Origin: a virus
Direction: 5' to 3' (one strand)
DNA: 39,236 nt
IMG/VR virus record: IMGVR_UViG_3300030098_001482
Span: 1-39,236 of that record
How positions within the stretch are numbered: position 1 is the stretch's first letter; every line of letters starts with the position of its first letter. Shown in pieces: positions 1 to 39,236 of this stretch. Under the pieces are notes generated by a model. That model ran no database searches and was not told the origin of the DNA. It saw only the letters and a program-made list of their open reading frames with translations. A program made the position numbers and the translations under genes.

Positions 1-300
1 CATATACTATGGCAACAAGATCAATTGGATATACACAAAGCGTATATTGTGCTTTTCACAATAGTTAATATTATAATATTTTAATATATTACCGCATTTT
101 ACCGCCGCAGGCAATCCAACCTAAATCTCAAAAAAAATCTAAAAAAAATATTTTATTATGTGTGTCTTTCTTTTTTTATGCACACGCCACCCCTCGTTGC
201 CTTTTCGTTGAAAAAAAAGTAGGTTGAGAAATCTGACTTCATTTCATAGTAGGTTAAATATTTCACAACATAAATGTAGCTAGAAAAAAAAATAAAAAAA
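1..300. other. Gene-free left end, AT-rich, with short repeats
   Basis: No convincing gene. It holds a perfect 7-base inverted repeat, TATTGTG/CACAATA at 45-63, with a five-base loop. It also holds a direct repeat of AGTAGGTT at 218-225 and 248-255, and an inverted copy of part of it, AACCTA at 118-123. The segment is rich in A and T runs. Together with the right end of the window it forms the spacer between the two divergent gene blocks, so these repeats are candidate operator sites. This is inference only. Confidence 0.4.
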
Positions 301-303
301 GAT

Positions 304-331
304 GGAACCTTTTAGCCCGTTAATCATATAC
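304..331 (+). promoter_or_regulatory. Weak ECF-like early promoter upstream of the first gene
   Basis: GGAACC (304-309) is followed after exactly 16 bases by ATATAC (326-331). Each half differs by one base from the motif seen upstream of other early genes (GGAACT-N16-GTATAA). It would drive the 481-1446 gene from a long leader. Taken alone the match is weak; the exact spacing raises confidence. Confidence 0.4.
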
Positions 332-358
332 AGTACAGTTCTTTGAAAATGTTTTTCT

Positions 359-437
359 CGCCCCCGGTGAATCTACCGCACCATTGCCTGACAGCGTGCG
401 GGGGGCGTTAGCGGGTCTAAATCCTTAGGGTAACCCG
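359..437 (+). ncRNA. Structured 5' leader of the first gene
   Basis: This GC-rich island in an AT-rich genome can fold into a compact three-way junction. CGCCCCC (359-365) pairs with GGGGGCG (401-407) and encloses two adjacent hairpins, GGT/ACC (366-368 with 375-377) and GCAC/GTGC (378-381 with 396-399). A second hairpin follows: CGGGT/ACCCG (412-416 with 433-437) with CTAA/TTAG inside. It ends about 30 bases before an AGGAGG ribosome site. It could be a riboswitch-like or protein-binding leader. I do not recognise the class. Confidence 0.45.
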
Positions 438-480
438 TGACTATTCTCAACCCTTAATAATAAATAATAGGAGGTTCAAA

Positions 481-1446
481 ATGAACCAATATGATGAATA
501 CGCACAAATGATGAACGGTGCACAATCTAACGGTATTTCACAATCTAACGGTATTATACCAATTCAACCAATCGCACAACCAGCAAACATTACGAATGAG
601 GCTGTTGTTGTGGATTCTGTTGACATTCCACAAAATGTTAATGGCGGTACATTTGACCCATTTTGTGAGATTGATGTCCTACCTTTAGAGAATGCGGACG
701 GCTTTCAAAGTGGTGCCCGTAACGTGAGAGTTAAAAGAGATACTGGGCAATATTTAGAGGCTGGTATTGTTAGCCCTAAATATCTGTTAATCAAGAATAA
801 ATCTATCAATGATAAATGTAATATTATCAGAGATGAATCTGGCTTAGACTGGGAACATGACAGGGTATTCTTTGACGGCAAACGATATAAGAATGTCTTC
901 AGAACTCAATCTATTCAAAGAGAGCTTAATAATGGTGATGTTGCTTATTTGACATTTACCGAGATTAACAGCTATGACCAAAGCTCACCAGCTGGCTGGC
1001 GTATTGACTTCATGATTCAAGTCTGTAAGAATGGTATGCTGTCAGCTAGGCACGGTATTGGTAAATCTTTTGCCCATACCATGTCCAATGTTGACTGGCA
1101 ACAGGAGATTATGACAGCTACCGCCACTCTCAGGGGTGAGGGTATTGTCAGAAGACTGGACAGTTTTGCAAATGCTTGCGGTAAACTACAAGCCCCTTTG
1201 ACTATGGAAGCCCTGACAGATATCAGGAAAAACCATATCAATAAGCTACCAGCCTTACGATACGGTGAAATCTTAGACAAGTTTCACAATAAACCTGAAT
1301 ACAAGGATGGGCGCTTATGGGACTTTATGCAAGCGGGTACTAATACCTTATGGCACAAGGATAAGATAACCAAGGCTGTATTTGACAATAATGCTCACTT
1401 TGTGGATGGTATGCTTGACTTTGGAGAAAAAGCCTACGTTTCATAA
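481..1446 (+). CDS. DUF932-like phage protein
   Basis: A 321-residue soluble protein whose function is not known. The middle and C-terminal parts show the pattern of the DUF932 / phage-plasmid-like family: a VCKNGM-type segment near residue 180, then a helical region ending in a conserved N-T-xx-W stretch. The N-terminal 50 residues are low complexity and rich in Asn, Gln and Ser (repeated QSNGI). The start is fixed by an AGGAGG ribosome site at 469-474. It is the first rightward gene, with a folded leader and a strong terminator of its own, so it is probably a highly expressed single-gene early transcript. DUF932 proteins often occur in phages and plasmids. A link to the adjacent origin candidate is only inferred. 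Confidence 0.65.
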   Translation: MNQYDEYAQMMNGAQSNGISQSNGIIPIQPIAQPANITNEAVVVDSVDIPQNVNGGTFDPFCEIDVLPLENADGFQSGARNVRVKRDTGQYLEAGIVSPKYLLIKNKSINDKCNIIRDESGLDWEHDRVFFDGKRYKNVFRTQSIQRELNNGDVAYLTFTEINSYDQSSPAGWRIDFMIQVCKNGMLSARHGIGKSFAHTMSNVDWQQEIMTATATLRGEGIVRRLDSFANACGKLQAPLTMEALTDIRKNHINKLPALRYGEILDKFHNKPEYKDGRLWDFMQAGTNTLWHKDKITKAVFDNNAHFVDGMLDFGEKAYVS

Positions 1447-1460
1447 TATAATTAAACTAA

Positions 1461-1501
1461 GGGGGGCGCAAGCCCCCCGAAAGGTATTTTCTTTTTTTTT
1501 T
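1461..1501 (+). terminator. Rho-independent terminator after the first gene
   Basis: A perfect seven-base stem GGGGGGC/GCCCCCC with a GCAA tetraloop occupies 1461-1478. A T-rich tract ending in ten T residues (1492-1501) follows. It starts 15 bases after the stop codon and isolates the first gene from the rest of the early block. Confidence 0.8.
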
Positions 1502-1522
1502 AATATTTTTTTTATATAATCT

Positions 1523-1649
1523 ATTCACGTAGGTAATTCAAGTAGATATTTTAAAATATAAGATTCACGTAAAGACTAAATGCATTGTGAAATCTATTTT
1601 TATTATAGAATATTCACGTAGCTACTATTTTATTAATATAATTCACGTA
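1523..1649 (+). repeat. Four iteron-like copies of ATTCACGTA
   Basis: Perfect nine-base copies lie at 1523-1531, 1563-1571, 1612-1620 and 1641-1649, all in the same orientation. A one-mismatch copy (ATTCAAGTA) is at 1536-1544. Start-to-start spacings of the perfect copies are 40, 49 and 29 bases. No open reading frame covers the array. Together with the AT-rich tract just downstream it has the layout of an iteron origin. It could instead be an operator array. Confidence 0.6.
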
Positions 1650-1680
1650 ACTAGCCAGATTGTACAATATAAGGGGCAAT

Positions 1681-1755
1681 AGGTAATATATTAATATTAT
1701 ATCTTTTATTTATATTATATATATTAGTATTAATATTATAATATATTAATATTAG
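1681..1755. other. AT-rich tract, candidate DNA-unwinding element
   Basis: About 75 bases made almost only of A and T, built from overlapping TAATATTA/AATATT units. It lies right after the ATTCACGTA array and before the next promoter. Very similar AATATT-rich DNA is found at the far right end of the window (39176-39230) and at 65-92. Function as an unwinding element is inferred from composition and position. Confidence 0.4.
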
Positions 1756-1809
1756 CGAAAACAAGATACCCGAACTTACCCCCGACAAACAAATTATTTT
1801 AATTATTTT

Positions 1810-1837
1810 GGAACTTTTTTTTACTTATCTTGTATAC
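1810..1837 (+). promoter_or_regulatory. ECF-like early promoter, GGAACT-N16-GTATAC
   Basis: GGAACT at 1810-1815 and GTATAC at 1832-1837 are separated by exactly 16 bases. The downstream gene starts 35 bases after the second element begins, with AAAGGA as ribosome site. The same bipartite motif recurs at the same spacing before several other early genes. Confidence 0.65.
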
Positions 1838-1866
1838 AATACAACAAACGCAAAGGAATTTTTAAA

Positions 1867-2040
1867 ATGAAATTAATTGTAAAAATAAAAAATGTTTATG
1901 GTAAAGATTTAATTTATCCTGTCTGTAATAAAGCACAAGTTTTTACAAACTTGATGAACAAAAAAACTATGGATAATTATGATATTAGAAAAATAAAAGA
2001 GTTAGGTTATACAATAGAAGTAGAAACACAAACTTTATAA
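1867..2040 (+). CDS. Small basic protein of unknown function
   Basis: A 57-residue Lys-rich protein (begins MKLIVKIKN). The start is chosen from an AAAGGA ribosome site nine bases upstream and an ECF-like promoter 30 bases before that. It stands alone, with a stem-loop 10 bases after its stop. Codon use is strongly AT-ending like its neighbours. It has no membrane segment and no cysteines. I do not recognise the family. The size and position fit an early host-takeover protein, but that is a guess. Confidence 0.6.
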   Translation: MKLIVKIKNVYGKDLIYPVCNKAQVFTNLMNKKTMDNYDIRKIKELGYTIEVETQTL

Positions 2041-2049
2041 GGGTAAAAG

Positions 2050-2079
2050 GGGGGTTAGGGTTTCCTTTCCTTAGCCCCC
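2050..2079 (+). terminator. Stem-loop after the 57-residue gene
   Basis: An 11-base stem with two wobble pairs (2050-2060 with 2069-2079) and an eight-base loop, GC-rich at its base. No long T run follows, only CTTTT further on that already belongs to the next promoter. It is probably an inefficient terminator or a transcript-stabilising hairpin. Confidence 0.45.
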
Positions 2080-2089
2080 TAAAAACTTT

Positions 2090-2117
2090 GGAACTTTTAA
2101 AATAATAAAACGTATAA
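2090..2117 (+). promoter_or_regulatory. ECF-like early promoter, GGAACT-N16-GTATAA
   Basis: GGAACT (2090-2095), 16 bases, then GTATAA (2112-2117) preceded by C. The start codon of the next gene lies 29 bases after the second element begins. This is one of the four best copies of the motif. Confidence 0.7.
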
Positions 2118-2140
2118 AATAAAAACGAGAGGAAACAAAA

Positions 2141-2548
2141 ATGGATGAACAACAAAAAACTTGCGAACAATTAATAGATAGTAGATTAAAAGACAGAGCC
2201 AACGATATTAGAAAGTATATGGAGGTTGACGATATCTGGGAAGATGCAGTAGAAGATTTGGGATTGTGGGAGAGCTACGGATTGTGCTTTGATTATGTAG
2301 AGGCGAATACATTTGACAATCAAGAAGAAGGATACTTTAGGTATCAGCTTTCGTGGGGTGGTCCGAGTGATGAAATAAATTTCTATCGTGACGGACGGGT
2401 AGAATACAGATACAAAGATTGGTTTGATGGTGCAGTTCGAGAGCTAGACACCACCGAGGATTGGGTGCAGTGGTTGGATGATATGCTATTCCTCGGAGAG
2501 AAAGAATCAATCTTTGAGGAAAAAGAATTAGAAGAATGCACAATGTAA
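2141..2548 (+). CDS. Acidic phage protein with LSWGGPSDE and DWFDGA motifs
   Basis: A 135-residue, strongly acidic, Trp-rich protein. The central part has an LSWGGPSDE stretch followed by a YKDWFDGA stretch. I associate this motif pair with a family of hypothetical proteins found on phages and plasmids, without known activity. The overall acidity would suit a DNA mimic or an anti-restriction role, but nothing here proves it. The start is preceded by GAGAGGAAAC. It is the first gene of a run driven by the ECF-like promoter at 2090. Confidence 0.7.
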   Translation: MDEQQKTCEQLIDSRLKDRANDIRKYMEVDDIWEDAVEDLGLWESYGLCFDYVEANTFDNQEEGYFRYQLSWGGPSDEINFYRDGRVEYRYKDWFDGAVRELDTTEDWVQWLDDMLFLGEKESIFEEKELEECTM

Positions 2549-2593
2549 TACAGATTGTGAAATAAAAATAAACTACAGAAAGAAAACTAAACT

Positions 2594-2764
2594 ATGAAAG
2601 AAAGAACTAGAAGAGCCTTAATAGATTTAATGATTATAACCGATGAACACAATTTATTAAGAGATGTAGATGAAACTCCAAAAGATTATAAAGATACAAA
2701 GAAACAAGCCTATTACGAACTGATGGCATTTATAAAAGAATATGGAGACAAGGGAACTAAATAA
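2594..2764 (+). CDS. Small charged protein of unknown function
   Basis: A 56-residue, mostly helical, highly charged protein (begins MKERTRRA). It follows the acidic 135-residue gene by 45 bases, with an AGAAAG-type ribosome site. Its last codons overlap the GGAACT element of the next promoter, so the promoter is embedded in coding DNA. I do not recognise the family. Confidence 0.55.
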   Translation: MKERTRRALIDLMIITDEHNLLRDVDETPKDYKDTKKQAYYELMAFIKEYGDKGTK

Positions 2765-2780
2765 CAATTGATGCGTATAA
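2753..2780 (+). promoter_or_regulatory. ECF-like early promoter, GGAACT-N16-GTATAA
   Basis: GGAACT (2753-2758) lies inside the last codons of the preceding gene. After 16 bases GTATAA follows at 2775-2780, preceded by C. The next start codon is 28 bases after the second element begins. Confidence 0.7.
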
Positions 2781-2802
2781 AACAAAAACAAAGGAAAGAA
2801 AG

Positions 2803-3045
2803 ATGAACACAAAAATAAGTAAAGATTGGTTTGCAAACGTACTATCAAGGTTCGTTGCTTTTGAGATGGATGAGGAAGAACAACAGAAATTTATTGAAAC
2901 ATTGATACAAGATTGGATGTATAGCAATAAACATTTTGACTTGCGTTGGATGGCTAAACATCTTAATCACCCAGATTTTGGAGAACCTATCAATAAGCTA
3001 GAGAACGACACTTTTTGGGAAAAAGAATTGAACACTATAAAATAA
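2803..3045 (+). CDS. Unknown acidic early protein (80 aa)
   Basis: An 80-residue helical protein with several Trp residues and an acidic MDEEEQQ segment. AAAGGAAAG stands upstream of the ATG as ribosome site. It is first in a two-gene unit controlled by the promoter at 2753. No recognised domain, membrane segment or cysteine motif. Confidence 0.65.
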   Translation: MNTKISKDWFANVLSRFVAFEMDEEEQQKFIETLIQDWMYSNKHFDLRWMAKHLNHPDFGEPINKLENDTFWEKELNTIK

Positions 3046-3059
3046 AAGAAAGGGATAAG

Positions 3060-3389
3060 ATGAACGACACAACAAACAAAGACTACAAGCAGTTAGTAAT
3101 CTGGAGAGGAACCATAGTTGGAGAAGAGAACATAGAGGACTTTGAAAAGTTCTTTCACGATGAAGGCTTTAGTGTGAAATATGCAACAGAGTTTGAAACA
3201 TTGGCAGGTAATGGAGGAGAAGGTGGACGCAAGGATGTACTCTTCTATGTACACGGAAAGGATATTCAGAAGTTTACTATGTACAGATTAAAGCATGAAG
3301 GAATGAGTTGGTGGGAGGATGCAATTGACAACGAGGGAGAAATATTTCCAGAGAGAATATTAGATAAATATGAATATTCTTGGAACTAA
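3060..3389 (+). CDS. Unknown phage protein with LVIWRG start (109 aa)
   Basis: A 109-residue protein. The frame stays open further upstream to a TTG at 3015, but the ATG at 3060 has a good AAAGAAAGG ribosome site and gives a natural N-terminus (MNDTTNKDYKQ). A Gly-rich loop lies in the middle (GNGGEGGR). The opening strand resembles small phage proteins with a VVWVGG-type beginning. Its end overlaps the GGAACT element of the next promoter. Confidence 0.65.
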   Translation: MNDTTNKDYKQLVIWRGTIVGEENIEDFEKFFHDEGFSVKYATEFETLAGNGGEGGRKDVLFYVHGKDIQKFTMYRLKHEGMSWWEDAIDNEGEIFPERILDKYEYSWN

Positions 3390-3409
3390 AATCAAACACA
3401 AGCGTATAA
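3382..3409 (+). promoter_or_regulatory. ECF-like early promoter, GGAACT-N16-GTATAA
   Basis: GGAACT (3382-3387) overlaps the last codons of the preceding gene. After 16 bases GTATAA is at 3404-3409, preceded by C. The next start codon lies 28 bases after the second element begins, as in the copies at 2090 and 2753. Confidence 0.7.
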
Positions 3410-3431
3410 TAAATAAAGAGAGGAAACAAAC

Positions 3432-3659
3432 ATGGCGATGTATACACCACAACAAGAGTACGGATGCGACGGCACGGGATGCAACGAGTCAATTAAGATT
3501 GACATGGAGATAAGATATAGAAACTACGGAGATGATGATGGCTTCTATTGTTGGAAAGAAACAACCAAGACCTTAATCAACGATTGGGGTTGGACAGAGG
3601 ACGAGCAAAACGATGAGATTCACTACTGCGATGCTTGTTCAGAAAGTGAGGTGAACTAA
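3432..3659 (+). CDS. Small Cys-rich, probably zinc-binding protein
   Basis: A 75-residue acidic protein. Cysteines are arranged as C-x4-C near residue 13 and C-x2-C near residue 66 (YCDAC), with one more in between. This fits a single zinc-ribbon-like fold. GAGAGGAAAC precedes the start. The stop overlaps the next ATG (TAATG), so the two are probably translationally coupled. Function unknown. Confidence 0.65.
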   Translation: MAMYTPQQEYGCDGTGCNESIKIDMEIRYRNYGDDDGFYCWKETTKTLINDWGWTEDEQNDEIHYCDACSESEVN

Positions 3660-4038
3660 TGAAAGGCAAAGAAATGTATTTTCACATCCATCAAGATTAC
3701 GAAGGGGATATTATAAGTCCTTTTTGTCCTGATTCGTACAAGCTTAAAGAGCTAATTGGAACTAAAGTATTTAGTAACAATCAAATTCATAAAGTATTAG
3801 ATTTAGGATTTAAAATTACTTTCATTGTAAATATAGGAACTCTTTACGAAAAAATGTTAAAAGCTTTTATAAAAAACACTAGCCTTAAGCACGACGAGAC
3901 TACTAATAGCAACGAAACAATAACGATAATTCATAACAACCCTAATACAAAAGCAGGGGCATTACAGCCACATATAAGAGAACTAAAAGATTATCTCGCT
4001 AAAAAGAAATATGGTGAATATGAGGAGGTGAACTAATG
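3648..4038 (+). repeat. 14-base direct repeats flanking one gene
   Basis: GAGGTGAACTAATG occurs at 3648-3661 and again at 4025-4038. It carries the ribosome site, stop codon and start codon at both junctions of the 3659-4036 gene. The match ends exactly at 14 bases. The arrangement lets one gene be gained or lost by recombination without disturbing its neighbours. Confidence 0.7.
3659..4036 (+). CDS. Unknown protein, possible recent insertion (125 aa)
   Basis: A 125-residue protein with Ile/Lys/Asn-rich composition. By eye its codons are more AT-ending than those of the genes on either side. Both ends lie on identical 14-base copies of the coupled ribosome-site/stop/start sequence, so it looks like a cassette placed between two genes that once adjoined. 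Its Tyr-rich N-terminus and Lys-rich C-terminus show no known motif. Function unknown. Confidence 0.6.
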   Translation: MKGKEMYFHIHQDYEGDIISPFCPDSYKLKELIGTKVFSNNQIHKVLDLGFKITFIVNIGTLYEKMLKAFIKNTSLKHDETTNSNETITIIHNNPNTKAGALQPHIRELKDYLAKKKYGEYEEVN

Positions 4039-4416
4039 GGTAGATACTACAATGGAGATGTAGAGGGTAAATGGTGGTTTGGCGTACAATCCTCAGATAC
4101 TCCAGAAAAGTTCGGAGGTTATGAAACACATATAGATTACACAATATCCAACGATGACACGTTCAAGAACAGAATGGAGTGTATAGAGAATGACTTGGGA
4201 GATAGGCTACCGATTTTAGAAAAGTTCTTTAAGGAAGAACCTTACTATAACAATGAGAGGTTACACAAATATATGTCTAAACATATCGAGGGCTACAAAT
4301 TAGAGTTGGTAAGTCAAGACGTTGAGGACTACGCAGACTACTGCTTTGGGAAGGAAGTTCAACGGCACTTCAAGGAAAGTGGCGAGGATTATTGCAATGT
4401 TAATTCGGAGTTGTAA
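4036..4416 (+). CDS. Conserved-type phage protein with MGRYY and GVQSSD motifs
   Basis: A 126-residue acidic protein starting MGRYYNGDVEGKWWFGVQSS. I associate this opening with a hypothetical family seen in environmental phages and some larger viruses, of unknown function. It is coupled to the upstream gene by a TAATG overlap with a strong GAGGTG ribosome site. The middle part is helical, and the end has two cysteines close together (DYCFG, DYCNV). Confidence 0.65.
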   Translation: MGRYYNGDVEGKWWFGVQSSDTPEKFGGYETHIDYTISNDDTFKNRMECIENDLGDRLPILEKFFKEEPYYNNERLHKYMSKHIEGYKLELVSQDVEDYADYCFGKEVQRHFKESGEDYCNVNSEL

Positions 4417-4425
4417 AAAAACTGG

Positions 4426-4453
4426 GGAACTTTTGAAGTATTCCCGAGTTAAA
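4426..4453 (+). promoter_or_regulatory. Degenerate ECF-like early promoter, GGAACT-N16-GTTAAA
   Basis: GGAACT (4426-4431) with GTTAAA (4448-4453) at the exact 16-base spacing. The start codon of the next gene is 27 bases after the second element begins, as for the stronger copies. The second element departs from GTATAA, so it is less certain. Confidence 0.5.
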
Positions 4454-4474
4454 GAAGAAAAGAAAGGACAACAG

Positions 4475-4882
4475 ATGGACAGAGAATTAGCACAGAAGGG
4501 GATAGATGCCTACGTTGACGCAGAGTTTCCCCTGAACATATTCAAAAGTTGGGATGTCGTGATGAACTTCTTCAGTGAGGTAGAGCAAAAGACAGACGAA
4601 GAATCGCAAGAGATGTACGACAAGCTACCCGATGAGGTCATGCTTTACAGAGGCATACTAGCGAAGGAGAAGTTTGACACAAAGCTAGGGGCGTCATGGA
4701 CAACCAATGAGGAGGTAGCAAAGATGTTCGCCCTACGATTCAGTAGATTAGGAGGTACGCCCTACATTATAAAAGGCGAGATAGATAAGGAGAACATATT
4801 GTACTTCACAAATGCCAGACAAGAGTCAGAGGCTATAATCAATCCAGATTCTATGATATGGATGGACTACGAGGAGTTATAA
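4475..4882 (+). CDS. Probable ADP-ribosyltransferase-fold protein
   Basis: A 135-residue protein with the three signature positions of the R-S-E class of mono-ADP-ribosyltransferases in the right order: Arg59 in LYRG, a Ser-Trp-Thr-Thr strand at 74-77, and a Glu-x-Glu pair at 117-119 (QESEAII). Between them is the usual helix with MFALRF. T4 Alt and ModA/B are phage enzymes of this class that modify host RNA polymerase and other proteins; such a role here is inference. The frame is open upstream to 4322, but the ATG at 4475 has an AAAGGAC ribosome site and its own promoter at 4426. Closest alternative: an inactive member of the same fold. Confidence 0.6.
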   Translation: MDRELAQKGIDAYVDAEFPLNIFKSWDVVMNFFSEVEQKTDEESQEMYDKLPDEVMLYRGILAKEKFDTKLGASWTTNEEVAKMFALRFSRLGGTPYIIKGEIDKENILYFTNARQESEAIINPDSMIWMDYEEL

Positions 4883-4884
4883 AG

Positions 4885-5040
4885 ATGAAAAAGTATTATC
4901 AGACGTTGCGTGAGGCAAAGAAAGCATTGAAACAAAACCCTTATGGTTACGACTTAAGGATATGGGACTTAGGTAAGCATAGGAAGAAAAGAAGGTTCTT
5001 TGTGGGCACTAAGCTCGAATGGCTTAACTTTGCAAGATGA
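4885..5040 (+). CDS. Small basic protein of unknown function (51 aa)
   Basis: A 51-residue Lys/Arg-rich protein starting MKKYYQTLREAKK. The frame opens upstream at 4858 inside the preceding gene, but the ATG at 4885, two bases after that gene's stop and 10 bases after GAGGAG, is the better start. The pattern of a basic helix, a YDLRIWD strand and a VGTKLEWLN end suggests a compact nucleic-acid-binding or accessory protein. Not recognised. Confidence 0.6.
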   Translation: MKKYYQTLREAKKALKQNPYGYDLRIWDLGKHRKKRRFFVGTKLEWLNFAR

Positions 5041-5123
5041 TAGGATTTAGAAGGTCATATTATTGTATTGGACATTTTGTCATGCCACTATTTATATTGT
5101 GGTATATGATACCGGCACATTAG
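5037..5123 (+). CDS. Possible 28-residue membrane peptide
   Basis: A tiny frame coupled to the gene before it by an ATGA overlap (5037-5040). It encodes one hydrophobic stretch, VMPLFILWYMI, after a short basic N-terminus (MIGFRRS). This matches positive-inside single-span topology. It fills the gap before the HNH gene. At this length it may be chance. Confidence 0.3.
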   Translation: MIGFRRSYYCIGHFVMPLFILWYMIPAH

Positions 5124-5132
5124 GAAATATAA

Positions 5133-5618
5133 ATGCTACGTGAAAAGATACATCAACTACGAGGCGAGGGATATAGCTATAATGCTATTTCTAAGCTCTT
5201 AAGATGCTCTAAATCAACGATTAATTATCATTTGGTACTTGGGGCTAAAGAAAAGATTTTAGCTCGAAATAAGCGATATAAATGGAAGAAGAAAGTTGAT
5301 GAATATAATCTTGGTTTGCGTGAAAGATACGAGTGGAAGTACGATTATTTATTAGATAGACAGTGCGTAGTGTGTGGCGAGAGTAATCCATTAGCTTTGC
5401 AGTTTGACCACAGAAGTAAATATATCAAGACGGATAACATGGCAAATCTTTTTCGGAACAAAGTGACGATTGAAGAGTTAGAGAAAGAGGCAAAGAAGTG
5501 CAGGGTGTTGTGTGCGAATTGCCACCAAATAAAAACAGCGAAGGAGACTAACAGAATGTTTTATCAGATATGTATGGAAAGAAAAATAGAGGATTTTATA
5601 AATGAATGCGGAAGATAA
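5133..5618 (+). CDS. HNH endonuclease with N-terminal helix-turn-helix
   Basis: A 161-residue protein. Residues 6-34 form a Hin-like helix-turn-helix (GYSYNAISKLLRCSKSTINY). The HNH nuclease follows, with a C-x2-C knuckle (Cys78, Cys81), Asp92-His93 as the active-site strand, and C-x2-C-H (Cys127, Cys130, His131). The family cuts DNA as free-standing homing or packaging-associated endonucleases. Its position between unrelated small genes, with no intron or interrupted gene nearby, suggests a free-standing selfish endonuclease. The start at 5133 has a GGAAAT-type site seven bases upstream. Confidence 0.85.
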   Translation: MLREKIHQLRGEGYSYNAISKLLRCSKSTINYHLVLGAKEKILARNKRYKWKKKVDEYNLGLRERYEWKYDYLLDRQCVVCGESNPLALQFDHRSKYIKTDNMANLFRNKVTIEELEKEAKKCRVLCANCHQIKTAKETNRMFYQICMERKIEDFINECGR

Positions 5619-5862
5619 GAAAACTTTTATTGCAGAGAACTACCCAGATTGTATGGTAGCAAACGGATTTGGAGATGCTATCTTAGGAGTCGTAGAGAGG
5701 CACGGACATGAAACAGTAGTTTTGTATGACAAGAATAAATGTATTGAGATACTAATGGAGAAGCATGGAATATCAGAAGAAGATGCGTATGACCACTTTT
5801 ACTATCATGTAGCGGGTTCCTACGTTGGCAAGTATACTCCATGCTTTGCCGAGATTTTGTAA
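5602..5862 (+). CDS. Small phage protein of a YDxxKC type (86 aa)
   Basis: An 86-residue protein that overlaps the end of the HNH gene by 17 bases. GAGG lies nine bases before its ATG. It has the arrangement of a hypothetical family I have seen in many phages: a GFGDAILGV strand, a VVLYDKNKCIEIL strand-helix, an EEDAYDHF helix and a VGKYTP end. Function unknown. Confidence 0.65.
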   Translation: MNAEDKKTFIAENYPDCMVANGFGDAILGVVERHGHETVVLYDKNKCIEILMEKHGISEEDAYDHFYYHVAGSYVGKYTPCFAEIL

Positions 5863-5885
5863 TATAAATAGAAAGGGTAATAAAG

Positions 5886-6122
5886 ATGAATGTAAAAGAA
5901 TCGTTAGGAGATTACGAAAAAAAGATATTCGATAAGTTCGGATATGATGTTAATAAATTAAACGATGAGCAGATAGAAATTATTCTACAACCTCAATGGG
6001 CACCAGAAAACTTTTATCAAGATGGAGAGATAGATAGTAGAATGGCAGACAGAATATGGGTTAAAAGGTTGATAACGCTCGGAGTTTACAATAGAAACTA
6101 CGTTGAGTACATTCTAGGGTGA
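5886..6122 (+). CDS. Unknown small phage protein (78 aa)
   Basis: A 78-residue acidic protein with GAAAGGGTAATAAAG before the ATG. It contains a WAPENFYQDGEI segment and ends in YVEYILG. No known domain. It is the last gene of the run that starts at 4475; a spacer with a 9-base inverted repeat follows. Confidence 0.6.
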   Translation: MNVKESLGDYEKKIFDKFGYDVNKLNDEQIEIILQPQWAPENFYQDGEIDSRMADRIWVKRLITLGVYNRNYVEYILG

Positions 6123-6125
6123 AGC

Positions 6126-6205
6126 TTAGGGTATGGACACAACTAAAGTAGTATTGATTAATTGAAGTTAATTTCACAAATAACAATAATCAGTTTATAC
6201 CCTAA
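6126..6205. repeat. Nine-base inverted repeat in a spacer
   Basis: TTAGGGTAT (6126-6134) and ATACCCTAA (6197-6205) are perfect inverted copies separated by 62 bases of AT-rich DNA. The right copy ends 12 bases before the GGAACT element at 6217. It could be an operator half-site pair or the base of a long stem-loop. Confidence 0.35.
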
Positions 6206-6216
6206 AAAAATATTTG

Positions 6217-6244
6217 GGAACTTTATTGAAACTTAATAGTTATA
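6217..6244 (+). promoter_or_regulatory. ECF-like early promoter, GGAACT-N16-GTTATA
   Basis: GGAACT (6217-6222) and GTTATA (6239-6244) at the exact 16-base spacing. The first ATG (6250) is only 11 bases from the second element, unlike 27-35 in other copies. The transcript is therefore either nearly leaderless or translation starts further down. Confidence 0.5.
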
Positions 6245-6249
6245 AGAGT

Positions 6250-6450
6250 ATGGGTATCATTATTGAAAGTAGGACAGAAATTGTCAGGGTGTTAGAAACC
6301 TATCTTGATACCCTTTTAACGAGAGCCTCTGTATTCAGATGTGTGTTGGGCAGTCTGGACCCTTCAGAGAAAACTGAGGTCTTGCTTGAAGGTGCACTAA
6401 GGCAAGAGACCAAACAACGGAGGCTCTTAAATTTAAGGACAAAAGTATGA
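6250..6450 (+). CDS. Unknown helical protein, or structured RNA region
   Basis: A 66-residue helical frame that ends in an ATGA overlap with the next gene, which favours a real coding region. The frame is open to a TTG at 6214, but that lies in the promoter. The ATG at 6250 has no ribosome site and lies at the expected transcription start; GTG 6289 is an alternative. The same DNA carries several inverted repeats: GGGTATCA (6252-6259) with TGATACCC about 50 bases on, and AGAGCCTC with GAGGCTCT enclosing smaller hairpins. It has more G and C in third positions than its neighbours. It may be both coding and structured. Confidence 0.45.
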   Translation: MGIIIESRTEIVRVLETYLDTLLTRASVFRCVLGSLDPSEKTEVLLEGALRQETKQRRLLNLRTKV

Positions 6451-6743
6451 ACAAAAACAGCGTTAGATACTTAGAAAGACTAATGAAAGCAGAGATGGAT
6501 AAACACAGGGTGGCTTTAAAAGATTTAAGATTTAGACAGCGTGGCATTGAAAAGATTGTAAATGAAGTAATGCCACAAGATGCAGACAGATTGGTAAAGA
6601 TAGGCGACAGGGCAAAGTGGTTGATGAACAATGTACCAGAGAATTACAAGTACGGAGAGTTGATAGAAATTAATAACGCAATCGCTAGTAACTTGCATGA
6701 ACATTTGCAAAGAGTAGCAGAAAGGTATATAGGTGAGTTATGA
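6447..6743 (+). CDS. Unknown helical early protein (98 aa)
   Basis: A 98-residue, highly charged, almost fully helical protein (begins MNKNSVRYLERLMKAEMDKH), probably coiled-coil. Its ATG overlaps the preceding stop (ATGA), and its own end overlaps the next ATG the same way. Such coupling indicates one operon from the promoter at 6217. No recognised domain. Confidence 0.65.
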   Translation: MNKNSVRYLERLMKAEMDKHRVALKDLRFRQRGIEKIVNEVMPQDADRLVKIGDRAKWLMNNVPENYKYGELIEINNAIASNLHEHLQRVAERYIGEL

Positions 6744-6934
6744 TAGGTGGAGACAAGACAGCAGTACAATGTCCAGAGTGTGATGAGACTTTGGTTTGGT
6801 GGGAGTTCGGAGATTCTGGAGACCAGTCAGATTTAGGAATGGGCTGTGAGAATATAAAGTGCGAGGGCTTTGAGGTACAGCCAGATGACGTTTACTCAGC
6901 TATCGTAGCAGAAACAGAAAGACTAATATCGTAG
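6740..6934 (+). CDS. Zinc-ribbon protein (64 aa)
   Basis: A 64-residue acidic protein with CPEC near residue 11 and a second cysteine pair C-x4-C (CENIKC) near residue 36, fitting one zinc ribbon. A Trp pair (VWW) precedes an acidic loop. It is coupled to the upstream gene by ATGA. Small ribbons of this sort in phages often bind nucleic acid or transcription machinery; the target here is unknown. Confidence 0.65.
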   Translation: MIGGDKTAVQCPECDETLVWWEFGDSGDQSDLGMGCENIKCEGFEVQPDDVYSAIVAETERLIS

Positions 6935-7053
6935 TGCACGTTTGTATTGCCAAAGGTTTTTTTCGGGAAGTCAGTTCATCACTTCCTCTTTATTTCCCTT
7001 TGGCAAGCACTGCGATAAAGCGGGGGAGGTATTTTAAACACGCACCTCCCCCC
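6935..7053 (+). ncRNA. Folded non-coding segment with two strong stems
   Basis: The first stem pairs TTGCCAAAGG (6947-6956) with CCTTTGGCAA (6997-7006), ten perfect bases. It holds an inner GGAAGT/ACTTCC hairpin (6966-6971 with 6981-6986), and GTGC/GCAC may extend it outward. The second stem pairs GGGGGAGGT (7022-7030) with ACCTCCCCC (7044-7052). No T run follows either stem, so they are poor classical terminators. They may mark a processed transcript end, a small RNA, or a leader for the 7091 gene. Confidence 0.45.
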
Positions 7054-7090
7054 ACTCTCGTTTAAGATTTATAAACAAGAAAGGCATAAT

Positions 7091-7501
7091 ATGTTAGTAA
7101 AGGATTTTTTTAAGTGGGCTAGGAACGAATCAAAGGTAGAGCTTGACCTGATGGAAAAGAAGGGAATTGAGTACACTGTATCAGACGATGATAAACTTGC
7201 TAACTTCAAGTCAATCGGCGAAAGGCTCAAATGCAAACCGGAGTTTGTAGCGATGGTGTATTTACTAAAGCACATGGATAGTGTAAGGAACTACGTATTA
7301 CAGGGTACGGAAGCGTCTAACGAACCGATAGAAGGCAGGCTCAGAGATATACGTAACTATTGTTTACTGTTAGGTGCGTTAATAAAGGAAAGAAAAGAAG
7401 AAGGCAAAGGATTTGAAAAAGAGTCACGTGACTTCTTTAAGCTAACAGATAATTATATTAGCGACCTGCAGAAAAAAACAAAAAAGAAAGGAACAAAATA
7501 A
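7091..7501 (+). CDS. DUF1599-like (nucleotide-modification-associated) protein
   Basis: A 136-residue helical protein. The order of a polar EYTVSDDDKLANFKSIGERL stretch, a MVYLLKHMDSV helix, an EPIEGRLRDIRNYCLLLGAL helix and a Lys-rich tail matches the pattern I know from phage DUF1599/Nmad1-type proteins. Those have been proposed to act on nucleotides or modified bases; activity here is unproven. GAAAGG stands before the ATG. It follows the folded spacer and starts a second early run. Confidence 0.5.
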   Translation: MLVKDFFKWARNESKVELDLMEKKGIEYTVSDDDKLANFKSIGERLKCKPEFVAMVYLLKHMDSVRNYVLQGTEASNEPIEGRLRDIRNYCLLLGALIKERKEEGKGFEKESRDFFKLTDNYISDLQKKTKKKGTK

Positions 7502-7502
7502 C

Positions 7503-7610
7503 ATGGGTATAGTTAAAGGACTATGTTCACTGATTGTGTATGAATGTAAACATAATAAAGAATTTATTTTAGGAATAATAATAGGAATCATTATCGGTAA
7601 GATAATATAG
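7503..7610 (+). CDS. Small single-span membrane protein (35 aa)
   Basis: A 35-residue frame starting MGIVKGLCS with AAAGGAAC 10 bases upstream. The C-terminal half is one membrane helix with a glycine zipper (LGIIIGIIIGKII). The zipper suggests self-association in the inner membrane. It directly follows the DUF1599-like gene and precedes a GTG-started gene. Superinfection exclusion or early membrane modification are possible roles, but speculative. Confidence 0.5.
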   Translation: MGIVKGLCSLIVYECKHNKEFILGIIIGIIIGKII

Positions 7611-7621
7611 AAAGGTTAATA

Positions 7622-7852
7622 GTGTTAGCGAATTACGACAAGATTATAGAGCAGATACAAGCCGAGATAAAAAGGATACGGGAGGCTAACAAGAAATTGT
7701 TATTGAAGAATAGTACATTGCAGTACGCAGAAAATACGATGTACTTAGCAGGTCTCTACAAAGCACTGAGCATCATAACTGACCATGTTCGTGATGAATT
7801 GAACGAGCTAGATAAGTGGGCAGACGACAAACAAAATGACATTTCTGCTTGA
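7622..7852 (+). CDS. Coiled-coil protein of unknown function (76 aa)
   Basis: A 76-residue protein started by GTG after GAAAGG. Residues 5-35 show heptad-like spacing of Ile/Leu with Lys/Glu between (IIEQIQAEIKRIREANKKLL), typical of a dimeric coiled coil. A second helix follows and an acidic tail. No known family recognised. Confidence 0.6.
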   Translation: MLANYDKIIEQIQAEIKRIREANKKLLLKNSTLQYAENTMYLAGLYKALSIITDHVRDELNELDKWADDKQNDISA

Positions 7853-7908
7853 ATATGGCAAGAAACGGTGTAAATTCCGGAAGAATCAGCAATTATTTAG
7901 GGAAGATT

Positions 7909-8136
7909 ATGTTGTTAAATAAAACTGCAATTAGAAAAATGTTTCACGATGAGGGCATACAAGTGAATGTACTTGCACTCAATATTGTAGAACGCCTTGT
8001 GAGGTACGTGGTAGATTCTATGATAATTGGAGCAAAGTTTAAAAAAGTAAAAAGGGTTAAGCCTAGCAATATACAAAAGATATCTGATGAAGAAATAAAA
8101 GCTATGCTTATACACATGGATGATAGACCTTTTTAA
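7909..8136 (+). CDS. Small basic protein, candidate histone-fold DNA binder
   Basis: A 75-residue protein. An upstream ATG at 7855 is in frame, but the ATG at 7909 has TAGGGAAG at ideal distance. The layout is short helix (1-15), Gly-Ile-Gln-Val loop, long amphipathic helix (20-43), basic loop AKFKKVKRVKPSNI (42-55), last helix (59-68). This mirrors the histone fold, where the basic loop resembles the R-K-T-V-x-x-x-D-I segment of archaeal histones. Family assignment is by pattern only. It sits just before the recombination nuclease genes. An alternative is an unrelated helical DNA-binding protein. Confidence 0.45.
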   Translation: MLLNKTAIRKMFHDEGIQVNVLALNIVERLVRYVVDSMIIGAKFKKVKRVKPSNIQKISDEEIKAMLIHMDDRPF

Positions 8137-8863
8137 GATATACGATGACTACATTATGGACCTCAAGGGCGAAAACTATGATGCTCGATATGAAGGTAAG
8201 GACGAATGGTTCCACGCATCTGGTGCAGGTTTGTGTATGCGTAAACACTACTTCGCCCAGATAGAAAAGCTACCGACCGGAGACAAAGACTCTAACACGA
8301 TGCGACTCTTTAGACTTGGCGACTTGGTTCACGGAGATATGCAGGAAGCCTTAGAAAGATTTGCAAAGAAGAATGGGTACGAGGTTCACATTGAGACGGA
8401 GATTTTGATTCCACGATTGAATGTGCGCAGCTTTGTAGATGCTATGATTCTAAAGGACGGTGCATTGTACGATATCAAAACGTGCAACGATTTCAAGTGG
8501 CAATCCATCTTCGGAAGATACGGAAGCAAAGAGGCACCGCAAAATTATGCAATTCAGTTGGGAACTTATGGGCTTTATTATCGTGAAAACAATATAAAGA
8601 TAAACAAGATGGCACTGCTCTTTTATAATAAGAACAATTCACGTGTCAAGGAGTTAAAGGTGCCAAGAAGATATATCGATATCGCAGAGAGGTATTGGTT
8701 GAAGGTAGAAGAATTATTTAAAGACGGCTTACCACCGGTAGAGAAGGGGTTTTCTCCAGTAGAAGATTGGGAGTGTAACTCTAAATATTGCTCGTTTTAC
8801 GAGCCTTGTGGTGGTGGCATTAAAGGAATACAAGAAAGGGAAAACAAATGGAGCAAGAGGTAG
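8120..8863 (+). CDS. Cas4/RecB-like PD-(D/E)XK exonuclease
   Basis: A 247-residue nuclease of the RecB/Cas4 type. His71 lies in a GDLVHG helix, Asp107 in SFVDAMI, Asp118-x-Lys120 in YDIKT, and the QLGTY motif follows at 146-150. Four cysteines, Cys39 before the core and Cys219, Cys224 and Cys230 after it, match the iron-sulphur pocket of Cas4 and AddB-type nucleases. Such phage enzymes resect DNA ends for recombination. It overlaps the preceding gene by 17 bases and is followed by a single-strand-binding candidate and a second nuclease, so it forms part of a recombination module. No CRISPR array or Cas1 is present. Confidence 0.8.
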   Translation: MIDLFKIYDDYIMDLKGENYDARYEGKDEWFHASGAGLCMRKHYFAQIEKLPTGDKDSNTMRLFRLGDLVHGDMQEALERFAKKNGYEVHIETEILIPRLNVRSFVDAMILKDGALYDIKTCNDFKWQSIFGRYGSKEAPQNYAIQLGTYGLYYRENNIKINKMALLFYNKNNSRVKELKVPRRYIDIAERYWLKVEELFKDGLPPVEKGFSPVEDWECNSKYCSFYEPCGGGIKGIQERENKWSKR

Positions 8864-9249
8864 ATTGGGAAAAGGTAAATAGAGGCAAGGTGCGATATGG
8901 CTTTGCACTTGAATTGTACAAGCAGGGTAAGATGTTGAAGCCTACTGAAATAGCAAAGATAGAAGCGTTTGTAGGATACGTAATGAACGGCGTGGATGAG
9001 GATAGTCCACCAGATAGACCGGTCGTTAAAAAACCATACATGGATAAAGAAGAGTGCAAGAAAGTCTTAGAGACAGAGCAGGAAGGGACCAAGAAGTTTG
9101 TAGAGGCTATGGTTCATTTAGATATGGATGGTCTCAAGCAAGAGGATTCAGATAAGGTCTTAAAAGCGTTAGCCGATGGCAAGATTACAATGGATAATCT
9201 TCAGGCATCTTTAGATAAGATGCACCAAATAAGAAAATCCTATAAGTAA
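8848..9249 (+). CDS. Unknown protein in the recombination module (133 aa)
   Basis: A 133-residue charged helical protein. The N-terminal part has a VNRGKVRYGFALELYKQGK segment, then a short Pro-rich linker (SPPDRP), then two acidic helices. It overlaps the nuclease gene by 16 bases with AAAGGGAAAAC before the ATG. Its position between an exonuclease and a likely single-strand binder suggests an accessory role in recombination or replication. No known domain seen. Confidence 0.6.
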   Translation: MEQEVDWEKVNRGKVRYGFALELYKQGKMLKPTEIAKIEAFVGYVMNGVDEDSPPDRPVVKKPYMDKEECKKVLETEQEGTKKFVEAMVHLDMDGLKQEDSDKVLKALADGKITMDNLQASLDKMHQIRKSYK

Positions 9250-9705
9250 ATGTCCGGTGACTCCTACTACATACCAACTGGGGACAGTGCGAGCTCTCGT
9301 ATTCCCGCCGGTGAATACAAAGCTATGATATGCGACATAGAAGTTATGAAGGATATGCGTTGCGGGGGATTCATAGCTGATGTATTCAAGCCAATATATC
9401 GTATAATACAATCAGATTACGAAGGAACAGAGATAAAAGATAGCGGTCTCTTTAGGTATAAAGAAGCACAAGGCTATCAATTCAAGCCAAACCGAAACTG
9501 GGGCTTTGCAAAGTTCTGCCAGACTCTAGGCATACAAAAAGAAAACAGAGGTAGAGTATCACTTCCATACCTGCAGTTAAGTATGTTTAATAACATAGAA
9601 GTAATGATAGCAATAAGTTATAAGAACTTTATAAATAAAGAAGGCACAAACGTAAGCTATCCAGTAGCGATACTTAAAAAGAAAATAGAGGAGGTTCCGT
9701 TTTGA
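9250..9705 (+). CDS. DUF669-like single-strand DNA-binding protein
   Basis: A 151-residue beta-rich protein. It opens with IPAGEYKAMICDIEV, then a long strand series and NWGFAKFCQTLGI. This is the pattern of phage DUF669-type proteins, which often sit in recombination cassettes and are thought to bind single-stranded DNA. Its ATG follows the preceding TAA directly. Neighbours are a Cas4-like nuclease upstream and a PD-(D/E)XK protein downstream, supporting the role. Assignment is by pattern, not alignment. Confidence 0.55.
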   Translation: MSGDSYYIPTGDSASSRIPAGEYKAMICDIEVMKDMRCGGFIADVFKPIYRIIQSDYEGTEIKDSGLFRYKEAQGYQFKPNRNWGFAKFCQTLGIQKENRGRVSLPYLQLSMFNNIEVMIAISYKNFINKEGTNVSYPVAILKKKIEEVPF

Positions 9706-9899
9706 TACACTGGAACAAACTAAAGATAAAGCCAACAGATGACATGACAGATGCGGATGTCAGGGATTTCGTGGAATGGGTAACGAAAAAAGCAGAACGA
9801 TTAGGTTTCAACGTAGAGTTAGATTTGTACAAAGAGTCTGGCTCTGGTTCTTCAGAAGCAATAAGTCCCAACCCACTGGCTACCAATGAAAGCGATTAA
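9702..9899 (+). CDS. Small acidic protein with TTG start (65 aa)
   Basis: A 65-residue protein. The start is TTG (9702), supported by a near-perfect GAGGAGG ribosome site seven bases upstream and by a stop-start overlap with the previous gene. It has one helix with Asp/Glu and Lys, then a Gly/Ser-rich tail. No family recognised. Confidence 0.6.
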   Translation: MIHWNKLKIKPTDDMTDADVRDFVEWVTKKAERLGFNVELDLYKESGSGSSEAISPNPLATNESD

Positions 9900-10470
9900 A
9901 GTTATCTTGAATCAAGGACAGCTAAAAGACATTACCAAGCAGGTAAGAGACGAGGGAGGTGCAGACTACCGGTTTGATGTAAACCTTTTGGAGGGTAAGC
10001 TGTCCGAAAATAAATGGGCAGAAATCCTAGAGACTGTAGAGTTTAAGAAAGATTACAAAGCTTGGGACACAGGGAATATAGCTGTAGAGTACAGTAATAA
10101 TGGAAAGCCAAGTGGTATCTCTGTTACAGAAGCTAAGTATATTGCATACGTACTTGTAGATGAAAAGCAAAACGAGAACGTAGCTATTTTTATAAAGACA
10201 GAGGTGTTTAAGAAGATGTGTCGTAAATACTTAAGACACCCGCAAAGAGACATTAAAGGTGGAGATAACTTTAGCTCTAGTCTAATCTTACTACCAGTTG
10301 AAGAGCTACTAAATCCTAAATTTATATTTGAGTCAGAGGATGATAGAAAAGAATGGGAGTATAAATGTAGAGACTGTGGTTACGTATATATTTCACAATC
10401 TAAAACACTTTTTAAAATCTGTCCAGATTGTATAAAAGTAGATAAAAAAATCAAGTTGGAGATACTTTGA
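9886..10470 (+). CDS. PD-(D/E)XK endonuclease with C-terminal zinc ribbon
   Basis: A 194-residue protein. Glu52-x-Lys54 (VEFKKD) followed by TGNIAVE (62-68) and NGKPSGIS is the signature of a phage PD-(D/E)XK nuclease family. The C-terminal 35 residues form a zinc ribbon with Cys161, Cys164, Cys179 and Cys182, likely to aid DNA binding. It overlaps the gene before by 14 bases and the next by four. Within the module it may act as a structure-specific or nicking nuclease; the substrate cannot be told from sequence. Confidence 0.7.
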   Translation: MKAIKVILNQGQLKDITKQVRDEGGADYRFDVNLLEGKLSENKWAEILETVEFKKDYKAWDTGNIAVEYSNNGKPSGISVTEAKYIAYVLVDEKQNENVAIFIKTEVFKKMCRKYLRHPQRDIKGGDNFSSSLILLPVEELLNPKFIFESEDDRKEWEYKCRDCGYVYISQSKTLFKICPDCIKVDKKIKLEIL

Positions 10471-10721
10471 AGAATAAGCACAAGACCAATAACAAAGACA
10501 GAGACAAGCAGATTACACACTTGTTTGAAAGAGTGTATGGCTTAGGTCAAGAACTGCGGATGGTAAGGACCCTTTTAGAAAACTATATAATATGGAATGG
10601 CGATGTCGAAAAATTCACAAAATACTTACAAGAAGACCAAGAAAAAAGAGAATCAAAGACGGGGAAGAAGAAACCGTCAAAGAGGAGCAGAGCTACAAAG
10701 GCAAGCAGTAAATCTAGCTAA
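10467..10721 (+). CDS. Helical protein with Lys/Ser-rich tail, TTG start (84 aa)
   Basis: An 84-residue protein starting at TTG with GTTGGAG upstream and a four-base overlap with the preceding stop. The first two thirds form a predicted helix (THLFERVYGLGQELRMVR). The tail, residues 63-84, is very rich in Lys and Ser and is encoded by the same DNA as the N-terminus of the next gene in another frame. Function unknown. Confidence 0.55.
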   Translation: MKNKHKTNNKDRDKQITHLFERVYGLGQELRMVRTLLENYIIWNGDVEKFTKYLQEDQEKRESKTGKKKPSKRSRATKASSKSS

Positions 10722-10959
10722 GGAATTTAAACTAGAGGCTTTCAATCGAGACAGAGGTGGAGCGCAACATGAGATGGGTGACATAGAGATTGAAGGTAAC
10801 TACTACGGATGCAAAAGAAGAAAGTCTATTGCGACTTGGGTAAAGCCAGAGAAAGAAGAAGTGGGCGTGGTAATACGAGAAGATAGAGGCGCACCATTTA
10901 TGGTGGTCCCATTAGAGCACTACTTGTTCTTAGTGTCGCTTAGTAAAGAGAAGATTTAG
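10597..10959 (+). CDS. Phage Holliday-junction-resolvase-like protein
   Basis: A 120-residue PD-(D/E)XK-like protein. The basic N-terminus is followed by a helix with Glu32 (RGAELQRQAVNLAKEF), a NRDRGGAQHEMGDIEI segment with Asp62, then YGCKRRKS with Lys73 and an EVGVVIREDRG strand. This pattern matches small phage resolvase-like nucleases. The residue two before Lys73 is Gly71, where the standard motif would have an acidic residue, so the active site may be unusual. The start overlaps the previous gene by 125 bases; ATG 10603 is an alternative. It closes the recombination module. Confidence 0.6.
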   Translation: MAMSKNSQNTYKKTKKKENQRRGRRNRQRGAELQRQAVNLAKEFKLEAFNRDRGGAQHEMGDIEIEGNYYGCKRRKSIATWVKPEKEEVGVVIREDRGAPFMVVPLEHYLFLVSLSKEKI

Positions 10960-11040
10960 CGGGGGAGATTAGCAAAAGAAAAAGTTGGTTGGCGCTAACT
11001 AAAACTTTGAACAATCTGTGGCGTAAAAGTAGCCCGCTAA
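10956..11040 (+). promoter_or_regulatory. Inverted repeat spanning a stop codon and the next leader
   Basis: TTAGCGGG (10956-10963), which includes the resolvase stop codon, pairs perfectly with CCCGCTAA (11033-11040). A near-palindromic GTTGGCGCTAAC lies between. The right arm is followed by a short A run and then the AAAGGAG ribosome site of the 11067 gene. It could form a leader structure controlling that gene or protect the upstream 3' end. Confidence 0.35.
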
Positions 11041-11066
11041 AAATTAACAAACGAAAGGAGCCAAGA

Positions 11067-11291
11067 ATGGCATTTGAACATAAACCAAATACTGCTACAG
11101 TATTTTTTAACGGAAAAAAAAGCGGTGAGAACCAACCAGATTTCACAGGAAAGGGTAAGGTTGGAAATAGCTTGATGGAGTTCGCTATGTGGAGAAAGAA
11201 AACTCAGAAGGGTGATGAGTATTTTTACATGAGTTTTAAGGAACCATCAGAAAAATTCGGCAATAAAAAGAGTAATGACGACCCTTTTTAG
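11067..11291 (+). CDS. DUF736-like small beta protein
   Basis: A 74-residue protein. The frame is open further upstream to 10989, but the ATG at 11067 has an excellent AAAGGAG site. It begins FEHKPNTATVFFNGKK, continues QPDFTG and ends in an acidic DDPF tail. That opening is typical of DUF736-like proteins of phages and plasmids. The acidic Phe-ended tail is reminiscent of single-strand-binding proteins that recruit partners. A second DNA-binding role is possible but unproven. Confidence 0.55.
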   Translation: MAFEHKPNTATVFFNGKKSGENQPDFTGKGKVGNSLMEFAMWRKKTQKGDEYFYMSFKEPSEKFGNKKSNDDPF

Positions 11292-11307
11292 AAAAAGCTT
11301 GAATAAA

Positions 11308-11346
11308 GGCTGTAACGGGGGTAATTTCGCATTATCCCCCACAGCT
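11308..11346 (+). terminator. Strong stem-loop, probable early-block terminator
   Basis: GCTGT/ACAGC (11309-11313 with 11341-11345) closes an inner stem of GGGGG with CCCCC plus TAAT/ATTAT, with one bulge and a TTCGC loop. It starts 17 bases after the stop of the DUF736-like gene. No T run follows, so it may be a pause, attenuator or RNA-end protector rather than a full terminator. One more rightward gene follows. Confidence 0.45.
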
Positions 11347-11397
11347 ATATATTGTATCAAAAAATTATTTTTATCGTTATATAAGCTAAATTAGGGG

Positions 11398-11706
11398 GTG
11401 TTTTTGTTCGCAACATATCAAAAATATACAAAAAGTAAGTCTTTGTTTGTAAAGTGCCCCCTAATAAAATCAAAGTGCGCAATGTGCGGAGAATCGGCTT
11501 GGAACCCTATGCTAGATATCTATGATTCTAAAACATATTTGCATTGTGGAATGATTTCAGGATATGAAACAAGAGTAGATGCACTAGAAAAGTGTTGGCT
11601 TAAAATGGAGAAGAAAGAACAGGTTAAATTTAAAAAACAAAAGAAGAATGAATACTACGCTCTGAATCCTAGCAAGATGCACAGGATGAAAGTCACTTAT
11701 TATTAA
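11398..11706 (+). CDS. Cys-containing protein, Lar-like zinc knuckle possible
   Basis: A 102-residue basic protein. AGGGGG is the ribosome site; GTG 11398 or, with better spacing, TTG 11404 is the start. KCAMCGES followed 20 residues later by LHCGM and then an A-x-E-x-C-W-L-K-M helix resembles restriction-alleviation (Lar) ribbons, but one cysteine of the second knuckle is missing. The C-terminal part is Lys-rich. Its stop overlaps the stop of the convergent virion gene, so transcription from both blocks meets here. Confidence 0.45.
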   Translation: MFLFATYQKYTKSKSLFVKCPLIKSKCAMCGESAWNPMLDIYDSKTYLHCGMISGYETRVDALEKCWLKMEKKEQVKFKKQKKNEYYALNPSKMHRMKVTYY

Positions 11707-14700
11707 AAATCCATCAACGGGTCTTTAGTCTCTTCCTCTAGCCTGTTATACTTTCTCATTAAATATTTGTTAATTTCTTCAGGTCCAATATCTCCCATAG
11801 TCAATGGTCTTTCTGGAAAAGCATTGTTCCACTCATTTATAACTCTTTTTGCAGAATCGTCTTGGTCTGCTAACATAAAATCAAATATTTTTTTCTTGGT
11901 TACTGACAAAAAGCTTCTTCTCCTGTCGCTTCTTTGCTTAGGAGTTTCCAGTCTTCTTGCCGCCCTACTGACTTGCGTTCCAAATATAGGTGCTAAGTAT
12001 TTAGCTGAACGCCTTAACGTAATAGAGTTAGGACCAAGTTCTATCATGTCGTTTCCAATCCTTTGCATAGCAGAGTACATTTTAAATGAATCCTGTATTA
12101 TTGCTGGTTTTGCTAAAAACTCTACAGACCTCCAAGGGCTCTCAGATGACACAATATCAGACACAATACCAAATGCGCCAACAGCACCTATTGCTTCACG
12201 GAAATCTTTTAGCGTGTACTCTCCTTGCCCATCAGCATTTAGCCTGTAGTTGTCATCGTATATATCTTCTCCTGAAAGCGCATTAGAGTATGTGGCTTTT
12301 GACCAGTTTACAAACGCACCACCAAATAAGCCTGCAGCTCCTAATCTTAAAAAGAAAGTTAGGTCCTTATCTTTTATAGCCTGATTGACCCATCTTGAAA
12401 GCATTTCTGCTTGCCTGTATCCAAACCTTTTGAATAGTATAAACGGTTGAAACTTAGGATTGTTAAAAAAATTAGGCTCTAAAAAAACATTCTTCTGTAA
12501 TTGTGTACTTGAAGAAAATTCATACATAGCTTTTGCAACGTTTTTAGGTGTAATCTTTTGGTTAAAATCTGTGATACCTAACTCTCTTAGATTTCTAATA
12601 GCAAAGTCTCTTCTACGTGCCTGCCTCAATGTCTTTGGTTTTATTTGAGCAGATTTTTGCCACGTCTTAACGGCTTCTAAAGATGTATACGCAGATACTA
12701 ACTTATTAATTCTATTAATCCTTTGGAACTGTGTTGCGGCTGTTAATTTATCAGCCATTAACCCTAACTTAGATTGATTTTGTGGTTGAAATCCTGCTAT
12801 CATTTCGTGTAACTCTAAAGTACCTGCCCCTGAGTTTTTTTTAATTGCATCTCTATATTTTTTATTTGTTATAGCATAGTATGTACCCTTGAAGAAAGGA
12901 CTGTACCCTAACTTCAGAGCGGTAGAAATAAAAGTTTGCGTTACGTTTGGAATGGTAGCAAATCCAAGACCTATTTTAGTAGCTACTTGAAAGTTAACCA
13001 AGTCGTTTAATATGTTCTTTGCTTTGAGATTATAATTATATTTTGGATTTAGCTCTATTAAACCTGTGTATGTATCAAAAGCCCTTTGTAAAATATCTGC
13101 TTGCTCTCCTAGTTTTAGAGCCTGCAAGCTTTTTATTTTATCAAACATAACCCTGCCGTCTTTACCTACGTTTTCAGCATAAGCAACCCTTTTGGTAGCC
13201 TGTGCAATGTAATTCATTAGCACTAAACCTGCATCCTTTTCGTATATTTGGTCACGAACTTCTTTTGGTAATTCTTTTTCTTTTCTTTTTCTTTCAAGGT
13301 TTTTGTTTAGCACTACTCTTTCACTAATCACATTATTCCTAAGCCTTTCAAAAGCCTGCGAAAAACCAACATTAATACTTTGACCTCTATTAGCCCTAGC
13401 TCTTTCTTGTATAATAGACTGACGCATACTCTCTAATATTTTTACTGTCTCAGGCGAAAACCCTTCTCTCATAAAATCTCTAAGATTTTGCTCAAATCCG
13501 GGCTTTCGTATTAAGTCAGATGACAATGTGCGAGGGTCTAATGTTGCTATCTTGTCTATGTCAGTATAAAGAGCTTTCATTATCTTTGGCTTCATAACTC
13601 TTGGAAAGTAATTTTGCACAAAAGGTGCTAGGTCTAACCCAGACTTTTCAGATATACCCCAAGTTTTATAAAGAACTTTTCTAATATTTTCTGTTCTCTT
13701 CACAGCTCCAGCATCTGTTGATTCCAAGTCTCTCCCTAACTGTTCTCTAATTTTTTTATTCCTACCTGCTTTTAAAAAACTTCCAGTCACCTGATTTAAG
13801 TTAAACTGTTTTCCATCAGGTGTCGTAAATGGAGCATTGTTAAGTTCTGTTGCAAGTCTAGAAAATAAAGTAGCATTTCTAGAGTTCATGTTTTCAATAA
13901 GCCTACGCCCAGTGACAGCTATAGGGTGAGTAAGTCTATACTTAGTAGGAATTATTTCTTTTTTAACCCCTAAGAAAGCCTCATAGATTGGAGTAGGTAG
14001 GACTTTTTGCACTAGAGATTTTGCTGAAACCTCTGGCACTTCTATTGCATCTTTCTTGTAGCGTTTCAGTATATCATTGGTCGCTTTTCTTCTGCGCAAA
14101 TCTTCTAGTAATCTGTATTTTCCAGCTCTACTAAGCTTTTGATAGTTAGACCTAAAGCCACCTTTTTTCTCTATTAAATCAAAAGACTTATTGCTGTCCC
14201 TACCAAAGGCTGCCTTGTCTATGGCTTGCTTGAAATCTAAATCAGAGAGGTTTAATTCTTTTTTTAAGCCAAAACTTCTCTTTCTCATAGCAGTCGGAAT
14301 ATTTACACCGAACCTGTCAGTTTCTCTGGTGTAATTTTTAAAGAACTCTTTCTTTGGAATATTAAAAGTCTTGTTATTACTAACATCTTCAACCTTAAAC
14401 ATTGGCTGTTTTCTTTCTTTACCTGTCCAGTCTGTTAATATTCTCACTGTTTTTTGACCAGCGTTATCTTGCCAAGTTTCTTGCGCAACTCTATTCCTTG
14501 CAGACGTTTTTGCTTCTTGCTCTGCTGCTATCCTTAGTTGCTCTTCTGATTTTGCTCTATTAGTAATTCTGCTAGGAACCTCTATTGTTTTCTTAACAAT
14601 AGCTCTTTTTAAAGTTAAACCACCAATGACACCAGCAGCGTGTATATAAGATTCTGCAGAGGGAAGCTCTCCTTCTAGCAAAGGAGATGCAGTGCCAAAG

Positions 14701-15356
14701 ACACCTGTTTCTACTGTCTTTTCTGCGCCAAAAGATTGATACTTTGTGAGCCCTTTCCTTGCTGCGGCTTGTTGAACTTTAGCACCTACACCTCCAGTCA
14801 ATGCACCGAGAGCACCACCACTTACGCTGTCTTTTAATGTTCTTACGATGTCAACATCGTCTGTAGTTACTTTTTGACCTAGCGATGATTGTAAACCTGA
14901 ATAAAACCCAAGAGCGGTACCACCTGTTAAGGATTTTGCTCTGGCTTGATTTAATATTCTTTGACTGCCTATATTAACAGCTCTTACTGCTAGTTCTTTT
15001 CTGGCACCGGATTTTACAAGTTGATTGACTGCTAGTTTTTTTACAGCTGCGCCACCTAACCCACCGCCTATAGCTAAAGTTGCGAAGTCAACAGGCGTCG
15101 CAAAGCTTATAACAGTGGAAGCAATGTCCTCCAACATATTAGGGTCATAGTCACGGTCTACGTCAAATACTTTTTTACCTCGACTTACCTCTCTAGCCAT
15201 ACCCTCTATGCTTTGATTGTAGCCTTGCTTTACCCAGTTAGGTAGCCATTCACCCGGTATGAAACCGTAAAGCCTAGATTCTTTTTCTGTTTGACCACCG
15301 GGAAGTTGACCATACAGATTTAGAATCTCAAGTTTTCTTGATGCACGGTCTGACAT
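11703..15356 (-). CDS. Very large virion protein, likely internal/ejection protein
   Basis: A 1217-residue protein, the largest here and the last of the leftward block. It is mostly helical and basic. Gly/Ala-rich hydrophobic stretches occur near residues 80-110 and around 1000-1050 (AAGLFGGAFVNW), the rest being charged helices. The size, position after the tail hub and composition resemble internal ejection or pilot proteins of podovirus-like phages (such as T7 gp16) and the large polyvalent proteins of environmental phages. I see no clear lysozyme or protease motif. It ends convergently with the 11398 gene, overlapping by four bases. Confidence 0.6.
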   Translation of the reverse strand: MSDRASRKLEILNLYGQLPGGQTEKESRLYGFIPGEWLPNWVKQGYNQSIEGMAREVSRGKKVFDVDRDYDPNMLEDIASTVISFATPVDFATLAIGGGLGGAAVKKLAVNQLVKSGARKELAVRAVNIGSQRILNQARAKSLTGGTALGFYSGLQSSLGQKVTTDDVDIVRTLKDSVSGGALGALTGGVGAKVQQAAARKGLTKYQSFGAEKTVETGVFGTASPLLEGELPSAESYIHAAGVIGGLTLKRAIVKKTIEVPSRITNRAKSEEQLRIAAEQEAKTSARNRVAQETWQDNAGQKTVRILTDWTGKERKQPMFKVEDVSNNKTFNIPKKEFFKNYTRETDRFGVNIPTAMRKRSFGLKKELNLSDLDFKQAIDKAAFGRDSNKSFDLIEKKGGFRSNYQKLSRAGKYRLLEDLRRRKATNDILKRYKKDAIEVPEVSAKSLVQKVLPTPIYEAFLGVKKEIIPTKYRLTHPIAVTGRRLIENMNSRNATLFSRLATELNNAPFTTPDGKQFNLNQVTGSFLKAGRNKKIREQLGRDLESTDAGAVKRTENIRKVLYKTWGISEKSGLDLAPFVQNYFPRVMKPKIMKALYTDIDKIATLDPRTLSSDLIRKPGFEQNLRDFMREGFSPETVKILESMRQSIIQERARANRGQSINVGFSQAFERLRNNVISERVVLNKNLERKRKEKELPKEVRDQIYEKDAGLVLMNYIAQATKRVAYAENVGKDGRVMFDKIKSLQALKLGEQADILQRAFDTYTGLIELNPKYNYNLKAKNILNDLVNFQVATKIGLGFATIPNVTQTFISTALKLGYSPFFKGTYYAITNKKYRDAIKKNSGAGTLELHEMIAGFQPQNQSKLGLMADKLTAATQFQRINRINKLVSAYTSLEAVKTWQKSAQIKPKTLRQARRRDFAIRNLRELGITDFNQKITPKNVAKAMYEFSSSTQLQKNVFLEPNFFNNPKFQPFILFKRFGYRQAEMLSRWVNQAIKDKDLTFFLRLGAAGLFGGAFVNWSKATYSNALSGEDIYDDNYRLNADGQGEYTLKDFREAIGAVGAFGIVSDIVSSESPWRSVEFLAKPAIIQDSFKMYSAMQRIGNDMIELGPNSITLRRSAKYLAPIFGTQVSRAARRLETPKQRSDRRRSFLSVTKKKIFDFMLADQDDSAKRVINEWNNAFPERPLTMGDIGPEEINKYLMRKYNRLEEETKDPLMDF

Positions 15357-15360
15357 ATAT

Positions 15361-16707
15361 CTATAAGTTAATTTTTTCTAAATCATTTATAAGATTAGTA
15401 TCACCCTTAAATGGGTTGTTTCTAGAGCGTATCCTACCTTCTTTGTCGTAGGCACTTTTAGCAATCTTTGTAAATTTTTCTATTTGTTTTTTCAAGCTCT
15501 TTCTTAGATTCTTGCCTGCTAAAGTACTAGGGTCTATTGTCCTGTAGTAATCCACACCATCCAAAATTAATTTACGTAAATTTTCTGCTGCGTTTGCGTA
15601 CTCAGGTGTATTTATTTCTTCTGGACTTGCTTGGTAACTTGCACGGACTTGCATTTGTCCAAATAACCTGTCTGTTTCTGCTTCAAAGCCTTTCATAGCC
15701 CTAAACTGTTCTCTGCTGAGATTCTTTCTAATAGCTGGTCGCCTGTCCTCAAATCTCTCATCCATCTTAGCACTTTCAAGAGGGCTTATAGCGCCGGGCA
15801 CACCGGGAAGCAAGCTAAAGCGTGTCTCAAAAGAGCCTAACTGACCTTCTAATCGCTTGTTAGCTTCATCGTCTTTTACAAAGCTAGTGTTAATCTTTGG
15901 GCTTGGTTTGTCTTCAGCTGTTTCTGCAGGTGGGGCGGTTATTTCACCGTCTATACCTTTTTCCAAATCTTCTAAATTATCTGTATCAACACCAGTATCT
16001 CTTAATATACTGTCTAAATCTGCATCTCTTATGCCTTCTACTTTTGGGTAAGAACCAAAGCTTTCTTCATATTCTTTTCTTGCGCCAGCCCTGACTGTGT
16101 TTAATTGTTGCTGTATACTGCCAAGATATTGCTCTAGCGTAATACCTTTATCGGCTGGTATCTGATTGTAGGTTGCCATTGGATTCTTAAGTATAGCTTC
16201 AAATTCTCTTATTTCATCTCCAAAAGATGTTTGCATTTCCTCGTTACGAGTAAAAGTAACTTCATCCATCGTTGATTTTTCTATATTTTTTAAAGTAGTG
16301 TAATTGTCTGAACTTAGACCTTTTTCTCTATACAAATTTTTAATCGCATCCTGTCTGGCTGACGGCTCTAAAGAGTTTAGCTCATAAATTCTATCCTGTA
16401 AACTGTCTTGTCTATCAAAGCTTTCTTGAAATGTGCTTATAAGCTCTGGGTTATCTTTAACAAGGGGATGTTGTTTTATTAAAAGTCTTTTTACATCTTC
16501 AGTCGCCCCGCTATATACCTGATTAAACTCTTGTATTTGTTGATTTTTAAGAGCTCTTTCTTCGATTCCTTTTCTGTAAAGACGGTCTTCTTCAGCGCTC
16601 TGCCTTGCAACATTAAGTCTTTGTTCTTGTAAGTCAAGCTGCCTGTTTCTTAGATAACCTTGTAGTAAAGTTTGAGTTGCTTCACCAAAAAAATCTCCGT
16701 TTGCCAT
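15361..16707 (-). CDS. Coiled-coil virion protein, likely internal protein
   Basis: A 448-residue, highly charged protein. Residues 10-70 form a long Gln/Arg/Glu coiled coil (YLRNRQLDLQEQRLN). The middle is acidic, with a disordered Pro/Thr segment near residue 260 (TAPPAETAEDKPSP). It lies four bases upstream of the 1217-residue gene and 24 bases downstream of the 494-residue gene. By position and composition it is a candidate ejected internal protein. No enzymatic motif is visible. Confidence 0.5.
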   Translation of the reverse strand: MANGDFFGEATQTLLQGYLRNRQLDLQEQRLNVARQSAEEDRLYRKGIEERALKNQQIQEFNQVYSGATEDVKRLLIKQHPLVKDNPELISTFQESFDRQDSLQDRIYELNSLEPSARQDAIKNLYREKGLSSDNYTTLKNIEKSTMDEVTFTRNEEMQTSFGDEIREFEAILKNPMATYNQIPADKGITLEQYLGSIQQQLNTVRAGARKEYEESFGSYPKVEGIRDADLDSILRDTGVDTDNLEDLEKGIDGEITAPPAETAEDKPSPKINTSFVKDDEANKRLEGQLGSFETRFSLLPGVPGAISPLESAKMDERFEDRRPAIRKNLSREQFRAMKGFEAETDRLFGQMQVRASYQASPEEINTPEYANAAENLRKLILDGVDYYRTIDPSTLAGKNLRKSLKKQIEKFTKIAKSAYDKEGRIRSRNNPFKGDTNLINDLEKINL

Positions 16708-16731
16708 TATTTCTTACCTGTTTTGTTATTG

Positions 16732-18216
16732 TTAACCATACATCCTGCGCTCATCTCTTGCACGCATTTCCTCATACTCTTCTCTAGCTTCTTCCAAAGT
16801 CTTAGTAGGGTCTGCCCTAAGAATATCTTCAGGACTCTGTACGTCTGGATTTGCGGCTGGGTTTACACCAAAATTAAATCCAGCTGTTTGCTCTATATCT
16901 CTAATAGCGCTTAATAAATCACCTTGGAATCCTTCTATTACCCCTCTTCTTTGTCTTGCTGTATCTGTTCTAAGGCTATCAAGTGCACTAGCCATTTGTC
17001 TTTGTCCAGCGCCACTAGCAGCAAATCCGCTTTGACCCGCCATCTGGGTTGCTTGACCTCTTAAGTTTGCTAAGTTTGACTGACCTGCTGTCTGTATATC
17101 GCCTAACTGTTGGGCGTACCCCATTCCAAACTGAGGTAAGTCGCTTAAATACTGCTGAAGCCTTGGGTCATCAGCTATATCAGAAAACCCTATCTGTCTT
17201 AAAGCTAAAAGCGGGTCCATAGCTGTTCCATAAGCCAAAGGCTGTGAAGTTGCAGGAGAAGTAGGTGGAGGAGGTGGAGGTGAAGGCAGCGGATTAATCA
17301 TACCTACTCCTCCCTCTTCAAAATCATCCATTCCAAATCTATCTACCATACCCCCTACTTGCATCGTTGGCGTCAGCATATTTAACAATCCGCCACCTCT
17401 GAACATAACACCCGTAGACTCAGCAGAAGTTGGCTGTAAGAATCTTGAAAAGTCCAAAAAGTTTGAACGTGGTTGGTTTTCCATTGGGAGTATTGGGTTG
17501 AAGTCAGCTAAGGTTGTTTCTGGTATATCTGACAATTCAATATCTCCTAATAGACCTGCCGTATCACCGATTGCTGGAGAGGATAAAGGCGCAACGGAAG
17601 GAATGTCTACTGGTATGTCTTCGGCTGGTAGAAAATTTAACAAGCTTTCTTCAGATGGATTTATAACTTCTTCTATTGAACGCAGGGAAGGATTATCAGC
17701 GATACCTTTTTCAGTAACTCTTTCAGCAAAGCCCTCAGCTCCTATGCCAAAATCCCTAGCTAACCTATCACCTGTAAGTTGATTAAATTTATCAAGTCCT
17801 TTTTCTCTTAGGTCTTGATAGAAATCACCCATAATATTGGCTTGAACAGCCCCTAATATAGCTCGCTGAGGTATGCCTTCTTTATATGCGTCCTCAGCCG
17901 CTTCAAGCCTTTCTACCTCTCGTCCAGCGTATTTTGTGTCACCGTAATCTTGCTTTTGATACTGAGCATCGTAAACACCCCCCAATACGTCTCCAAGCCC
18001 CGGTTGGAGGAGGTTTGCTCCAAACTTTATAGCTCCACTTACAAGACCTCTCCTCCTTTTTTCGGCTGCTGCTATTTCTGCTAATTGCTCTAATATTCTA
18101 AGCTCACTGTCTCTTTGCCTATCTCTGCTAGCCTTAGCTATTCTACCTCCTAATTGATAATTAGTAGGTTTTCCTGTCATACCGCCACCGTATAATTCCA
18201 TTAAACTTTTTGCCAT
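16732..18216 (-). CDS. Virion protein with QxGG motifs and Pro linker
   Basis: A 494-residue protein. YQLGG lies near residue 20, a basic helix with KRRR at 53-56 follows, then FRGGG (272-276), MQVGG (285-289) and a run of seven prolines (312-318). The last 150 residues have Ala/Gly/Gln-rich helices. The QxGG motifs recur in the 33650-34978 protein, so both may share a partner or processing step. Position suggests an internal or ejection protein. Confidence 0.55.
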   Translation of the reverse strand: MAKSLMELYGGGMTGKPTNYQLGGRIAKASRDRQRDSELRILEQLAEIAAAEKRRRGLVSGAIKFGANLLQPGLGDVLGGVYDAQYQKQDYGDTKYAGREVERLEAAEDAYKEGIPQRAILGAVQANIMGDFYQDLREKGLDKFNQLTGDRLARDFGIGAEGFAERVTEKGIADNPSLRSIEEVINPSEESLLNFLPAEDIPVDIPSVAPLSSPAIGDTAGLLGDIELSDIPETTLADFNPILPMENQPRSNFLDFSRFLQPTSAESTGVMFRGGGLLNMLTPTMQVGGMVDRFGMDDFEEGGVGMINPLPSPPPPPPTSPATSQPLAYGTAMDPLLALRQIGFSDIADDPRLQQYLSDLPQFGMGYAQQLGDIQTAGQSNLANLRGQATQMAGQSGFAASGAGQRQMASALDSLRTDTARQRRGVIEGFQGDLLSAIRDIEQTAGFNFGVNPAANPDVQSPEDILRADPTKTLEEAREEYEEMRARDERRMYG

Positions 18217-18217
18217 A

Positions 18218-18409
18218 TCAAGTCCTCGTAAATTCTATAAAATGCCAAGCGCCTAGTTCTTTTCTGTATAGCCTTAGCTTTCCATCGGGTGTCTTTACAA
18301 TTCTTTCTTCGCCATCATTGCCAGAATTACTAGCGGGAAACCCTATCTGTAATTTAGCCTTTACACCTTTTGAATTGTATAAAAATCTTTTCTCTCTATC
18401 TATTGCCAT
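18218..18409 (-). CDS. Small protein between hub and internal proteins (63 aa)
   Basis: A 63-residue basic protein starting MAIDREKRFLYNSKG. Its ATG overlaps the hub stop (TAATG). Two strand-like segments (KAKLQIGFP, GKLRLYRKELGAWHFIEF) suggest a compact beta domain, possibly a tail accessory. Not recognised. Confidence 0.6.
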   Translation of the reverse strand: MAIDREKRFLYNSKGVKAKLQIGFPASNSGNDGEERIVKTPDGKLRLYRKELGAWHFIEFTRT

Positions 18410-20733
18410 TATGTTACCCTTTTATAGATAGGTCTATATTCTACAGCTACGTTATTTACTTTTTGTATACTATCACCATCTAAGTCCAGCTGTACTTGAA
18501 ACGAAGATGCCAACAAAGGAGTTGTAAATGTAACCCTGTTTACGTCTAGGTCATTATTAGTGTCCGATAGTGTGCCTGCATTGTCTACTCCTTGCTTTAC
18601 ACCGCTATCATTTGTAAAAAAATACTTTACGCCATTGGTATTGTCATTATCACTAGCATACTCAACGGTAACTCCATATATCTTTTTTACAATATTAGGT
18701 AACCCAAAGTCATCGTCTTTTAATTTTATATCAAAGGTAGTGCCTGCGTCTGGCTCTCCATCGTAAGACACAATCTCATTTGTTCCTAGCCCTAAAGTCA
18801 TATTGTTGTGCAAGTCTGTAATAATATTAGTCTTTACGCCATCGGCAACAAGGTCCTCAATAAAAGTAAAAGACTTGGTAATAAAGCTGTAAACATAAGC
18901 ATCTCCGCTTGTACCGCCAGACGCCGCTGCGTCTCTTATGACTACTAAATGTTTATGTGTTGGTTCATAGCCAATCATTGTGTCGTCATTTACAAACCCT
19001 GTCCAGTCGCTTTCTATTATCTTATTTTGTAGGTTTGTTATCCTAGAGCCATCATAAAAATACAGTCCATTTTTGTTTACCCAAGCTACTCCAAACTCTG
19101 TTTTGACTACAGCTCCATGAAAAGCTACGCCCATATTTTTATTAGAAGATTCTAAGAACCACTGTGTGTCAGAACCACCGCCAACATTAATAATATATAG
19201 TGTGTTTTCTTTATATGCCAGTATACGGTCTGCAAAAGCTTCTAACTTTACAAACTCTTCACCGTCGTTTACACCTATATCTAAAAAATTTAACTCAGGA
19301 AACGTATCGAACTTATTTATTTCGCTATACCTGATAGTGTCCCCCCTGTTTAACAATATCCCTTCTTCATCAAAGTACTTTACATTGCCAATAAACGCTC
19401 TTCTGTTTGAGACAACACTTGTTTGATATTTTTCTCCCGCCGCACCTATACTTATAAAAGATGAGTCTTGGTTAAAGCCGTTGATTGAATCATACGTGTC
19501 TAAGTTTGCTGATACGCTTACAAAAGAAGAAAAACCAAATGGAGCACTGCTATACTCAAGCGACCAAAATGTAAATGCGCCATCTATAGTAGGCTTTGTA
19601 CCTCTTACAAAACTAATTTCTCCAAAAAATATTAAAGGTCCATCTGTATCTTTTTCTCTAAAATAAATTCTGCCTCCTTTAATGTTTCCAGCATATTGAA
19701 CTCCAGAAACATTTTCAGTAGCCATAACAGTGCAAGTTATGCTATCGTTAGCAGAGACCGTTAGTTCTCCTCCTAAAATATAAGGTAATGATTCTTGATT
19801 CCCGTCATATAAAAATGTAGTAGCAAACTCGTAAGTTCCAGCTACGTGAGTGCCGCCAGAGCTAGTAGTAGCAAAGTCTAAATTAAAACCAGTTCCTGCA
19901 GCTGGGTAGACTCCATAAGCTTCGCCACCAGAAAAGGTTGCAGAACCTGCTCCAGTTACTAAAGTTGTAGTATTTGTTCTGCTTGCTATAGTGTCAAATG
20001 CTGAATCAGTTCCATTAGCAGCTAAATATGTACCAGTATCAAGTTCTGTATCGGTTGAATCTGGAAATGAACCTGAAGTCCCTGAGACTAAACTTGTATC
20101 GCTACCACTGGAAACACTCCCTCTCATGCCTACGCTACAAATACCTCTAGTTGGTGAGCTTAAATTAGTATTTAACGAAAAATATCCAGTAGCCCCTGAG
20201 TACCCACCAATTGTTTGATTACTACCTGCTTCATTTCTCCACCTGTCTGTGGTTTTATAAAATCCGTATTTTTTTATGGTGGTTGCAGTATTGTTTATGT
20301 TCGTATCACAGGCTCTCACAACTCCATCTGCAATATGATATATGACTTTGCCTTGATGACTGCCAGTTACAGCTCCTAAATCTATTCTTTCTGCATAAGA
20401 ACCAGTGTTATCAGAGCTATCTACTTTTACATTGCCATCGTCTGCCTCTGCAAAGAAGGTTGTAATTACAGAAGTATTGACACCACTACTGTATCCACTT
20501 GCCTCATCTAATCTGGCTTGAAACAGACCGTATCCAGCTTGAGTAGCTGTGACGCTGGGGTCTTGATAGTTGGTATCATTATCAGTTGCTTTGCCAGAGG
20601 ATTTAACAGAGCCAAACTCATCTACAATAACATTGTTAGCTTGCGCTAGTTCGTTATCTTGTATAGAACGGGCGTTAGTCTTTGTGTTTAGACCGCCGTC
20701 AAAACGTGTGTATGTCTTGAATTGCTTTGGCAT
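18409..20733 (-). CDS. Tail hub/stabilisation protein, likely beta-propeller
   Basis: A 774-residue, beta-rich, Gly/Ser/Thr-rich protein. It opens with a TRFDGGLNTKTNARSIQDNE segment and NNVIVDEFGSVKSSG. This pattern is typical of podovirus tail hub or packaged-DNA stabilisation proteins (P22 gp10 and T7 gp12-like). Later repeated GAAGEKYQTS-, GGGSDTQWFL- and DGSRITNL-type strands fit propeller blades. It follows the endolysin by two bases. It would act in the tail below the portal and adaptor. Confidence 0.75.
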   Translation of the reverse strand: MPKQFKTYTRFDGGLNTKTNARSIQDNELAQANNVIVDEFGSVKSSGKATDNDTNYQDPSVTATQAGYGLFQARLDEASGYSSGVNTSVITTFFAEADDGNVKVDSSDNTGSYAERIDLGAVTGSHQGKVIYHIADGVVRACDTNINNTATTIKKYGFYKTTDRWRNEAGSNQTIGGYSGATGYFSLNTNLSSPTRGICSVGMRGSVSSGSDTSLVSGTSGSFPDSTDTELDTGTYLAANGTDSAFDTIASRTNTTTLVTGAGSATFSGGEAYGVYPAAGTGFNLDFATTSSGGTHVAGTYEFATTFLYDGNQESLPYILGGELTVSANDSITCTVMATENVSGVQYAGNIKGGRIYFREKDTDGPLIFFGEISFVRGTKPTIDGAFTFWSLEYSSAPFGFSSFVSVSANLDTYDSINGFNQDSSFISIGAAGEKYQTSVVSNRRAFIGNVKYFDEEGILLNRGDTIRYSEINKFDTFPELNFLDIGVNDGEEFVKLEAFADRILAYKENTLYIINVGGGSDTQWFLESSNKNMGVAFHGAVVKTEFGVAWVNKNGLYFYDGSRITNLQNKIIESDWTGFVNDDTMIGYEPTHKHLVVIRDAAASGGTSGDAYVYSFITKSFTFIEDLVADGVKTNIITDLHNNMTLGLGTNEIVSYDGEPDAGTTFDIKLKDDDFGLPNIVKKIYGVTVEYASDNDNTNGVKYFFTNDSGVKQGVDNAGTLSDTNNDLDVNRVTFTTPLLASSFQVQLDLDGDSIQKVNNVAVEYRPIYKRVT

Positions 20734-20735
20734 TA

Positions 20736-21125
20736 TTATTTAATCTCAAAGTGTACGAGGTCATCAAATCGGTTGTCTTTGGTCTTGGTGTCTTGGTCCC
20801 AGTCTCCACCCCAGCGAATGTTAAGCCCCATCTCCTGAGCAATACCTATAACATATCCCCCAAAATAGTGAAACCTATCACGGTCAGACCAGTCAACAGG
20901 ATAAGGAGCAACATCAACAGCAATGCTAGGTAATTTATTGTGCTTTCCGTTTGGGTACTTAAGTTTGCTGTTTCCTTTTTTATACGCTTCGTTTTGCTTT
21001 TCCTTACCCCTATGACCTTCAATGATGGTGCAGTCGAATCCTTTAACAACTTTTTTAAATAGTTTCTGTAATCGCTCATCGCAAGTCTCCAATCTACTTA
21101 AACTTCGTTTGCTAAACCTCGGCAT
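20736..21125 (-). CDS. M15 peptidase endolysin (VanY-like)
   Basis: A 129-residue peptidoglycan peptidase of the M15 family, the size of T5-type endolysins. Zinc ligands are His62 (GKHN), Asp71 (IAVDVAPYP) and His125 (VHFEI), with catalytic Asp121/122 and a conserved RWGGDW strand before. It cleaves a peptide link in the cell-wall stem. No signal peptide or membrane segment, so release needs a holin; membrane proteins are encoded nearby. It overlaps the gene before (stop/start) and contains a second frame at 20846-21079. Confidence 0.9.
   Translation of the reverse strand: MPRFSKRSLSRLETCDERLQKLFKKVVKGFDCTIIEGHRGKEKQNEAYKKGNSKLKYPNGKHNKLPSIAVDVAPYPVDWSDRDRFHYFGGYVIGIAQEMGLNIRWGGDWDQDTKTKDNRFDDLVHFEIK
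20846..21079 (-). CDS. Membrane ORF nested in the endolysin gene
   Basis: A 77-residue frame inside the endolysin gene, in another frame of the same strand. Its ATG has GGAG eight bases upstream (TTGGAGACTTGCG), a good ribosome site. The product has a basic N-terminal half (KSKTKRIKKE) and one long hydrophobic C-terminal helix (ALLLMLLLILLTGLTVIG). This layout fits a tail-anchored or holin-like lysis protein. It could be chance: shifting frame on Asp/Val/Ala codons often gives Leu-rich peptides. Confidence 0.35.
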   Translation of the reverse strand: MSDYRNYLKKLLKDSTAPSLKVIGVRKSKTKRIKKETANLSTQTESTINYLALLLMLLLILLTGLTVIGFTILGDML

Positions 21126-21352
21126 TACTTTCCCTTGATTATACCTTCTAGTAAGTCAGTAACAATATCAACGCACTTTTCAAAGAATATTTGTTCTTTT
21201 TCTTCTGACACAAAGGGTATGTCGATTTTTTCATTAATCTTGGTAGCTATCTTTTCAGCCATATCATCGGAACCAAGTTGGTCTACCATTTTGTTTTTGA
21301 TTGCGTCAGCTTGCATTTCTGCAGCTTCCATAAGCATTTCTTTTAAATTCAT
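21125..21352 (-). CDS. Unknown acidic protein in the lysis region (75 aa)
   Basis: A 75-residue helical, acidic protein starting MNLKEMLMEAAEMQADAIKN. It overlaps the endolysin start by one base and lies just after the Lys-rich 51-residue gene. No membrane helix. Its role in lysis is only suggested by position. Confidence 0.6.
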   Translation of the reverse strand: MNLKEMLMEAAEMQADAIKNKMVDQLGSDDMAEKIATKINEKIDIPFVSEEKEQIFFEKCVDIVTDLLEGIIKGK

Positions 21353-21353
21353 T

Positions 21354-21509
21354 TTACTTCTTCTTTCTCATGGTTTTCTTTTTCTTCTTGACCATTCCAC
21401 CCGGCATCATCTTCTTTTTACCTTTTTTTACCATACCGCCCGGCATCATTTTTTTCTTCTTAGCTGGACGACCTTTTTTTGAACCGTAGGTTCCTTTTCC
21501 CATTGGCAT
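21354..21509 (-). CDS. Lys-rich 51-residue protein with MMPGGMV repeats
   Basis: A 51-residue protein made of Lys, Gly and Met. It starts MPMGKGTYGSKKGRPAKKKK and carries two copies of MMPGGMVKK (residues 21-29 and 34-42). The stop is just before the next ATG. I know similar MPMGKGTYG-type small proteins from environmental phages, of unknown role. The charge suggests binding to DNA or to membrane surface. GTATAATATG is immediately upstream as the stop of the holin-like gene. Confidence 0.6.
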   Translation of the reverse strand: MPMGKGTYGSKKGRPAKKKKMMPGGMVKKGKKKMMPGGMVKKKKKTMRKKK

Positions 21510-21510
21510 A

Positions 21511-21660
21511 TTATACCCCTTTTATCTCTTTGGTTATTTTGATTACAATGTATATCAATGTTGCCACTGACACCATCATTTGTATTATCATTGGCAGGTT
21601 TACCCACCAAACGCTTACTCCTATTGTTCCGTTTCCTATGGCTTTTAGAGTGTCACTCAT
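21511..21660 (-). CDS. Small membrane protein, holin candidate (49 aa)
   Basis: A 49-residue protein with one or two short hydrophobic segments (GVSVWWVNLPMIIQMMVSVATLIYIVI) and a basic C-terminus (KITKEIKG). AAAGG precedes the start; ATG at 21663 is a possible alternative one codon earlier. It is packed between a membrane-anchored coiled-coil gene and a Lys-rich gene, upstream of the endolysin. Size and topology suit a holin, which is inferred. Confidence 0.6.
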   Translation of the reverse strand: MSDTLKAIGNGTIGVSVWWVNLPMIIQMMVSVATLIYIVIKITKEIKGV

Positions 21661-21962
21661 CATCCTTTACCATTCATCCTTCCCTTTATATAAGACAAGT
21701 CATCGGTCACATCATTTAATTCTGATACTATCGCTTCCCTGTGCCTTTGACTTGTCTCATCTGACTTGTTCCAGCGGTCCAACATTTTTAAAACTATGCT
21801 TTCCACATTTCCCATCTTTGTTTCTAGCTTTGCGTTAGCCTGCCTAATATCATCTAAGTCTTCGTTCTGCGCTTTCTGGCTTGACATTAGATTTAACACC
21901 ATATAGCCAAACAAAACTATGACCACACCCATTGCTCCGTATTCAGCATAAGTTTCTAACAT
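21660..21962 (-). CDS. Membrane-anchored coiled-coil protein (100 aa)
   Basis: A 100-residue protein. An N-terminal membrane helix (residues 9-27, GAMGVVIVLFGYMVLNLM) is followed by a long coiled coil with charged heptads. It resembles holin-like BhlA or inner-membrane spanin types. It overlaps the 49-residue gene by one base and lies in the lysis cassette. Which of the membrane genes is the holin cannot be decided. Confidence 0.65.
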   Translation of the reverse strand: MLETYAEYGAMGVVIVLFGYMVLNLMSSQKAQNEDLDDIRQANAKLETKMGNVESIVLKMLDRWNKSDETSQRHREAIVSELNDVTDDLSYIKGRMNGKG

Positions 21963-22181
21963 TTACTTTTCTTCTTTCTCCTTTGATAAGGATTCTTTAA
22001 GAGCGTTGACGAAAGCTCCCTTTCCGAATTGTAATTGCTCTAAGTTAAACGACATGGTCTCTATCTTTCTTGTAATGTCAGCTAAATGATTATATAGTGC
22101 TTTCTGTTCATTTGTCATGTCTTCAACCAGATATTCGTTATCGTCGATTTTTAAAACAGCTTTGTTTTCTTTGTTTGCCAT
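21963..22181 (-). CDS. DUF6447-like small protein
   Basis: A 72-residue protein. VLKIDDNEYLVEDMTNEQKAL, a helical middle and an AFVNALKESL end follow the pattern of small environmental-phage proteins I know as DUF6447-like. It touches the next gene by adjacent stop and start. Function unknown; virion or lysis accessory by context. Confidence 0.55.
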   Translation of the reverse strand: MANKENKAVLKIDDNEYLVEDMTNEQKALYNHLADITRKIETMSFNLEQLQFGKGAFVNALKESLSKEKEEK

Positions 22182-22190
22182 TTTATACTC

Positions 22191-22418
22191 CTATTTTTGT
22201 ATTATGCTAGAATCTCCTAGCGTTATCTTTATGTCCATTATTAACGAGTCTACCTCAAAGATAGAACGCATTAATTCTTCTTCAATCTCTCTGTGGCTTT
22301 TTCCAAAGTAAATATCATTGCAAGCCCAAGCGAATACACACACAAACAGCAGAGCAACAATAACACCATTATAAAACTTACCAGTTCTTCTAAAAAAACT
22401 TTTAATAGTCTCATTCAT
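22191..22418 (-). CDS. Single-span membrane protein, spanin or holin candidate
   Basis: About 75 residues from the ATG at 22418; a GTG at 22448 in frame would add ten residues. A basic N-terminus (SFFRRTGKFYNG) is followed by one membrane helix (VIVALLFVCVFAWAC) and a charged helical C-terminal region, probably periplasmic. This N-in C-out arrangement is like inner-membrane spanins. No lipoprotein partner is obvious. Confidence 0.55.
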   Translation of the reverse strand: MNETIKSFFRRTGKFYNGVIVALLFVCVFAWACNDIYFGKSHREIEEELMRSIFEVDSLIMDIKITLGDSSIIQK

Positions 22419-22457
22419 CTTTGCAACTACAACAGCAACAGCATTCACAATTATTTT

Positions 22458-22943
22458 TTACCAAGGTACACCACTTCCTTTTGTAGCTGCAGGTGGATTT
22501 TCTTCTGCATCTATTTGAGCTGCGATATCGTCTTCTATTTGCTTAACTTTTTCTTCTCCTAAAGCAGATTTTACCCATCCAATAACTACGTCTTCTGTTA
22601 GGTCATCATACTCAACAAAGTCTACACTTGCCCAAGGGTTTTTAGCTTCAACAGCTGGTACTGCTGGCACAGCTGGTGTTTTCACATCGCCTACTTTAAC
22701 TGCTTTATCGACAAGCAGAGTGTCTTTATCTGTGTATAAAACTTCTGGAACCTCTGGTATTTCATCTACAGCTTCTACTATTTCTAAATCAAAATTTACA
22801 GAGCTTTGATATTTTGCTTGATATTCTTCTTCACCTACACTCTTAATACCAGAAACGCTATAAAGAGCATTGTAAATAACCTTTTCTTTGCTATCTTTTG
22901 ACAAGTAATAGTCTAATTCATTTATTTTCCATGTTATTGTCAT
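22458..22943 (-). CDS. DUF7936-like small structural protein
   Basis: A 161-residue acidic protein. It opens MTITWKINELDYY, has a TPAVPAVPAVEAKNPW linker, then LTEDVVIGWVKSALGEEKV and a short C-terminus ending in GSGVPW. The VIGWVKSxL helix and terminal SGVPW are features I associate with a small environmental-phage family (DUF7936). It adjoins the tail fibre gene by one base; a role as tail accessory is inferred. Confidence 0.55.
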   Translation of the reverse strand: MTITWKINELDYYLSKDSKEKVIYNALYSVSGIKSVGEEEYQAKYQSSVNFDLEIVEAVDEIPEVPEVLYTDKDTLLVDKAVKVGDVKTPAVPAVPAVEAKNPWASVDFVEYDDLTEDVVIGWVKSALGEEKVKQIEDDIAAQIDAEENPPAATKGSGVPW

Positions 22944-22944
22944 T

Positions 22945-25053
22945 TTATTCTCCTAATTTTTTTTCTAAATCTTTTACTTTTGCTGATAGCTCTTTTATTG
23001 CATTAATGCAAACGCTAACCATTCTTTCATAAAACAAACCCTCAACTTCGCCATCTTCACCATATTCTACAAATTCAGATAAACCTAAATCATGTATATC
23101 ATCAGCAAGCAAACCAGCATAAGTTTTATCATCTATTTTTTCATCAGCAGAATTATGCATATCTTTTTTTGATTTATATGATACTGGATTCATTTGATTT
23201 ACTGCATCTAAACCAACTTTATAATCTTTTATATCCTCTTTGTATTTTTTTGCAGATGTTACTCTTAATAAAGAACCACCAGAGTTGATATGTACATTTG
23301 CTGCGGATGAAGTAGTTCCAGAATAAACTCCTGGCAAACTTACAAAATAGTTTGTTGCAGTTAATAAAAATGCAGCGGCACTAAGAGTCTGGTCGAAAAC
23401 TGCGAAATGGTCAACAGATTGACAATTTACATCCCAATCTTGAGCATCATTTTTTAAGCGTAAAGATGCAGATTCATTGGTTCCAGCAGTTAATGTAATG
23501 CTTGGAAATGCTTTTGTAATAGAAAAATTTCCACCATTTAAAAAAGAATCACCATTTGTTTTTAATTGAACTGTTGTAGTGCCAGTATTATCATTTGCAA
23601 GGATTTGAGAATGATTACTACCATCATTTTGTAGGTGAATAGCACCAGCACCTCCAACTCTTACTCTTAAATTGCCGCCATGAATATCAAGTTTATCGCT
23701 TGGGTTTCCACCAATTCCAACATTTGAACCACCTATTTCCAAACCATCTGTTGATGTTTCTAAATAGCTATGCTCTGAACCATTTTTATGAAATTTAATT
23801 TGTTTAACTGTTGATGTATCGTCTCTGTTAAGATTTAAAACCCCCCTACTTAGCACTGCACCATTATAATCGCCATCGTCTGTTCCATCTGTTGTTATAT
23901 GCAAAGCAGAGTTGTGAGAGTGCATAGTCCCATCCGATTTAATACTCCAATATTGAGTTGGGGTTGCAGTGTCGTTTGCTTTCGTTCTAAAATGTATCTC
24001 ACTACCGTCTTGATTTCCATTGGTGCTGCTTGTATTTTTACGAAATACTATCATTCCCCCTAAGTTCCTATGTCCATCTGCTTGAGAGCTTGAAAAGCCA
24101 GTAAAATAAACTGCTGATTCATTAGTGGCAATATCTCCACCACCCTCAATAATAGCTGGTCTAGCAGTTGTACCATTTTGAAACTGATACCTAAAAGAAT
24201 CAGAGCCAAAAATATCAGTAGCATCTGCATCTCTAGCATCAGCATCTCCAAAGTTTACAATAGGTTTACTTGATGTGCCTCTTACATCTAAGTTAGCGGA
24301 TGGTGCAGCTCCAATACCAACATCTTTTGCAAACTCAGTTTCAGTTAGTCTAAATACAGCATGAGAAGAAAAGTTACCAGTTGAATTACTCATAATTTTA
24401 AATTCATGTGCTGGGTCTGCTCTTAATGACCATAAATCTGCATCATCATCGCCTTGGTCTGACTGAAGCTTTAATTCTGCTAAACCACCCTCATTAGATG
24501 CTTTAATTCTAATAGATGGGCTTGAACCCTCTACATGAAGAAGTTCGTTTGGAGAGCTGGTTCCAATACCAACATTTCCATTATTTATATAGCTAACATT
24601 TGTGCCAGAGGTTAGCAAGATTTGCGTAGTTCCACTGTCATCAGTTAACGCTATAAATCCATCATGCGTTGAACTTGTTGAATGTCCAAGTTCTACAGAA
24701 TTTTGACCTCCATCTTCTATAACTAAAATTCTTTCATTAGAACCAACTACCCTTAAACTACCATCGTTAACGTGCAGCGTACTAGCTGGTGAGCTGGTTC
24801 CAATACCTACCCTAGCATTTGTACTGTCAACTGTTAATACTGCTGTGCCATCTGCTTGTGATACCTCGAAAGCATTTGTATCATTAGAACCCGGTATAAT
24901 CTCTACTTTATTAGTAGCTAATTTTATTCCAAATGTTGTGCCCCCATCTCCATCGGTTACAGCTACTAATGTATTTGCATTGCCTCCACCATCAGGCAGT
25001 GATAATAACTGTTCGTAACTCGATGCTATAGTTTGTCCTGATAAATCTGCCAT
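22945..25053 (-). CDS. Tail fibre with S74 intramolecular chaperone
   Basis: A 702-residue fibre. The N-terminal part has a GQTIASSYEQLLSLPD segment, and the shaft carries repeated (D/N/R)VGIG(T/A/G)xxP modules (four or more). The C-terminal 103 residues form an S74 peptidase/chaperone: SAKKYKEDI near residue 600, NPVSYKSKKD, then AGLLADDI and a final coiled coil. This domain assembles the trimeric fibre and cuts itself off at the Ser site. It is the probable receptor-binding protein. Confidence 0.9.
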   Translation of the reverse strand: MADLSGQTIASSYEQLLSLPDGGGNANTLVAVTDGDGGTTFGIKLATNKVEIIPGSNDTNAFEVSQADGTAVLTVDSTNARVGIGTSSPASTLHVNDGSLRVVGSNERILVIEDGGQNSVELGHSTSSTHDGFIALTDDSGTTQILLTSGTNVSYINNGNVGIGTSSPNELLHVEGSSPSIRIKASNEGGLAELKLQSDQGDDDADLWSLRADPAHEFKIMSNSTGNFSSHAVFRLTETEFAKDVGIGAAPSANLDVRGTSSKPIVNFGDADARDADATDIFGSDSFRYQFQNGTTARPAIIEGGGDIATNESAVYFTGFSSSQADGHRNLGGMIVFRKNTSSTNGNQDGSEIHFRTKANDTATPTQYWSIKSDGTMHSHNSALHITTDGTDDGDYNGAVLSRGVLNLNRDDTSTVKQIKFHKNGSEHSYLETSTDGLEIGGSNVGIGGNPSDKLDIHGGNLRVRVGGAGAIHLQNDGSNHSQILANDNTGTTTVQLKTNGDSFLNGGNFSITKAFPSITLTAGTNESASLRLKNDAQDWDVNCQSVDHFAVFDQTLSAAAFLLTATNYFVSLPGVYSGTTSSAANVHINSGGSLLRVTSAKKYKEDIKDYKVGLDAVNQMNPVSYKSKKDMHNSADEKIDDKTYAGLLADDIHDLGLSEFVEYGEDGEVEGLFYERMVSVCINAIKELSAKVKDLEKKLGE

Positions 25054-25059
25054 AATTTT

Positions 25060-25182
25060 TTATCCTGTATGTTCTTCCCACTTAACATTGTCTTCTTCCC
25101 AGTTAAGTCGGGTAATGTTCCAAATAACGTCATATATTGACTTTAAAAAGTTTAGTCCAGTTCTTTTCCATCCTAAAGGCAT
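25060..25182 (-). CDS. Small Trp-rich protein before the tail fibre (40 aa)
   Basis: A 40-residue frame whose ATG follows the preceding TAA directly (TAATATG). It is rich in Trp and acidic residues at the end (ITRLNWEEDNVKWEE). A similar NWExxxxxW pattern ends the LNTSPS repeat protein at 26914. The position between two fibre-like genes suggests a tail component. Too short to name. Confidence 0.5.
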   Translation of the reverse strand: MPLGWKRTGLNFLKSIYDVIWNITRLNWEEDNVKWEEHTG

Positions 25183-25183
25183 A

Positions 25184-26161
25184 TTAAGCTTTCAGCGCTA
25201 CAATATTAGTAGCAGTTGTTCCTGTTGCGTTTACTGTTGCCGCTCTTATAGGTAACAGTTGACCACTAGCTACATTCTTAAATACTATGTTTGACCCGCT
25301 AGATGCTAGGTCTAAACTTATATCGCCTCCCACGCCTATATAAAAAGCTTCAAAAGTAGAACCTAAATTATGGTCAGAACCTCCACTAACTGCAGTAACG
25401 GCTAGTGCAGTTCCATATAACATTTTTTCTAAAGCTGCTTGAGATGCTTCTGTTGCAGTCTTTATGTTATTAGTATCAGAATCAATAGTAGTAAGCAATA
25501 CTTCGTTAGCTGCGTGGTCTACATTTGCAGCAGTTAATAAGGTCTCGATAGCTGCCATATCTGTTTCTATTGCTTGTGTGTCAGTCTTGATATTGTCTAA
25601 TACTGTATCTATTTCAGTGTTTTTTACAAGAATATTATCCAAAACTGCATCAAATGTATCTATCTTAGAGTTAGTTGATGTTATTAAAACCTCTATCGCT
25701 GCAGCATCGGTTTTTATAGCGTCAGTGTCAGCGTCAATACCTGTTAATAGTGTTTCTATCGCTGCGGCATCTGTTTCTATCGCAGTAAGAGTTGTTTCCA
25801 ATGTATCTAATTTAGTGTTACTGGACGTAATTAAAGTTTCTACTCCATCTACATGACCTATAATTGTTGCCTGATTAGCTGCAGTAGCCGCCCCACTTGG
25901 TAGAGCTGCAGAAACAGTATCTACTTGTAAATGTCCATCGCTATCTACCAAAGGAACATAGCTAGTGCCACTACCATCTTTGGCGGTATTAGAGAATACA
26001 GTGATAGTATCATTTGCTTTGTCTAGGGCTACATCTATTGCAACGTCCCCACCTTCTGTAGTCAGGGTTACGTTATCAATGTCAACCTTTAGAGCATCCT
26101 CACCAGTATTTAAAACCTTGTTAAGTACCTCATGTGTTTGAAATTTTCTGATATCTGCCAT
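25184..26161 (-). CDS. Coiled-coil fibre-like virion protein
   Basis: A 325-residue, Ala/Thr/Asp-rich protein. The centre (about residues 100-245) consists of repeated AIETLLTxIDxDTxxIKTD units, suggesting a long trimeric coiled coil. The N-terminal part is a small beta domain, and the C-terminus ends in GTTATNIVALK, a motif seen in phage head or tail fibre tips. It may be a second fibre or head fibre. No peptidase motif. Confidence 0.55.
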   Translation of the reverse strand: MADIRKFQTHEVLNKVLNTGEDALKVDIDNVTLTTEGGDVAIDVALDKANDTITVFSNTAKDGSGTSYVPLVDSDGHLQVDTVSAALPSGAATAANQATIIGHVDGVETLITSSNTKLDTLETTLTAIETDAAAIETLLTGIDADTDAIKTDAAAIEVLITSTNSKIDTFDAVLDNILVKNTEIDTVLDNIKTDTQAIETDMAAIETLLTAANVDHAANEVLLTTIDSDTNNIKTATEASQAALEKMLYGTALAVTAVSGGSDHNLGSTFEAFYIGVGGDISLDLASSGSNIVFKNVASGQLLPIRAATVNATGTTATNIVALKA

Positions 26162-26174
26162 AATATTTTCCTTG

Positions 26175-26606
26175 TTATGTAAAGTCAGCCATCAAGACTC
26201 TGCGTGGTCCACCAGTCTTGTCTCGCTTCTGCATTCCATTTCTTTTTACTGATTCGCTAAATTTATTCTCGTGTAGCTGTGCAAGGTTTAAACTCACACT
26301 TGCAACGCCACCATCGTTTGTTCTACCTGCTCTGTCTTGATATAATCTTGCTTTAACATAGTCTACAATAGCTGTATGAAACACATTGTCAACATCTGGG
26401 GTGTCAGTGATAGCTGTAACAGCATTTGGCTCTGCGTAGTAATGCAGTAGCAATCCATTAGTAACTGCTTCATCGATAGGTTTGTATTGCCCATACTTAC
26501 TATGATATGTTCCTTCTGAATCACCTTTAAGTGTAACTACAGCTAGGTGATTGCCTTTTATAAACCATGTAATATAATCTTCTGGGTAATTGTATGTACT
26601 TGCCAT
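26175..26606 (-). CDS. Head-tail connector-like protein (143 aa)
   Basis: A 143-residue alpha/beta protein. Its size and position before the 102-residue connector-like gene fit a head completion or tail adaptor. YITWFIKGNHLAVVTL and VDYVKARLYQDRAG are its most distinctive segments. It overlaps the 102-residue gene by one base. No family certain. Confidence 0.45.
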   Translation of the reverse strand: MASTYNYPEDYITWFIKGNHLAVVTLKGDSEGTYHSKYGQYKPIDEAVTNGLLLHYYAEPNAVTAITDTPDVDNVFHTAIVDYVKARLYQDRAGRTNDGGVASVSLNLAQLHENKFSESVKRNGMQKRDKTGGPRRVLMADFT

Positions 26607-26914
26607 TAGTCTATATCCATTGTTGGTATTTCGTTCTCTAAAAGCCTTGGTATCTTTACGTATGTTCCATCTGAATCCATAAAGTCAACACGATATACTT
26701 TGTTTATCTCTACACCAGCGTTACTGTCGCTAAGAGTATACCATTGCTGATTAGCTACAGTGCTAAGTTTTGCATATTCAACTTTAGTATTGTACTTACC
26801 CATTTCTACCAATGCTTCGTTTATTAAACTTAAAATATAAGTTTCAGGAGCATCTGGAAAAGCCTGCCTTACTCTAGATATAATCTTTTTTACAGTTAAA
26901 CTTATAACAGCCAT
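26606..26914 (-). CDS. Head-tail adaptor-like protein (102 aa)
   Basis: A 102-residue protein opening with a helical domain (VKKIISRVRQAFPDAPETYILSL, then NEALVEMGKY) and then strands with QQWYTLSD. This resembles N-terminal helices of gp6/gp11-type adaptors. Both ends overlap neighbours by one base. It probably sits between portal and tail. Confidence 0.5.
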   Translation of the reverse strand: MAVISLTVKKIISRVRQAFPDAPETYILSLINEALVEMGKYNTKVEYAKLSTVANQQWYTLSDSNAGVEINKVYRVDFMDSDGTYVKIPRLLENEIPTMDID

Positions 26915-27186
26915 TAGTCAGAATCCTTTCCAAGCATACCTACCTGTTTCCAAGTTTTTGTTTCAGATTCCCAGTTACTAACTACACCTGCCCAAGAGCC
27001 AGATAGTGTTGCGCTAGGGCTAGTATTTAGAGCAACTAAAGTAGAGCTAGGGCTAGTGTTAAGATTTACTAACGTAGCACTCGGAGATGTGTTTAAGTTT
27101 ACAAGAGTAGAGCTGGGGCTAGTATTTAGCGTTACCAATGTAGCAGATGGAGATGTGTTTAAGTTTACCAGTGTTAATGACATCAT
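26914..27186 (-). CDS. LNTSPS tandem-repeat protein
   Basis: A 90-residue protein. Residues 3-57 are five tandem copies of an 11-residue unit (consensus S-A/S-T-L-V-N-L-N-T-S-P). A short Trp-containing C-terminal part follows (SGSWAGVVSNWES). The regular unit suggests a short beta-solenoid or a virion linker. Similar repeat proteins occur in environmental phages. It overlaps both neighbours by a few bases. Confidence 0.65.
   Translation of the reverse strand: MMSLTLVNLNTSPSATLVTLNTSPSSTLVNLNTSPSATLVNLNTSPSSTLVALNTSPSATLSGSWAGVVSNWESETKTWKQVGMLGKDSD
27016..27180 (-). repeat. Five 33-base coding repeats
   Basis: Five in-frame units of 33 bases encode the LNTSPS protein. They alternate Ala and Ser versions, which suggests expansion as 66-base doublets. 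Such an array can change copy number by recombination or slippage. Confidence 0.65.
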
Positions 27187-28442
27187 GCGCTCCTTAATAG
27201 CTGTATACCTTTATCGTAGTCAGCTTGTAGTTTTGCCTGTTGTACTTGTGCATTTTGAAACTTCTGAGCATTGTTTTGAAAGTTTTGTACGTAAGTTTGT
27301 ACTTCTGTATTTACTAGCGCAGTATATCTATTCATCTCAGCTAAGAACTTTTGTATTATATCATCATTATTTTGTATTGTAGCTTGCAGTGTTTGAGCTG
27401 CATTTTGCAATGCTAATACTTGGTCTTGTGATTTATTAAACTTGCTAACATCTGTTGCTTGAGCTGCTTCTTGTTGTGCGTCAGCTGCGTCTATCTGGGC
27501 TTGTCTTAATGCTTTTTGCAAGTCACTGTTGTGTTTTGCTAACTCTGCTTGCACATTTGCTTGATACCTAGTATTCTCTTTATTAAACTCATTTAATTCG
27601 TTTTGTATATCTATTTGATGTGCTCTTAACAATTCCTGTTGTTTTTGCAAGCTAATTGCTGCCATTTCAGGGTCTTCACTAGCAATAAAATCATCAAACC
27701 CTAAACTAGATTCTGTTCCCGCTGAAGTATCAGAACCAGCTAGCTGTGCAAAATCTACTGTTGAGGATGGCTTAGTATATGTAGGTACGTCGCCACTAAT
27801 ATCTGCCTTAGAAACCGTAGCTACTGTTATTGCACCTACAGCTGAACTAGAAGCATCTGCATTTGTTGCTGCTGAATAGCTTACAGTTCCTATACTGGGA
27901 GCGCTAGGCGCAGACGCTGATATGCTCAAATCAGATTCTACTAATCCACTCATGTTTTGTTGCAATGCTTTTATAGCCGCATAAGTGGTAACTAAGTATT
28001 CATACTCATCAGGAAAGTTTGTTATGGTATGTAAATTGCTTGCATCTAAAGGAGAAAGCTGGCTATAAGTAGGAACTGAAACCATTAAACCATTTCCATT
28101 TGGGAATATATTTATTTTTCCATCTTGTATGTAATATACTGGGTCTGTATCGGTAGCAAACTCCATGTCAGATGAATCTTGAACCCTTCCTCTTTTATAA
28201 GCAGGTATCTGTCTACAAGGTTGGTCTATTGTTCCATCGTTTTTAAGGACATACAAAATCTTATGACCTTCTGAGGTAGTAGTTCCGTCCACAACAGTCG
28301 TCTCTTCTGCTATTCTTTCCAGCACAGGTCGAGGCATAGCGTCAATAACTTGATTAGCACCTTCTGTTATAAAGGTATCTAATGCGGTTTCATCGCTAAA
28401 AGTGCCAATCAAATCAACGACTTGTGCACTAAATGTTGCCAC
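27183..28442 (-). CDS. Virion protein with central coiled coil (419 aa)
   Basis: A 419-residue protein. The N-terminal 170 residues are globular, starting with TFSAQVVDLIGTFSDETALD. A disordered Ser/Ala/Thr stretch (about 175-245) follows, then a long Gln/Asn-rich coiled coil to the end. The N-terminal half looks like tail-tube or head-tail proteins of environmental phages. Overlaps the upstream zinc-ribbon gene by 14 bases. Confidence 0.5.
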   Translation of the reverse strand: MATFSAQVVDLIGTFSDETALDTFITEGANQVIDAMPRPVLERIAEETTVVDGTTTSEGHKILYVLKNDGTIDQPCRQIPAYKRGRVQDSSDMEFATDTDPVYYIQDGKINIFPNGNGLMVSVPTYSQLSPLDASNLHTITNFPDEYEYLVTTYAAIKALQQNMSGLVESDLSISASAPSAPSIGTVSYSAATNADASSSAVGAITVATVSKADISGDVPTYTKPSSTVDFAQLAGSDTSAGTESSLGFDDFIASEDPEMAAISLQKQQELLRAHQIDIQNELNEFNKENTRYQANVQAELAKHNSDLQKALRQAQIDAADAQQEAAQATDVSKFNKSQDQVLALQNAAQTLQATIQNNDDIIQKFLAEMNRYTALVNTEVQTYVQNFQNNAQKFQNAQVQQAKLQADYDKGIQLLRSA

Positions 28443-28644
28443 TTATTTCTCCTCCCTTTGACTCTATGTCTTCTGCCATAGACATTGTTTTAAAGTTAAT
28501 AAGGTCCTTGCGTATAGCAGTTGCAAAACGACCATCCCTTACAATTGTGGCTGTACTATACCTAGGAGCGTGCGCTCTTTTGCCACACTCTCTACAATAA
28601 AACCATCCATCTTTATTCTCAGCTTTACAATGCTGACAACGCAT
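28429..28644 (-). CDS. Zinc-ribbon protein in the virion block (71 aa)
   Basis: A 71-residue protein with CQHC (3-6) and CREC (17-20), a complete C4 zinc ribbon at the very N-terminus. A basic middle and helical end follow. It overlaps the next gene by 14 bases. A zinc ribbon among virion genes may be an assembly factor; not recognised. Confidence 0.65.
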   Translation of the reverse strand: MRCQHCKAENKDGWFYCRECGKRAHAPRYSTATIVRDGRFATAIRKDLINFKTMSMAEDIESKGGEISGNI

Positions 28645-28847
28645 TAAGTTCCTCCAACAATTAATGTCATAATTCTATCACCATTTAACTGTGTATGTGT
28701 GATAGATAAAACTTCATTATTGGTAGAATCTAAAGTAGCTATGTAATCCTTGATGTCTCTTGCCATAGTTCCTACTGCGCCATCTTCTTCTCCGGGGTTT
28801 CCGGGATGTATCATAACTTTTACTTTTATATTACCATAAGCAGCCAT
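28644..28847 (-). CDS. Small protein of unknown function (67 aa)
   Basis: A 67-residue protein with strands NIKVKVMIHPG and DRIMTLIVGG around a helix (VGTMARDIKDYIATL), thus a compact alpha/beta fold. It overlaps the zinc-ribbon gene by one base. No recognised family. Confidence 0.6.
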   Translation of the reverse strand: MAAYGNIKVKVMIHPGNPGEEDGAVGTMARDIKDYIATLDSTNNEVLSITHTQLNGDRIMTLIVGGT

Positions 28848-28879
28848 AATTACTCCTGTTTTAAATTTTTAGGATATTC

Positions 28880-28906
28880 GGGGGCTACTCTTTCTCAGTA
28901 ACCCCC
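28880..28906 (-). terminator. Stem-loop between decoration gene and next genes
   Basis: On the minus strand GGGGGTTACT pairs with AGTAGCCCCC (ten pairs, one wobble) around a seven-base loop. It lies 35 bases after the stop of the decoration gene. No T run follows, so it may reduce rather than stop transcription. It could help keep capsid and decoration transcripts more abundant than downstream ones. Confidence 0.5.
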
Positions 28907-28941
28907 ACAGAATCCAAGTCTGTTACCCGTATTGTTTAGGG

Positions 28942-29373
28942 TTATGAAGTGGTTAATGCGTCATCAATACCTGACATCGCTTCTGCTAAGTATTCACCAC
29001 CAGCGTACATTATGTTAATGTAGTCACCTTTTTGTGCTGAAGTACCAATTACGATGTTAGATACTTGTGTACCTGCTGTTGAGTTAGAAGCGTTACCACC
29101 GGGGTCTTTCATCACTAAACTAATGATTGCACTACCTGCAGCTATAGTTATAGCTCCTGTTGGGGTTTCTTCCTCTACAATAAACTTGTAGTGAATACCA
29201 TCAACTCCGGATGAGGCAGTAGGCAATGTGATAGCGTAAGCTCCATCTGCTGAACTTAGCATGAAGACCTTACCACTATCAGCTGCTGTTAGTGTGCGAG
29301 CTACGGTGATTGGTTCTATTTTCTTTAGAAATCCACCTTTACCACTATTCTTTTCTCTTGTTGCGGCTCTCAT
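28942..29373 (-). CDS. Head decoration-like protein (143 aa)
   Basis: A 143-residue beta-rich protein. A basic N-terminus (MRAATREKNSGKGGFLKK) is followed by a TLTAADSGKVFMLSSADG segment and ITLPTA strands. This pattern is common in small head proteins encoded right after the major capsid protein in environmental phages. It likely binds the capsid surface. Confidence 0.6.
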   Translation of the reverse strand: MRAATREKNSGKGGFLKKIEPITVARTLTAADSGKVFMLSSADGAYAITLPTASSGVDGIHYKFIVEEETPTGAITIAAGSAIISLVMKDPGGNASNSTAGTQVSNIVIGTSAQKGDYINIMYAGGEYLAEAMSGIDDALTTS

Positions 29374-29391
29374 TATTCATTACCTCCTAGA

Positions 29392-30750
29392 TTATGGTGC
29401 TGTGTAAGCAGATTCAAAGTTGAACAATGCGTGTGCTTCTGGTAAAGAAACTTCTAAACCAGCTTCAGTCAATACCATATCTTTACGTAGGTCTTCATCA
29501 GCAGACTGCACATTAGTCATAATGTGTGTGTCTCTGTTTACACCGTTACCAATCAAAGGTCTGTAAGCAACTTGGTCCAAGTCAACCATAGCCATAAATC
29601 CAGCAGCAAAACCTCTAAATAGAGGCTCTTTTACTAGGGTTAGGTCGCCGTGAATAGTTTCTACCTTGACCACTTTATGCCCAAAAGAACCTTTCTCTTG
29701 CGACATTAAAGGATTAGCAGCAGAGTGTACTGAAGATAGGAAAGTATTAGAGCTTGCCATCTTATTAAAGAATGTGATTACAGGTAGTGAACATAACGCA
29801 AGTTTTGCGCCAGCTCCACCACGTGCAGGGTCAAAAACAACTTCTAAGTCAGCAAGTAACGCATCGTAAGTAAACTGTGCGTCTGTACGAGTTGAGAAGT
29901 ATGATTTATCTTCTGTGTAATCTAACTGAGCATTATCTTTAATCTGTGACTGTGAGTTCTTGATAATACTTCCAACAATACCGTCAGAGTAAGAGATACC
30001 GTTTACGATACCACCTTGACCGAAGAGCATAGCTCTTTCAATATCGACTTTATGCTCACGCAACTTTAAGTTCCAAATTCTATCAAACTCACTAGCATAT
30101 CCACGATATACAGTAGCTCTTGCTGTGTTGGTTAACTCACAAGCAGTTTTAAAGATTTGACAGAATCCAACACCATTATCTAAATGCTTTGAAAAAGAAT
30201 CTGGAGAACCAGTTCCTTCTTCAAATGCACTACCAATAATAGTACATAAAGTCTGGTCAGCAGCAGCGGTGGTTGAACCAGTGGCTGCTGATATTGTGCG
30301 ACCAGTAAATGTGCTTGTGTCTCCGGTATCTACTGGAGCACTTTCGATTCTAACGATTGCGGTTTCTGGCTCATTAGTTGAGGCGTTAGTTTCACCAACA
30401 GCAAAGACCATTCCTTTAATTAGAAAGTCTACTGAGCCTTGTGAAGTTCCTGCAGTTTCAACAGTATAAGTTAATGTATTGCCTGCAGCTGGTACAGTGT
30501 GAGCGGCTGCTAAACGAAAACTTCTATCTGTCATATCGATTTTGTTTCTGTCTTTTAGCCATCTAAACTGTGGGTCATCTGTAGGGACTTTGGCTACCTT
30601 GGATAAGTATACAAAAAACGGCGATTCTTCTGGAGCGAGGTCTGCTACTCTATCACTAAAGTTAAACAGTCGTCTCGAAGGAATCGTGCTGTCTATAACT
30701 GCACCGGGGTCTCCAACCTTTAGAGGATGAGGATTATTGAATGTTGACAT
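29392..30750 (-). CDS. Major capsid protein, SU10/DUF5309-like
   Basis: A 452-residue protein with HK97-type features: an extended N-terminal arm, a SFRLAAAHTVPAAG segment, a helix with VYRGYASEFDRIWNLKLREHKVDIER and a C-terminal ALFNFESAY end. The pattern is that of SU10-like (DUF5309) capsid proteins. It lies between the scaffold and decoration genes, as expected. No delta domain or protease is fused to it. Confidence 0.85.
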   Translation of the reverse strand: MSTFNNPHPLKVGDPGAVIDSTIPSRRLFNFSDRVADLAPEESPFFVYLSKVAKVPTDDPQFRWLKDRNKIDMTDRSFRLAAAHTVPAAGNTLTYTVETAGTSQGSVDFLIKGMVFAVGETNASTNEPETAIVRIESAPVDTGDTSTFTGRTISAATGSTTAAADQTLCTIIGSAFEEGTGSPDSFSKHLDNGVGFCQIFKTACELTNTARATVYRGYASEFDRIWNLKLREHKVDIERAMLFGQGGIVNGISYSDGIVGSIIKNSQSQIKDNAQLDYTEDKSYFSTRTDAQFTYDALLADLEVVFDPARGGAGAKLALCSLPVITFFNKMASSNTFLSSVHSAANPLMSQEKGSFGHKVVKVETIHGDLTLVKEPLFRGFAAGFMAMVDLDQVAYRPLIGNGVNRDTHIMTNVQSADEDLRKDMVLTEAGLEVSLPEAHALFNFESAYTAP

Positions 30751-30777
30751 TTGTCATTCCTTCCATTATGTGATTAA

Positions 30778-31611
30778 TTAAAGGACGCTTGTACGACTCC
30801 CAGCATTTACAATATTATCCCATACTTGATTTTCTGCACTCTTTGGTGAACTTGGTGCACCACCTTGAAGTACGCCAGCTGTTCTGGGCTGTTGTTGGGC
30901 ATTTTGTACTGCTTGGGCTGTCTCTGGAGCGTTACCTTTGTTTTTTACATCTCTGAATAGCTTCACAAGATTAGATAACCCTACAGATTCTTTGGGCTGA
31001 GTAACAAACCCCATAAACTCTTGAACGTCTCCGTCCGAAAACTTATAAGTGTTTCTAAGCTCATTGACTGTATTGTTATAGGTTATTTCTTCTTGCATCT
31101 GTCTCTTTTGTTGCGCCATCGCATTATCTACAACATCTTTGGCAAGCTGCATCTCTTGATTTAGCCTGAACTTAAAAGATGGTGATTCTGGACTGTAATA
31201 CGCATCCCAAGGGTTAAAGTCTTCCGGTTTCAGAGCCGGTTGACCTTGTTGTTGCTGTTGTTGTGGCTGTTGTGGAGCGTTGATATTTTCTTGAAGCATA
31301 TTTACCAAATCAGGTCTTTGCTCTAGTAATTGTCCAAGAGGCTCAAACTTACGTAGCTTTTCATTCTCTGCGATTGATTTATCATACATAGATTGAAACT
31401 TACGTGCTTCTACCTCCCATTCGTTTACTGGAGTTGTTTCACTTTCTACACTAACCTCTGGAGCGCTGTAATCTACAGCCTCTTGTGCAGGTTGGTCAGC
31501 TTGTTGCTCATACTGAGCGTCTGTTTGTTCTCGTACTTCTTGTACTATATCAGCGCCACCATCTACCAAACCGTCAGCAGTTGATGTAGCCTCTACTTGT
31601 TGATTATCCAT
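30778..31611 (-). CDS. Capsid scaffolding protein
   Basis: A 277-residue acidic, helical protein. A disordered N-terminus precedes a helix (residues about 65-95, NEWEVEARKFQSMYDKS). The middle has a poly-Gln stretch, and the C-terminal part a DVQEFMGF and basic helix. Composition and place between portal and capsid genes are typical of phage scaffolds. No protease motif is seen. Confidence 0.8.
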   Translation of the reverse strand: MDNQQVEATSTADGLVDGGADIVQEVREQTDAQYEQQADQPAQEAVDYSAPEVSVESETTPVNEWEVEARKFQSMYDKSIAENEKLRKFEPLGQLLEQRPDLVNMLQENINAPQQPQQQQQQGQPALKPEDFNPWDAYYSPESPSFKFRLNQEMQLAKDVVDNAMAQQKRQMQEEITYNNTVNELRNTYKFSDGDVQEFMGFVTQPKESVGLSNLVKLFRDVKNKGNAPETAQAVQNAQQQPRTAGVLQGGAPSSPKSAENQVWDNIVNAGSRTSVL

Positions 31612-31631
31612 TATATTCCTTTCAGATGTCT

Positions 31632-33650
31632 CTAAGCTTCAGGAGCAGAACTAGCGTCTTTTCTAACGTTCGCTAATTTCTCCGCTTCGAGCTTCACCTT
31701 TGATTGTAGGTTGTTTAGTTGAACTCGTCTATCAGCTTTGGCGTCCGCAGAGATATCTTTCAATCTAGTCTTGAATTTCTCGACTTCGACTTTCTTTCTA
31801 TCACTTATGGACTCCCTTTGGGCAGTCTGGAGGTCGCCCTCCAAATTCTTAATTTGCTCGGTCATTGCAGCAATCTGTCTTTGTAATAACTGTCTTTCTT
31901 CTGTTCTTCTCATTACACCTTCCTTGTCAAATATCTCAGGATTCTTTTTAAGAACCTCTGTTCTGTCTACGATACCCATTCTAAACGCTTCCATGTATAC
32001 ACCAAGCTCTGCATACTTGTTGGTTGGTAGAGTGGACCCGGGCTCAATCCTGACGTCATGCTGTTGTAAATTATGTTTTTCTTTTTTGATATCCAGTATT
32101 GCTCCTACCTTTTTATCGTACATATTGATAGTTGCTTCTGTAATATCGTTGTTGGCTTCATTAAGCCTAAAAATCTTTTTATATGTATAGTGACCTTTAG
32201 ATAGATTATATAATACCTGTCCTAGTCTATTGATACTAAACTCTATATCTCTTAGTTTTGACTTTGGTCTTTCTGAACCTAGAGATATCATTCTTTCTGT
32301 AGCTCTTACTGTCTCTGGTGCTTTTTCTGCAAACCCGTGCATCATCTCAGGTAATCCAAATGTAAAGTCAATATAGAACTCACACTGCTGTATCAATCTA
32401 TAAAACTCAGAGGATAATGGCTGAGGCGCTGGGAAGTGTGGCTCACCTTGCGTGCTGTCTACTTCTATGACTGCGTTTGGATTTGCCCAATCTCTTTCTA
32501 ACTGACCAAGGTCTTCTACACTTCCTAATGGGACTAATAGCTTTAATCCTCCTGACGCTTGTGCGTGTGATAGTGCTAATGACCATAATTTATTTAAAAG
32601 CCTTTGCATAGGTCTTGCCCTTGATACATCTGACTTTGGATAAGGGCTTTCTGTAAATACATTTGGAAAAGGTATGATAGGGTAGTGGTCGGTATTTAAT
32701 ATAGTTTCATAAAGAACTATTTGACCAATACTGGCACAAACCTTTACTCTAGTTTGTCTAACTGGTATAACTTCATACTGACCCGCTTCTATCTGTTCTC
32801 TATTATTTTCAATAAACTCTGCATACTCAGGTTCACTCAGAATTACTTCTTCACCGTTTTGCATATCTATAACACGGTAAAAGCTAACTTTAACTTTGTA
32901 AAATCTTTCTAGTATCTGATACTTTTGTCTTTCATAATAGTCTAAATCTTTAACTTCAGAAGGAGTAAATATCTTTTTATTATTAGCATTCATAGCGTCA
33001 GGATAATCTTCTTCAATGTAAGTTTCTAAATCCTGTATAATGCCAGTTTGCATTTCTCCAGTCTCTGGGTCTTCTTGTTCTCCTAATTCAGGGTAGAGGT
33101 TGACGACCTGCTCACCAGTGAGTATCGTGGAAAGGATAATGCTTTCAGCATCATCGAACCAGCGGTTTCGGGTGTTAGGAGAGGCATATACTCGAAAGGG
33201 ATTGACATAAGTGAACTTGACATCACCTCTACCAAAATCTGACTCTGCATCTACATACGCATACAAGTAACCTAATCCTGTTGTAGCGTAGTCATGTATT
33301 GCATGCTTTAACTGATAGTCACCATTTGAGTTACCCCAGATATATCCCATGATAACTCTCCATAAAGAAGCAATCTTTACATCAGAATCTTCTCTAGGTG
33401 TCATAGTAAATGCTGGAGAACGTGAAGTTAAAACAGCTTTAAATTTTTCAATAGCTGGTCCAATCCTATCCATTGGAACGTCAGCTTGGTTTCTTGATTG
33501 TAACTCATCTACCTCTTCGTTTGTGTAGTGGTTACCATGAAAAAAATCTATGTCAAAACGAGCTTCTGTATCCCAACTTTTTCTAGAATCCCTGTACCTA
33601 CGGTATAGCTCTTGGTTATAATCCGCTCTTTTATCTTTTTCCAATACCAT
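31632..33650 (-). CDS. Portal protein, P22-like
   Basis: A 672-residue protein. RYRDSRKSWDTEARFDIDFF, MDRIGPAIEKFKAVL and the core around DYATTGLGYLYAYVD fit P22-type portals; the C-terminal region is a long coiled coil and barrel. It forms the dodecameric DNA entry ring. Its ATG overlaps the stop of the preceding gene by one base. Confidence 0.85.
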   Translation of the reverse strand: MVLEKDKRADYNQELYRRYRDSRKSWDTEARFDIDFFHGNHYTNEEVDELQSRNQADVPMDRIGPAIEKFKAVLTSRSPAFTMTPREDSDVKIASLWRVIMGYIWGNSNGDYQLKHAIHDYATTGLGYLYAYVDAESDFGRGDVKFTYVNPFRVYASPNTRNRWFDDAESIILSTILTGEQVVNLYPELGEQEDPETGEMQTGIIQDLETYIEEDYPDAMNANNKKIFTPSEVKDLDYYERQKYQILERFYKVKVSFYRVIDMQNGEEVILSEPEYAEFIENNREQIEAGQYEVIPVRQTRVKVCASIGQIVLYETILNTDHYPIIPFPNVFTESPYPKSDVSRARPMQRLLNKLWSLALSHAQASGGLKLLVPLGSVEDLGQLERDWANPNAVIEVDSTQGEPHFPAPQPLSSEFYRLIQQCEFYIDFTFGLPEMMHGFAEKAPETVRATERMISLGSERPKSKLRDIEFSINRLGQVLYNLSKGHYTYKKIFRLNEANNDITEATINMYDKKVGAILDIKKEKHNLQQHDVRIEPGSTLPTNKYAELGVYMEAFRMGIVDRTEVLKKNPEIFDKEGVMRRTEERQLLQRQIAAMTEQIKNLEGDLQTAQRESISDRKKVEVEKFKTRLKDISADAKADRRVQLNNLQSKVKLEAEKLANVRKDASSAPEA

Positions 33651-34978
33651 TAAGTAGGCTCGTTTGCTAATCTTTGTACTAACAATCTATTTACTAATCC
33701 TTTTAAATTGGGATTCAAAGCACTTGGGCTAACTGCATTTTTCTTTAGCATAGAACTTTGCTTTTTTGATAATGGAGTTTCTATTCCGTATACCGGCAAA
33801 ATAGCTTCTGATAGCTTTGGAACTACCATAGCTTCTGCGCCTGTCATTCCATTTTCCATCATAGAAGAATAGACATCTGGTTTTAAGGGAGCTACTCTTT
33901 TGTCGTTAACCATAGCTCCCATTAAATTATTACCAGAAATCATACCCCCATCTTGCATCCTTGGTTCCTTAGATTGTTCTACTCTTTTTTTAATCCTTTC
34001 AAGCTCTTCTTTTATAGATTGTTCTGTAATAGTATCACCTGTAAAAGGATTGACTTCTATAACCAAACCTTTTAATAGTTCATCTAAATCGGAGTTTTTT
34101 TGTCGCATTTCTTTTTGTTTTCTAGGCGCTGGCGGACCAAAAAACTGAGGTCCTCTCATGCCTACTGGCTGTCCTGAGCCAAATAAACTTTTTTCTTCTT
34201 GAGGTCTCATGTCCATTTTCATTAAAGTGTCCATAGCCGCTTGTCTTAAATTTTCTATACCAACATTGTCTAAGACCGACATGGCGTCTTTCCTCATTCC
34301 CCTAATTGTATTTAAAGAAGGAAGAAGCTGTCCACCGTCTTGATAGGACATAGGCATCTTACCCCCACCTTCATACATCATTGGTGGCATATTATTACCC
34401 ATTCTTTGCATGGGGCTAAGATTCATAGCTGGATTCATAGGCATCTGCATCATAGGTTGTTGCATTCCAACCATACCACCAACTTGCATTTGATTCTTCA
34501 TTGACTTGGCAATAGCCATTCCTCTTTTCTTTTCATACTCAGATATCTTGCCATCCTTATTCAAGTCAGACTTTTTCTTGTCAAAACCAGTGCCTTGGTT
34601 AAACATTCTGCGGCTATGAAGAGGACCGCCATCTTGATATTGAATCATATCTCCTTGTTGATACATAGGAGTTTTTGGCTCAACCATGCCTCCACCGGGC
34701 ATCATCTGGGTGCTGGCACTGGCAATAAGTGCATCTATGGCACTATGAGCGTTTTGAGCGTTATTAGCATTATTCATCTGCTCCATACGCCCAATATTAT
34801 TTATTTGTTTGATTAGAGGCAAGAAGTCCTCGGTTGCCTCTTTATTGATAATGAACTCTCCACCTTCTAGTTCTACATCGGGACCATTAGCAACAGAAGC
34901 TTGTACTCCTCCGTCACTATGGGATGGTCCTACGACTAGACCTGAATCAGGAAACATCATTCTGCTTGTACTTGCCAT
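33650..34978 (-). CDS. QxGG/EF-hand virion protein (442 aa)
   Basis: A 442-residue Met/Gln-rich protein between terminase and portal. N-terminal GPSHSDGGVQ and ELEGGEFIINKEATEDF segments are features of environmental-phage proteins near the portal. A textbook calcium EF-hand loop lies at 138-149 (Asp138, Asn140, Asp142, Gly143, Lys144, Ile145, Glu149). YQDGG (114-118, 212-216), MQVGG (164-168) and MQDGG (341-345) repeat a short motif shared with the 494-residue protein. Function unknown; virion or assembly role likely. Confidence 0.65.
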   Translation of the reverse strand: MASTSRMMFPDSGLVVGPSHSDGGVQASVANGPDVELEGGEFIINKEATEDFLPLIKQINNIGRMEQMNNANNAQNAHSAIDALIASASTQMMPGGGMVEPKTPMYQQGDMIQYQDGGPLHSRRMFNQGTGFDKKKSDLNKDGKISEYEKKRGMAIAKSMKNQMQVGGMVGMQQPMMQMPMNPAMNLSPMQRMGNNMPPMMYEGGGKMPMSYQDGGQLLPSLNTIRGMRKDAMSVLDNVGIENLRQAAMDTLMKMDMRPQEEKSLFGSGQPVGMRGPQFFGPPAPRKQKEMRQKNSDLDELLKGLVIEVNPFTGDTITEQSIKEELERIKKRVEQSKEPRMQDGGMISGNNLMGAMVNDKRVAPLKPDVYSSMMENGMTGAEAMVVPKLSEAILPVYGIETPLSKKQSSMLKKNAVSPSALNPNLKGLVNRLLVQRLANEPT

Positions 34979-35069
34979 TTGGTATGTGGTCCTATAGCTT
35001 GATTATTATAACAGAAATCTTCTATCGGGAGAATATAAAAACAAATATTGTAACTAACAATAGCTTATT

Positions 35070-36686
35070 TTATGTTCTTGCCCCTGTCATCCAATTGTAC
35101 TTTTTTAACTTAGGAATCAGTCCTTCTTTTCTTTTCTTTCCCTTGAATCCCTTTTTAGATGTAGCAGCTGACTTAGGTGCCCTTGCAAAGTAATCTGCAT
35201 AATAAAGAGCATCCATAATATCATCGTTCCTAGGTTTGGGGTGTTCAAAGAACTCATCTACTATCTCTGTCATTTCCCTTCGTATATATAACTTCTTTGA
35301 ATTAACAATAGGTCCTAGTGTTGTTTCTAGCCTATCTGCCTTTTTAATCCTACCGGGTGGCTTAACACCTTTGAAGATACCGGGCATCAAACGTTTTTCC
35401 TGCGCACTCATACGAGTTACCATGTCTCTTACCATTTCTTGTGCTGCCACTGTTTCTATCGTTACCCTTTTAACTGGATTATATTTTTTTGCTATATCTA
35501 TAATTTTTTGTGGCACATCAAATGTAGGGATACGCTCTCTAAAATACTCTAATACATAACGATTTGAGCGTGAGTCTATGCCCATGACCAGTATTACCTG
35601 ATAGTCAGAGGTCTCACTAGCTGTCGCTGCAAGGTCTACACCTATGTAAAGATTAACAGGTATCATCTCATCGTGCTCTGCTATGTAATTAAATCCATTG
35701 ATATACTTTCTTTCACCAGCAAAGTATTGTATTCTGTCTATTTTAAATGACGCATTGGATATATCTCTAGCATCATTCATATACTCCTGAGCAAACTTAT
35801 TGACCAATCCCGCTTCTATAAACTCTCTTTTCTTTGATTCTAGCTTTGATAGTGGGAACTGCTCAGACCATAAAGGCTTACCGTCCTCTATTGCTCTATG
35901 AAAAAATACTTGCCAAGGATAGCTACGATTATCTTCTTTTGCTTTTTTAAATCCATCATAGGTCATCTGCAAGAAACTATCATAGTGCACAATCGTGCCA
36001 GAAAGCCATATCCAGCCTTCATTACCCGGGGATTCTTCAAGAGCTGGGTAAATCGTTGATACCACCCATCTTTTAATATCTGCACGTCTTTCTGGTGTCC
36101 TTGTATTTAGTTCTGATTCAAAGTCATCAAGAATTATGCCAGTATACCTTACATCAACCTCAGCTCTACCACGAAGTCTTTGACTTGTTCCCTTGGCTAT
36201 AATCCTATCTCCCTTTGGAGTAACCAAGTCTTTTTCTGTCCATCTTTTACCAGCAGAACCACCATCCATATTTCCAAAGTAATATTTTATTGTTTTGTTC
36301 ATCTCTAAATGATGTCTAATATATTTTAAGTGGTCTATTGCCTGACCCTGTTCTTCAGATACCCAAGCAATAAAGTTTTGAGAATCTTTGCCGGAAAAAC
36401 ATAGCTTGTGTAAGATAGCAGCTTTAGACAGTATTGACTTGCCAAAGCCTCTGGGGAGGATGATACATATACGTTCTCCCGGCTGAGTTGATATCATTTT
36501 CTTGGATATCGTATAATGGTATGTGGGTGAATTGCTTTTATTTAAGAAATCATTTGGTAAGAATGCTCTACCAAAATAAACTAAATCATTATAAGCTTTA
36601 GAAAGAACTTCGTCTTTCCTTGCCATTTCGTCTGGAGATGGGTTAATATTAAAACTATTTTTTTGCTTTAACTCTTCTATACCCAC
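35070..36686 (-). CDS. Terminase large subunit
   Basis: A 538-residue packaging motor. Walker A is PRGFGKS (78-84), Walker B is IILDDFE (184-190). The C-terminal nuclease has Asp351 (GVDLAATAS), Glu411 (VTIETVAAQ) and Asp488/489/492 (NDDIMDALYYADY). The probable start is GTG (36686) inside the upstream gene. It pumps DNA through the portal and cuts concatemers. Confidence 0.9.
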   Translation of the reverse strand: MGIEELKQKNSFNINPSPDEMARKDEVLSKAYNDLVYFGRAFLPNDFLNKSNSPTYHYTISKKMISTQPGERICIILPRGFGKSILSKAAILHKLCFSGKDSQNFIAWVSEEQGQAIDHLKYIRHHLEMNKTIKYYFGNMDGGSAGKRWTEKDLVTPKGDRIIAKGTSQRLRGRAEVDVRYTGIILDDFESELNTRTPERRADIKRWVVSTIYPALEESPGNEGWIWLSGTIVHYDSFLQMTYDGFKKAKEDNRSYPWQVFFHRAIEDGKPLWSEQFPLSKLESKKREFIEAGLVNKFAQEYMNDARDISNASFKIDRIQYFAGERKYINGFNYIAEHDEMIPVNLYIGVDLAATASETSDYQVILVMGIDSRSNRYVLEYFRERIPTFDVPQKIIDIAKKYNPVKRVTIETVAAQEMVRDMVTRMSAQEKRLMPGIFKGVKPPGRIKKADRLETTLGPIVNSKKLYIRREMTEIVDEFFEHPKPRNDDIMDALYYADYFARAPKSAATSKKGFKGKKRKEGLIPKLKKYNWMTGART

Positions 36687-36813
36687 CCTTGGGTCCTAAC
36701 CTTTTCTTTTCTTCCATATTTAATGCGATTGCTACGGCTTGGTACATAGGATACCCTTCATCAACTAACTTGGATATCTTTTTATTTACTCTTCTGTTAC
36801 GAGGTTTAGACAT
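36655..36813 (-). CDS. Small basic protein overlapping terminase start (52 aa)
   Basis: A 52-residue basic protein with KKISKLVDEGYPMYQAVAIAL and GPKGGYRRVKAKK. Its tail overlaps the terminase start by 32 bases. GYPxxQAVAIAL followed by a GxxGGYRRV end is a family seen next to terminase in environmental phages. Linked to the previous gene by TAATG. Probably DNA-binding. Confidence 0.65.
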   Translation of the reverse strand: MSKPRNRRVNKKISKLVDEGYPMYQAVAIALNMEEKKRLGPKGGYRRVKAKK

Positions 36814-37103
36814 TACCACTTGACTTTATCTGCCCAGAATGCTGCAGACATTTTGCCTTTTGCTATATTTTTTTTATGACGTGCTTTAAATGACTTTCTT
36901 TTCATAGTAGTGGCACGTGATTCACCCTTTTTTGGTTTACCAGCAGTCTTAGCGCCTTGTTGTCCAAAGCGTATGGTCTTAATCTTTTCACCTTCTTTAG
37001 CAACCACTATGTGTGATTTAGTAGGATGATTAGGTGTTCTTTTAGGTTTATTAAATCCAGTTACCCCTGCTTTTGCAAGCCTAGGGTCTTTTTTTCTTGC
37101 CAT
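36813..37103 (-). CDS. Basic protein with RFGQQGAKTAG segment (96 aa)
   Basis: A 96-residue, very basic protein. HPTKSHIVVAKEGEKIKTIR, RFGQQGAKTAG and KARHKKNIAKGKMSAAFWADKVKW are typical of DUF6321-type proteins in environmental phages. The strong charge suggests DNA or RNA binding. Overlaps the 37081 gene. Confidence 0.65.
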   Translation of the reverse strand: MARKKDPRLAKAGVTGFNKPKRTPNHPTKSHIVVAKEGEKIKTIRFGQQGAKTAGKPKKGESRATTMKRKSFKARHKKNIAKGKMSAAFWADKVKW

Positions 37104-37380
37104 GTGATTTCCTTATTGCTGCCTTACCTGCCTTAGCTATATTAGCCTGAGTTGTTTTGCCAGCTACTTTAGCTCTTTGCTCTAGAACCGTTAATATTTG
37201 TATTTTTCTAGCAAACGGCTTTTTAATACGCTTTACTTTTGCTACAGTAGCTCTAGCATCAGCCGGTGTAGCAAATTTAATTCTAACGGTATCCTTGGGG
37301 TTCTCATCGGTATATAACCTACGACCTGTACCCTTTGGTTTTTTACCAGTGCCCTTTTTAGGGTCTCTTTTTCTGCTCAT
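37081..37380 (-). CDS. Basic protein with RRLYTDENP motif (99 aa)
   Basis: A 99-residue basic protein. RRLYTDENPKDTVRIKFATP followed by a helix rich in Lys and ARKIQILTVLEQRAKVAGK is typical of small proteins next to terminase in environmental phages. It overlaps both neighbours. Function unknown; nucleic-acid binding is likely. Confidence 0.65.
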   Translation of the reverse strand: MSRKRDPKKGTGKKPKGTGRRLYTDENPKDTVRIKFATPADARATVAKVKRIKKPFARKIQILTVLEQRAKVAGKTTQANIAKAGKAAIRKSHGKKKRP

Positions 37381-37700
37381 CGTTTTTTGCGTCTAGTCGT
37401 AGTCTTTTTCTTTTTATATGTTCTTACTCTTCCACCAGCTTTAGCTTTTAAAATGTCAGCGTCTGCTTTTCTTGCACCACCCTTGCCAGTTGCAAAGCTT
37501 CTTACTCTACCAGCAGCCCATTGATGCGCAGAAACCTTAGGTCTACTACCCTGCGAATAGTACGCCCCCAAACCACGTGAGTAGACCTTGCTTAACTTAG
37601 CTTTTGACATACCAGAGCTTTTTGCGTATTTATTTATAACCGCTGCTTTTCCACTAGGCATTTTTGCTTTTGGTTTTGCGCTTTTTCTTTTTACGCCCAT
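37377..37700 (-). CDS. DUF5824-like basic protein (107 aa)
   Basis: A 107-residue basic protein. The frame extends upstream, but ATG 37700 has AAGGAGTG before it. SSGMSKAKLSKVYSRGLGAYYSQGSRP then QWAAGRVRSFATGKGG are the core of the DUF5824 family. The C-terminus is a Lys/Arg/Thr tail. Found in many phages; function unknown. Confidence 0.75.
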   Translation of the reverse strand: MGVKRKSAKPKAKMPSGKAAVINKYAKSSGMSKAKLSKVYSRGLGAYYSQGSRPKVSAHQWAAGRVRSFATGKGGARKADADILKAKAGGRVRTYKKKKTTTRRKKR

Positions 37701-37881
37701 CTTCACTCCTTTCTTTTGATATACGGTCGTAATCTTCTGCAGTAAGTTGACCTGCTGCATACAGTTTTTTAGTCTCAATAATTTCAGACTCTCTTACCAT
37801 TGGATTACTTGCTCCTTTAACGTATTTCTTGGGTACGCCTCTTTTAGTCTTAGGTACCTTTTTAAATTTTCTCTTTGGCAT
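37654..37881 (-). CDS. Basic protein starting MPKRKFKKVPKTKRG (75 aa)
   Basis: A 75-residue basic protein. VPKKYVKGASNP and a helix ETKKLYAAGQLTAEDYDRIS are typical of a small environmental-phage family. A TTG at 37899 is a poor alternative. It overlaps the DUF5824-like start by 47 bases. Function unknown. Confidence 0.65.
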   Translation of the reverse strand: MPKRKFKKVPKTKRGVPKKYVKGASNPMVRESEIIETKKLYAAGQLTAEDYDRISKERSEDGRKKKKRKTKSKNA

Positions 37882-37888
37882 AGTTGTT

Positions 37889-38068
37889 TTATTTACCAAC
37901 CATTCTCTTTGCTTTATTATGAGACTGTGTAAAGGTTTTACCTTTTCTCATTTCATTAGCCATGAGATTTAAATGTTTTTTAGTATGATGTACTTTATGT
38001 TTTTGCATTTGTTTTTTCTGTACAGCAGTTAATCCTTTTAGATTTACATTTTTTAAATTAGTAGCCAT
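37889..38068 (-). CDS. Small basic helical protein (59 aa)
   Basis: A 59-residue protein with LTAVQKKQMQKHKVHHTKKH and a KGKTFTQSHNKAKRMVGK end, both helical. AAAGGATAC precedes the start. It opens the six-gene series of Lys-rich proteins and lies 75 bases after the small-terminase candidate. A histidine-rich middle is notable. Function unknown. Confidence 0.65.
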   Translation of the reverse strand: MATNLKNVNLKGLTAVQKKQMQKHKVHHTKKHLNLMANEMRKGKTFTQSHNKAKRMVGK

Positions 38069-38143
38069 TATGTATCCTTTCTAGTTATTTTTATCTTATA
38101 AGTTAACTTTCCCCAGTTTATTGTAGTTGGATACTTCCAGTAT

Positions 38144-38869
38144 TTATTTAGAAGCATTTTCTGTTAACATTCCTGTTTCAAATGCTTTTAACTTATCTTG
38201 AGAGAATCCTTTAAATTCTTGTATCAGTGCTAGTGACTCTGTTTTCTTTTCTGTAGATAATAACCCTGCTATCTTCATTAGCGTTTCTAGCGCTCTTAGT
38301 TTATCAGAATCTCTAGCATCTTTTTTATCTACTATATCTTTTGCTTGTTCTAGTAGATATGTTTTACTGATACCAAGGTCATCTAATATTTCTTCGATTT
38401 CTTTGTTGACCAATGTTCTAATCCTCTTTTGTCTTAATAGTATCCTAGCCCTTTCAAGTGCATATTCCTCGTTGTTAGTATCAAACGAATGTATATATGC
38501 GTCTTTTTTATCTATGCCTTGTGCAACTAGCTTGGCAAAATATCTTTCTTTTTCAGTTATATATTTATGTCTACCACTACCAAAGCGGTTAATATCTTTA
38601 GCAGGGTCTCCTTCTAGCTTTTGCTTACCGTTTGTATATTTGAGACCTAGTAATGTTTTAACAACTGTCTGTTTGCCTTTATAAGCAGTGCTATTGATAG
38701 TGCTCTTTTTAATTATGCTAAGTATTTGCCCATCATCAGTAATGGTCCATTCACCTTCTTCTGCGGTGCGCCAGTCAGTGTTAATTTTTTCTTTGGGGTA
38801 TTTTTTGCGAAACTCTTCCTCATTATCAAATAAATGATAATCCACGCCTTTGATTGTCTTAAGATACAT
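38144..38869 (-). CDS. Probable terminase small subunit
   Basis: A 241-residue protein. Residues 95-170 (TEKERYFAKLVAQGIDKKDAY, ILLRQKRIRTLVNKEIEEIL) have the helix-turn-helix and coiled-coil arrangement of small terminases, and ISKTYLLEQAKDI with KLRALETLMKIAGLL is typical. The N-terminal 90 residues are an extra beta-rich part. It lies ahead of the large subunit with six small genes between. It should recognise viral DNA for packaging. Confidence 0.65.
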   Translation of the reverse strand: MYLKTIKGVDYHLFDNEEEFRKKYPKEKINTDWRTAEEGEWTITDDGQILSIIKKSTINSTAYKGKQTVVKTLLGLKYTNGKQKLEGDPAKDINRFGSGRHKYITEKERYFAKLVAQGIDKKDAYIHSFDTNNEEYALERARILLRQKRIRTLVNKEIEEILDDLGISKTYLLEQAKDIVDKKDARDSDKLRALETLMKIAGLLSTEKKTESLALIQEFKGFSQDKLKAFETGMLTENASK

Positions 38870-39066
38870 TATGCCTTAGCTTCAATCTCAGGGTTAGGAC
38901 CAGTAACAAAGTCTATTAATACCGGGGTATCCATCTCATCTATGACCATTAGTATTTCCATCATGTATTGGTGGTCACCAGTATCAATGAACTTCTTTGA
39001 TAGGCTTTTTAAATAATCTATTGCAGGTCCTAAATCAAGTACTTCTATACGAGGTTCTAATTCCAT
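38869..39066 (-). CDS. First leftward gene, acidic (65 aa)
   Basis: A 65-residue acidic protein from ATG 39066; a TTG at 39102 in frame is possible, but neither has a clear ribosome site. It is coupled to the terminase-like gene by TAATG. It has no recognised domain. It may act in the packaging complex or as a regulator, given its place next to the divergent promoter. Confidence 0.55.
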   Translation of the reverse strand: MELEPRIEVLDLGPAIDYLKSLSKKFIDTGDHQYMMEILMVIDEMDTPVLIDFVTGPNPEIEAKA

Positions 39067-39118
39067 GGCAGTAATATAATCATAGAATATAGTATTCAAC
39101 AAGTAATTAAAATAAGTG

Positions 39119-39146
39119 TTGACAGGTATAGTGTTTTTACTATAAA
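39119..39146 (+). promoter_or_regulatory. Consensus sigma-70-like promoter, rightward
   Basis: TTGACA (39119-39124), 16 bases, TATAAA (39141-39146). It points towards the right window edge. If the genome is circular, it would feed the left-arm early block. It overlaps a leftward promoter. Confidence 0.55.
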
Positions 39147-39152
39147 TTTCAA
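39125..39152 (-). promoter_or_regulatory. Sigma-70-like promoter for the virion block
   Basis: On the minus strand TTGAAA (39152-39147), 16 bases, TATACC (39130-39125). Transcription would begin about seven bases on, just before the first leftward gene. Its elements sit within the rightward promoter, so both cannot be bound at once. Confidence 0.5.
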
Positions 39153-39169
39153 CTGTTGGTTGAGAGGAA

Positions 39170-39236
39170 CAATAATATATTAATATATTAATATTATATT
39201 ATTAATATTAAATAATATTATTAATATTAGATAAAT
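39170..39236. other. AT-rich right end, AATATT-rich
   Basis: The last 67 bases consist almost wholly of overlapping TTAATATT/AATATT units. They resemble the AT-rich tract at 1681-1755 and the segment at 65-92. The segment may be a DNA-bending spacer between the two divergent gene blocks if the molecule is circular. No gene. Confidence 0.4.

Follow-up and report, generated by a model that had tools for sequence, protein, structure and literature searches.

In 2024, histones were described, on the basis of predictions, for phages that infect prokaryotes (PMC11390915); no experiments on them were found in the literature searched. The alpha3 histones, to which they belong, are defined by a shortened alpha2 helix and an alpha3 helix of 3-4 residues (Schwab et al. 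2024, PMC11390915); for alpha2, we took a length 4-5 residues below that of nucleosomal histones as the criterion. "Phage histones" form a small alpha3 class which has a C-terminal helical tetramerisation domain and in which the RxTxxxD motif is missing, while K10 and K49 are conserved in its profile (Schwab et al. 2024, PMC11390915; example A0A2E7QIQ9). For another histone, HLp, the dimer core consists of V16, I20, L35, L39, L42, L47, V58 and F63, and the DNA contacts of loop L2 include K54 and R59 (PMC12701072).

Here, we analyze a 75-residue protein encoded in IMG/VR record IMGVR_UViG_3300030098_001482, which comes from a tailed phage so far represented by metagenomic sequence alone. The window, that is, the whole stretch of DNA analyzed, has 39,236 bases and a GC content of 37.7%. 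The protein belongs to a family related to alpha3 histones, short histones that occur in some bacteria and archaea, and its gene lies among phage recombination genes.

A conserved gene in an early recombination block

The open reading frame starts with an ATG at position 7909 and its stop codon ends at 8136; the calculated pI of the product is 9.8. It was found in 10 other IMG/VR contigs with protein identities of 96-99%. Among these copies, 30 of 36 variable codons differed only synonymously, third positions accounted for 33 of 40 variable sites, and pairwise dS values were 0.28-0.82 versus dN values of 0.008-0.022. The gene is under purifying selection and, given the near-identical copies, the low dN relative to dS and the conserved ATG start, it is a genuine gene and not a chance reading frame. 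The ATG is common to all homologues. A longer reading of 95 residues from a TTG at 7849 was rejected as unconserved: an indel just 5' of the ATG breaks it in two contigs (L008 and L010), which places the start at 7909, and the matching extension is absent from a third (L023). A promoter and terminator scan gave no signal above chance. The gene and its neighbors are as follows.

7622-7852, + strand: conserved 76-residue upstream neighbor with no function assigned, syntenic in L022, L023, L025, L028 and L029
7909-8136, + strand: phage alpha3-type histone-fold protein of 75 residues (conserved ATG, purifying selection, family profile and fold match to alpha3 histones)
8120-8863, + strand: Cas4-like RecB-family nuclease (phrog_1706, 1.2e-17; phrog_1990, 3.2e-9; PDDEXK_1, 4.8e-5; cas4, 1.2e-8)
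10597-10959, + strand: RusA-like/PDDEXK Holliday-junction resolvase of the same module (phrog_244, 6e-6)
10989-11291, + strand: probable SSB-like protein of the same module (phrog_18154, 0.0014)

The histone and nuclease genes overlap by 17 nt. Thus, two claims of the original prediction, that a basic protein of 75 residues is encoded at 7909-8136 and that it sits beside recombination genes, were borne out by the coordinates and pI and by the overlapping nuclease and the resolvase-like and SSB-like genes downstream. By hhalign, the upstream neighbor is not a histone (probability 0.1), and a search for a second histone within the window found none. The Cas4-like nuclease had no relative among INPHARED phages by tblastn; its C-terminal cysteines (CNSKYCSFYEPC) possibly mark an iron-sulphur nuclease.

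Genes for terminase (phrog_38), portal (phrog_156) and major capsid protein (phrog_1328) are on the - strand, and the early block is on the + strand. The large terminase subunit shares no more than about 26% identity with those of phages of Helicobacter, Curvibacter, Vibrio and others. The strand arrangement bears on a possible role in the virion, in which the protein would compact DNA for packaging or enter the host cell with it. Giant-virus histones package virion DNA (cited in PMC11390915), and the same role has been suggested for tailed phages with histone H1-like proteins (PMC12619734); however, the histone gene is part of the + strand recombination block, on the strand opposite to the packaging and capsid genes, and we regard a virion role as very improbable.

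Three other reading frames of the window were noted. The product of 4322-4882 has a YRG...SWTT...E-rich pattern resembling ADP-ribosyltransferases, with no Pfam match, and a similar-looking reading frame is present at 3280-3765 of contig L050. That of 5133-5618 has an HTH_38 domain followed by an HNH-like segment and resembles HNH proteins of the homing or phage type. In Pfam, that of 3659-4036 weakly matches Colicin_D, below the cut-off (E 0.0028).

Family and relationship to alpha3 histones

The single sequence had no significant match in Pfam, PHROGs, NCBIfam, PDB, INPHARED phages or PLSDB plasmids, and the window record gave no match to PF00808 above the cut-off. The loop motif on which the original prediction had drawn was therefore not, by itself, significant in the PDB, Pfam, PHROG and NCBIfam searches. 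Relatives were located by synteny, using contigs with a Cas4-like nuclease 71-85% identical to that of the window. At the same position upstream of this nuclease, they encode a protein of 68-76 residues that is 36-43% identical to the window protein. Profiles built from these syntenic proteins detected proteins of 63-69 residues in other phages (L040, L042-L050) and proteins of 101-116 residues with a C-terminal extension (L061, L063 and L066; hereafter the L061 group). Syntenic and distant homologues together make a family of at least 19 sequences of 63-116 residues, which align gap-free over residues 1-58. A scan of GTDB genomes using the family found no relative.

Two sets of histones outside this family were also seen. 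Four IMG/VR contigs (L160-L163, position about 4001) encode known-type alpha3 histones, the majority of which have an RKT..D-like motif; they were rejected as close relatives and are separate from the family of the window protein. A bacterial MAG contig (L158, 1740-1916 and upstream) contains a reading frame with two tandem alpha3 histone folds.

Recombination genes also accompany distant members of the family. In L049, the relative is directly 5' of RecE/YqaJ and RecT genes; in L061, a YqaJ nuclease is encoded 2.3 kb downstream; and the relative in L042 is preceded by genes for a RusA-like resolvase and a primase-helicase. This recurrence in separate lineages is suggestive of a role in recombination or replication. 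Early phage genes cluster generally, and small ones are often near recombination genes by chance. L061 also encodes an ArdC-like antirestriction protein (210-1133) near the histone relative.

When the profile of 19 members was searched against 177,635 PDB sequences, the top four matches were the four solved alpha3-histone sequences: HBb in two constructs (3e-4), HTkC (0.013) and HLp (0.039), each aligned over about 50 residues. Without the L061 group, the matches fell to noise level or were marginal, two of the three marginal ones being H2A.Z in register. Since this reduced profile was non-significant, we used hhalign with shuffled, reversed and neighbor-family controls against a set of 15 alpha3 histones. 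The clade of the window protein alone scored 26.9 (probability 72%), compared with a maximum of 17.2 among 100 column shuffles; the 16 sequences without the L061 group scored 36.7 (94%), compared with 15.6; and all 19 sequences scored 53.7 (97%). In none of the three sets did any of the 100 shuffles reach the real score. Reversed alignments preserve helical periodicity; they and four neighboring gene families scored 8-13. Even without intermediates, the window's clade aligned with alpha3 histones along its length. In the reverse direction, all reading frames of the viral loci were scanned with an HMM built from known alpha3 histones. The HMM detected canonical alpha3 histones and members of this family and nothing else, with E-values of 1e-10 to 2e-4 for the L061 group and 0.004-0.04 for the short proteins of L042, L043, L044 and L048; it did not reach the window's own clade directly. 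The family is thus related in sequence to known alpha3 histones.

Structure prediction was consistent with this relationship. AlphaFold2 with near-identical homologues only gave a weak model (pLDDT 68, pTM 0.38), and the fold assignment therefore rests on a second model, built with the 19-member alignment (pLDDT 85.5, pTM 0.66). The elements of the protein are as follows.

7921-7950, + strand: helix alpha1, residues 5-14 (KTAIRKMFHD), with conserved R9/K10
7969-8040, + strand: helix alpha2, residues 21-44, shorter than that of nucleosomal histones
8035-8061, + strand: basic loop L2, residues 43-51 (KFKKVKRVK), from the alignment, mapped to HLp K54, R55, T57 and R59 (PMC12701072)
8062-8070, + strand: one-turn alpha3, residues 52-54
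8086-8121, + strand: extra C-terminal helix, residues 60-71, of lower confidence (block pLDDT 79, then 53)

Modeled as a monomer, the protein adopted a short-long-short three-helix histone fold and no different fold, so that the helix layout read from the letters alone was recovered in a confident model. Helix lengths are those of alpha3 histones (24 residues for alpha2 and 3 for alpha3), and the alignment with HBb is nearly gapless. The C-terminal helix is confined to the window's own clade in the alignment. The relatives in L042-L044 (KRLTPDLMWCALGN) may have a longer alpha3 like that of H2A.Z (KRITPRHLQLAI), unlike the window protein.

In VIA-align, the top seven matches were entries of HBb, HLp and HTkC, with Z 5.6-6.1 and rmsd 1.4-1.9 A for 55-60 aligned residues; histone folds, MHF and TAF among them, also made up almost all remaining matches. 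Foldseek gave the same alpha3 entries TM scores of 0.73-0.82 on the target, with E-values of about 0.1 to 2. In a viral structure library, the best matches were A0A516M1G1, A0A516LUS5 and A0A516LIY4, all proteins without a name. A Z-score near 6 is modest and unconvincing alone; it is the agreement with the sequence results that convinces.

These data also address the concern that the protein is some other small helical DNA-binding or regulatory protein, with helix lengths and a basic loop that resemble those of histones by chance. The lack of any single-sequence match and the low confidence of the first model would fit such a resemblance, but the profile, profile-profile and reverse HMM results with their controls, together with the improved model, argue against it, and we consider it highly unlikely. 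The histone-fold relationship, as originally predicted, is secure, and we hold it to be nearly certain.

Basic loop, dimer positions and proposed function

The original prediction had likened an AKxxKVKRVKPSNI loop to the RKTVKxxDI segment of archaeal histones. The basic, K/R-rich loop at residues 43-51 is real; the motif itself is not there, as V47, R49 and N54 occupy the places of R, T and D in RxTxxxxD. All 19 sequences of the family have a hydrophobic residue at position 47, position 49 is R in 16 of them and T in the L061 group, and position 54 is not D. In addition, residues R41 and N45 of the face-to-face (FtF) tetramer (Haloferax D4GZE0 numbering) correspond to G41 and K45. Lacking both the RxTxxxxD motif and the FtF tetramer residues, the protein could bind DNA in an altered way or not at all.

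In a gapless alignment, the dimer-core positions of HLp correspond to I8, F12, V27, V31, V34, I39, V50 and I55, which are hydrophobic, and its K54 and R59 to K46 and K51. As core and L2 contact positions map to hydrophobic and basic residues, the natural expectation would be dimerisation by handshake, with L1 and L2 forming a basic face. In helix alpha1, position 9 is K or R, and position 10 is K (R or Q in two), across the 19 sequences.

With the L2 clamp motif lost, the histone fold may no longer organize DNA and may serve instead as a protein-binding module like TAFs or MHF/CENP, for instance by joining the overlapping Cas4-like nuclease as a subunit or by regulating it. Gene overlap, the 4-nt distance to a RecE/YqaJ nuclease gene in one relative and the MHF and TAF folds among the structural matches agree with this possibility, as does the charge of the relatives, which varies, some being only weakly basic or nearly neutral (pI 6.6 in L028). 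On the other hand, dense K/R residues are kept in L2 and alpha1, and nearly all family members have basic residues at positions 9, 10 and 48/49; the adjoining nucleases are from different families (Cas4-like and YqaJ); and no nuclease of this kind was identified immediately next to the histone gene in L042 and L044. On balance, a purely protein-binding function appears unlikely.

We favor the view that the protein is a minimal phage alpha3-type histone, probably a dimeric DNA-bending or DNA-coating protein of the recombination/replication module; bending of DNA within this module is a reasonably probable function. We infer dimer formation, DNA binding and a role in recombination or replication along the following lines. 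Two copies would pair via antiparallel alpha2 helices in the histone handshake, and the paired K/R-rich L1/L2 loops and basic alpha1 residues would grip the backbone of double-stranded DNA with no sequence preference. The dimer would then bend or coat the duplex, as HBb of Bdellovibrio does, with bending as the simplest mode. It would be expressed alongside the early recombination genes and act on phage DNA that is undergoing replication or recombination, where it might shape or protect duplex beside the ends processed by the Cas4-like nuclease. A more specific proposal, which we offer tentatively and with some doubt, is that these proteins are a distinct minimal phage-histone family, with a conserved R in place of the classical L2 clamp, and act as recombination accessories that shape or guard duplex beside a resecting nuclease and an annealing protein.

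This family indicates that phage histones can escape Pfam, PHROGs and single-sequence searches, and that they may be only 63 residues long, without the signature motif and recurrent beside recombination genes in separate lineages. It also raises a testable question: does a phage histone fold handle DNA during recombination or replication?

Comparison with known histones

Archaeal nucleosomal histones of the HMfB type share with the window protein the histone fold and a basic L2 segment. They differ in that its alpha2 is shorter, its alpha3 is a single turn, and the signature motif and a PF00808 match are absent. The original histone interpretation is largely right, with the class corrected from a canonical archaeal nucleosomal-type histone to a phage alpha3-type one.

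The face-to-face histones HTkC (PDB 9F2C) and HLp (PDB 9QT0) match the window protein in fold and in the lengths of their helices (55 residues superposed, rmsd 1.4-1.5 A), whereas their RxTxxxxD motif and dyad residues R41 and N45 are both absent from the window protein. The best profile and structural match was HBb (Bd0055) of Bdellovibrio bacteriovorus, of the bacterial dimer class (PDB 8FVX, 8CMP and 9EZZ). Similarities include the short alpha2, one-turn alpha3, alpha1 lysines and basic L2. However, identity is about 10-14%, HBb is a host chromosomal protein, and it has RKTxxxxD where the window protein has V47, R49 and N54, so that the RKTxxxD motif of bacterial dimer histones is not found in the latter.

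Several features are shared with the phage histones of Schwab et al.: occurrence in tailed-phage metagenome contigs, low identity to other histones and lack of RxTxxxD. In the window protein, a helix predicted with lower confidence also follows the fold. A difference is seen at the C-terminus. The class is defined by its tetramerisation domain, but the window protein has only about 20 residues past the fold, and many relatives of 63-69 residues all but end there, so this domain is reduced or absent. The relatives of 101-116 residues (the L061 group) are closer to the described class. Since a single short helix makes up its C-terminal part, and almost nothing that of the 63-69-residue relatives, the window protein is, on the published description of the class, best regarded as a variant of the phage histones and not as an established member.
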